Shown: positions 1 through 47,713 of the stretch, piece by piece
Layout of the letters: each line of letters begins with the position of its first letter
How positions within the stretch are numbered: the first letter of the stretch is position 1
From: Caldilineaceae bacterium
GTDB lineage: Bacteria > Chloroflexota > Anaerolineae > Caldilineales > Caldilineaceae
NCBI GenBank assembly: GCA_022827195.1
Contig: JAJDTL010000008.1
Coordinates: 1-47,713, forward strand
Direction of reading: 5' to 3'
DNA length: 47,713 nt
Program-made: the position numbers and the translations under genes
Notes under the pieces: model-generated
What the model was told of the DNA's origin: nothing
Database searches by the model: none
The model's input: only the letters and a program-made list of their open reading frames with translations

Positions 1-55
1 ACATCTCCTCCGCCCCGCGTATAAATTTCGCCTTCGCTTCTTCTCGTTTCATCAT
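1..55 (-). CDS. N-terminal fragment of an unknown gene running off the left edge
   Basis: Reading leftwards, two consecutive ATG codons (55-53 and 52-50) follow a purine-rich stretch resembling a ribosome binding site (GGAGAG, near 64-70). They open a frame without stops to the window edge that begins MMKREEAKAKFIRGAEEM. Only 18 residues are visible, strongly charged and probably helical. The start is loosely reminiscent of some ISKra4-type transposases, but that is a weak impression and cannot be supported from so short a piece. It follows the truncated NurA-like fragment by about 50 bases, so it may be the element or gene that replaced the rest of that gene. Confidence 0.4.
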   Translation of the reverse strand, partial: MMKREEAKAKFIRGAEEM

Positions 56-108
56 TCCACCCCTCTCTCCATTTCCCTTTCCTTTTCCCTCATTTCAGTC
101 TACCCTTC

Positions 109-360
109 TTACACCTCTACAAAAATCTGGGATGCACCCATTTGGTATGAGCCATCAATTGCTGCGACAGTGGGTTCTCTAGTGACCTCTAAGTCAGATT
201 TGCGTTTAACTAGGGATTGTTGTTTAGCAGCTTTGCGTAGGTCGCTTTGCAATTCTTGCAGGCGGCCAAAACGATTCTGTACTTCCTGGGCAACTGGCAC
301 CGAGGTATTTAAGAGATCTCGTACTAATGCGTCAGGGAGATCTGAAAATGATTCATTCAT
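109..360 (-). pseudogene. NurA-like nuclease, N-terminal fragment (83 aa, truncated)
   Basis: The 83-residue frame starts at ATG 360, overlapping the stop of the upstream druA-like gene by 8 bases, so the two were translated as a coupled pair. Near the C-terminus it carries TVAAIDGSYQ, resembling the first metal-binding motif (hydrophobic-A-hydrophobic-D-G-S) of NurA-domain nucleases. NurA proteins are several hundred residues long and need further acidic motifs downstream. Here a TAA at 109-111 ends the frame about 12 residues after the motif, and all frames to the left soon contain stops. It is therefore most likely a broken gene whose 3' part is lost or displaced. A small free-standing protein is possible but could not be a complete nuclease. 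The NurA assignment rests on one motif. Confidence 0.5.
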
Positions 361-1543
361 TGATCTGCGTATCCTGCCATAGCGCCCAATCCTGAGGAGT
401 CCATTCCCTATAAGTCTGATTTCTCTTGCTACGAGGTATCAACCACCTTCTGCGAAACCAGTCAAACAATGAGTCTAAGGACTGATCGTAATAGTCTAGC
501 TCAGATTCAATGCCGTTCAAAAAGTCACGGGTGTTCTTTGCCAAGGGGGACACGTAGATTTCTCGTCTGATTCCATGATTGTTCCAACTCATTGGAATCC
601 CCAATTCGCCGAGCGCTTTTCGAACCACTTCTCGCTTGTTTCGGAAACCACTCCCCCAGAGTTCATGTTTGGCGGTAGCGGTTGCTCTTGACTTCGCAAA
701 CTCAACTATCGAGTCGTAAAGTCCGTTGGAGAAATGAAACTCGCCGAAGCCCTGAGTATGACCTACGCGCTCGAAAGCTAGGCGCTCTTTGAAGCGGAGT
801 CGGTTGTACAGAGATGATCTTCCCAGGGCAGAGGTAGTTGTGATTAGGGCAATGTGTCCGGACAACCTTCTTCCCTTAATAATAGAGGAGCTTCCCGCAT
901 ACTTGCGTCTGAATGCTTTTCTCACTTCATTGCTCACTGTCAGTAAAGCAATGAGCTTGCCACCAAGCAGAAAGGAATATGGAGGGACTGCGCCTAATAC
1001 ATACGAGTCTACAACGTGATGGAGTCTCTCTCTACGCCCATCTTTGTTCCAGCCAACCCAATTATCGCGGTCCTTCAAACCGAAGACGGGGTCTCCTAGA
1101 CCGAATAGCCCTATAAGCTTCTCTGTATTTTTGTCCAACACAAGAAAGCGAAGTCTACGACCATACCCTGACGAAACAGGGATGCTCCAATGTAGACTTG
1201 CATACCGGAAGAGAAGCTCATCAGTTGATTTAGGCAATACTTCAACTAGCACAGGTTCGATTTTCTCGGGAACAACCTCGCTCCCAAATGCAAATCGTTC
1301 AAGTAGCGAAGATTCGTACCTGTGGAGTCCTTTCTTACGCTTCTCAGTCTTGTGGCGAGTTGCTTCAGCGTGTAGGAAACGTATCTTTCCCTTGTCTAAG
1401 TTTTTAGGTAAGCACAGTTGGTTTTCTCGCAGCTCAAATCCTTGTTTTTCGAGTGCCTCGACAATGCGAGTCTTTAAGGTTTCGGCATCTGGGCAGGCAA
1501 TTGCACATGACGTCGCAGATTGTGAGATCTCGCTGTGCTCCAA
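353..1543 (-). CDS. druA: DruA-like anti-phage protein (DUF4338)
   Basis: This 396-residue protein matches my recollection of the DUF4338 family, which includes DruA of the Druantia defence systems. The recognisable stretch spans roughly residues 115-290: LHWSIPVSSGYGRRLRFLV, IGLFGLGDPVFGLKDRDNW, DSYVLGAVPPYSFLLGGKL, then TTTSALGRSSLYNRLRF and GHTQGFGEFHF. The start is TTG at 1543, preceded at a suitable distance by GAGGGAG. DUF4338 proteins also occur as solitary genes, and no large helicase such as DruE is visible here, so a complete Druantia system cannot be claimed. The gene is visibly AT-richer than its neighbours and sits 50 bases downstream of scpB, which suggests acquisition. Its 3' end overlaps the NurA-like fragment. 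The biochemical activity of DruA is not established. Confidence 0.85.
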   Translation of the reverse strand: MEHSEISQSATSCAIACPDAETLKTRIVEALEKQGFELRENQLCLPKNLDKGKIRFLHAEATRHKTEKRKKGLHRYESSLLERFAFGSEVVPEKIEPVLVEVLPKSTDELLFRYASLHWSIPVSSGYGRRLRFLVLDKNTEKLIGLFGLGDPVFGLKDRDNWVGWNKDGRRERLHHVVDSYVLGAVPPYSFLLGGKLIALLTVSNEVRKAFRRKYAGSSSIIKGRRLSGHIALITTTSALGRSSLYNRLRFKERLAFERVGHTQGFGEFHFSNGLYDSIVEFAKSRATATAKHELWGSGFRNKREVVRKALGELGIPMSWNNHGIRREIYVSPLAKNTRDFLNGIESELDYYDQSLDSLFDWFRRRWLIPRSKRNQTYREWTPQDWALWQDTQINE

Positions 1544-1593
1544 TGTTTAACTCCCTCAGGCGAGATTTATTTCCCGGTCGCTGAACAGTTCTA

Positions 1594-2133
1594 CTATCGG
1601 GGCGACGCCAATTCCGCTTTCCCTTCACCTTCCAGCGGCGGCAGTTCCGGCAGCTCGTTCAGGTTGGTCAACCCGAAATGCTGCATGAACTGGTCGGTCA
1701 CCGCGTAGCGGATCGGGCGCCCGGGTCCGTCCATCCTGTCAAACTCGTCAATCAGGCCCTGTTGCTGCAGCCTCCGCAGCGTGTTGGAACAGTCCACGCC
1801 CCGTACCGCTTCCACCTGCGCCCGCGTTACCGGATGGAGATAGGCGACGATCGCCAGCGTCTCGAGGGCCGGCGCGCTGAACTGCACTGTCATCTCCAGG
1901 TTGAGGAAATCTTCCACCGTTTGGGCGGCGGCAGGGTTGGTGACCAGCAGCACACTGTTTGCGCGACGCTGCAGGCGCAGGCCGCGGTTCTGCTCTTCAT
2001 ACTCCCACTGCAACTCATCGAGCGCCTTGTCTACTTCGACCTCGGGACAGCCTGAGGCCTGGGCAAGCTGTCCCGTTGTAACCGGATCCGCGGCTACGAA
2101 TAGCAGGCTCTCCAACAGCGCGCTCAGCTTCAC
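1594..2133 (-). CDS. scpB: Segregation and condensation protein B
   Basis: ScpB dimers bind the kleisin ScpA in the SMC-ScpAB condensin complex that organises and segregates the chromosome. The protein has the two winged-helix domains of the family: LSALLESLLFVAADPVT at the start, and the diagnostic ETLAIVAYLHPVTRAQVEAV followed by LRRLQQQGLIDE and GRPIRYAVTDQF in the second half. I prefer the GTG at 2133, giving (M)KLSALLESLLF as in typical ScpB proteins and a 4-base GTGA overlap with the amaP stop; GTG at 2142 is the alternative. The protein is about 179 residues, close to normal. No scpA is visible nearby; in many genomes it lies immediately upstream, where amaP sits here. It is the last gene of the minus-strand run that starts with the histidine kinase. 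Confidence 0.93.
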   Translation of the reverse strand: MKLSALLESLLFVAADPVTTGQLAQASGCPEVEVDKALDELQWEYEEQNRGLRLQRRANSVLLVTNPAAAQTVEDFLNLEMTVQFSAPALETLAIVAYLHPVTRAQVEAVRGVDCSNTLRRLQQQGLIDEFDRMDGPGRPIRYAVTDQFMQHFGLTNLNELPELPPLEGEGKAELASPR

Positions 2134-2696
2134 GCTTCCCACTCATCCTCAAAGGGCAGATGGCGCATGCGTACGTCCAACTTGCCCAGCCGCAACCCCA
2201 TCCCTTCTTCGACGATGTCGCGCGTCGATTCCACGACCTCGTCCGTCTTCATCTGCACGTCGATGTCGGGCGAGGTCTCGACCTCCAGCTCGATGTCAAC
2301 CGCGTTGCCGCGCGACCGTACCTCCGGGAACACCGTTATAACATCCGCGAGCTGGTCCAGGTGCCACGACAAACGGCGCGCAATGCTGTCCGTGTCCAAC
2401 TCGACCGAACTGCCCTTCACCGTCCTCACGCGCACCCCGCGTTGGCGGTGAGGCCACAGCTCCAACCACAGCAGACCGCCGAATACGATCACCGCCACTA
2501 TGCCCACCGCCACCTGGCCGATCAGAAAATAGCCGTCGTTTACCTCCTGCTGGACGCGCAGCATCTCCTTGGCCACCGACAGGCGGTCCACAAGCGCCGT
2601 GAAGGCTGCGTCGGGAAAGATGGTAATGTAGCCTATGGCCGCCAGCATCAGCAGCCAGAGCAGGACAACGACAATGCGGTTAAATGTGTTTATCAC
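2130..2696 (-). CDS. amaP: AmaP-type alkaline-shock response membrane anchor protein
   Basis: AmaP proteins anchor Asp23/DUF322-family proteins to the membrane and are linked to envelope stress in Gram-positive bacteria. The 188-residue protein has two membrane segments, roughly residues 5-27 (VVVLLWLLMLAAIGYITIF) and 60-82 (GQVAVGIVAVIVFGGLLWL). A soluble C-terminal domain follows, with the Asp23-like pattern of alternating strands (VDIELEVETSPDIDVQMK). It starts at a GTG (2696). Its stop overlaps the scpB start by four bases, indicating translational coupling. The pairing with scpB is unexplained functionally. No asp23 homologue is seen in the window, so its partner must lie elsewhere or the C-terminal domain may act alone. 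Confidence 0.75.
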   Translation of the reverse strand: MINTFNRIVVVLLWLLMLAAIGYITIFPDAAFTALVDRLSVAKEMLRVQQEVNDGYFLIGQVAVGIVAVIVFGGLLWLELWPHRQRGVRVRTVKGSSVELDTDSIARRLSWHLDQLADVITVFPEVRSRGNAVDIELEVETSPDIDVQMKTDEVVESTRDIVEEGMGLRLGKLDVRMRHLPFEDEWEA

Positions 2697-2756
2697 GTCT
2701 GCGTAGGGACCTGAAGGGCCATTCCTTGCTTTCGCCGCCTGTCTCTCGATTATACA

Positions 2757-5729
2757 TCAGGGCCTGTTTGGCCGCGAAGTAGTGCCAGATTCGCCTCTCT
2801 CCGGCGTGTGTTGCCCATGCCCACGCTTTGACACCACCCGGATCGAAACGAGAGCCAACAGCAGCCAGAGCATAACGCCCGCCGCGCTCACGCGCAGACC
2901 GATGCGCCAGCTCTGCGCCCGGTACCTGAAGACGACCTCGCTTTCCCCCGCCGGCACCGGCACGCCGCGGAATAGTACATTCGCCGGATAGATCCCGGCC
3001 TCCTCGCCATTGACCGTAGCCTCCCAGCCGGGATAGTACGCGTCCTTCAGGATGAGCAAGCCCGGCCTTTCGCTGTCCGTCCGCACAACGACCTGCTCCG
3101 GCGAATACGATACCAGCGAGGCTTCCCCGCCGCCGCCGGCCGCGTCGTTCAGCCCCCAGTCATTGACCGACTCCGCGCTCGCCTCGACCACCGCGCCCGT
3201 ACCCGCATGATCGCGCAGCAAAGCGACCGCCTCCTCCTGCGAGGAGGCCGCCCGCACCGACTCCACCAGCTGCACGCGTCCGCTGCCTCCGAGTCGCTCA
3301 TAGATCTTTACGTCGCCGCTGTGGACGCGTCGAAAGCGGCCGCGGTCGCTGGGCAGCAGCGGCACGAATGTCCGCGTGCGCTCGTCGATGAGCGTAACCG
3401 CCTGCACGGCCAAACCCTGCTGCTTGTCTGACGCCGTCAATGTAATATCCAGCGCCTGAAGATGGGACGGCTCGGCCAGGGGAAAACGGGCGAGATACTC
3501 CTGTCTTTCGCTGTCGCCTTCGACGTGGACAAGCGGCGCCTCTATGAAGCCTCCTACACCCGGCGGACCGACCGCCACCAGAAACGCGTCCCTGTGCTTA
3601 TCCCCCGTGAGCAGCTGCCCGAGCATGAGGCGCTCGCCGTCAACCAGCGCCTCGACTTCCGCCAGTGGCCGGATGCCCGCGATTTCCAAGTCAGTGCCCT
3701 TCCGGTTCCAAGTCATAGAGCCAACGACGGCGACCTCTGTCGCCGCGAAGTTGCGCGGCGCCTCTACGGTAAGCGTCTTGAGACCACTGGCAGTCAGTGT
3801 AGCGCCGATCTGCCGGTCGTAGTAGACATCGTCGAACCACACATCCCGCACCTTGTCGGTGATCAGATGGCGAACATCCATCAGTTCGAGAATGTGCCCC
3901 GCTGGAATCGTACGTAGCTGCTCGCGCACGCGCCCGTCCGGCACCAGCTCCTCCGGCGGAATCAGCAGCGAAAAGAATGCGTTGTAGCGTTGCAGCGGCA
4001 GCACGCCGCCGTCAAAGCCGTCCACGGCCGGGACGCGCCATAGCAGGGAAAGATTCGGAGCCAGGATCTCCTGCGCTTTGAGCGCGATGACAAACTCTGT
4101 GAAGGCCGCCTCACTCAGCTGCGCAACCGCGCCCCCGCGCAGGACACGCCGCCAATCGGCCATGTCGCCCGGGTCATAGGTGATCTCGCTGATACTCAGA
4201 AAACGTCCCATCGCCGCCGGATGGACCGTCCGCCCCGGCTCCGTCAGCAGATGCGCCGGAGCCGTTCGCACGTCGTAGACCGCTTGCGGGGCGGTAGGAC
4301 GCGCATGAGGCAGCGCCCGTGCGGCCAGCAGCAGCTCCACCGCCAGCGCACCGAGAACCGCGGCGTGAAGCGCCATGCCGGCGATTCGAGACACATTTTC
4401 CCTCCCCCGTGACCGTCGACCGCGTGCGATCCAGACCGCAGCCTGCTGTGCCCCAAGGCCCGCCAGCACCGCCATCCCCAGCGTGTAGAGCATCATCCAG
4501 CGCGCCGGCGTCCTGAACAGGTCGAAGCCGGGCACAACTTGGTAGAACAGAAAGGTAAACGGGTTCCAGCGCCCCATCGCCAGGAAGAGCCCAAAAGCGG
4601 CAAAAAAGACGCCGCACTTCGCGGCGAGCGGCCAGCGCGCAAAGCCCAAGGTCCAATCTTTTGCCGTCTGCCCCCTGTTGACCGCCACGGCCAGCACGGC
4701 CAGAATCAGACCGAGCGCGCCCACATAGGCGATGTACTCCGTATAGCCAAGCGTGGCAAAGATAACGCTCAGGTCGCGCAGGCCGTAGGAGGGCAGCAGC
4801 GTCCAGTGGAGCAACAGGGGACGCAGGCTGAAGCTGGTTACCTCCGCGTAGCCGAGACCGCCGCCGCGGATTCCCAGCTGGCTGAGTTCCAGCGTCGGCA
4901 GCAGCTGCGCCGCCGCAATCAGCGCGCCCAGCAGTACGCCCATGGCATAGAGGAACGAGGAGGCGATGAGGCGGTGCAAGCCCGGCCTCCCCGCCAGCAC
5001 GCATCGCACAAGCAGCCACACGCCCACACCCAAAAGACTGATATAGGTGGTTTGCGTGTGTCCGGCCAGCAGAGTGAGGGCAACCAGCAGTGAAAATGAC
5101 AGCAGCAGGGGCGCATACCACCGGAAACGCATCAAGATGCGCCAAAAACGGGCCGCCTTCTCCTCTTCCCCGTCCAACCCCGGTTTCTCCAGCGCCCACA
5201 GAAGCCAAGGCAGCCAGGCAGCACCGTTCATCTGGTTGATGTGCCCCAGCAGCCCTCCGTAGTACCCGCTCCCCGCCAGCACCAGACCGGTGCAGACTGC
5301 GGCCGGCCACCCCGTTCCCCAGCGCCGCATCAGCGCACATCCGCCCAGCGCCAGAATCCAGGCATGGATGGCGCCGCTCCAATAGAGTTGCCGTGTAACG
5401 GGCAGCCAGCTCAGCGGCCAGTGCAGTGGATACAGGGCCGCCGCCTGCGGGTTGGCGAGGAAGGGCGCGCCCGCAAAAATGTAGGGGTTCCAGAGTGGAA
5501 CGCGGCCCGCACGCAGCGCCGCCGCCGCATAGTCGCGATAGGGATAGAAGTAGTGGAGAATGTCACCGCTGGCCAGCACCCGGTCCGTGAAGAGCAGGCG
5601 GTAGAACAGCAGGAGAACAAAGAGCGCCAGGAGCGCGGCAGCGAAGAGGGGTGGGAAGAAGCGGCGAATCGTACGATGGTGGCGACTCTTTTGCAACCCG
5701 TCTATGGCAACGCCCATGCCGCGAACCAC
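2757..5729 (-). CDS. YfhO-family polytopic membrane protein
   Basis: This 990-residue protein resembles the YfhO family (GT-C-like folds used in glycosylation of cell-wall polymers or lipids). The first ~470 residues alternate hydrophobic segments and short loops: an N-terminal membrane helix (FAAALLALFVLLLFYRLLF), then a loop with SGDILHYFYPYRDYAAAALR and LWNPYIFAGAPFLANPQAA, which is the part I recognise from YfhO. It then becomes a long soluble, probably extracytoplasmic, region with a beta-sandwich near the end (LLILKDAYYPGWEATVNGEE), closed by one last membrane helix. The start is GTG 5729, or ATG 5717. The gene begins 6 bases after the glycosyltransferase stop, so the two probably act together: the GT2 enzyme charges a lipid carrier with sugar and the YfhO protein uses it. 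That pathway is inferred. Confidence 0.85.
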   Translation of the reverse strand: MVRGMGVAIDGLQKSRHHRTIRRFFPPLFAAALLALFVLLLFYRLLFTDRVLASGDILHYFYPYRDYAAAALRAGRVPLWNPYIFAGAPFLANPQAAALYPLHWPLSWLPVTRQLYWSGAIHAWILALGGCALMRRWGTGWPAAVCTGLVLAGSGYYGGLLGHINQMNGAAWLPWLLWALEKPGLDGEEEKAARFWRILMRFRWYAPLLLSFSLLVALTLLAGHTQTTYISLLGVGVWLLVRCVLAGRPGLHRLIASSFLYAMGVLLGALIAAAQLLPTLELSQLGIRGGGLGYAEVTSFSLRPLLLHWTLLPSYGLRDLSVIFATLGYTEYIAYVGALGLILAVLAVAVNRGQTAKDWTLGFARWPLAAKCGVFFAAFGLFLAMGRWNPFTFLFYQVVPGFDLFRTPARWMMLYTLGMAVLAGLGAQQAAVWIARGRRSRGRENVSRIAGMALHAAVLGALAVELLLAARALPHARPTAPQAVYDVRTAPAHLLTEPGRTVHPAAMGRFLSISEITYDPGDMADWRRVLRGGAVAQLSEAAFTEFVIALKAQEILAPNLSLLWRVPAVDGFDGGVLPLQRYNAFFSLLIPPEELVPDGRVREQLRTIPAGHILELMDVRHLITDKVRDVWFDDVYYDRQIGATLTASGLKTLTVEAPRNFAATEVAVVGSMTWNRKGTDLEIAGIRPLAEVEALVDGERLMLGQLLTGDKHRDAFLVAVGPPGVGGFIEAPLVHVEGDSERQEYLARFPLAEPSHLQALDITLTASDKQQGLAVQAVTLIDERTRTFVPLLPSDRGRFRRVHSGDVKIYERLGGSGRVQLVESVRAASSQEEAVALLRDHAGTGAVVEASAESVNDWGLNDAAGGGGEASLVSYSPEQVVVRTDSERPGLLILKDAYYPGWEATVNGEEAGIYPANVLFRGVPVPAGESEVVFRYRAQSWRIGLRVSAAGVMLWLLLALVSIRVVSKRGHGQHTPERGESGTTSRPNRP

Positions 5730-5735
5730 CGGCGC

Positions 5736-6518
5736 TCAATCGCGGAAGCGGTACTTGATGAGCGTGGCGATAGCCGTGAATCCGTCCCGCCAGGTGAGCT
5801 TCTTGCCTTCGTGGAACTTGCGTCCGTTATAGCTGATAGGCGTCTCGAAAATCGAATAGTCCCGCTTGAGGATCTTTGCCGTCAGTTCGGCCTCGATTTC
5901 AAATCGCTCGCTGTACAGGGGCATTCCCGCGATGACGTCGCGTCGGAAGCACTTATAGCAGGTCTCCATATCGGTCAGAACCGTTCCGTAGAGCAGGTTG
6001 GTGAACCAGGTGACGCCCTTGTTGCCAAGCGTGTGCGAGAGGCTCATCGCCGCCCGCGGCCCCCCCAGAAAGCGGCTGCCGTAAACAACATCGGTACGCC
6101 CCTCAAGAATCGGCACCAGTAGGCTGACGTAATCCCTGGGGTTGTACTCCAGGTCGGCATCCTGCACCACGAAAATCGAGCCGCTTGCCTCCTCAAAGCC
6201 GGTTCTCAGCGCCGCGCCCTTACCGCCGTTGCGCTCGTGATAGATAACGCGCAGATCAACTGCTGCATCCGTCTGCATGCGCGAAAGAATCTCGCGCGTA
6301 CCGTCGGTGGAGCCGTCATCTACGATGATGATCTCCTTCTCCAACTTCATTGGACTCTCGAGCATTGCGTTGGAGCCGTCGACGTTCAGTGTGAGGTCCA
6401 CCGCGCGCACGCGGCGGACGATCTCTTCCAGCGTGCCGATTTCGTTGTAGACCGGCATAATGATCGAAAGTCGCATCTTCTGGCGATGGCTGCTCGTCAC
6501 AGGACTCCCGTTACTCAC
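5736..6518 (-). CDS. Family 2 glycosyltransferase, polyprenyl-phosphate sugar synthase type
   Basis: This is a GT-A fold glycosyltransferase resembling dolichol-phosphate mannose synthases. Motifs in order: LSIIMPVYNEIGTLEEIV at the N-terminus, IIIVDDGSTDGTREIL for nucleotide binding, NGGKGAALRTGFEEASG, then FVVQDADLEYNPRDY holding the metal-binding D-A-D, and ETCYKCFRRDV with FEIEAELTAKI further on. No membrane helices are evident, so it should be peripheral on the cytoplasmic face. The start is uncertain: GTG 6518 overlaps the response-regulator stop by 8 bases; GTG 6500 and ATG 6476 are in frame, the last giving the canonical MRLSIIMPVYNE. It lies between the two-component genes and the YfhO gene, with which it is probably co-transcribed and functionally paired. 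Confidence 0.9.
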   Translation of the reverse strand: MSNGSPVTSSHRQKMRLSIIMPVYNEIGTLEEIVRRVRAVDLTLNVDGSNAMLESPMKLEKEIIIVDDGSTDGTREILSRMQTDAAVDLRVIYHERNGGKGAALRTGFEEASGSIFVVQDADLEYNPRDYVSLLVPILEGRTDVVYGSRFLGGPRAAMSLSHTLGNKGVTWFTNLLYGTVLTDMETCYKCFRRDVIAGMPLYSERFEIEAELTAKILKRDYSIFETPISYNGRKFHEGKKLTWRDGFTAIATLIKYRFRD

Positions 6519-7092
6519 CCGCCTGATGAGCCAAGATGATCGCTTCAGCCACCGCCTTCATCGGTTTGCGGTTGTTCATGCTCATCTTCTGGATGCGCCG
6601 GAATGCCTCCGCTTCGTTCATGTTCTGCATCTCCATCAGGATGCCTTTGGCGCGCTCGACCGCTTTGCGCGTCTCCAGCGTCTCCTTCAGGTCATCTATC
6701 TCCTTTTCCAACGTTCGGAACTCGTTGAAACGCGCCAGGGCCACCTCGATCGCAGGGGCAAGATTGCTCTCGCGAAATGGCTTGACCAAGTAGCTGGCGA
6801 CACCCGCCTCCTGCGCGCGCTGCACCAGGTCCTGCTGGCTGTACGCGCTCAGCAGCAGCACCGGCGCCAGCCGTTCCTGCGTCAGAATCCGGGCCGCCTC
6901 GATGCCGTCCATATCCGGCATCTTTATGTCCATGATCACGATGTCCGGGCGAAGTTCCCAGGTTAGATTGATTGTGCTCTGCCCGTCGCCGGCCTCGCCT
7001 ACAACCAGGTAGCCCAGGTTGGTCAGCATCTCCCGCAGGTCCATGCGAATTATCGATTCGTCGTCGGCAACAACTATGCGTGTCCGCTCCAC
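6511..7092 (-). CDS. ANTAR-domain response regulator (PdtaR/AmiR type)
   Basis: This 193-residue regulator joins a receiver domain to an ANTAR RNA-binding domain. The receiver has the acidic pair D10-D11, phospho-acceptor Asp55 in IVIMDIKMPDMDG, and Lys104 in SYLVKPF. A coiled linker (FRTLEKEIDDLKETLETRK) leads into the ANTAR part, with AVERAKGILMEMQNMNEAEA and FRRIQKMSMNNRKPMKAVAE. ANTAR proteins bind paired hairpins in nascent mRNA and prevent termination. The GTG start at 7092 is preceded by GAGGA and lies 19 bases inside the histidine kinase gene, so the two are tightly coupled. I did not find an obvious tandem-hairpin target in the window; targets may be elsewhere. Confidence 0.93.
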   Translation of the reverse strand: MERTRIVVADDESIIRMDLREMLTNLGYLVVGEAGDGQSTINLTWELRPDIVIMDIKMPDMDGIEAARILTQERLAPVLLLSAYSQQDLVQRAQEAGVASYLVKPFRESNLAPAIEVALARFNEFRTLEKEIDDLKETLETRKAVERAKGILMEMQNMNEAEAFRRIQKMSMNNRKPMKAVAEAIILAHQAGE

Positions 7093-8870
7093 TGTGAGTC
7101 CTCAGCTGTTTGTGGCTCTTTGACGTAGGCTCGCGGTCCTGCCGGCCCTTGAATTCTGGGCGGCCGCCTTTGCTGCTGTGCTTGCGCTACCACCGACTCT
7201 ACACTGATCGAGCGCTTTGGAAAAGTGATTACCGCGCGCGTCCCGCTGCGGGCAACCACCGCCACCTTGCCATTGGTCGGCACTTCTCCGGCCGGCGGCG
7301 GCCCCCAAGAGCCGTCAATTCGCGCCCCCTTGCCCTTCGGTTCGATCAGCAGTTCGCCCTTCAGGTCATCGGTTACCAATGTATGCACGATCTGCAGACC
7401 CAGGCTGCCGCCGCCTTCGCCCCTTGAGACCGGGCCAAAACCTGACGGCAGACCATGTCCGTTGTCTGCCACTTCGATCCGCACCTTGTCACCCAAATCT
7501 TCGAGAGCGACCCAAATCTTCCCGTCCTCCCGGTCTTTGAGGCCGTGTTCGATGGCGTTCATCAACAACTCATTGACAACCAGCGCCGAGGCGGTCGCCT
7601 GGCTGGCCGGCAAGCGGATATTCGGCCCCTCCATCTCAAACTCCACGCGCCGCCCCGGATTGACCGCAACCTCGCGCGCTTGTCCCACGATCCGCAGACA
7701 TACGTCGCGGATGTTGATTGGACGGTGTTCATCCTGACTCAGAAACTCGTGGATCACCGACATGCTGAAAATGCGGTTCACAGCGTCGGTCAGGTGTTGC
7801 CGTTCTTCAACGCTCTCGCTGCGCCGGCTCTGTATTCGCAAGATAGCGGCGATGGTCTGCAGGTTGTTCTTGACCCGGTGATGTACCTCTTGGATCATCG
7901 CCGACTTTACGTTCAACTCCCGCTCACTCTGTACCGCCACCGTCGCATCGTGCAGCAGAACCAGTACCCCATCGATCCGAGGCGTTCGCTCGACCAGAGA
8001 ACGCAGCCGCCTCGCCTGCAACTGTTCCCGCATCCGCCGGCTCATCTCGTGCAGGCTGCCGCGCGGTGCCCGCAAAGGTATCGCCGTCCTCACCCAGACG
8101 CGCCCATCTTCACTCTCCGTTCGGCTCTTTACACAACAATTGGCCTGAACGGCCTGACTGACCAGCTGCTCGTCCTCCGTTTCCAGGTCCGAGATCGGCC
8201 CGCCGCGCGTCTCCGCCCCCTTTCCGACCGAGCGGAACAGGTTCATGGCGATGCCGCTCATGTAACTGATACAAGACTGTTCATCGACCAGGAAGATGCC
8301 GTCGAGACTTCCAAACCTGCCAGCTGCCTCGGCCGCCTCGATTTCGCCCTGCACCGCCATACTCTGCAGCCAGCCGACTGCTTGGCGGAAAGGCCGGTCG
8401 CGACGCCGCTGCCGCTCGTACTCAATCATGTTCGTCTCAATCAGCATCGCCCCAATCACCCGGTTTGCCGCGTTTCGCACCGGAAATACCTGTTGTATGA
8501 CCGGCGCACCGCTGCTCGTCCGCCCAGGTGGTACCTTCTTTTGCGCTACCTTGCCTCTGCGGTCCTCCATCAAAGCGCGATGGACGGTCGGCTGCGCGGC
8601 AAGCGTGTAGGCGCGCCCGGTCAAGTCATCTACGTAGATAGAAGAGAGCGATCGGGGAGCCGCATGACGCGCCACCAGGATCCGTGCATCCGCAGGCGGC
8701 ACTCTGCCCCCGCTCTGTGAGGAGAGAACATGGTTCCTGTCCGTCAAACAGCACAACATCACATCGGACCGGCTGACATCGGCCGTAATCGGCAAGCAGG
8801 CCTCGATCCGGTACAGAAGCGCAATGTCGCGCTCGGTCAAGGAAGGACAGGAATTGACCCTTGCATCCAT
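7074..8870 (-). CDS. Sensor histidine kinase, HisKA_2 family (PdtaS-like)
   Basis: This 598-residue kinase is the partner of the overlapping ANTAR regulator. The N-terminal ~150 residues resemble the GAF-like sensory domain of PdtaS kinases ([37 protein letters not shown]). A PAS-like domain follows (about 185-310). The dimerisation/phosphorylation motif is [20 protein letters not shown] with acceptor His330. The ATPase domain has [16 protein letters not shown] (N box), VADNGHGLP (G1) and [12 protein letters not shown] (G2). No membrane segments are seen, so the sensor is cytoplasmic. Between LKGELLIEP and the final strand TRAVITFPK there is an unusual Gly/Pro-rich insertion of about 35 residues. 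The C-terminal ~45 residues are disordered and basic. It opens the transcription unit that runs down to scpB. Confidence 0.9.
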
Positions 8871-8952
8871 TTTGATCGGCGGGCATCGCTGCGCCGTAAA
8901 CGTTGGCGTCCTCGCCGTGCCCTCGCCCTGGCTCCCGCAATCTCCGCGGGAT

Positions 8953-8990
8953 AAAAAACGCCGTCGCAGAATGTTCCTGTTTCCGACGGC
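8953..8990 (-). terminator. Rho-independent terminator downstream of tRNA-Pro
   Basis: GCCGTCG (8960-8966) and CGACGGC (8984-8990) form a perfect 7-bp stem with a 17-base loop. On the minus strand the stem is followed directly by a run of six T (8953-8958). It lies about 85 bases beyond the 3' end of the tRNA-Pro gene and before the histidine kinase start, so it most likely ends the tRNA transcript and isolates the kinase operon. Confidence 0.6.
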
Positions 8991-9075
8991 AGATTACACA
9001 GCGTGCTTAGATTCGCAGACTAGTCGAGCCGCAGGCAAAAGCATGCAGGTGAATTGGGTCAACCGTTCTGCGTAT

Positions 9076-9152
<77 letters not shown>

Positions 9153-9163
9153 AACTTGGAAAA

Positions 9164-9193
9164 AGTATAACGCATGACCGCGGCTTCGAGCAA
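9164..9193 (-). promoter_or_regulatory. Sigma70-type promoter of tRNA-Pro
   Basis: On the minus strand, TTGCTC (9188-9193) and TATACT (9164-9169) are separated by 18 bases. The -10 box ends 11 bases before the mature tRNA 5' end, leaving a leader of only a few bases for RNase P to remove. The boxes fit the consensus well, though start sites cannot be confirmed by reading. Confidence 0.55.
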
Positions 9194-9506
9194 ATCGATT
9201 CTTGAGGCGGTGGTGGAAGTGCAGGTTTGGCGCTGCTTCTCTTGAGCCTTGACCTGCCAAAAGAACGCTTAGACGCTGCCGAAAGACCGCCGGACTTCTG
9301 GGAGAGGGTCCGAACCGTACAATTCTCTCAACCTGGAAATCTCAACCGGCCCCGGCTGTTCGGGAAGCCTGTCTTTCAGCCAAATGCTCAGCGCAGAATC
9401 CAGTCCGCCGAGCAGTACGCGCAGTTTCGGCCTATTCTCTACGGGGAGTTCAAGGCTTCCTTAACTCTTTCTCTCGATTCATCCTGTCAGACCGCCCTCC
9501 ATCCCC
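9194..9506. other. Intergenic stretch without recognisable gene
   Basis: About 310 bases lie between the tRNA promoter and the end of the downstream dioxygenase gene. I see no convincing coding frame, RNA gene or strong hairpin. The plus-strand frame crossing it is an out-of-frame shadow that continues into the dioxygenase gene. Confidence 0.4.
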
Positions 9507-10523
9507 CTACGCGTCCGCCAACTCCTGCAGCGAGGCAAGCAGCGCCTCCGCCTCCTCGCGCTTGGTCGGGTTTTCATCGCGGGCAATGATGCGCTGCAGC
9601 GTCGAAATGGCGCGCGTATCACCCTCCTTGGCCATCTCGAGCGCCATCTCATCCCGTCTTTCGTGGTAGCTGTTGTCGTACTCCTGGATCTCCATCTCCC
9701 ACTTGCGCCAGTAATACTTCAGCTCCGTCTCCGGCCACCCCGCGTAGACCTCCTCCCACGTGCTCGGCTGACAGTGCGGCTGCAGGCTGCCCGGCGCGAT
9801 CGGCTCGCTCGCCCTCTGGTAGCGGGCATCGATCGACATGCGCAGGCGGTCGCAGCCGTTCGGCATCCCCTTGTGGACCGCCAGGCTGTGAAAGATGAGC
9901 ACATCCCCCTGTTTGAACGGGCTGTACCTCCATGTACCCTCGAGCGGGTCGAGAACCTCCAGCCCGCCCGCGCCCATCGCCGGTTGGAAGTCGTATACGC
10001 CGCGCCGGTGCGACCCGGCTGCAATCTGCAGCCCCCCCATTTCCCTCGGCAGATCGCTCAGCGGGACCCAGGCGGTGTAGGTGTCCTCCGTCCCCTGTAT
10101 CGGGATGAAATCCTGGTGCGGCGGCGTGGTGAACGCTTCGCGCTGCGGGAAAATCGTACGCCCAATGATGCGCGGGTGCGGCAATACCGGCTCCTCCAGC
10201 ATCCGCTCGAATAGCCCGACCAGATTGGGGTGATGCTGGATGGCGTGGAACTCCGGCAGCCTGTACATGTCGTGATACTTCTGCATGTAGACAGGCTCAG
10301 GCTCCACGCAAAATCCGCTCAGGTCGGCAACCGCATCCGCAAGCGGCGTACCGCGCTGCACCCAACCCGCATCGCGCGCGATCTCCAGAATCTGCATCCG
10401 CAGCGTCTCAACGACCGCAGGGGGAAGCAACTCGCTTATGAACAGATAGCCGTCTCGTTCCATGCGGCGGCTGAGTTCTACGCCGTCATTTACTGCATCG
10501 GTCGAATCCAGAAAGGGCTGCAT
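9507..10523 (-). CDS. Phytanoyl-CoA dioxygenase (PhyH) family protein
   Basis: This 338-residue protein is a non-haem Fe(II)/2-oxoglutarate-dependent oxygenase of the PhyH superfamily, whose bacterial members hydroxylate diverse small molecules. The iron ligands appear as H136-x-D138 in TTPPHQDFIP and His217 in FHSLAVHKGMPN; a 2-oxoglutarate-binding Arg follows in DRLRMSIDARYQ (226 or 228). The cupin core has TAWVPLSDLPREMGGLQ and AAGSHRRG. After the catalytic core is a charged helical tail of about 100 residues (residues 240-338), longer than in minimal family members. The ATG at 10523 has a good AAGGAGA site. It lies 66 bases downstream of a Gfo/Idh oxidoreductase on the same strand, so the two probably work on the same substrate, which I cannot name. 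Confidence 0.88.
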   Translation of the reverse strand: MQPFLDSTDAVNDGVELSRRMERDGYLFISELLPPAVVETLRMQILEIARDAGWVQRGTPLADAVADLSGFCVEPEPVYMQKYHDMYRLPEFHAIQHHPNLVGLFERMLEEPVLPHPRIIGRTIFPQREAFTTPPHQDFIPIQGTEDTYTAWVPLSDLPREMGGLQIAAGSHRRGVYDFQPAMGAGGLEVLDPLEGTWRYSPFKQGDVLIFHSLAVHKGMPNGCDRLRMSIDARYQRASEPIAPGSLQPHCQPSTWEEVYAGWPETELKYYWRKWEMEIQEYDNSYHERRDEMALEMAKEGDTRAISTLQRIIARDENPTKREEAEALLASLQELADA

Positions 10524-10589
10524 TGGACTTTCTCCTTTCGCCTGTCTTTAGAATGCAAAACTCTATCGGACTTCGCTCGCGCTTAAGGA

Positions 10590-11696
10590 TTAGACCGTGT
10601 CCTCGCGCCAGGAGTCAAACGGGTTGTGAGGATCGTTCAAGGGCAGCGGCACGCGCGCACCCGCGATGTGCGAGGCGTGCGCGGCCATCGCCCATTCGAC
10701 ATGGCGGCGCGCCGTGCGGCCATCCAGCAAAGGAAACTCCGGCTCGCGGCCATCCAGCATGGCCAGCATCGAGCGCGCCATGCGGTGGTGCGCCTTTACC
10801 CACTTGTGCGCATCGGGCGGCGGCTCCGCTGGGATAACCTGCCAGCGGTCATCATTGAACAGCCCCGGGCTTACCAGCGGGTGGAAGTATATGTCCGGCT
10901 GGTTGCTCATCGGTCCAGGCAGCGAGAGCGTGCCCGCCGTGCCGTGAATGTCGATCCGGTAGGGCCGCTCCTTGTGATCGCCTTCATAGGACTCAAAGTC
11001 CGCGGCGAAACCGTCGCTGAAGACGTAGTAAGCCCGAATGCCGTTGCCCGCCACCAAGCCCATCCCTTCCATGCCCTCCTTGACGTCTTTCGGCGTCGCG
11101 TCGCGGCCGTCCTGTGTGATGTGGGCGTGGCACCAGAGCGGCTCGCCCCAAACCTGCCACAAAAAGTCGAAGAAGTGAGGGTAGAGGTCCAGGAACCACT
11201 CGTTGCCGCCATGCTCTCCGTTCATACCGTAGATGCGGGCGAGGCGCGGCTCGCCGATCTTGCCCCCCTTGATGAGCGGAATGGCCGTATGTTGAATAGG
11301 AGGGTGCCCGCGCCATGGGCAGGCGACGATCAGCAGTTTTTCGTTGCGATCGCAGGCCGCGACCATCTCATCCACCTCGGCGGGAGAGGCCGCTACCGGC
11401 TTCTCGATGTAGATGTGCGTGTCGGCCTCTGCTGCCGCCATCGCAAGCCCGTAGTGGTCGCCGATCTCGCGCGTGGCGATGACCGTGATGTCCGGGCGCT
11501 CCTCGGCCAGCATCTGCCGGTAGTCGGCGTATCCCTTGGACGCACCGGTCCGCTGCAGTGCCTCCTGGCGTCCGCTGTCGTCCGGGTCGGCCAGCGCCAC
11601 GATCGAGGCGCCTTCGACGTCGACAAAGGACTGGTCGAGATAGTGTCCGTAACTGCCGCGGCCCGTATGTCCAATGATCGCTACTCTGTAGGTCAT
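10590..11696 (-). CDS. Gfo/Idh/MocA family NAD(P)-dependent oxidoreductase
   Basis: The 368-residue protein has the family's N-terminal Rossmann fold (YRVAIIGHTGRGSYGHYL, a slightly altered GxGxxG) and the catalytic lysine in HIYIEKPVAASPAEVDEM. A C-terminal alpha/beta domain follows, with TPKDVKEGMEGMGLV and RIDIHGTAGTLSLPG. Members oxidise or reduce sugars, inositols and related polyols with NAD(P). The N-terminal glycine motif has threonine and arginine (GHTGRG) where GxGxxG is usual, so cofactor binding may differ. The ATG at 11696 is preceded by TGGAGT. It is the first gene of a two-gene unit with the PhyH protein downstream. The substrate is unknown. Confidence 0.9.
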   Translation of the reverse strand: MTYRVAIIGHTGRGSYGHYLDQSFVDVEGASIVALADPDDSGRQEALQRTGASKGYADYRQMLAEERPDITVIATREIGDHYGLAMAAAEADTHIYIEKPVAASPAEVDEMVAACDRNEKLLIVACPWRGHPPIQHTAIPLIKGGKIGEPRLARIYGMNGEHGGNEWFLDLYPHFFDFLWQVWGEPLWCHAHITQDGRDATPKDVKEGMEGMGLVAGNGIRAYYVFSDGFAADFESYEGDHKERPYRIDIHGTAGTLSLPGPMSNQPDIYFHPLVSPGLFNDDRWQVIPAEPPPDAHKWVKAHHRMARSMLAMLDGREPEFPLLDGRTARRHVEWAMAAHASHIAGARVPLPLNDPHNPFDSWREDTV

Positions 11697-11894
11697 GCTG
11701 ACTCCAGTGATGTGAAGGTTGCCGGTCTGGGCGCAAAAGTCCGCTCCCGTACTGCCGGCATTTTACCACGTTGCCGATGTGCCAGTCAGAGATGAAAGGG
11801 GAAGTTCAGCGCGCCCGCTCGCGTTTCCTGACGCGCAGCAACTGATGTTTTATCGTCCGCTGCCCTCCTCGTCAATCAACGCTTGCTGCCTCCC

Positions 11895-12215
11895 TTACAG
11901 CCCCACCCCTACACGCTCAATATGCTTCAGCACGTCAGGGTCGCTGATATCGCGCAAAATCGACAGGTCGATCGTGTATGGCAAGAGCAGGTCATCCAGT
12001 TCATCCGCGATTCTGTGGCACACTCGTAGCGTCAGGTCCTCGCCGCCGCACAGAGTCAGGTCGATGTCAGAGCCGTTCTTGTAAGCGCCCGTTGCGCGGG
12101 AGCCATACAAGATTGCCTCTGCTACTTGCGGGTAGCGGGAAAACACGACGCAGATCTTGTTGACTACCTATTCGGACAAGCCGATATCCAAGCCGGTTCG
12201 ACAACGGGAAATCAT
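11895..12215 (-). pseudogene. MntA-like nucleotidyltransferase antitoxin, interrupted by an amber codon
   Basis: The reading frame encodes a minimal nucleotidyltransferase: AEAILYGSRATGAYKNGSDIDLTL holds the GS-x10-DxD signature in which Asp residues bind Mg-ATP (the motif lies at about 12060-12130). MntA proteins of this family neutralise HepT toxins by modifying them. The natural start appears to be ATG 12215, with AAGAGGA upstream, giving MISRCRTGLDIGLSE; an in-frame TAG then occurs at 12168-12170 before VVNKICVVFSRYPQV. The sequence on both sides matches the usual N-terminus of the family, so the stop looks like a point mutation such as CAG to TAG. Translation could still restart at GTG 12146 and make an 83-residue protein. 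It lies directly after a degraded HepT-like gene. Confidence 0.7.
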
Positions 12216-12231
12216 GCTGATTCCTCTTGTT

Positions 12232-12624
12232 TCAACTGCGCCAGCCTTGTCTGCAAACCCTGAAACTCTGCGAAGTATGTATGAAGTATGTATCAAGAAT
12301 CGCAGCGACGATTTGGGCAGCCGGAGCCTCATTGTAAGAGTGAGTCGTCAGGTTTCGGCTCCGGATCATCTCCATCCATGTTTCGCCGTTTTCGATCAGC
12401 CCCGCACTGAACGCTGCGCGGCTCGTATCTCAGCATATTCTCCAAACCCTGTCGCTGTCTCAACCGCCTGCTCCAACTCTCTGCTCCAACTCTAAGCCAT
12501 CTTCAATGCCCTGCTGCATATCCTGAAGTCTTTGTATCAGCGGGCCAAAGTCGCGAATTGAAAGCACGAAGGATGCTTTCCTCGCTTTTTCACTCGCGAG
12601 ATTTCTTGGACTTGACATGAACAT
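12232..12624 (-). pseudogene. HepT-like HEPN toxin remnant with frameshifts
   Basis: The 3' part (about 12414 down to the TGA at 12232) encodes AFSAGLIENGETWMEMIRS followed by RNLTTHSYNEAPAAQIV. This matches nucleotidyltransferase-substrate-binding/HEPN proteins, including the Rx4H ribonuclease motif (R-N-L-T-T-H). The 5' part starts at ATG 12624 behind a strong AGGAGGG site and reads through QRLQDMQQGIEDGLELEQ, then changes frame at a 13-base tandem duplication (12468-12493). A second frame change lies near 12412-12435. The protein cannot be made intact. HepT is the RNase toxin of the HepT/MntA modules; the MntA antitoxin gene follows 16 bases later and is also damaged. The N-terminal part is less family-like, so its assignment is weaker. 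Confidence 0.65.
12468..12493. repeat. 13-bp perfect tandem duplication inside the hepT remnant
   Basis: CTGCTCCAACTCT occurs twice without spacing, at 12468-12480 and 12481-12493. Thirteen bases is not a multiple of three, so the duplication shifts the reading frame of the minus-strand gene; removing one copy rejoins GLELEQ to AVETATGFGEYAEIRA. It looks like a replication-slippage event that inactivated the gene. Confidence 0.85.
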
Positions 12625-12909
12625 CGTGGCCCTCCTGTCCAATCCGCTTTCTCGGTCTCACACCACTTCGCAATCAGTAAGCGTCTAAAAGAGAGTGTAG
12701 CCTACTCAGGTCGGCCTTCCCGCCCAATCCCTCTCAATCTGCACGGCATAGTATACCCCACTTTCGTGTCGTTACGGCATCTTTCCCACACGGGCCCCTT
12801 ATGCGTCCTCGGCATCTTTTTCCCTGCACCCACGCTTCCTGTGCCTACAAATAATATACGCTACGCGCACGAAACGATCACTTTGCGTTGAGCCCGAACC
12901 GCCGGAGGC

Positions 12910-12938
12910 TTTACAAGGACGCGCCGATCTGCTAAACT
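12910..12938 (+). promoter_or_regulatory. Sigma70-type promoter of the first ABC exporter operon
   Basis: TTTACA (12910-12915) and TAAACT (12933-12938) are separated by 17 bases and lie about 60 bases upstream of the exporter start. The rest of the ~350-base gap between the hepT remnant and the exporter (12643-12998) shows no gene that I can support. Confidence 0.5.
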
Positions 12939-12998
12939 AGGTGAGTTTGATAATGAAGGCCGAATTGCCGCGTACACTTAAGCGGTTTAGCCCAGTGG

Positions 12999-14882
12999 GT
13001 GAACAAAATGGAACCTCCTCAACAAACGAAAATAAACAGCGCGGTTTTCCGCCGGCTGATCGGCTTTCTGCGCCCCTATTGGAAGCAGGCGGCCATTGCC
13101 TACATCTCCGTCCTCTTTGCCTCGCTGCTCAATCTCTATATCCCCCAAGTCCTGAAGGACGCTATCGACTTGGGCGTCGAGGGGCAGCGCGCCAGCGCGC
13201 TCTTTTCCGCGGCCGGCTGGATCCTGGGCATTTCGCTCGTGCGCGGCGCGGCAATGTTCGGCCAGCGGTACTACGGCGAATGGCTGACGCATCGCGTCGC
13301 CTACGACCTCCGCAACCGCTTCTACAACGTGGCGCAGCGCCTGCCCTTCTCTTTTCACGACCACGCTCAAACCGGCGACCTGATGAGCCGCGCCACGAGC
13401 GACATCACCGAGACCGAGCGCTTTGTCGGCCAGGGCCTGATGGACCTGGTCGCGACGCTGCTGCTGCTGGGGGGTGTCATCGTCGCCATGGTCCTGGAAA
13501 GCTTCAGCCTCGCCCTCTTCGCTCTCGTTCCGCTGCTGTTGCTGCTCATTCTCACATTGCGCTTCGGCATGGTGATCCGCCCCCGATTCAAGCGGGTGCA
13601 AGAGCAGATGGGCCAGCTTTCCTCGACGATGCAGGAGAGCGTGACCGGCATCCAGGTTGTAAAAGCCTTTGCGCGTGAGAAAGACGAGCTGCGAAAGTTC
13701 GACGCGGCCAACGAGGACTGGTTTTCCAAGCGCTTCGGGATTATCAAGATCTGGGCCAACAACTGGCCTACCTTCACCTTCATACTTATGAGCAGCATCT
13801 TCCTCCTCCTGCTCATCGGCGGCCCGCGCGCCATCGAGGGCACTGTTACTATCGGGTCGCTCTTCGCACTCCTGGCCTATGTCATGATGCTCAACGGCCC
13901 TGTGCAACGGCTCGGATTCCTCGTCAATATGGCCGCCACGTCCAGCGCCAGCGCAGCGCGCGTTTTCGAGATTATCGATACGCCGGCCGAAGTCGAGGAA
14001 AGTGAAAACGCGGTTGAGTTGGCCGATGCCCAGGGCGCAGTCTCCTTTTCCCATGTCAGTTTTGGCTACGAGGACGGCCCGCGTACGCTCGACGACATAA
14101 ACTTCGAGGTTGAAGCAGGCCAGACCGTCGCCCTGATCGGCCCCACGGGCAGTGGCAAATCGACCATCACCAACCTCATCCCCCGCTTCTACGACCCGGT
14201 CGGCGGTGTTGTCCGCATTGACGGCCATGACGTGCGTAGTGTTACTCTCAAAAGCCTGCGTCGCCATATCGGCATTGTCCTGCAGGACCCCTTCCTCTTC
14301 GGCACGACAATCGCCGAAAACATCGCCTACGGCCGCCCCGAGGCCACGCCGGACGACGTCGTCGCCGCGGCCAAAGCCGCGCGCGCACACGATTTCATTA
14401 TGGAGTTCCCCGCCGGGTACGAGACCGTTGTCGGCGAGAGGGGCGTTACCCTCAGCGGCGGTCAGAAACAGCGGGTTGCCATCGCCCGCGCGCTTCTCTA
14501 CGCGCCGCGCATTCTGATCTTGGACGACTCTACCAGCAGCGTTGACACCGAGACCGAACACCTGATCCAGGAGGCGCTCGATCTGCTCATGAAGGGGCGC
14601 ACTACTTTTATCATCGCCCAGCGCCTGCTCACGCTCAAGAACGCCGACCTGATCCTTGTACTCGATGGCGGCCGTATCATCGAACGCGGCCGCCACGACG
14701 CTCTTCTTGCCCTTGGCGGCCTCTACCGCCAGATCTATGATTTGCAGCTGCGCGATCAGGAGGAGTTCGCAGCGCTCGACGCGCGGTTCCTCAACCAAGC
14801 TGAACCGGTGGCGGCCGGCCCGGGCGGCCAGTCGGTTTCCGCGCTGTCACTTGCCGGCGCCGAAGAGAACGGGAGAAACTGA
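12999..14882 (+). CDS. ABC exporter subunit with degenerate ATPase site (heterodimer partner A)
   Basis: This 627-residue half-transporter has six membrane segments (about residues 20-310) fused to a nucleotide-binding domain. The NBD shows Walker A GPTGSGKST, Q-loop IGIVLQDPFLF, signature LSGGQKQR, Walker B ILILDDSTSSVD and switch FIIAQRL. The catalytic Glu after Walker B is Asp and the switch His is Gln, so this NBD cannot form a normal hydrolytic site. The next gene supplies the complementary, competent NBD with an altered signature, the TM287/TM288 pattern, so the two very probably form one heterodimeric drug or lipid exporter. The start is GTG 12999 or ATG 13008. The partner's GTG follows 1 base after the stop. 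The substrate cannot be read from the sequence. Confidence 0.93.
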   Translation: MNKMEPPQQTKINSAVFRRLIGFLRPYWKQAAIAYISVLFASLLNLYIPQVLKDAIDLGVEGQRASALFSAAGWILGISLVRGAAMFGQRYYGEWLTHRVAYDLRNRFYNVAQRLPFSFHDHAQTGDLMSRATSDITETERFVGQGLMDLVATLLLLGGVIVAMVLESFSLALFALVPLLLLLILTLRFGMVIRPRFKRVQEQMGQLSSTMQESVTGIQVVKAFAREKDELRKFDAANEDWFSKRFGIIKIWANNWPTFTFILMSSIFLLLLIGGPRAIEGTVTIGSLFALLAYVMMLNGPVQRLGFLVNMAATSSASAARVFEIIDTPAEVEESENAVELADAQGAVSFSHVSFGYEDGPRTLDDINFEVEAGQTVALIGPTGSGKSTITNLIPRFYDPVGGVVRIDGHDVRSVTLKSLRRHIGIVLQDPFLFGTTIAENIAYGRPEATPDDVVAAAKAARAHDFIMEFPAGYETVVGERGVTLSGGQKQRVAIARALLYAPRILILDDSTSSVDTETEHLIQEALDLLMKGRTTFIIAQRLLTLKNADLILVLDGGRIIERGRHDALLALGGLYRQIYDLQLRDQEEFAALDARFLNQAEPVAAGPGGQSVSALSLAGAEENGRN

Positions 14883-14883
14883 A

Positions 14884-16896
14884 GTGAGCAACACCAACGG
14901 CAGCTACGCGACTGCCCAGACGAAAAATGGAAACGGTCAGCACTCTACCCCGCCGGGCGCGGAGAAAGAACTGGTCCAAAAGCTGCCGCGCCAGCGCGAC
15001 GCGTTCGGCCGCGAACAGGCAACAAGGGCGGGCAGGGAAAACAGCCTTTCCGCAATGGAACAGGAAAGACTGCGCCGCGAACGCAGAATCCAGGACCTTC
15101 TGCCGGACGAAGAAGAGGCCCAGGAGAAGACCTACGATAGCCGCCTTGTCAAGCGCCTCATGGTCTATGTGGGCGTCTATAGGCGCGAGTTTATCGTCTC
15201 GGTAATTTTGATTGTCGTTAGTTCGCTGATGAGCGTGGGCACCCCATGGATGATACAGCGGGCGATTGACGAAGGCATCCGCGCCGGCAACGTGGGCACA
15301 CTGCGTTTCTGGACATTCCTCTTCCTGGCCGCGATCGCGCTCGAGTGGATAACAAGCCGCGCCCGCCTCACCGTCATGGCATACGCCGGCACGCGTATCG
15401 TCACCGACCTCCGCAGCCAGCTCTTCCGACACCTGCACACGCTCTCACTCGGCTTTTTCAACGACTATAGCGTCGGCCGCCTGATGAGCCGACTCATCAG
15501 CGACGTCAGCGTGTTGCAGGATTTCGTCACCTGGTCGATCACGGGATTGGCCCGCTCCGCCTTCATCCTGATCGGCATCGTAATCGCCATGCTGTTCCTG
15601 AACTGGCAGCTGGCCCTGGTTACCTTCGCCGTCCTGCCACTGATGATCTTGTTGACCAACTACTTTCGCCGCTACGTGCGCCAGGCCTATCGCGCCGCCC
15701 GCCAGCGGCTGTCGCTGATCAACGGCTTTCTCAACGAGTCGATTACCGGCATTCGCGTGACCAAAAGCTTTGCCCGCGAAGGGGCCAACGCCCGTCACTT
15801 TGACGATCTCAACCGCTCCTATTTCGACGCCAATGTGAGGACGACACAGCTTGCCGCCTTCTTCTTCCCCGGCGTCGATTTCATCGGCTCCTTCGCTACC
15901 GCACTGGTCGTCGGCGTCGGTGGCTGGCTGATCCTGGGGGACCAGGTGACCGCCGGCGTGCTCGCCGCCTTCGTAATCTGGGTGGAGCGGTTCTTTGACC
16001 CGATTCGCGAGCTCTCGCGCCGCTACTACACATTCCAGGCCGCGATGGCCGCCAGTGAGCGCCTCTTCGCTCTGCTCGACACAGAGCCGGATCTCCAGGA
16101 CGCCCGCAACGCCACATCCTTGCCGCCTATCGAAGGCCGGGTTGTCCTGGACGATGTTCAATTCAACTACAAGGAAGACGAGCCGGTGCTGCAGGGCGTG
16201 ACGATCAGCGCCGAGCCGGGTGAGCGCATCGCCCTCGTCGGCGAGACCGGCGCCGGCAAGAGCACGGTCATTCGCCTCATTGCCCGCTTCTTCGATGTCA
16301 CTGGAGGCGCCGTGCGCATCGATGGGCACGACGTGCGCAACGTTACCCAAGCCAGCCTGCGCGCCCAGCTCGGCATCGTCCTGCAGGATACCTTCCTCTT
16401 CGACGGAACCATCCGCGACAATATTCGCTACGGCCGGCCTGACGCAACCAACGCCGAGGTGGAAGCCGCCACCGTCGCCGTCGGCGCCGACGAGTTTATT
16501 CGCAAGTTGTCGAAAGGCTATGAAACCGAAGTGGGAGAAAACGGCGTGAATCTAAGCGTTGGTCAGCGCCAGATCGTCTCGTTCGCCCGCGCGCTGCTGG
16601 CCGATCCCCGCATCCTCATTCTGGACGAGGCCACCAGCTCGATCGACACGACGACAGAGCGCCAGATTCAGGCCGGATTGGAACGTCTGCTCAAAGGGCG
16701 CACCAGCTTTGTCATCGCCCACCGCCTCAATACAATTGTCAACTCGGACAAGATCGTTGTCCTCGATCATGGGCGGGTCCTCGAAGAAGGCAGCCACGAA
16801 GATCTGCTGGCGCGCCGCGGCCGCTATTACCAGCTGTACACGATGCAGTGGGCCGTGGAGAGCGATCCGCGCGCCAGGAACTACGCTCTGAACTAA
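14884..16896 (+). CDS. ABC exporter subunit with competent ATPase site (heterodimer partner B)
   Basis: This half-transporter of about 670 residues completes the exporter. I take GTG 14884 as the start (VSNTNGSYATAQ), one base after the upstream stop and behind GGGAG; a longer in-frame reading upstream would lie wholly inside the preceding gene. A charged cytoplasmic extension of about 90 residues (QERLRRERRIQDLLPDEEEA) precedes six membrane segments. The NBD carries Walker A GETGAGKST, Walker B ILILDEATSSID with the catalytic Glu, and switch FVIAHRL with the His. Its signature, LSVGQRQ, departs from LSGGQ. That alteration sits in the site completed by the partner's degenerate Walker B, so one ATP site of the heterodimer is catalytic and one is mainly structural. 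Confidence 0.93.
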   Translation: MSNTNGSYATAQTKNGNGQHSTPPGAEKELVQKLPRQRDAFGREQATRAGRENSLSAMEQERLRRERRIQDLLPDEEEAQEKTYDSRLVKRLMVYVGVYRREFIVSVILIVVSSLMSVGTPWMIQRAIDEGIRAGNVGTLRFWTFLFLAAIALEWITSRARLTVMAYAGTRIVTDLRSQLFRHLHTLSLGFFNDYSVGRLMSRLISDVSVLQDFVTWSITGLARSAFILIGIVIAMLFLNWQLALVTFAVLPLMILLTNYFRRYVRQAYRAARQRLSLINGFLNESITGIRVTKSFAREGANARHFDDLNRSYFDANVRTTQLAAFFFPGVDFIGSFATALVVGVGGWLILGDQVTAGVLAAFVIWVERFFDPIRELSRRYYTFQAAMAASERLFALLDTEPDLQDARNATSLPPIEGRVVLDDVQFNYKEDEPVLQGVTISAEPGERIALVGETGAGKSTVIRLIARFFDVTGGAVRIDGHDVRNVTQASLRAQLGIVLQDTFLFDGTIRDNIRYGRPDATNAEVEAATVAVGADEFIRKLSKGYETEVGENGVNLSVGQRQIVSFARALLADPRILILDEATSSIDTTTERQIQAGLERLLKGRTSFVIAHRLNTIVNSDKIVVLDHGRVLEEGSHEDLLARRGRYYQLYTMQWAVESDPRARNYALN

Positions 16897-16902
16897 AAAG
16901 AT

Positions 16903-16943
16903 GGTGGATCGCGGTGCAAGCCGACCAAGCACCGCGATCCACC
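16903..16943 (-). terminator. Rho-independent terminator between convergent genes
   Basis: GGTGGATCGCGGTGC (16903-16917) and its exact complement (16929-16943) form a perfect 15-bp stem with an 11-base loop. On the minus strand it is followed closely by a T-run (complement of AAAAA near 16896-16900), so it most clearly ends the cyclophilin transcript. It may also block read-through from the ABC operon, though the plus side lacks a U-tract. Confidence 0.75.
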
Positions 16944-16974
16944 ACCCTCTCACCCCGTCTCTTGCTCTCCTGCC

Positions 16975-17454
16975 TCAACTTTCCTCGATACTGACACTCT
17001 CCATTACGTCCCCCTGCTGGATTGCGTCAACAACATCCTGGCCGCTCCGCACCCTGCCGAAAACGGCGTGCTTGTTGTCCAGCCAATTGGTCGCGCCATG
17101 GGTGATGAAAAACTGGCTGCCGTTCGTATTGGGGCCGGCATTGGCCATGCTGAGAACGCCGGGACCGTCATGCAAGAGCTCCGGGTGAAACTCGTCGCCG
17201 AATCGGTAGCCGGGGCCGCCGCTTCCGCTGCCGGTGGGGTCGCCTCCCTGGATCATGAAGTCCGCGATCACGCGGTGAAACGTAACGCCGTCATAAAAGC
17301 CATCGCGCGCCAGCGCCACAAAATTGTTGACCGTCCGCGGCGCCTTGTCCGCGTGCAGGTCGAGCACGATATCGCCCCGATTGGTTTGAATCGTCGCCGC
17401 ATAACTCTTGGTTTCGTCGATCTGCATCGCCGGAGGAGATGAATACTGCTTCAC
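16975..17454 (-). CDS. Cyclophilin-type peptidyl-prolyl cis-trans isomerase
   Basis: This enzyme catalyses cis-trans isomerisation of proline peptide bonds. It has the cyclophilin core: [20 protein letters not shown], then [17 protein letters not shown] with catalytic Arg61 and the Phe/Gln that line the pocket, then [20 protein letters not shown] and [13 protein letters not shown], with Trp124 in the cyclosporin-site position. I chose GTG 17454 ([11 protein letters not shown]), preceded by AAAGGAAA, giving 159 residues, the usual length for small bacterial cyclophilins. A longer frame to 17580 adds 42 residues of low-complexity sequence with no family similarity. There is no signal peptide, so it should be cytoplasmic. 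It is a single-gene unit ended by the hairpin at 16903-16943. Confidence 0.93.
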
Positions 17455-18008
17455 AGGAGTTTCCTTTCTTTGTGAGCTCGGGTTGTTTATCCGACGTTCT
17501 GGCACGGTTGCAATTTCCGACGGGCGCGAGGAGGTCTTCACCTCCGCCGCCTGCGCCTGCAGACCCTGCCGCTGCGCCAAGACATGATCAGGTTAAATTG
17601 GATGGCGCATTAATGCCAAATTATGTGATGCATTCTTTTCGTGTCGAGTCGGCACTCCGTCGGCCCCCGCCGTCCCCGCCCCTTCCCACCATTGCCGTAG
17701 GGCCAAGCCACGTGCCTGCCCTAGGTTCTTCCCCCTATTCCTTATCCCTACCCCCCTGCTCTCCGCCACACCAGCATGCACTTTGAACTGTCCCAATTGC
17801 ACAGTTCACGAGAACCAAATTTCCGACGAATGCCAGGGACTCCTGATATCCTCTTACTGACTACCGGCCACTGACCACCGGCCACTGACCACCGGCGCCT
17901 CCGTCGATCCGGATTACCTATGCTATACTGCCTGTCGAAGCTGAAACAGCCTCGCGCCCAATGCGTATTTCTGATGCACGCGCCGCAAGGAATCCGCGGA
18001 CAGGACGA
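17455..18008. other. Intergenic region with repeats and a possible promoter
   Basis: About 550 bases separate the divergent cyclophilin and Uma2 genes. It holds a short 14-bp tandem repeat (17857-17897) and an extended -10 element TGCTATACT (17921-17929), a plausible promoter for the Uma2 genes, with no good -35 box. The plus- and minus-strand frames here are proline- or tryptophan-rich artefacts. I see no gene. Confidence 0.4.
17857..17897. repeat. Three-copy 14-bp tandem repeat (heptamer-based)
   Basis: CTGACYACCGGCCA is repeated at 17857-17870, 17871-17884 and, less its final base, 17885-17897. Each unit is two heptamers of the same type as the larger array at 47420-47510, so the window contains two instances of one dispersed repeat family. 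Confidence 0.8.
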
Positions 18009-18572
18009 ATGACAACCCAGCCCGTCCAGACACCAACCAGACTCGTCACCGGCGAACAGCTCCTGGCAATGGGTGGCATCGGCCCCTGCGAACTCATTGA
18101 TGGAGTGATCGTAAGCATGAGCCCAACAGGCGAAAGACACGGATTCCTTGCCTCCAAACTCATTTCTCTCTTGTACCAATGTAGCCAGAACACCGAGGCC
18201 GGTTGGGTGGTGGGAGGAGAAGTCGGCATCTATATCCGGCGCGACCCCGACCGGATACGCGCTGCTGATATAGCCTTCTGGTCGAAAAGAAGACGGCCTG
18301 ATGGCCCTTCCACCGGTTTCAGTGAAGTCGCGCCCGACCTGATCGTGGAAATCCTCTCGCCGACCGACCGCTGGCCGGAGATAAACGAGAAGATCGCCGA
18401 TTACTTTTCGGTCGGTGTCGGGGAACTCTGGATCGTCGATCCATCAGACGAGACCGTCTTCGTCTACCGTTCGCCCGCACAGCCCACCGCCTTGCGCCGC
18501 GGCGATACGCTCAGCGGCTCCGGCCCACTGAACGGTTTCACGCTCCCCATCGACGAGCTATTCACTTTCTGA
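18009..18572 (+). CDS. Uma2 family protein, PD-(D/E)XK endonuclease fold (copy 1)
   Basis: This 187-residue protein belongs to the Uma2 (DUF820) family, predicted restriction-endonuclease-like proteins abundant in Cyanobacteria and Chloroflexota; their biological role is largely unknown. Visible core residues are ELIDGVIVSMSP near residue 30, Asp87 in RAADIAFW, Glu114 in LIVEILSPTDRW and Lys128 in INEKIADYF, followed by GVGELWIVDPSDETV. The ATG at 18009 is favoured over 17961 because the tandem copy begins with the same MTTQPVQTPTRL and the upstream extensions are unrelated. The 5' third and the 3' half are nearly identical to copy 2, while the middle differs markedly. Confidence 0.85.
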   Translation: MTTQPVQTPTRLVTGEQLLAMGGIGPCELIDGVIVSMSPTGERHGFLASKLISLLYQCSQNTEAGWVVGGEVGIYIRRDPDRIRAADIAFWSKRRRPDGPSTGFSEVAPDLIVEILSPTDRWPEINEKIADYFSVGVGELWIVDPSDETVFVYRSPAQPTALRRGDTLSGSGPLNGFTLPIDELFTF

Positions 18573-18637
18573 TCCAGTGGTGGGTATTGCGGCCTGAACG
18601 CAATGCCCGCTCCAGACAAACTGTTTGGCCCAGACCG

Positions 18638-19201
18638 ATGACTACTCAACCCGTCCAAACACCAACCAGACTCATCACCGGCGAACAGCTTCTGGCAATG
18701 GGTGACATCGGCCCCTGCGAACTCATTGACGGAGTTATCGTAAGCATGAGCCCAACCGGTGGGAAACATGGCTACCTTGAATCCAGGCTCGCCGTCCGAC
18801 TTGGCGGATTCGTCGATGATGCAGGAATAGGACTGTGCATGACGGGAGAGATTGGGATATACATCCGGCACGATCCGGACCGGGTCCGCGCCGCAGACTT
18901 CGCCTTCTGGGCGAGTGCGAAACTTCCCGACGGTCCTCCCCTTGGCTTCATCGAAGTCGCGCCCGACCTGGTCGTGGAAATCCTCTCGCCGACCGACCGC
19001 TGGCCGGAGATAAACGAGAAGATCGCCGATTACTTTTCGGTCGGCGTCGGGGAGCTCTGGATCGTCGATCCATCAGACGAGACCGTCTTCGTCTACCGTT
19101 CGCCCGCACAGCGCACCGCCCTGCGCCGCGGCGATACGCTCAACGGCTCCGGTCCCCTGACCGGTTTCACGCTCCCCATCGACGAACTCTTTACGTTCTG
19201 A
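18638..19201 (+). CDS. Uma2 family protein, PD-(D/E)XK endonuclease fold (copy 2)
   Basis: This tandem paralogue of the preceding gene starts 65 bases after its stop and is also 187 residues. Conserved core residues lie at the same places (RAADFAFW, LVVEILSPTDRW, INEKIADYF, ELWIVDPSDETV). The segment from about residue 42 to 106 diverges (GKHGYLESRLAVRLGGF against ERHGFLASKLISLLYQC), whereas the final ~75 codons are almost identical at the DNA level. This suggests recent duplication with gene conversion of the ends or selection for change in the middle. ATG 18638 (MTTQPVQTPTRL) is chosen by comparison with copy 1. The two genes are probably co-transcribed. Confidence 0.85.
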   Translation: MTTQPVQTPTRLITGEQLLAMGDIGPCELIDGVIVSMSPTGGKHGYLESRLAVRLGGFVDDAGIGLCMTGEIGIYIRHDPDRVRAADFAFWASAKLPDGPPLGFIEVAPDLVVEILSPTDRWPEINEKIADYFSVGVGELWIVDPSDETVFVYRSPAQRTALRRGDTLNGSGPLTGFTLPIDELFTF

Positions 19202-19252
19202 GCGCCCGCTCTATCGCCGCACTCCTGAACCCGGCCGCGCATCGCTTGTCCC

Positions 19253-20458
19253 ATGCCCCAAGCCCTCTCACACATCACGGTTCTCGACATTTCACGCGTC
19301 CTCGCCGGCCCGTACGCCACGATGACACTCGGCGATTTCGGCGCAGAGATCATCAAGGTCGAGCAACCCGGCCGCGGCGACGACTCCCGCCATTGGGGCC
19401 CACCCTTCACCGCTGGCGGCCAGAGCGCCTACTTTCTTTGCGCCAACCGCAACAAGCGCAGCCTCACCCTCAACCTGAAGACACAAGCCGGCCGGACCAT
19501 TTTCCGACAACTGGCCGCGCAGGCCGACGTGGTGGTCGAAAACTTCAAGGCCGGGGGCATGGAGCGGCTCGGCCTGGGCTGCGAAAGCCTGCGGGCCGAC
19601 AATCCCGGTCTCATCTACTGCGCCATTACCGGCTACGGGCAGAGCGGCCCCGACCACGCTCTCCCCGGCTACGATACCGTGATCCAGGCGCAGGGCGGGA
19701 TCATGAGCGTCACAGGCCCCACGGCGTCGGGCACCGACGGCGAACCCTACAAAGTGGGCGTCGCCATCGCCGACATCACCGCCGGCCTGCACGCGGCCGT
19801 GGCCATTCTCAGCGCACTCCAGCATCGCGCGCGCACCGGCGAGGGCCAGCAGATCGACATTGCGCTCTACGACACACAGTTGAGTTGGCTCGCCAACGTC
19901 GCCAGCAGCTACCTGCTGTCCGGCGAACCGCCCCTTCGCTACGGCAACGCGCACGGTACGGTCGTGCCCTATCAGACATTTGCCACCGCCGACGGCCACC
20001 TGATGCTGGCCGTCGGCAACGACAACCAGTTTGCCGCCCTGGCGCAAGCGATCGGCGAACTTTCCTGGTCCGACGACCCAAGATTCGCCACCAATCCCTC
20101 CCGCGTACAACATCGCGATGCGCTCATTACCGCCCTCTCCTCCCACTTCCGCACACGCACAACGAGCGAGTGGATCGAACGGCTGCGCGCCGCCGGCGTA
20201 CCCTGCGGCCCGGTCAACGACATTCCCACCGCGCTCGATTCGCCGCAAGCCCAACACCGCCAAGTGGTGCAACATGTCACAGACGGCTACGGCGACAACA
20301 TCCCCCAGATCGCACCAGTGCCAAAGCTGGACAGGTCGCCGCCCCGGATCCACCGGCCGCCGCCCCTACTGGGGGAACATACCGATGAGGTCCTGCGGGA
20401 AAAACTTGGGCTGACGCCAGAGAAGATAGATTCACTGCGCGAGAGCGGCGTGATCTGA
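19253..20458 (+). CDS. CaiB/BaiF family (class III) CoA-transferase
   Basis: This 401-residue enzyme moves CoA between carboxylic acids through an aspartyl-CoA thioester intermediate, the family that includes formyl-CoA:oxalate CoA-transferase, CaiB and BaiF. Diagnostic segments are LDISRVLAGPYATMTLGDFG, AEIIKVEQPGRGDDSR, NRNKRSLTLNLKTQAG, VVVENFKAGGMERLG and AITGYGQSGP. The predicted nucleophile is Asp174 in VGVAIADITAG, and QIDIALYDTQLSWL follows. The C-terminal part has GVPCGPVNDI. Length is normal for the family. The substrate pair is unknown. It starts about 50 bases after the second Uma2 gene; a functional link is unlikely. Confidence 0.93.
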   Translation: MPQALSHITVLDISRVLAGPYATMTLGDFGAEIIKVEQPGRGDDSRHWGPPFTAGGQSAYFLCANRNKRSLTLNLKTQAGRTIFRQLAAQADVVVENFKAGGMERLGLGCESLRADNPGLIYCAITGYGQSGPDHALPGYDTVIQAQGGIMSVTGPTASGTDGEPYKVGVAIADITAGLHAAVAILSALQHRARTGEGQQIDIALYDTQLSWLANVASSYLLSGEPPLRYGNAHGTVVPYQTFATADGHLMLAVGNDNQFAALAQAIGELSWSDDPRFATNPSRVQHRDALITALSSHFRTRTTSEWIERLRAAGVPCGPVNDIPTALDSPQAQHRQVVQHVTDGYGDNIPQIAPVPKLDRSPPRIHRPPPLLGEHTDEVLREKLGLTPEKIDSLRESGVI

Positions 20459-20508
20459 TACCCCGAGTGTGATCTCCGCCGCGTATCAGCTGGAATTCTC
20501 AGGCCGCT

Positions 20509-20537
20509 TTGTCATGTGCGCGCGCCTGGGCTATACT
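20509..20537 (+). promoter_or_regulatory. Sigma70-type promoter of the DUF898 gene
   Basis: TTGTCA (20509-20514) and TATACT (20532-20537) are separated by 17 bases, close to consensus, and lie about 65 bases before the ATG at 20604. This suggests separate transcription from the CoA-transferase upstream. Confidence 0.6.
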
Positions 20538-20603
20538 CAGATCATAGCCAAGACGCTTCCCATAAAGAACGATAGTTGTCGCCCCAAACGGAAGGATTCC
20601 GCC

Positions 20604-21785
20604 ATGCCAACCAATCTGGAGTTTCGTGGTCGCTGGCCGAATATCTACGGAAACCTGATCCTGATCTCGTTCCTCACGACCATCACTGCCGGCATCTACG
20701 TCCCCTGGGGCTACGCGCGCTGGCAACGGCTCATCACCGAGAGCACCTACTTCGAGGACAAACAACTGGAGTTCGACGGCTCCGGCGCCGAGGTCTTCGT
20801 GCAGTTCGTCATCATTGGATTCTTCACCCTCATAACGCTCGGTCTGTACATCATTCTCGGCTTCTCCTCGACCAGAATGCTGCGCTGGCAATACGATCAC
20901 ACACTCCTGCCCAATGGCCAACGCATGGACTATCACGGCCAGGCAGTTGACATCTTCTGGGAATGGCTGCTTCTCGTCCTCTTGACGCCACTTACGCTGG
21001 GCCTCTACTACTATTGGGGCCGCAACCGTTTGCGACGCCTCGTGCTGACCAACGTCTCACTGGACGACCAGCAGATACAGGTCGAAGGTAGCGCCGGTGA
21101 ATATGTCGTCGCCGTGCTGAGCAACTGGATCATGACGGTGACCGCAGTCGCCGCCTATGCAGCTCTGGGCTTTCTCCTGTGGGATCGCCTCGTGGCCAAC
21201 ATTCCCTGGGCCGGACTGTTGGAGCTACTCCAAAGCGGCTCCCTCGCGGCCTGGACCGACCTCCTGTTGACTGTATTCGCGCTGGGAATCTATGCTTTGC
21301 TGGGGCTGGCCCTGTTGGGCCTGGCTACCGTCCGCTTCCGCGCCTGGGAGGCCGATCGGACACTGGCGCCCATGCCAGTGCGTTCACAGACGCCGGTCTC
21401 CGTGATTCCGACACCTGCCAGCGCGATCGCCCGACCGCCTGCGCCCGACCCAGACATGGCTGAAAGCGTTCCCGCACCGCCTGCGGCGCCCGCAGCGGAC
21501 GATTTAACCTTCCGAACTGCAGACAGAGGCTACGAGTTCGATGCCCAACCACCGCCGCAGCCGCGCAGGCCCCCGCCCCAAAGTGATGACGAATACTATA
21601 ACTTCGCAGACTATTCCACGCTGGCGGGGCAGGAACCGGAAAGCTACAGCGGCGATGAAAGAAGTGACTGGAGCAGCGAGCAGTGGGCGCGCCCGCTGAA
21701 TACAACGCAGGCTGAAGGAGAAGAAGGATCGGAGGACCGGCAGGTTCAGCGTACCGACGACGAAGACGCAAGCGTGATTTCTTAG
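20604..21785 (+). CDS. DUF898 (YjgN-like) integral membrane protein with disordered tail
   Basis: This protein of about 393 residues resembles the DUF898/YjgN family of uncharacterised inner-membrane proteins. The first ~270 residues contain about six hydrophobic segments, with the repeated family pattern LEFRGRWPNIYGN, FLTTITAGIYVPWGYARWQR, LITLGLYIILGFSSTRMLRW and LTLGLYYYWGRNRLRRLVL. The last ~120 residues are rich in Pro, Asp, Glu and Ser (PPPQPRRPPPQSDDEYYNF), with no obvious domain, and are probably cytoplasmic and disordered. The ATG at 20604 has GGAAGGA upstream. It is the last gene before convergent selD, 23 bases apart. The function is unknown. Confidence 0.75.
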   Translation: MPTNLEFRGRWPNIYGNLILISFLTTITAGIYVPWGYARWQRLITESTYFEDKQLEFDGSGAEVFVQFVIIGFFTLITLGLYIILGFSSTRMLRWQYDHTLLPNGQRMDYHGQAVDIFWEWLLLVLLTPLTLGLYYYWGRNRLRRLVLTNVSLDDQQIQVEGSAGEYVVAVLSNWIMTVTAVAAYAALGFLLWDRLVANIPWAGLLELLQSGSLAAWTDLLLTVFALGIYALLGLALLGLATVRFRAWEADRTLAPMPVRSQTPVSVIPTPASAIARPPAPDPDMAESVPAPPAAPAADDLTFRTADRGYEFDAQPPPQPRRPPPQSDDEYYNFADYSTLAGQEPESYSGDERSDWSSEQWARPLNTTQAEGEEGSEDRQVQRTDDEDASVIS

Positions 21786-21808
21786 AATCCGCGCCAAAAC
21801 ACGGGCGT

Positions 21809-22924
21809 TCAAAGGATTTCGATGACCGGCTCGTCCTCCTGTGCAGGTACAACCTGGCCGATTTCCCAGAAGGGCTGCTCTTCCTCCTCACAGACTGCGC
21901 GAAACGTATCGATTGCTGACGCCGGCACTGCCAGCAACAGACCCCCGCTCGTCTCGGCCTCCCACAACAGCGTCCTCCGCGCCGCGGAAACGTCGTCCTT
22001 CACCGCGACATTTGAGCCAAAATGCTCCGGATTGCGGATGCTGCCCCGCGTGAGGTAACCGGCCCCTATATAGTCGAACGCTCCGGGCAAGGCAGGGACG
22101 CGCGCCGCCTTGATCTGCAGCCGCACCCGCGCATCTGCCGAGGACGCCGCAGCCATTTCGACAGCATGCCCCAGCAATCCGTAGCCCGTAATGTCTGTCC
22201 CGCTCCGCACTTCTGCGGCCCGTGCCGCCTTGGCCGCAGCCCGGTTCAGTCGCGTCATCGACGCGATCGCGCCATCCAGATGCGCAGGGTCGAGGTCCGG
22301 CTTTCCCTGGGCCTGCCGCGCCTGCGGGTCTTCGGATGACCCGGTCAACTTGGCTGCCGTCGTGATGATACCGGTGCCGAGCGCCTTCGTCAGCACCAGA
22401 CAATCGCCCGCGGCCGCCCGTCCCTTGCGGATCAGCGAATCGGGCGCGGCCATTCCCGTGACGCTCAGGCCGTAAAAAGGCTCAGGATTCGTCACCGTAT
22501 GGCCGCCCGCAATGGCTGCGTCCGCCTCCCGCACCTTGGCCGCGCCGCCGGCCAGGATCTCGACGATGACCTCGGCCGGCAGGTCTTCGGGAAATCCCGC
22601 GATGTTCAGACAGACGCGCACCTCTCCTCCCATCGCATAGACGTCGCTCATCGAGTTGGCCGCGGCAATCGCCCCGTACAACCAGGGATCGTCAACAATC
22701 GGCGTGAAAAAGTCGGTTGTCTGGATCAGGACCCGCTCATCATCCAGACGGTAGACAGCCGCGTCGTCCGGTCTGCCCAGGCCGATAATCAGATCGGGGT
22801 ATTCGTCCTGTGGAAAGTCCTCTGCCAGCTGTCGCACGACCTGCGACAACGCCCCCGGTGGGAGCTTGGAGGCTCAACCGGCGCAGGCAACGCGCGCGGT
22901 CAAAGGCACGGTCGCTACTGTCAT
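21809..22924 (-). CDS. selD: Selenide, water dikinase (selenophosphate synthetase) with selenocysteine at residue 17
   Basis: SelD makes selenophosphate from selenide and ATP, the selenium donor for selenocysteine and selenouridine synthesis. ATG 22924, behind AGGAGAAGG, opens a frame whose codon 17 is TGA (22876-22874). The context A-G-U-A-S-K-L-P-P-G aligns with the catalytic motif GCGCK of SelD, so the UGA sits exactly at the active-site Cys17/Sec17 position and Lys20 is kept. After it come DLIIGLGRPDDAAVYRLDDE, IQTTDFFTPIVDDPWLYG, AAANSMSDVYAMGG, AIAGGHTVTNPEPFYG and SGTDITGYGLLGHAVEMA. Total length is 371 residues. Without UGA decoding a caller would start at the internal TTG 22849 and lose the active site. 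The Cys at 14 and the unusual Ala18-Ser19 are notable. Confidence 0.93.
22847..22868 (-). promoter_or_regulatory. Candidate bacterial SECIS hairpin in selD
   Basis: Starting five bases after the UGA on the minus strand, CAAGCTCCC can pair with GGGGGC-(G)-TTG around a short ACC loop: nine pairs including one G-U, with one bulged G. Position and stability suit a SelB-binding SECIS element. An alternative pairing (GCCTCC with GGGGGC) exists, and the minimal loop lacks the G often seen there, so the fold is tentative. Confidence 0.4.
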
Positions 22925-22961
22925 CTCACCTTCTCCTCTGTTGAATCGCATCTCCGCAGTA

Positions 22962-22970
22962 ATTTTATCA
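22962..22970 (-). promoter_or_regulatory. Extended -10 promoter element of selD
   Basis: On the minus strand, TGATAAAAT ends 37 bases before the selD ATG. It fits TGnTATAAT-type extended -10 elements. No convincing -35 box is present. Confidence 0.35.
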
Positions 22971-23298
22971 CAGCCCGGCACAGAGCAGTGGATACCCGGC
23001 AAGGTCCCGCACCTGTGCAATTTTCACGATGTGCGGCCGACGGAATCCCGGATGGTCGCAAATGGCAGGCAAATCATCCAGCGAAAGGGCCGAATCATTA
23101 TGCACTTTGCCTAGTGAATCGCGCCGGGAATTCGACTATAGTGGCCTCAAGTGGCAGAAAGCGGGCGTCGAGTGGGGTCGACGCTGCAAGCGCTTTTGCC
23201 ATGACCATTCTCCTTCCTCCCTCCGCTGGGAGCCTCGGTATAGTGCGTCTCACTTGCCGGGGCTCTCCCCTCCATTCGCGAATGCATTTCAGCAGCGC
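22971..23298. other. Intergenic stretch without recognisable gene
   Basis: About 330 bases lie between the selD promoter and the hsp20 terminator. A 72-codon minus-strand frame (23098-23316) runs into the terminator hairpin and resembles nothing known. I see no tRNA-like or riboswitch-like fold and no good coding signal. Confidence 0.35.
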
Positions 23299-23333
23299 AA
23301 AAAGACTCCGGCCCAACTTCCTGGGCCGGAGTC
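23299..23333 (-). terminator. Rho-independent terminator of hsp20
   Basis: GACTCCGGCCC (23304-23314) pairs perfectly with GGGCCGGAGTC (23323-23333) around an 8-base loop, an 11-bp stem. On the minus strand it is followed by five T (23299-23303). It lies 40 bases after the hsp20 stop. Confidence 0.85.
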
Positions 23334-23373
23334 TGTGCAGAGGATTGTGTAGCCGCTGCAGACCGGAGAAGAT

Positions 23374-23847
23374 CTAGGCTTCGGTCTCCATTTCCCCCGC
23401 GACCTGCACTGCAATGCGTCGTGGCTTTACCTCATCAGCCTTCGGCAGCGTCAGGGTGAGGACACCGTCCTCGTAGGCGGCGCCGATGCTGTCGGCGTTG
23501 ACCGCCGCCGGCAGCGTGATGCTGCGCATGTACCTGCCGAAGTGGCGCTCGCGCACATGCCACTTTGCGCTCTCGTCCACTTCCTGCGCCTGCGTCTCGC
23601 CCTGAATCGTCAGCGTGTTTTCCGAGAAGCTGATGTCGAGCTCGTCCGGCTCGATTCCGGGCATCGAGGCCGTCACACTGTAACCGTTGTCGTCCTCGTA
23701 CACATCCAGCGCCAGCCTCCTGAATCCCCCTTCTCCGTTGCCGGGCCAGCCGTTCGGCTCGCGCAGGAAATCCCCGACAAGCTGGTCCATCTGATTGCGA
23801 ACCGAAACCATCTCACGGAATGGGTCCCATCGCACCAGTCTGCTCAT
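23374..23847 (-). CDS. Hsp20/alpha-crystallin small heat-shock protein
   Basis: Small heat-shock proteins form oligomers that hold unfolding proteins in a refoldable state. The 157-residue protein starts at ATG 23847 (MSRLVRWDPFREMVSVRNQM, the usual N-terminus), directly behind AGGAGGA; the TTG at 23862 is part of that binding site. The alpha-crystallin domain (about residues 45-150) includes LDVYEDDNGYSVTASMPGIE, ISFSENTLTIQGE, RERHFGRYMRSITLPAAVNA and YEDGVLTLTLPKAD. The C-terminal I-x-V anchor appears as RRIAVQVAG. I found no CIRCE element upstream. It is a single-gene unit with a strong terminator and diverges from dnaE. Confidence 0.95.
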   Translation of the reverse strand: MSRLVRWDPFREMVSVRNQMDQLVGDFLREPNGWPGNGEGGFRRLALDVYEDDNGYSVTASMPGIEPDELDISFSENTLTIQGETQAQEVDESAKWHVRERHFGRYMRSITLPAAVNADSIGAAYEDGVLTLTLPKADEVKPRRIAVQVAGEMETEA

Positions 23848-24071
23848 TTTGTTCCTCCTCAACTTTTGCTATGCGCCGCCTTCTCGTGAGAGGAGCGCAG
23901 CGAATTCTTAACCATCCTGTGCAGTAGTCTGTGTGGCTGCCCTCTCGCCACATGCACTGACAATTCTAGCGCTTGCACGTTAGACTGGGGTCAGCGAAAA
24001 GTTAGAGGAATATATGCGTCCAATCGAAGATAAATTCGGTCCGGCTCTATGTATACTACGCGGGAAAGGCT

Positions 24072-24101
24072 TTGTTTGGCACGGCAGTTCTGATGTATGA
24101 T
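24072..24101 (+). promoter_or_regulatory. Possible sigma70 promoter of dnaE
   Basis: TTGTTT (24072-24077) and TATGAT (24096-24101) are 18 bases apart and 70 bases upstream of the dnaE start. The remaining part of the 323-base divergent gap (23848-24170) shows no gene; the hsp20 promoter must be in it, but I could not fix its boxes. Confidence 0.4.
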
Positions 24102-24170
24102 TGAGCGTAAACACGATTGCTGGCGCGGCCTTCGGTCTCGCCTTCCCACGTGTGATATTCCGGCCCTCAA

Positions 24171-28286
<4,116 letters not shown>

Positions 28287-28338
28287 CAAAGAGCCTACAT
28301 CTTTGTTAGCAGGACCTAGAAGACGAGGGAACAACGAT

Positions 28339-30006
28339 TTGACATTGGCAAAAATCGATCCAAGAGGCGAACGGCTAAACACGCTGATTCATAACATATC
28401 ACAGGGTGACATAAAGATTCCGGCTTTTCAACGCGGTTTCGTGTGGTCACAGGAGCAAGTACTCGCGCTCATCGATAGTATTTACAGAGATTATCCGATA
28501 GGAAGCATATTGCTTTGGAATTCGAAAGAGCGTCTAAAGTCTACGCGAAATCTGGGCGGTCTCTTAATTCCTGAGCGAGATCCAGACTACCCCGTCAACT
28601 ACGTTTTGGATGGGCAACAACGTCTGACTACGATTTATGGGGTTTTTTGCTCGGACAAACAGCTGGACGAAAGAGCTGAAGGAAACGCACAGGATCCAAG
28701 CATGTTTGAGTTATATTTCGACCTCGGCGAAGAGAGGTTTTTGTCAAAGGCGGATTTGGAGGAAATGGAAGCTCCTCCCACTCTTTGGTCAAATGTGCGT
28801 CCGGGCAGTTTCAAGCTGTCGACCTTATTTGACCCCAGCGAGTTTCATCGACATCTCCAACGATGTGAGGAAAAGCATTATGACTTGATTACTTCGCTAC
28901 AGAATAAATTTCAGAACTACGAAGTACCTGTCGTAACAGTAAAGGAGCGCAGTAAGGAGGAAGTCGGAACCATTTTTGAGAGAATAAACAACACAGCTAC
29001 TAATTTGTCCACCCTAGACCTGATGATAGCTTGGACTTGGGGAGATGACTTTGATCTCAGAGATGAAATAAGACAAATCCTCACTGATCTTGACGAGAAA
29101 GGATTTGGCGGTATTCCGGAAAAGCGCATACTGCAATGTCTTTCCGCAATCATTTGCAAAACTACATCAACGAAAGCAATTCTTGATTTAGATGTCATTA
29201 GTGTTCGAAACAATATTGATAAGCTCCGCACGAGTTTGGAACAAGCTGTCGACTATCTCTCAACCGAGTTTCTGGTCCAGACTTCCGATTTCTTGCCTCA
29301 TTCGCATCAACTGGTTCCTTTGACATTCCTCTTCTCAAGGGGCGGCATTTCGTCAACCGGCTTGAATGACGCCATCAGACATTGGTTCTGGACGACCTCT
29401 TTCTCCAAGAGGTATGCTGGGTCGACCGATTCTCATATGGACGAAGACATTAGCCTATTCTCAGAAATGTTAGATCGTCCTGCAAGGGTTTCGGCAATAA
29501 CTAGGTATTCACATAGGATCTCAAGAACTGACCTGATCGAAAGGGAATTCAGTATTGCCCGTCCCTTTACAAGAGCATTTCTTCTCCTTCTTGCCCAGAA
29601 GCGACCGAAAAGCCTCCTTACTGGAAAGTATATCGACATAGGGAGATCTTTGTCGTCTTACAATCGAAAAGAATATCATCACATCTTCCCAAAGGATTAC
29701 TTGCGAAAGAAGGGGAAGGGGAAAATCAATTCACTCTGCAACTTCTGTTTTTTGCCTGCGAGCACAAATAAGAGGATCACCAGTCATCCTCCATCTAAGT
29801 ATCTCTATGACTTCCAACTGGAAATGTTCGACCATGCAACAAGCGACCAACAGAGGAAGGCTTCGCTTGAGGCAATTCTAGAGTCAAACTTGATGCCGGT
29901 TGACGATGACATATATTTGCACGATCATTACAGTAGATTTCTAGAGGATAGAGCAACAGTTGTCTTGAAATTCTTGGAATCTCAATTGTTCATTGAAGAA
30001 GACTAG
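28339..30006 (+). CDS. DUF262/DUF1524 (GmrSD-like) defence-type protein
   Basis: The N-terminal DUF262 domain shows IKIPAFQRGFVWSQEQVLAL, IDSIYRDYPIGSILLWN and the hallmark VLDGQQRLTTIYG (near residue 90), implicated in nucleotide binding in GmrS-type proteins. The C-terminal part (about 440-500) has a DUF1524/HNH-like motif, YNRKEYHHIFPKDYL followed by NSLCNFCFLPASTNKRI. Related proteins act as modification-dependent (type IV) restriction enzymes or phosphorothioate-sensing SspE. I take TTG 28339 (MTLAKIDPRGERL) behind GAGGGAA; TTG 28303 is an alternative. The protein is about 555 residues. The gene is clearly AT-richer than dnaE and rhaA on either side, with different codon use, so it looks horizontally acquired. 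No methylase or other defence partner is next to it. Confidence 0.85.
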   Translation: MTLAKIDPRGERLNTLIHNISQGDIKIPAFQRGFVWSQEQVLALIDSIYRDYPIGSILLWNSKERLKSTRNLGGLLIPERDPDYPVNYVLDGQQRLTTIYGVFCSDKQLDERAEGNAQDPSMFELYFDLGEERFLSKADLEEMEAPPTLWSNVRPGSFKLSTLFDPSEFHRHLQRCEEKHYDLITSLQNKFQNYEVPVVTVKERSKEEVGTIFERINNTATNLSTLDLMIAWTWGDDFDLRDEIRQILTDLDEKGFGGIPEKRILQCLSAIICKTTSTKAILDLDVISVRNNIDKLRTSLEQAVDYLSTEFLVQTSDFLPHSHQLVPLTFLFSRGGISSTGLNDAIRHWFWTTSFSKRYAGSTDSHMDEDISLFSEMLDRPARVSAITRYSHRISRTDLIEREFSIARPFTRAFLLLLAQKRPKSLLTGKYIDIGRSLSSYNRKEYHHIFPKDYLRKKGKGKINSLCNFCFLPASTNKRITSHPPSKYLYDFQLEMFDHATSDQQRKASLEAILESNLMPVDDDIYLHDHYSRFLEDRATVVLKFLESQLFIEED

Positions 30007-30034
30007 CTCCATTCCACTTGTCTTGGGGTGCCTG

Positions 30035-31309
30035 ATGAACTTTGCTACCACTTCGCAACAGATTGAAGATGCATACACCCTGGCACGCGAACGTTACACC
30101 GCCATCGGCGTGGACACAGAACAAGCGCTTGAAACACTCCGCAGCGTACCCATCAGCCTCCAATGCTGGCAGGGCGACGACGTCCTCGGTTTCGAGCAGC
30201 CGGACCGCGGGCTGGGCGGCGGCCTGATGGCGACCGGCAACTACCCCGGCCGCGCCCGCACAGTCGATGAACTCCGCAGCGATCTGGACATCGCCTACAG
30301 CGTGATACCTGGCAGCCACCGCCTCAATCTTCACGCCATGTACCCGGACACCGACGAAAGTCCGCCCCGCAACGAGATCGCGCCGCGGCACTTCCAGGGC
30401 TGGGCCCAGTGGGCCAGGGAGAACGGCCGCGGCATCGACTTCAACCCCACGCTCTTCTCCCACCCCCTTGCCGATGACGGATTTACGCTCGCCTCCTACG
30501 ACAACGACATACGCCAGTTCTGGATCCAGCACTGCATCGCCTGCCGCGAGATCGGAGCCTTCTTCGGGCAGGAACTGGGCACGCCGGCCATGACCAATAT
30601 CTGGATTCCGGACGGCCTCAAGGACTCGCCGAGCGATCGCACAACGCCCAGACAGTTGCTCAATGACGCGCTCGACCAGATCTTTGAGAAAGAGATCGAC
30701 CCGAACCACAATCGCGACGCCGTTGAGTGCAAACTGTTCGGTCTCGGTTCCGAAAGCTATGTTGTCGGCTCGCACGAGTTCTATCTGGGCTATGCCGCGC
30801 GCAACGATAAGGCCCTTTGCCTCGACGCCGGCCACTTTCATCCGACTGAGGTTGTCTCCGACAAGATCTCCGCCTGCCTGCTCTTTGTGCCCGAGCTCGT
30901 CCTCCACGTGAGCCGCGGTGTGCGCTGGGACAGCGACCACGTCGTCACCTTTAGCGATGAACTGCAGGCCATCATGCAGGAGATCGTGCGCGGCTGCCAC
31001 CTGGACCGCGTCCACATCGGGCTGGACTACTTCGACGCCAGCATCAACCGCGTGGCCGCGTGGGCGATCGGAACGCGCAACTCGCTGCGGGCGCTGCTGC
31101 TGGCCCTGCTGGAACCGCGCGACGCTCTCCAGGAGATCGAGCGCAAAGCCGACTACACGACCCGCCTCGCGCTGATGGAAGAGCTGAAGGTGATGCCGCA
31201 CGCCGCGGTCTGGGACTACCACTGCCTGCAGCAGGACGTGCCAATCGGTATGGCCTTTCTGGACGATATTCGCAGCTACGAGAAGGATGTGCTTTCACAC
31301 CGCGGTTGA
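30035..31309 (+). CDS. rhaA: L-rhamnose isomerase
   Basis: This enzyme converts L-rhamnose to L-rhamnulose with divalent metal. The 424-residue protein has family segments SLQCWQGDDVLGFE, TGNYPGRARTVDELR, GSHRLNLHAMYPD and GIDFNPTLFSHPLADDGFTL, and the metal-binding CLDAGHFHPTEVVSDKISA and HVSRGVRWDSDHVV; length matches E. coli RhaA (419). ATG 30035 (MNFATTSQQI) has GGGGT upstream; the frame continues back to 29993 inside the preceding gene, which I discount. The rhamnulokinase gene follows after 42 bases. No rhaD aldolase, transporter or AraC-type regulator is adjacent. Confidence 0.95.
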   Translation: MNFATTSQQIEDAYTLARERYTAIGVDTEQALETLRSVPISLQCWQGDDVLGFEQPDRGLGGGLMATGNYPGRARTVDELRSDLDIAYSVIPGSHRLNLHAMYPDTDESPPRNEIAPRHFQGWAQWARENGRGIDFNPTLFSHPLADDGFTLASYDNDIRQFWIQHCIACREIGAFFGQELGTPAMTNIWIPDGLKDSPSDRTTPRQLLNDALDQIFEKEIDPNHNRDAVECKLFGLGSESYVVGSHEFYLGYAARNDKALCLDAGHFHPTEVVSDKISACLLFVPELVLHVSRGVRWDSDHVVTFSDELQAIMQEIVRGCHLDRVHIGLDYFDASINRVAAWAIGTRNSLRALLLALLEPRDALQEIERKADYTTRLALMEELKVMPHAAVWDYHCLQQDVPIGMAFLDDIRSYEKDVLSHRG

Positions 31310-31351
31310 TCTCCTCTGCCTCGCCCGCGTGACCAGAAATCAGGACATTGC

Positions 31352-32794
31352 ATGACGAAACAACGCGCCACCGTTCTGGCCATTGATATCGGCGCCGAGT
31401 CCGGCCGCGTGATGGCCGTGCATTTTGACGGCTCCGGCCTGGAACTGGAGGAGGTGCATCGCTTTCCCAACCACGCGCTGACAGTCAACGGCACGCTGCA
31501 ATGGGATATTCTTCATCTCTGGCGCGAGGTGCAGGCGGGCATCGCGCGCCACAGTGCGCATGCGGCCGGCCCGCCTGCCAGCTTGGGCCTCGACACCTGG
31601 GGCGTCGATTTCGGCCTTCTCGACCGCAACGGCGATCTCATCGGAAACCCGGTCTGCTATCGCGACAGCCGCACCGAAGGCATGCTGGAGGCGGTCTTTG
31701 CGCACGTTCCGCGGACGGAGGTTTTCGCGCAGACCGGCATGCAAGTCTTGGAGATCAACACGCTCTACCAGATGATGAGCCTGGTCGAGCGCGGTTCGCC
31801 CCACCTGCAAATCGCAACGCGCTTCCTGACGGTGCCTGATCTGCTTAATTTCTGGCTGAGTGGCGTACAGGTCTGCGAATTCAGCATCGCCTCGACGACG
31901 CAGATGCTCAATCCTTTCACCCGCAAATGGGCCGGTGGACTGCTGGACGCGCTCGGCATTCCGCTGCGGCTCTTCCCTGAAGTCGTGCAGCCGGGAACGC
32001 GCCTCGGGACCTATGAAGGTATTCCCGTCATCGCGCCCGCCTGCCACGACACCGGCAGCGCTGTCGCGGGCGTTCCCGTACAAGCGAAGAACTTCGCCTA
32101 CATCAGCAGCGGCACCTGGAGCCTTGTCGGCCTCGAAGTGGCGCAGCCGGTGGTCAACGAAGCCGCGCTGGCCGTCAACGCCTCCAACGAAGGCGGCGTC
32201 TACGGCACCTTCCGTCTGCTCAAAAATGTGATGGGTCTGTGGCTGTTGCAGCAGTGTCGGGCCGCCTGGGAGAGCGCAGGGCGCGCTTACTCCTACCCGC
32301 AGCTGGTCGCGCTGGCGGAGACTGCCGACCCCCTTCGTTCCTTCGTCGATCCCGATGACGGCCGTTTCCTGCCGCCTGGCGACCATCCTGCCCACATCCG
32401 GGACTTCTGCGCGCTGAGCGGTCAGCCCCTCCCTCAGAGCGATGCGGCCATCGCCCGCTGCGTCTTCGAGAGCCTTGCCCTGGCTTACCGGGACGTCTTC
32501 ATAGAGCTGGGCTCTCTGACCGGTCGCAAGATCGAAGTGATTCATGTAGTCGGCGGCGGATCGCGCAACCGGCTGCTCAACCAGTTCACCGCCGACGCCA
32601 CCGGTATCCCCGTGCTTGCCGGCCCCGGCGAAGCCACCGTGATCGGCAACGCGCTCGTGCAGCTGATCAGCTTGGGCGAGCTGGCGAATCTCGAAGAGGG
32701 CCGTCAGCTGGTGTCAGAAATCGGGGCTCTCGAACGCTTCGAACCCGTGGGGGAGAGCGCCTGGCAGGAGATCAAGATGCCGTCGCTCAGATAG
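31352..32794 (+). CDS. rhaB: Rhamnulokinase
   Basis: This FGGY-family kinase phosphorylates L-rhamnulose to rhamnulose-1-phosphate. In order: phosphate-1 motif VLAIDIGAESGRVMAVHFDG, catalytic-region SLGLDTWGVDFGLLDRNG, NPVCYRDSRTEGMLE, then SSGTWSLVGLE, and the adenosine-binding VVGGGSRNRLLNQFTADATG. At 480 residues it is close to E. coli RhaB (489). The start is ATG 31352, with CAGGA seven bases upstream. With rhaA it gives two of the three core steps of rhamnose breakdown; the aldolase must be encoded elsewhere. Confidence 0.95.
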   Translation: MTKQRATVLAIDIGAESGRVMAVHFDGSGLELEEVHRFPNHALTVNGTLQWDILHLWREVQAGIARHSAHAAGPPASLGLDTWGVDFGLLDRNGDLIGNPVCYRDSRTEGMLEAVFAHVPRTEVFAQTGMQVLEINTLYQMMSLVERGSPHLQIATRFLTVPDLLNFWLSGVQVCEFSIASTTQMLNPFTRKWAGGLLDALGIPLRLFPEVVQPGTRLGTYEGIPVIAPACHDTGSAVAGVPVQAKNFAYISSGTWSLVGLEVAQPVVNEAALAVNASNEGGVYGTFRLLKNVMGLWLLQQCRAAWESAGRAYSYPQLVALAETADPLRSFVDPDDGRFLPPGDHPAHIRDFCALSGQPLPQSDAAIARCVFESLALAYRDVFIELGSLTGRKIEVIHVVGGGSRNRLLNQFTADATGIPVLAGPGEATVIGNALVQLISLGELANLEEGRQLVSEIGALERFEPVGESAWQEIKMPSLR

Positions 32795-32912
32795 GCATTT
32801 CTTCTCAAGAAGGGACGGCGCAGCACGCAACAGCAATGGGCCGCCGCAGTCAGGCCGCCGGCAAGCCGCAGAATCTCCATCGCAGTACCGCTCAACGCCC
32901 AATTCGGCCGCG

Positions 32913-33686
32913 TCAGTCCATCTTCTTCTTGCCGCGCGAAAATGAGACGCGCAGGTGGCTGTCGGCCGCGTGGGGCGCGGCCAGACCGTTTTCCATGCGC
33001 AGCAACGCACGTTGTCGGGGATTCAGCTTCTCCAGCCAGCCCTCCTCGAAGCCGTCGTGGGGGTCAACCTGGAAGATTAGGGCGTTCTTGCGGTAGTGGC
33101 CGAACAGCGCATGCCTGTCGGTCTGCGTCTGGTTGGCGCCGCCGCCATGCCAGCACTGGCCGTTAAAAACGAGCACGCTGCCGGCCGGCGCCACCAACTG
33201 GAAGACGTGCTTCACATCCATGCCCTCCGGCGGTCCCGCCATGCCGCTCTTGTGCGAACCGGGAACGATTCGGGTGGCGCCGTTCTCGGGCGTGAAGTCG
33301 TCCAACAGCCAGACCGTGTTGACCATCACCGGCGACCCCATGTTCAGCAGGTCGCCGCGGATGTCGCTGTGCAGGCCCTGCTCCGGATCGCCCGGACGCA
33401 CGATGCGCGCGTTGAGGCTGCCCAGAATGATCTCCTCGCCCAGCACATGCTCGATCACCGGCAGCGTGCGCGGGTGGTCAATGAGCGGGTGGTAGAGCGT
33501 GTCGAGCGCGGGTAGATTGCTCACGTGGCCGGCCTGCCCCCGAAACTTTTGCACCGTGCCCAATCTCTCTGCCCACTCCGCCAGCGAGACGCGCAGCGAC
33601 ATCACCTCTTCTGCGTTCAGCACGCCTTTCAACAGCGTGAAGCCGTATACATCCATCTCCCAAAATGCCTGCTGCAGTGACGGCAT
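32913..33686 (-). CDS. Phytanoyl-CoA dioxygenase (PhyH) family protein
   Basis: This 257-residue Fe(II)/2-oxoglutarate oxygenase is more compact than its neighbours. The facial triad is His106-x-Asp108 in EQGLHSDIRGD and His180 in GQCWHGGGAN, with a 2-oxoglutarate-binding Arg191 in TDRHALFGHYRKN. Core strands include VNTVWLLDDFTPENGATRIV and PGSHKSGM. ATG 33686 has GGAAGGA upstream. It is the last gene of a three-gene minus-strand unit (zinc dehydrogenase, PhyH, PhyH) with gaps of about 50-70 bases. The substrate is unknown. Confidence 0.88.
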   Translation of the reverse strand: MPSLQQAFWEMDVYGFTLLKGVLNAEEVMSLRVSLAEWAERLGTVQKFRGQAGHVSNLPALDTLYHPLIDHPRTLPVIEHVLGEEIILGSLNARIVRPGDPEQGLHSDIRGDLLNMGSPVMVNTVWLLDDFTPENGATRIVPGSHKSGMAGPPEGMDVKHVFQLVAPAGSVLVFNGQCWHGGGANQTQTDRHALFGHYRKNALIFQVDPHDGFEEGWLEKLNPRQRALLRMENGLAAPHAADSHLRVSFSRGKKKMD

Positions 33687-33734
33687 TCGAAATCCTTCCC
33701 GTTTGGAGTGTGGAACCCTGCGTAGGCCGCCGCG

Positions 33735-34661
33735 TCAGCAGATCATGCCCCGCTTCGACGCCAGGCCGTGCGCGATCGGGTTCTCGCCAATCCAGCGTTC
33801 GTCCACCGGCTCCGAGGCCAGCTGGTAGCGCGTGTCGGTCGAAAGACGGATCCGGCTGGTCAGATTGTCCATGCTGGCGTGCATCGTGTACATGCTGAAT
33901 ATGAGCAGGTCGCCCATCGCGTAGTCGGTCGTCAGCCAGCGTAGGCCCAGTTCGGCCCGTGCCGCGATGGGGTCCAGCGAATACGCCCCGCCGTTGGGAT
34001 GCTGCCACAGCTTCTCGCCGGACTCGATCTCGGCCGCGTCGGGATAGTTCGTGCAGTAAGCGTCAACATCCAGCGTCCCGTAATCGGCCTTCACCTCATC
34101 GAGACGGTGCGAGTTCTCCAACACCATCAGGCCGCCCATCTCGACCGGGATGTCGCCCAGCGGCGTCCAGCTCGTATACAGGCGCTGCGTGCCGCGCCCC
34201 ATGAAGACGATGTCGTAGTGGGGCGGCGTCGCCGTGTCGTCGCCGGGCGGCTTCGAGCGGCACCAGGTATAGTCGAAATGGCGCACCTCTCCCCCCAGGA
34301 ACCGACGATAGAAAGCCATCATCGGACCGTCGTACAGCACCTTCATCAGCGGCGCGTTGTCCTGCGCCAGCTCTGTCATGAACGAATTCTCGAAGTCGGC
34401 TTGGGCCACCCCATCTTCCAGCGGGTAGGCGGGGTCCAGGCAACCGGCGGCATCCAGTTTTCTCAGCATCTCAAGCCGGGCCTCCAGGACCTGGTCGCGG
34501 TCAAGCAGGCCGGGCAATAGGAGGTAGCCATCCTGTTCGAAGCGCCAGCGCAACTCCTTCACGTCGGAGAGGGCATCGCCCGAGCCGCGCAACTCGCCGA
34601 AAGCGTCCGGCGCTGTATCGATATCGCCGCCTCGATACTTGGGTTGAAATGTGAGGTTCAT
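33735..34661 (-). CDS. Phytanoyl-CoA dioxygenase (PhyH) family protein
   Basis: I start this protein at ATG 34661 (MNLTFQPKYRGGDIDTAP), preceded by GGGAG, giving about 308 residues; an in-frame start at 34703 is possible. The iron ligands are His148 and Asp150 in TATPPHYDIVFMG and His261 in YTMHASMDNLTSR, with the 2-oxoglutarate Arg in RIRLSTDTRYQ. The central LYTSWTPLGDIPVEMGGLMV and LENSHR match the equivalent parts of the PhyH protein at 9507-10523, so these two are close relatives and the 257-residue neighbour is more distant. It lies between the dehydrogenase and the other PhyH gene in an apparent operon. Confidence 0.88.
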   Translation of the reverse strand: MNLTFQPKYRGGDIDTAPDAFGELRGSGDALSDVKELRWRFEQDGYLLLPGLLDRDQVLEARLEMLRKLDAAGCLDPAYPLEDGVAQADFENSFMTELAQDNAPLMKVLYDGPMMAFYRRFLGGEVRHFDYTWCRSKPPGDDTATPPHYDIVFMGRGTQRLYTSWTPLGDIPVEMGGLMVLENSHRLDEVKADYGTLDVDAYCTNYPDAAEIESGEKLWQHPNGGAYSLDPIAARAELGLRWLTTDYAMGDLLIFSMYTMHASMDNLTSRIRLSTDTRYQLASEPVDERWIGENPIAHGLASKRGMIC

Positions 34662-34727
34662 CTTCTGACGACTCCCTTCGGCTGAATCGCAGACAACCGA
34701 CAATCAATTGGGGCAATCATGCAAAAC

Positions 34728-35744
34728 CTATCTCCAGGGGTCGACGACGATCTTGGCCGCCTCACCTCGCGCCAGCAGGCCGAAGCCGGTCTGAAGCTGG
34801 CTCATCGGCAACTCATGGCTGATCAGAAGGTCGATGAGCGGCGATTCGCGGATCACCTTCATTACTTTGCCGTAGTCGCCCCTGTTGTAAAGCCAGGAGC
34901 CGACCACAGTCAGACCTTTCTTGATCAGGTCTGGGCTTACCGTGATCGTGAGCTCCTCCCGACACTCGCCGACAAAGGCAACGCGTCCCCGCCGGCGGGC
35001 GGCGTCGATGCAGAGCCGCTCCGACGAGACCTGCCCCGAACAGTCGACCGCGCAGTCCACGCCCCGCCCGCCGGTCAGGCTGCGGATCTGCTGCAAAATT
35101 TCCGGGTCGTTGGGATCCAGCACCGCTTCTGCGCCCATCTCCAGCGCCCTGTTCGCTCGCCAGGGCGCCGGCTCCACCCCAAGTACGCGTGCATTGCGAA
35201 AGCGGGCGTTGACCACCGCACCCAGCCCCACCGGCCCCAAACCGGTGACCAGCACCGTGTCCTGCGAGTTGACGCCGATCGCCTCCAGTCCGCCGAAGGA
35301 CGCGCCGATTCCGTCGATAGCCATCGTCGCCTGCGCGTAGCTCACCTCATCCGGCAGCTTGGGCAGCAGCCACGTCGGTTTGAGCGCGTAGTGGGCGAAA
35401 GTGCCCGCGCCCGCTTCCGAGCCGTGCAGCGCGGCGAAATCGTAGGCGTCTTCACAGTAGATATAGTCTCCACCCATGCAGTGCTGGCAGCGCCCGCACG
35501 AAAACTGGGGCAGGATCACCACGCGGTCGCCGACCTTGACCGGGCCCCCCTCCGCGACTTCCACCACCTCCCCAACGCCCTCATGACCTATCACGCCTGG
35601 ATTCTGGCCGGTCAGCCAAAGCTTGTACTCGGTGCACAGCGCCGACGCATGGACTTTGACGACGGCCCAATCCGCCCTTGCTTTTGGCTCCGGCATCTCA
35701 TGAAACGAGACCTGGCGCTCACCCGTGATCGCCGCCTGTATCAT
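34728..35744 (-). CDS. Zinc-dependent medium-chain alcohol/polyol dehydrogenase
   Basis: This 338-residue MDR-family enzyme starts at ATG 35744 (MIQAAITGERQVSFHEMPEP), behind GAGGAG. The catalytic zinc site uses Cys37 and His54-Glu55 (GVIGHEGVGEVVE). The structural zinc site is complete, with Cys83, 86, 89 and 97 in SCGRCQHCMGGDYIYC. The cofactor site is VLVTGLGPVGLGAVV. The family oxidises alcohols, sorbitol, threonine and similar compounds with NAD(P). It heads the three-gene unit with two PhyH oxygenases, which suggests that one hydroxylates and the other oxidises the same compound; this is inference. Confidence 0.92.
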   Translation of the reverse strand: MIQAAITGERQVSFHEMPEPKARADWAVVKVHASALCTEYKLWLTGQNPGVIGHEGVGEVVEVAEGGPVKVGDRVVILPQFSCGRCQHCMGGDYIYCEDAYDFAALHGSEAGAGTFAHYALKPTWLLPKLPDEVSYAQATMAIDGIGASFGGLEAIGVNSQDTVLVTGLGPVGLGAVVNARFRNARVLGVEPAPWRANRALEMGAEAVLDPNDPEILQQIRSLTGGRGVDCAVDCSGQVSSERLCIDAARRRGRVAFVGECREELTITVSPDLIKKGLTVVGSWLYNRGDYGKVMKVIRESPLIDLLISHELPMSQLQTGFGLLARGEAAKIVVDPWR

Positions 35745-35844
35745 TTCAGTGCTCCTCGTCTGTGCGGCGCTGCGAACGCGTCTCTCCGCCGCAGGTAGGG
35801 TCCCATCGCACAACCCGGCCGGCCTTAAATAGACGAGGCAGGAA

Positions 35845-35943
35845 ATGGTGATGGAACATATCGAAATCGGCCCCGGAGCGGAGCCGCTACCGGCGTACTG
35901 CCCCTTGGGACCGGCTCAAATTCACCTGGAAGGCGTTGTGTAA
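35845..35943 (+). CDS. Possible 32-residue ORF or gene fragment
   Basis: ATG 35845, preceded by AGGCAGGA, opens a 32-codon frame starting MVMEHIEIGPGAEPLPAYCP and ending at TAA 35941. It fills part of the gap between the dehydrogenase and fabH. It has a faint resemblance to the N-terminus of RidA-type proteins but is too short to call, and it may be a remnant or chance. Confidence 0.2.
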   Translation: MVMEHIEIGPGAEPLPAYCPLGPAQIHLEGVV

Positions 35944-35976
35944 GGGCTGATTACTGAGGGCCGTACGCTGGAAATG

Positions 35977-37287
35977 TCAGGGCGTCGGCTGTTCATTGTC
36001 GGGTTTGCGTACCGGCCGCCGCGTCATCGCGCGCGGCTCAACCTGGCTGTAGAGGCGGCGAATGGCCCGCTTCCACATCGAACGCGCCGCGGCCGCCTGG
36101 TAGGCCGCCTGCCGCTGCGTTGTATGCCACCAGCTCGTCTCCGGTTTTTCGATCGGCACGCTCCACTTGACCGCGCACGCACCCCACGTCAGTCCGGCGC
36201 CGAACCCGACGAACACGAGATTGTCGCCCGGCGCCACCTTGCCCTCATCGATCGCTTCGCAGAGCGCGATCGGGATGCTGGCCGAGCTGGTGTTGCCGTA
36301 CTTGTGGACATTCACGTAGACCTTGTCTTCGGGGATCTTCAACTGACGCAGAACGCTGTGTTGGATGATGCGCTTGTTCGCCTGATGCGGGACGACCAGG
36401 TCGACTTCGCTCACTGGAACGCCGGCCCTGTCCAATACCTGCCGCGTCGCTTCGGCCATGATTCGGGTCGCGAAGCGAAAGACCGCCCGCCCGTCCATCC
36501 TGATGTAATGCGAGCCGTTGCTGACCGTCTCCAGGCTCGCCGGCGCCGCGCTTCCGCCCGATGGTATCGTCAACAACTCCGCGCCCGAACCGTCGCTGCC
36601 CAGCACGGTCGCCGTCACGCCGCCGGGCACGTCGCTAGCTGCCAGAAGCACCGCGCCCGCGCCGTCTCCGAACAGAACGCACGTCGTGCGGTCCGTCCAG
36701 TCAACCATCCGGCTCAGCGTCTCCGAACCGATTACAAGCACGTATTCGGCGTCCCCAGCCATTATCTGCCCGCGCGCCACGCTCAATGCGTAAACAAAGC
36801 CGGAGCAGGCCGCGCTCAGATCGAACGCGCCCGCCTGCGTTATGCCCAAATTGTCCTGTATGATGCTCGCGGTGGAAGGAAAGAGATGCTCGGGCGAACT
36901 CGTGGCGCAGATGACCAGGTCCACCTTGGCCGGATGCAGGTCCGCTACCTCCAGCGCCTTGCGCGCCGCCTGCGTCCCCAGCGATGCGGTCGTCTCCAGC
37001 GGCTCGGCCACCACCCGGCGCTCCTCGATGCCTGTGCGCGTGCGGATCCACTCGTCCTGCGTATCGACGATCTGCTCCAGATCTTGGTTCGTGACAACCC
37101 GTTCCGGAACTTCGTAACCCCAACCGATGATCTGGGCGTAACGGGGCGGTTGCACCCTGGTCGCGACCGGCTGCGGCGCCCGCTCCGCCGGATAGCGGCC
37201 GTTGGTTACGGACCGTTCCGTACCGTTGAGACTCTCCGCCGTATGTTTGCTTTCGGCTTCGTGGTCTTCATGCGCTTGCGCTGTCAT
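35977..37287 (-). CDS. fabH: 3-oxoacyl-ACP synthase III, with N- and C-terminal extensions
   Basis: FabH condenses an acyl-CoA primer with malonyl-ACP to start fatty acid synthesis. The catalytic triad is Cys161 in DLSAACSGFVYALSV, His301 in VPHQANKRI and Asn332 in KYGNTSSASIP, with QDEWIRTRTGIEERR and the C-terminal GAGLTWGACAVKW all conserved. ATG 37287 overlaps the fabF stop by four bases (ATGA). The core is preceded by about 50 residues of charged, low-complexity sequence (HEDHEAESKHTAESLNGTE) and followed by about 55 basic residues (SMWKRAIRRLYSQVEPRAM), neither typical of FabH. At 436 residues it is about 100 longer than E. coli FabH (317). Confidence 0.93.
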   Translation of the reverse strand: MTAQAHEDHEAESKHTAESLNGTERSVTNGRYPAERAPQPVATRVQPPRYAQIIGWGYEVPERVVTNQDLEQIVDTQDEWIRTRTGIEERRVVAEPLETTASLGTQAARKALEVADLHPAKVDLVICATSSPEHLFPSTASIIQDNLGITQAGAFDLSAACSGFVYALSVARGQIMAGDAEYVLVIGSETLSRMVDWTDRTTCVLFGDGAGAVLLAASDVPGGVTATVLGSDGSGAELLTIPSGGSAAPASLETVSNGSHYIRMDGRAVFRFATRIMAEATRQVLDRAGVPVSEVDLVVPHQANKRIIQHSVLRQLKIPEDKVYVNVHKYGNTSSASIPIALCEAIDEGKVAPGDNLVFVGFGAGLTWGACAVKWSVPIEKPETSWWHTTQRQAAYQAAAARSMWKRAIRRLYSQVEPRAMTRRPVRKPDNEQPTP

Positions 37288-38561
37288 GACCCATTCTCCT
37301 CGAACCGCCGCAGCATCAGACATGAGTTGTGGCCGCCAAAGCCAAAACTGTTGCTCATTGTGACTGCGACTTCTCTCCGCACAGACCGTAACGGCGTATA
37401 GTTCAGATCACAGGATGGATCGGGGTCGTCCAGATTGATCGTCGGCGGAATTACCCCTTCGCAGATCGCCTTGAGGCAGACGATCGCCTCAATCGCGCCC
37501 GCCGCGCCCAGCAGATGCCCCAGCATCGACTTCGTGCTGCTGACATTTACGTTGTAGGCATGTTCGCCCAACGTCCTCTTTATCGCTTTGGTCTCGCCCG
37601 GATCGTTCAGCTCCGTGCTCGTCCCATGCGCGTTGACGTAGTCCACGTCCGCGCGCTTCACCCCGTAGCACTCGGCCTTGCGCAGCGCCATGTTCATCGC
37701 ATCCTCTGCCCCCCGGCCGTCGAAATGGGGTGCCGCCATGTGGTAGGCGTCCGCACTGTTGCCGTAGCCGATCACCTCGGCGTAGATGCGCGCGTCGCGT
37801 GCCAGCGCGTGCTCTAGAAGCTCCAGGATCAGAATGGCGCTGCCTTCGCTCATCACGAAACCGTCGCGGTCGCTGTCGAACGGACGGCAGGCCGCGGCCG
37901 GGTCCTCGTTGCGCTGGCTCATCGCGCCCATCACGTCAAAGCCGGCCATGATGATCGGCAGCAGCGCCGCCTCCGCGCCGCCGGTGACCATTACCTGCGC
38001 ATCGCCCCGGCGGATCAGTTCGAAGGCCTCGCCCGTCGCCGCCGTCCCGCTGGCACAGGCGTTGACCACCGAAAAGTTGGGGCCGCGCAGATCATAGAGA
38101 ATCGCGATTTTGCCGGCCGCACTGTCAACCAGCATGTTCGGAATCAGAAACGGGCTGACCTTGCGCAGGCCGCGCTTATCGGTCAGCCTCAGATTGTCGA
38201 TCAGCGAGGTGAGGCCGCCCGTGCCGCTGGCGATCAGCACGCCGACGTCGGTAGGCGTCTCCTTCTCAAGATCGATTTCGCTGTCCGCCAGCGCCTGCTC
38301 GGTCGCCACGAGCGCATACTGAATATACGGGTCAAGCCGCCGGGCCTCCTTGCGGTCCATGTAATTCTTCGCCTCGAAGCCCTTCAGCTCCCCCGCGAAG
38401 CGAGTATTCAGCTGGCTGGTGTCGAACTTCGTCACCGTGTCGATGCCCGACTTACCTGCAAGCAGGGCATCCCACGTCTCATCAACCGTCAAGCCCAGGG
38501 GTGTCACCGCGCCGATGCCCGTAATGACAACCCGGCGCGGCCGGCCGTTGCTACTATACAT
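37284..38561 (-). CDS. fabF: 3-oxoacyl-ACP synthase II
   Basis: FabF elongates acyl chains by condensation with malonyl-ACP. I choose ATG 38561 (MYSSNGRPRRVVITGIGAVT), preceded by AAGGAT, giving 425 residues; the frame extends to 38627 with unlikely sequence. The triad is Cys169 in VNACASGTAATGE, His312 in VNAHGTSTELND and His349 in KSMLGHLLGAAG. The C-terminal SNSFGFGGHNSCLML is typical. It is the first gene of the fabF-fabH pair and shares a divergent region with the marR gene. acpP, fabD and fabG are not in the window. Confidence 0.95.
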   Translation of the reverse strand: MYSSNGRPRRVVITGIGAVTPLGLTVDETWDALLAGKSGIDTVTKFDTSQLNTRFAGELKGFEAKNYMDRKEARRLDPYIQYALVATEQALADSEIDLEKETPTDVGVLIASGTGGLTSLIDNLRLTDKRGLRKVSPFLIPNMLVDSAAGKIAILYDLRGPNFSVVNACASGTAATGEAFELIRRGDAQVMVTGGAEAALLPIIMAGFDVMGAMSQRNEDPAAACRPFDSDRDGFVMSEGSAILILELLEHALARDARIYAEVIGYGNSADAYHMAAPHFDGRGAEDAMNMALRKAECYGVKRADVDYVNAHGTSTELNDPGETKAIKRTLGEHAYNVNVSSTKSMLGHLLGAAGAIEAIVCLKAICEGVIPPTINLDDPDPSCDLNYTPLRSVRREVAVTMSNSFGFGGHNSCLMLRRFEENGS

Positions 38562-38726
38562 GATCCTTCGTTCCCGTGCGGGCCGGCAGGTCCGTTGACT
38601 TTCCCTTCGCGAGCGCGCAACCATCAATGCCGTCCCGCATCAGACCATCTTCGTTGATGGCGCCTCGGCGCACCCTCGTCGTCCGTCCCCAATCTGATTG
38701 AAAATCCAGAATGACGTATTCTTACT

Positions 38727-38735
38727 ACTATAACA
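38727..38735 (-). promoter_or_regulatory. Possible extended -10 promoter element of fabF-fabH
   Basis: On the minus strand, TGTTATAGT fits an extended -10 element and would give a leader of about 160 bases before the fabF ATG. No clear -35 box is seen, so this is weak. Confidence 0.3.
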
Positions 38736-38775
38736 CACAGTTCGGCCAACCGTTGCGTTCCGCGGCCTCCATCTT

Positions 38776-38804
38776 TTGCACAATGTAGTTCGATATCGTA
38801 CAAT
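38776..38804 (+). promoter_or_regulatory. marR promoter with palindromic operator in the spacer
   Basis: TTGCAC (38776-38781) and TACAAT (38799-38804) are 17 bases apart. The near-perfect palindrome GTTCGATATCGTAC (38788-38801; 12 of 14 positions symmetrical) fills the end of the spacer and overlaps the -10 box, a classic position for a MarR repressor. The ATG at 38812 is only 7 bases after the -10 box, so the transcript should be essentially leaderless. Confidence 0.55.
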
Positions 38805-38811
38805 TCCGCTT

Positions 38812-39357
38812 ATGACTAGAACCGACGCGCCCCTCAAGTCCAGGCAAAGCTGGCAGACCGGTTTCCGCCAACTTCTGACCGAGTCCGGCCTGTCGCACGT
38901 CGACGGCATGGAGATCCTGCGGCTTGTGAAGTCCTGCGCCGGCGCCTACGATCGCATCCTGGGCGAGCGCATGCGCGATGAAGAGATCTCGCTCGCGCAG
39001 TGGCGCATCCTGATTCGGCTCTATCTGTCCGAACGCAACGATCAACCGACCCTTTCGCCCACCGACCTGGCCCATAGCCAGTGCTTGAGCAAGAATACGA
39101 TCAGCGCGCACCTGCGCGTACTCGAAGAGGCGCGGCTGATCGAACGACAGTTGGACCCGGGCGACCTGCGCGCCTTTCGCATCGGCCTTACCGCCGATAG
39201 CAGGAGACTGATCCGCGAGTCTACGCCCCTGCACTTTGAGTTCCTCAACGATTTGGTCGCTCAACTCTCTCCGGAGGAGAGCGAAACGCTACAGAGGCTG
39301 CTGATCAAACTGCTTGATTCGTTGCAACGAGAGCGTAGTGACGCCGCCGCGCCTTGA
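38812..39357 (+). CDS. MarR-family transcriptional regulator
   Basis: This 181-residue protein has the MarR architecture: an N-terminal dimerisation helix (DGMEILRLVKSCAGAYDRIL), helices with EISLAQWRILIRLYLSERN, and a winged helix-turn-helix at about residues 80-128 (LSPTDLAHSQCLSKNTISAH, then LRVLEEARLIERQLD and the wing GDLRAFRIGLT). MarR proteins usually repress their own promoter and a neighbouring gene until a ligand binds. Two candidate targets are adjacent: the divergent fabF-fabH pair (compare FabT, a MarR-family regulator of fab genes in streptococci) and the ABC exporter pair that starts 107 bases downstream in the same direction. ATG 38812 follows the -10 box directly; an upstream TTG at 38776 would coincide with the -35 box and is rejected. 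Confidence 0.9.
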   Translation: MTRTDAPLKSRQSWQTGFRQLLTESGLSHVDGMEILRLVKSCAGAYDRILGERMRDEEISLAQWRILIRLYLSERNDQPTLSPTDLAHSQCLSKNTISAHLRVLEEARLIERQLDPGDLRAFRIGLTADSRRLIRESTPLHFEFLNDLVAQLSPEESETLQRLLIKLLDSLQRERSDAAAP

Positions 39358-39464
39358 TGGCAGGGGCGGCAACCCGCGTAGATGACCGGCGCTGCCTGCA
39401 CCGCGCCAGGGAAGGGGTGCTGCAGCTGTTCAGGCACTGGACCTGACTTCCCAAGGAGAGGCAT

Positions 39465-41402
39465 GTGAACCAACGCAATTCATTCGGCAGACCCGGCCGG
39501 GGTGGTCCCGGCGGGCCCCAGGGACGCGGCGGCAGCATGAAGGACCTGGGCCGGGCAATCGGCTACCTCGGCCGCTACAGGCGCACGACAATACTGGCCT
39601 ACGCCTCGCTCTTCATCAGCATTGGCGCGCAGCTTGTTGTCCCGCAACTGGTGCAGAACGTTCTCGACGCGGTAACGGAGAGCGTCTTCGCCCGCCAGAT
39701 CCTGGACCTGTCGAAATCGGCCCAGGCGACCGCGCTCGAATCGTTGCCCTTTACGCTCGAAGAGCTGACCGAGCGCGCCTTCAGCGCCGAAGGCCCGATC
39801 TACTGGGCGATGCTCTTTATCGTCGTCTTTTCAGTGGCGCGCGGGCTTTTCGCTTTCGCCCAGGCCTTCCTCGGCCAAAAGGTGAGCCAGGATGTCGCCT
39901 TCGACTTTCGCAACGAGCTTTTCGAGAAGATCCAGCGGCTCTCCTTCAGCTACCATGACCGCAACCGCACCGGCCAGTTGATGATCCGCGCCACCGACGA
40001 CGTCGAAAAACTCAGGATGTTTATCGGGCAGGGCCTGCTGCTCGGCGTGCAGGCGATCGTGCTGCTCATCGGTTCGCTGGCCGTGCTCGTCTTTACCAAC
40101 TGGTCCCTTACCCTGGTCGTCCTGCCTGTTCTGCCGCTGGCACTGGTGCTCTTCATGGTCTTCGGTATTGTTACCCAGCCTCTCTTCGGCGAAATCCAGC
40201 GGCGGCTTTCGAACCTGAATACGATCTTGCAGGAAAACCTGGCCGGTATCCGCGTCGTCAAAGCCTTTGTGCGCGAGAGAAAGGAGCAGGAAAGATTCAG
40301 AGACGCAGCCCAAACGCTCCTGGACCAGCACATCAAGATTGCGAAATTCTTCAGCTTTCTCTTTCCCATCATCTTCCTTGTCGCCAACCTGGGCCAGGCC
40401 GCAGTCGTTTACTGGGGCGGGAGGCAGATCCTCTTCGGCACGCTGTCGCTGGGCGAATGGCAGAAGTTCAGTCTCTATCTGATCTACGTCTTCTTCCCAA
40501 TCGGGCAACTCGGCTTCATTGTCGGCCAGATGAGCCAGGCCATTGCCAGCGCACAGCGCATATTTGAAATCCTCGACGCCAAGAGCGAAGTGACCGATAG
40601 ACCCGACGCGCGGCCGTTGCCGCAGGTGCAGGGCCTTGTGCGCTTTGACAATGTCTCCTTCCGCTATTTCAACAGCACCGACCCCGTGCTGCAGAAGATC
40701 TCGCTCAACGCACAGCCGGGTGAGACGGTCGCCCTACTGGGTGGCACGGGCAGCGGCAAGACGACCATCATCAATCTCATCCCCCGCTTCTACGACGTCA
40801 GCGAAGGGCAGGTCTTTATCGACGATTGGGACGTGCGCGACGTTACCCTCGACAGCATGAGGCGGCAGATCGGCATCGTGCTGCAGGAGACGAACCTCTT
40901 TACCGGCACCATACGCGACAACATCGCCTTCGGCCGCCCCCAAGCCACCGACGCCGAGGTCGAGGCCGCCGCCAGGGCCGCGGCCGCGCACGACTTCATC
41001 GTCAGTTTTCCCGACGGATACGAGACCGCGGTCGGCGAGCGCGGCACAACGCTTTCCGGAGGCCAGAAACAGCGCGTCGCCATCGCCCGCGCCCTGCTGA
41101 CCGACCCGCGCATCCTGATCCTGGACGACTCCACCAGCAATGTCGACGTTGCGACCGAAGTGCTCATCCAGAACGCGCTCGACCAGCTGATGGAAGACCG
41201 CACCAGCTTCGTCATCGCCCAGCGTATCAGCACGGTTGTCAACGCCGACCAGATCCTCGTGCTCGACAAAGGGCGCATCGTCGACCGCGGCACCCATGAG
41301 GAGTTGATGGCCACAAGCGCGATCTATACCGACATCTACCACAGCCAGCTGGTCGAGGATGCGGTTCTCGAGGAGGAGGCGCCGCTGGCGGCTGAAGCCT
41401 AG
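39465..41402 (+). CDS. ABC exporter subunit with degenerate ATPase site (second heterodimer, partner A)
   Basis: This 645-residue half-transporter starts at GTG 39465 behind AAGGAGAG, with a Gly/Arg-rich cytoplasmic leader (RPGRGGPGGPQGRGGSM). Six membrane segments follow. Between the first two is a loop of about 60 residues (SVFARQILDLSKSAQATALE), longer than usual. The NBD has Walker A GGTGSGKTT, signature LSGGQKQR, Walker B ILILDDSTSNVD (Asp in place of the catalytic Glu) and switch FVIAQRI (Gln in place of His), the same degenerate pattern as the protein at 12999-14882. It is therefore the non-catalytic partner of the next gene, 98 bases downstream. Confidence 0.93.
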   Translation: MNQRNSFGRPGRGGPGGPQGRGGSMKDLGRAIGYLGRYRRTTILAYASLFISIGAQLVVPQLVQNVLDAVTESVFARQILDLSKSAQATALESLPFTLEELTERAFSAEGPIYWAMLFIVVFSVARGLFAFAQAFLGQKVSQDVAFDFRNELFEKIQRLSFSYHDRNRTGQLMIRATDDVEKLRMFIGQGLLLGVQAIVLLIGSLAVLVFTNWSLTLVVLPVLPLALVLFMVFGIVTQPLFGEIQRRLSNLNTILQENLAGIRVVKAFVRERKEQERFRDAAQTLLDQHIKIAKFFSFLFPIIFLVANLGQAAVVYWGGRQILFGTLSLGEWQKFSLYLIYVFFPIGQLGFIVGQMSQAIASAQRIFEILDAKSEVTDRPDARPLPQVQGLVRFDNVSFRYFNSTDPVLQKISLNAQPGETVALLGGTGSGKTTIINLIPRFYDVSEGQVFIDDWDVRDVTLDSMRRQIGIVLQETNLFTGTIRDNIAFGRPQATDAEVEAAARAAAAHDFIVSFPDGYETAVGERGTTLSGGQKQRVAIARALLTDPRILILDDSTSNVDVATEVLIQNALDQLMEDRTSFVIAQRISTVVNADQILVLDKGRIVDRGTHEELMATSAIYTDIYHSQLVEDAVLEEEAPLAAEA

Positions 41403-41500
41403 CCCGCCGCCAGCCATGGCGATGCAGCAACTGTTACCTTCCTCCTGACACACGACTTAACGCACGATGCAACGTACTCTATCCTTCAGGAGCTAGCCCG

Positions 41501-43492
<1,992 letters not shown>

Positions 43493-43559
43493 GGCGAGGG
43501 GGCGAAGAACGTCGGATGACAGGGCCCGTTCTCACAGATGCTTCGTCTGATTCGTTTTT

Positions 43560-43853
43560 GTGGCCTGGGATGACAACAGACCCTCTCTTGCTGTCTTTGA
43601 CGCGCTCAACGCCTTCTCCCACAACTTACAGGTATTTGATGTCGCTGAGCCAGCCAACCCTGTTCGCATTGGCAAAATGACCGATTCACCGGGGACAGGG
43701 CTCAGTCTCAAACTACGTATAGATATTGTCGCCCTCTGCGATTAGATCTATGTTGCCGAAATAGCTCACAAAAGAGCGGGCATCCACGTCCTCCGACTCA
43801 TAGACCCCGACCGGCGCCCCGACGACACGCCGGCAGAGGCGTCTGAAAACTGA
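43560..43853 (+). pseudogene. LVIVD-repeat (beta-propeller) protein remnant
   Basis: The frame contains LQVFDVAEPANPVRIGKMTD, the hallmark of LVIVD repeats found in surface beta-propeller proteins. A TAG at 43743-43745 interrupts it; the same frame then continues with IYVAEIAHKRAGIHVLRLID, a second repeat, to a TGA at 43853. Real members carry many repeats and a signal peptide, both absent. This looks like a short decayed fragment; it starts 68 bases after the ABC gene, with no convincing ribosome binding site. Confidence 0.55.
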
Positions 43854-43953
43854 CAGCCAGACGCAACTCGTTTACACGAGGCAGAACGGCCCACCTACGC
43901 GCGCATGGGCCGAGCAACAGCACTCGATTAGAAAGAGGGAGACCGCCCGCCGT

Positions 43954-46900
43954 CTACTCCGCGCGGAACTGCAACCATACGAGCGGGATCAACATCCCGA
44001 TCACCACGATCGGCACGCTGTCCCAGGGGTAGAGGTTGACCTGGATCCAGACGCCGCCGGGGATCGCGCCCAGGCCGTAGAGGATATAAGCGCACCAACC
44101 CACGATCATCGCCCACAACAGACGATGCACCAGCAACTGACGCGGCATCACCTGCACCAGAACCACCAGCAGCAGCGCCAGCACCATCAACTGTGTCACC
44201 ACCGCGACCGCCAGCGATGCAACGTCGACTTCAACGTTTTCAGGCGGCAAGGGAGGGGGGACCGGCGTGGGCTCGGCTTGTGCCGTCGGCTCGGCTGTGG
44301 GCGGCGGAGGCGACGCCTGCGTTGGCGTCGGCGCGGGCAAGGGATTCGGATCTGTAATTGAAATCCGAGTTCTGTCCCCTTCGCCATCCGCCACCGGAAT
44401 GCTCGCACGGATTTCAGTGCTCGACGTCGCCTCCACACTGGTGACCGTGATCAGCAAAGTGCCCGCCTGTTCCAGCGGGACCGATCTGCGAGCAAAACCC
44501 CCGCGCGTGCCCACAGGGTTCACCTGCCGCGCGAAATCTTCGCCCTCATACTCCAGCCGGAAATTCACCGGCGTCCCGTCGGGCACCATGTTCCCGTTGC
44601 GGTCCATTATCGGGCCGGCTTGCAGTTCCAGAATGTCGCCCACCGACAGGTCGGCCTGCGCGACCACCACCTCGTTCTCTTCCGTCTGTTCAAAGACGAT
44701 GCCCTCGTTGAGCAGCGTCAGCCCGATCGTCTGGTTCGGGTCCGGCTCAAGACGCTCGACCAGGTTGCTGAAGCGCGTGCCCGGCACGCTAACCGGCGGC
44801 GCCCCACGCACCGGCTGCGCACGCGAACGAAAGATCGCACGCACCGCCGCCTCCAGGAACGGTTGCGTCTTCGAATACACGCCCAAATAGGCGGTCATCT
44901 TGCCGATTTCCGTCGAATCGAAGAAGTACGGCTCGTTGAGCGCAAGCACCACCAGCTTGCTGCCCGGCAGGCGGTCGCTGCGCAGGCGCAGAAACTGCTT
45001 GACCGCGTCGCTGTTCTCATAGTTGGCGACGTCGACGTCAAGCATGGCAAAGATCAGCCAGTCGGCGTTCCGGATCTCCTCATCCAACTCGTCCTCCAGC
45101 GCCTCATCGGCTGTGCCGTTGAGGAGCGAGTTCAGCTCGGAAAACCCGCGGCTGCGTATCTGTTCCGGTTTGAGCTGGTTGGTCGCTTCCGGCCCGTAGA
45201 GCCGCAGCATAATCTCTTCCAGTGCGGTCGGCTCCACTGCTGGCTCAGGCGGGCAGACGTCACACTCGTGCAGGATCCGGCTGTCGGTGAAGATCAGGAT
45301 GTTCTCGTCTTCGCCCGGCGGCGCAGGCAGCGGATCGATGAGCCCCGGCGAATCGGGGAAGAAGATCGTCAGCGCCTCGCCGGCGACCTGGTCGAGCAGC
45401 ACCTGGGCCCCTTTCTGATGGTCCGCGCCGAACCCTTCCGCCAGATCATCCAACCCAATCAGCACATCCGCAATGTCGACCTCGATCGGATCTTCCATCA
45501 AAGTCTGCGTGTCATCCTCCATCTCCTCATCGTAGCCGGGGTCGTACAGCCGCAGTTTCAGGCGCAGTATCCGATGCAGAGAGGCATCGACGCGGGCGGC
45601 AAACTCGGCATCGTTCGTGTAGCGCTCGCGGAAAAAGATGATCGTCTCTTTGATGTTGGCCCTGGCATCCAGCCAGCTGTCGGTTAACGAAAAGTCGGCT
45701 AGGTAGAGCAGGTCGTTGCCCGCGGTAAACGCGTCGAGTGCGATGCGCCGCCGTGGGAACTCCTGCAGTTGCGGGTCGTAATAGCGGCGCACAGCCGGGA
45801 CGCCAAGGGCATCGCTCATCAAAATACCGCCATGCGCCCGCCAATGTGCAAACGCTTCGAGGTCGAGAAGAACGCCCAGCTCCTGCGCCAGGCTGATGGG
45901 CGGCGTGCGCTCGCGGCTGCCCTGGAAGCTGCTGAAACGGATATGGCCGGACATCAGCGCCTCGGTCGAGGCCGCCGACCCATCCAAACGCAGGATCGCA
46001 GACGGACGTTCGGCCACCGCGGCGAAAGGCGGCAGCTCGATCCGTTGCAGCTCCTGCAAACTCTTCTGGATGGTCGCGATCTCCTCTTCCGGCCGCCGGT
46101 CGGTGCCTCCCAGTCCGGGAAAATGGCCGGCGACCGTGGCGACGCGCCCGTCGCTGCCGCGGTGAACTCCTGTCACATAGGCCTGGCCCAACCGGCCCAC
46201 CCAGAACGGCTCGCCGCCAAACGCGTGCAGCCCAAAGCCGGCCACAAGGTCAGGCCGCGGCTGTTCCATCACGTCCAGCGTCGGCCCCAGCAACAGGTTT
46301 ACGCCCACGCCGCGCAGTTCCCGCCCCAGGACCACCCCGACCTCCTCAACCAGTGCCGGATTCCAGGTCGCACCCAGCGCCATCTGCGGCGGGATCGCGG
46401 TAAAGCCGGCGCGCAAAACTGAGACCGGCAGGCCGTCGCCGCCCTGTTCAACGCCGATCAGCAGCGGCAATTCCAAGGGCAATCTCTGCACGAGCGAGGA
46501 GGGCAGAATGCCGGGGAGGGTCGCCGCGCCCTCTTTCGCGTTCAACGCCTCCGTCGGAGCGAGGTATAGGCCGTAGGCCAAAGCCTGCAGCTGATTGGTC
46601 AGCCGCGCCACGTCCTCTCTGGGTTCTTCACCGTAGTTGCTGAAGTTGCGGTTGTTCGGGCTGATAACCACTCCGCCAACCCGGTACTCCTCGATCAGTT
46701 CGGCGATGTCGCTGCGCGGGCCCGCATCGCTGCCCTGGAACGTGACCACAAACAACTGGCCCACTCGGTCCGCGACCGACATCTCCTCGATCAGCCGTTC
46801 GATGCGCGCATCCAGGATCTCATCCGGGCCCGGCGTCGGTGTGGGCGACGGCGTCGGCGTGGCGCTGGGCGTCGGTGTTAACGTAGCTGTAGGCGTGGAG

Positions 46901-47292
46901 GTGGCTGTTGGCGTAAGGGCAATGTTGGTCGCAACCGCGGCCGCGGTGAGCGTTACCTGCGCGCGGGCGGTCGCAGTTGCGCGGATCGACTCCGACAACT
47001 CCTCGGCCGAGCGGGTCGCGGTCGGCCCAGGGGTACCCGTCTCGGTTGCCGTGTCCGGCTGTTGCCTGTCGGGCGTGGAAGTCGCCTCCTCCTGGGCCGC
47101 GGCCAGGTTCACGTGCGGAACGCCCGCGTCGAAGTCGACGCCCAACAGCGCGACGGCCGCGAGCGCAGCGGCCAGCGAACAGACGAGCAGACGCACGCCG
47201 ACCCTTCGCCGATTCCTTTGCACGCCTTTCACTAGCGGGGACCTGGTTGACGAATCTTGGTTGCTGCGCCGCAGAAGGTGGAATACGCTCAT
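43954..47292 (-). CDS. Membrane-anchored glycoside hydrolase family 3-like protein
   Basis: This 1112-residue surface protein has an N-terminal membrane anchor or signal (about residues 31-53, RLLVCSLAAALAAVALLGV), a long Thr/Pro/Ser linker (TPTATLTPTPSATPTPSPTP), a GH3 N-terminal barrel (about 155-560; ARIERLIEEMSVADRVGQLF, then YRVGGVVISPNN), a C-terminal alpha/beta region, another proline-rich linker and a C-terminal block of about three membrane helices. The GH3 nucleophile is probably Asp494 in ILMSDALGVPAVR. The usual KHFPGHG signature reads AGHFPGLGG around His390, so substrate binding may differ from NagZ-type hexosaminidases or activity may be reduced. The start ATG is at 47292. It may act in cell-wall glycan turnover, but this is inference. 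Confidence 0.85.
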   Translation of the reverse strand: MSVFHLLRRSNQDSSTRSPLVKGVQRNRRRVGVRLLVCSLAAALAAVALLGVDFDAGVPHVNLAAAQEEATSTPDRQQPDTATETGTPGPTATRSAEELSESIRATATARAQVTLTAAAVATNIALTPTATSTPTATLTPTPSATPTPSPTPTPGPDEILDARIERLIEEMSVADRVGQLFVVTFQGSDAGPRSDIAELIEEYRVGGVVISPNNRNFSNYGEEPREDVARLTNQLQALAYGLYLAPTEALNAKEGAATLPGILPSSLVQRLPLELPLLIGVEQGGDGLPVSVLRAGFTAIPPQMALGATWNPALVEEVGVVLGRELRGVGVNLLLGPTLDVMEQPRPDLVAGFGLHAFGGEPFWVGRLGQAYVTGVHRGSDGRVATVAGHFPGLGGTDRRPEEEIATIQKSLQELQRIELPPFAAVAERPSAILRLDGSAASTEALMSGHIRFSSFQGSRERTPPISLAQELGVLLDLEAFAHWRAHGGILMSDALGVPAVRRYYDPQLQEFPRRRIALDAFTAGNDLLYLADFSLTDSWLDARANIKETIIFFRERYTNDAEFAARVDASLHRILRLKLRLYDPGYDEEMEDDTQTLMEDPIEVDIADVLIGLDDLAEGFGADHQKGAQVLLDQVAGEALTIFFPDSPGLIDPLPAPPGEDENILIFTDSRILHECDVCPPEPAVEPTALEEIMLRLYGPEATNQLKPEQIRSRGFSELNSLLNGTADEALEDELDEEIRNADWLIFAMLDVDVANYENSDAVKQFLRLRSDRLPGSKLVVLALNEPYFFDSTEIGKMTAYLGVYSKTQPFLEAAVRAIFRSRAQPVRGAPPVSVPGTRFSNLVERLEPDPNQTIGLTLLNEGIVFEQTEENEVVVAQADLSVGDILELQAGPIMDRNGNMVPDGTPVNFRLEYEGEDFARQVNPVGTRGGFARRSVPLEQAGTLLITVTSVEATSSTEIRASIPVADGEGDRTRISITDPNPLPAPTPTQASPPPPTAEPTAQAEPTPVPPPLPPENVEVDVASLAVAVVTQLMVLALLLVVLVQVMPRQLLVHRLLWAMIVGWCAYILYGLGAIPGGVWIQVNLYPWDSVPIVVIGMLIPLVWLQFRAE

Positions 47293-47300
47293 CGAATCAG

Positions 47301-47306
47301 ATTATA
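47301..47306 (-). promoter_or_regulatory. -10 element of the GH3 gene
   Basis: A perfect TATAAT on the minus strand ends 8 bases before the ATG at 47292, so the mRNA would be nearly leaderless if that start is right. The -35 region (TTCCGG 17 bases upstream) is weak. Confidence 0.4.
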
Positions 47307-47419
47307 CACGATTGGCCCTTCTGCCGGAATGACCAATTTCGAATCGGGTGCAGTCCAAAATACGTCTAAGACTCCTATTCCTCGCCTAGCAACCAACGCA
47401 TACCCGCCCCCGCCGGTTC

Positions 47420-47510
47420 CTGGCCACTGGCCACTGCCAACTGCCAACTGGCCACTGACAGCTTCCAACTGGCCACTGACAACTGCCAACTGCCAACTGG
47501 CCACTGCCGT
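47420..47510. repeat. Array of thirteen 7-bp repeats
   Basis: Thirteen consecutive heptamers of the form CTGSCMA run from 47420: CTGGCCA five times, CTGCCAA four times, CTGACAR twice, and two degenerate units (CTTCCAA, CTGCCGT). The minus-strand translation gives a repetitive WPVGS/QLAVGS peptide that should not be read as a gene. It belongs to the same family as the repeat at 17857-17897. Confidence 0.85.
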
Positions 47511-47713
47511 TGTACGGCCGTCCCGGCCCTCCCTTGTGCGGGGGGACTCCCCCCGCAACGCCCCCCTTAGCTATGCCACCGTGCCTGCGCGATGCCAGCC
47601 TGTCGCCGACGCCACCGTCGCAGAACCGACCGTGCCTACGCGCTTCCATCTCGCCGCCAACGCGCAACCGTGCCGACGCCAGCGAGCTTGCGTGGCTCCC
47701 GCAGTTCGAATCA
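47511..47713. other. Right-edge intergenic sequence with a GC-rich hairpin
   Basis: TGCGGGGGG (47537-47545) and CCCCCCGCA (47549-47557) form a perfect 9-bp stem with a 3-base loop and no U-tract. The rest, to the window end, is GC-rich with loosely repeated CCGTGCC and GCCGACGCCA words. I see no gene that I can support. Confidence 0.4.

Follow-up and report, generated by a model that had tools for sequence, protein, structure and literature searches.

Selenophosphate synthetase (selenide, water dikinase; SelD) that itself contains selenocysteine (Sec) is a standard bacterial selenoprotein, as passages of three papers describe it (PMC13188914, PMC1794560, PMC4561486), and the gene analysed here resembles them in three ways: a Sec is predicted at the catalytic position, which belongs to the N-terminal selenium-binding loop; a putative bacterial SECIS element (bSECIS) lies just 3' of the UGA; and the genome contains selA, selB and tRNA-Sec. 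A bSECIS of Sec-containing SelD is reported in one of these passages (PMC4561486), and three selenoprotein families are counted for the Chloroflexi in another (PMC1794560). An earlier note on this DNA, made from the letters of the sequence, implied that a Sec-containing SelD would come as a surprise; this is not borne out, as a UGA-encoded SelD is an expected arrangement, known in other bacteria. Among the literature titles found for Caldilineaceae with selenocysteine and for Chloroflexota with selenoprotein, none concerns a Sec-containing SelD in this group.

Here I describe a selD gene of a likely member of the Caldilineaceae (Chloroflexota) whose codon 17 is an in-frame UGA. I predict, with a probability of roughly 0.96, that this UGA is read as selenocysteine and supplies the catalytic residue of selenophosphate synthetase. 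The gene lies on the minus strand of the window, by which I mean the whole analysed stretch of 47,713 nucleotides, at positions 21809..22924, and has 371 codons if UGA17 is read as the predicted Sec. It starts with the ATG at 22924-22922, is interrupted by a single TGA (22876-22874, codon 17), continues with the AAG codon of Lys20 in the active-site motif (22865..22867, minus strand), and is otherwise intact up to its terminal TGA (21809..21811, minus strand), which is read as stop. The first possible start past the UGA is a TTG at codon 26 (22847..22849, minus strand), which is located inside the stem of the predicted SECIS hairpin. On re-reading, the start, TGA, codon number, lysine and TTG positions given in the earlier note were all exact, and a sequence resembling the binding site that it placed before the ATG is present, an AGGAG at 22933..22937 on the minus strand, 8 nt upstream. 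By eye, AGGA is found near this position in 13 of 16 close relatives and GGAG in 2 more, while the remaining one, L032, has neither.

The protein, with Sec at position 17, scores 338.2 bits against TIGR00476, the NCBIfam SelD equivalog (cut-off 125), and 305.9 against the SelD model NF002098 (cut-off 299); with 199.8 it stays below the cut-off of 291 of a third SelD model, NF010705. It contains the AIRS and AIRS_C domains and matches the solved SelD structures PDB 3u0o and 2yye, and these relatives settle its fold as that of SelD. The match to 3u0o, which I take to be an E. coli-type SelD, extends over residues 6-370 (E 3.9e-59), shares Lys20 and puts the TGA opposite Cys17, in agreement with the earlier claim that the TGA occupies the Cys/Sec position of SelD. 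TGA17 and Lys20 thus provide the Cys/Sec at 17 and the Lys at 20 by which a SelD is recognised, the Sec being predicted from the TGA. The active-site motif was correctly given as AGUASK, but the motif that it replaces is AGCGCK by this alignment rather than GCGCK. Unlike 3u0o, which has Cys at 17 and 19, the window protein has a predicted Sec17 and a Ser19, the motifs differing by C to U, G to A at 18 and C to S. In E. coli SelD, Cys17 is essential and Cys19 is not, and the replacement of Cys19 of the E. coli motif by Ser in the window is a feature of the lineage that does not make this a new kind of SelD. The second structure, 2yye, presumably the SelD of Aquifex aeolicus, aligns over residues 7-360; its SGCAAK is close to AGUASK, and both lack the second Cys, although its deposited chain has a Cys, natural or engineered, at the Sec position.

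The window gene is the sole match above the SelD cut-off in its genome, with two others below. Its neighbours, scanned from 19253 to 30006 of the window, include a CoA-transferase of family III, a DUF898 protein, Hsp20, DNA polymerase III alpha and a protein with a GmrSD restriction endonuclease N-terminal domain; a selenium gene was not found among them.

Codon 17 was read in 110 selD loci, the window (L106) included. These loci came from a protein search of named genomes, of which the best 80 of 465 relatives were retained, and from a phylum search of 400 genomes, in which 344 genomes had matches, some of these weak and short of SelD level, and the loci of the best 30, among them the window's own, were kept. 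The codon is TGA in 107 of the 110 loci (77/80 from named genomes, 30/30 from the phylum search) and TGC in the other three (L077, L088 and L105). The nearest named relative, at 91% identity, is the SelD of a Caldilineaceae MAG (L026), and the organism is assigned to this family on that ground. Among the TGA loci, residues 18 and 20 are invariably A and K (107 of 107 each), and residue 19 is S in 79, G in 18 and A in 10. The in-frame UGA is thus aligned with the Cys or Sec of SelD homologues, as the alignment proposed in the earlier note was meant to establish, and conserved in relatives, as is expected of a selenoprotein gene. Lower among the listed matches of the phylum search, I counted by hand 13 that have no internal stop, and Cys or other forms therefore presumably exist elsewhere in the phylum.

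The hairpin model given in a passage of PMC13188914 has an apical loop of 3-9 nt, a stem of 4-16 bp, G in the first two loop positions, a distance of 16-37 nt from the UGA and a minimum free energy (MFE) of at most -7.5 kcal/mol. Within these bounds, a hairpin is predicted on the minus strand at 22828..22850 (GUUGUCGCAGGUCGUGCGACAGC), with a stem of 9 bp, a 5-nt apical loop GGUCG (22841-22837) and -13.1 kcal/mol, and it occurs in the MFE structure. Its stem begins at the 24th and its loop at the 33rd nucleotide past the UGA, which leaves 32 nt between UGA and loop. Compared with shuffled sequences it has a z of -1.88, with 6 of 200 shuffles equally good. When the window was resampled 1000 times with synonymous codons, 52 of the resamples were as stable with a compliant hairpin, and because 139 of the 1000 conform to the model, the window hairpin on its own is weak evidence. 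A search of 22750-23000 against Rfam gave no match, and the hairpin was therefore tested against codon-aware controls.

For this test I used six base pairs, +27/+43 to +32/+38, with 200 synonymous-codon resamplings as control. All six pairs are formed in 80 of the 107 TGA loci, whereas resampling yields 4.6 on average and 11 at most, and when the partner is slid by 1 to 3 nt, this holds for at most 2 loci. The composition of pair +28/+42 varies (GC 32, TA 25, AT 11, GT 10, TG 10, CG 2 and 17 non-pairs, n=107), and the loop starts with GGT in 88 of the 107. The bSECIS constraints are satisfied in 85/107 TGA loci, whereas 20 resamplings gave 17.05 on average (range 13-23). A simple compliant hairpin is absent from the other 22 in a test that spans 57 nt and allows no bulges; L085, L103 and L122, for instance, lack a compliant hairpin and form no more than 1 or 2 of the six pairs, and must therefore use a structure invisible to the test. 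The TGC loci L077, L088 and L105 retain 4, 4 and 3 of these pairs, and two of the three have a compliant hairpin in another register. The hairpin region is represented by 92 distinct sequences among the 107 TGA loci, and as related sequences are not independent, these counts overstate the number of events. Across the relatives, the evidence for the predicted hairpin is nevertheless much stronger than in the window alone.

The earlier note held that an in-frame UGA in selD implies a full Sec-decoding apparatus elsewhere in the genome, and a search of the whole genome (G000; 5.2 Mb in 54 contigs, 96.96% complete, 5.32% contamination) did find tRNA-Sec, SelA and SelB, the set that goes with a bacterial selenoprotein gene. 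The tRNA-Sec (C22:148179-148273) scores 67.6 bits against a cut-off of 47 and has the anticodon UCA according to ARAGORN; ten other matches to the model are all weaker and below the cut-off. SelA (C2:141754-142944, L011; 547.7 bits, cut-off 267.9) and SelB (C2:78543-80450; 308.2 bits, cut-off 242.25) match in frames without internal stops. selA and selB share contig C2, and tRNA-Sec is located on C22. The Sec genes of this genome as a whole are scattered over contigs C2, C9, C12, C17, C22 and C28, a spread that, together with the fragmentation and contamination of the assembly, weighs against the predicted reading. In 30 genomes reached through chosen loci, SelA was above the cut-off in 29, including all 27 whose SelD has TGA; the exception is G416, which carries the TGC gene L077, and SelA was found in both other TGC genomes. 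As a side observation, the three TGC loci, with a partly broken hairpin and with SelA in two of the three genomes, would fit a conversion of Sec to Cys. In G000, and in 15 of the 16 Caldilineaceae genomes nearest to it that were searched, SelA itself matches its family in two pieces, with roughly 20-40 extra residues inserted near model position 245; in G000 this insertion lies just before the segment VIDDLGSG.

From these observations I infer that Sec is incorporated at UGA17. By analogy with the pathway known from bacteria, SelB together with Sec-tRNA-Sec would bind the hairpin and deliver Sec at this codon, the full-length SelD would make selenophosphate out of selenide and ATP, and SelA would use the selenophosphate for Sec synthesis on tRNA-Sec. 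As a selenoprotein within the selenophosphate pathway, SelD would therefore depend for its synthesis on the very compound that it makes. This circularity could be taken further: with SelD production tied to selenophosphate, UGA17 might act as a selenium-sensing switch, with full-length SelD dropping sharply at low selenophosphate, and the SelD of Chloroflexota might work with a lone selenol. In place of the second classical Cys, the 107 TGA loci without exception have Ser, Gly or Ala, which would suit such an enzyme, but I consider this combined proposal improbable.

Alternatively, translation may begin past the UGA, at the TTG at 22849 or at a GTG at codon 30, with the upstream part untranslated and SelD shorter. 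Mechanical ORF calling indeed picks the TTG at 22849, and database relatives speak for a later start as well. Of 7999 candidate proteins scored, 4063 matched at E up to 1e-60, and among the best 120 of these 4063, placed by their alignment offset to the 371-residue protein, 119 begin past the UGA, at residue 26 or beyond (6 at residue 26, 92 at 30, 18 at 33 and 3 at 45-46). Their annotations therefore drop the active site of SelD, which bears out the earlier expectation that conventional annotation would lose 25 codons and the active site here. However, a later start would forfeit the Cys/Sec site together with Lys20, a lysine in every TGA locus, and there are genes that read straight through this part with a Cys: the three TGC loci and P0039, a natural Cys17 relative (ARAGCASK, 66% identical), which is the only one among the best 120 of 4063 that starts at residue 1.

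The codons upstream of the UGA argue against a later start as well. In codons 2-16 of the window and 16 relatives (L026-L041), the third positions are variable in 12 of 15 codons, the first positions in 3 and the second positions in 3, whereas in the 39 nt 5' of the ATG of the same 17 sequences the counts for the three positions are 13, 11 and 13 of 13. Pairwise codon differences within codons 2-16 amount to 578 synonymous and 286 non-synonymous ones, counted over pairs that are not independent. Judged by this pattern of change, the 15 codons that precede UGA17 evolve as coding sequence, and a coding signature is present on either side of the UGA. I therefore regard a start beyond the UGA as the sole beginning of SelD as very unlikely and the TTG at 22849 as likely a false annotation start, though a second, shorter SelD product could be made from the later start in addition to the full-length one.

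The idea that TGA17 stems from a sequencing error or a nonsense mutation, with selD a pseudogene, has nothing in its favour except the stop itself. It is refuted by conservation: outside the window, the same TGA occurs in 106 of 109 loci, which come from separate assemblies, and the rest of the selD frame is intact.

The predicted Sec in SelD would not be the only one in this organism. Three further genes with an in-frame TGA likely encode selenoproteins, as judged from their frames and motifs. FdhA (C9:18415-20418) has one in-frame TGA, in CSRAUHAPTVAGL, followed 3' by a hairpin with a GGUCU loop, and its frame terminates in TGA. A SelW-like protein of the Rdx family (C17:73340-73546, L144; 88 codons) has the motif CVQU, and as its TGA is at codon 14, its start is likely to be overlooked by gene callers. 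An AhpC-TSA-like protein (C28:54583-54906, L149) has the TGA in WTYGUYNC, and this frame is one of nine matches to the AhpC-TSA family in the genome. By eye, the latter protein has a lipoprotein-like N-terminus. Only four families were searched (SelD, FdhA, Rdx and AhpC-TSA), and the count of four is therefore a minimum. SelD would supply selenium to these three proteins, in which the in-frame TGA is found at redox-motif positions. Although UGA interrupts selD and these three otherwise open frames, a genome-wide use of UGA as a sense codon, as in code table 4 or 25, can be dismissed, as it is refuted by the terminal TGAs of selD and FdhA, the former showing that the code is not globally reassigned, and as the frames of SelA and SelB lack internal stops and the internal TGAs that were found are at redox-site positions.

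Selenouridine synthase was not found in the search of the genome, which fits the absence of the selenouridine trait from the Chloroflexi sequenced at the time of the two papers that mention it in passages on this trait (PMC1794560, PMC5322559). As the SelD proteins in the databases lack the active site in 119 of the best 120 of 4063 relatives, selenium use in these uncultured bacteria is easily misread. For the organism itself, these observations point to a Sec-decoding bacterium in which no selenouridine synthase was detected and in which SelD, too, is predicted to be a selenoprotein.
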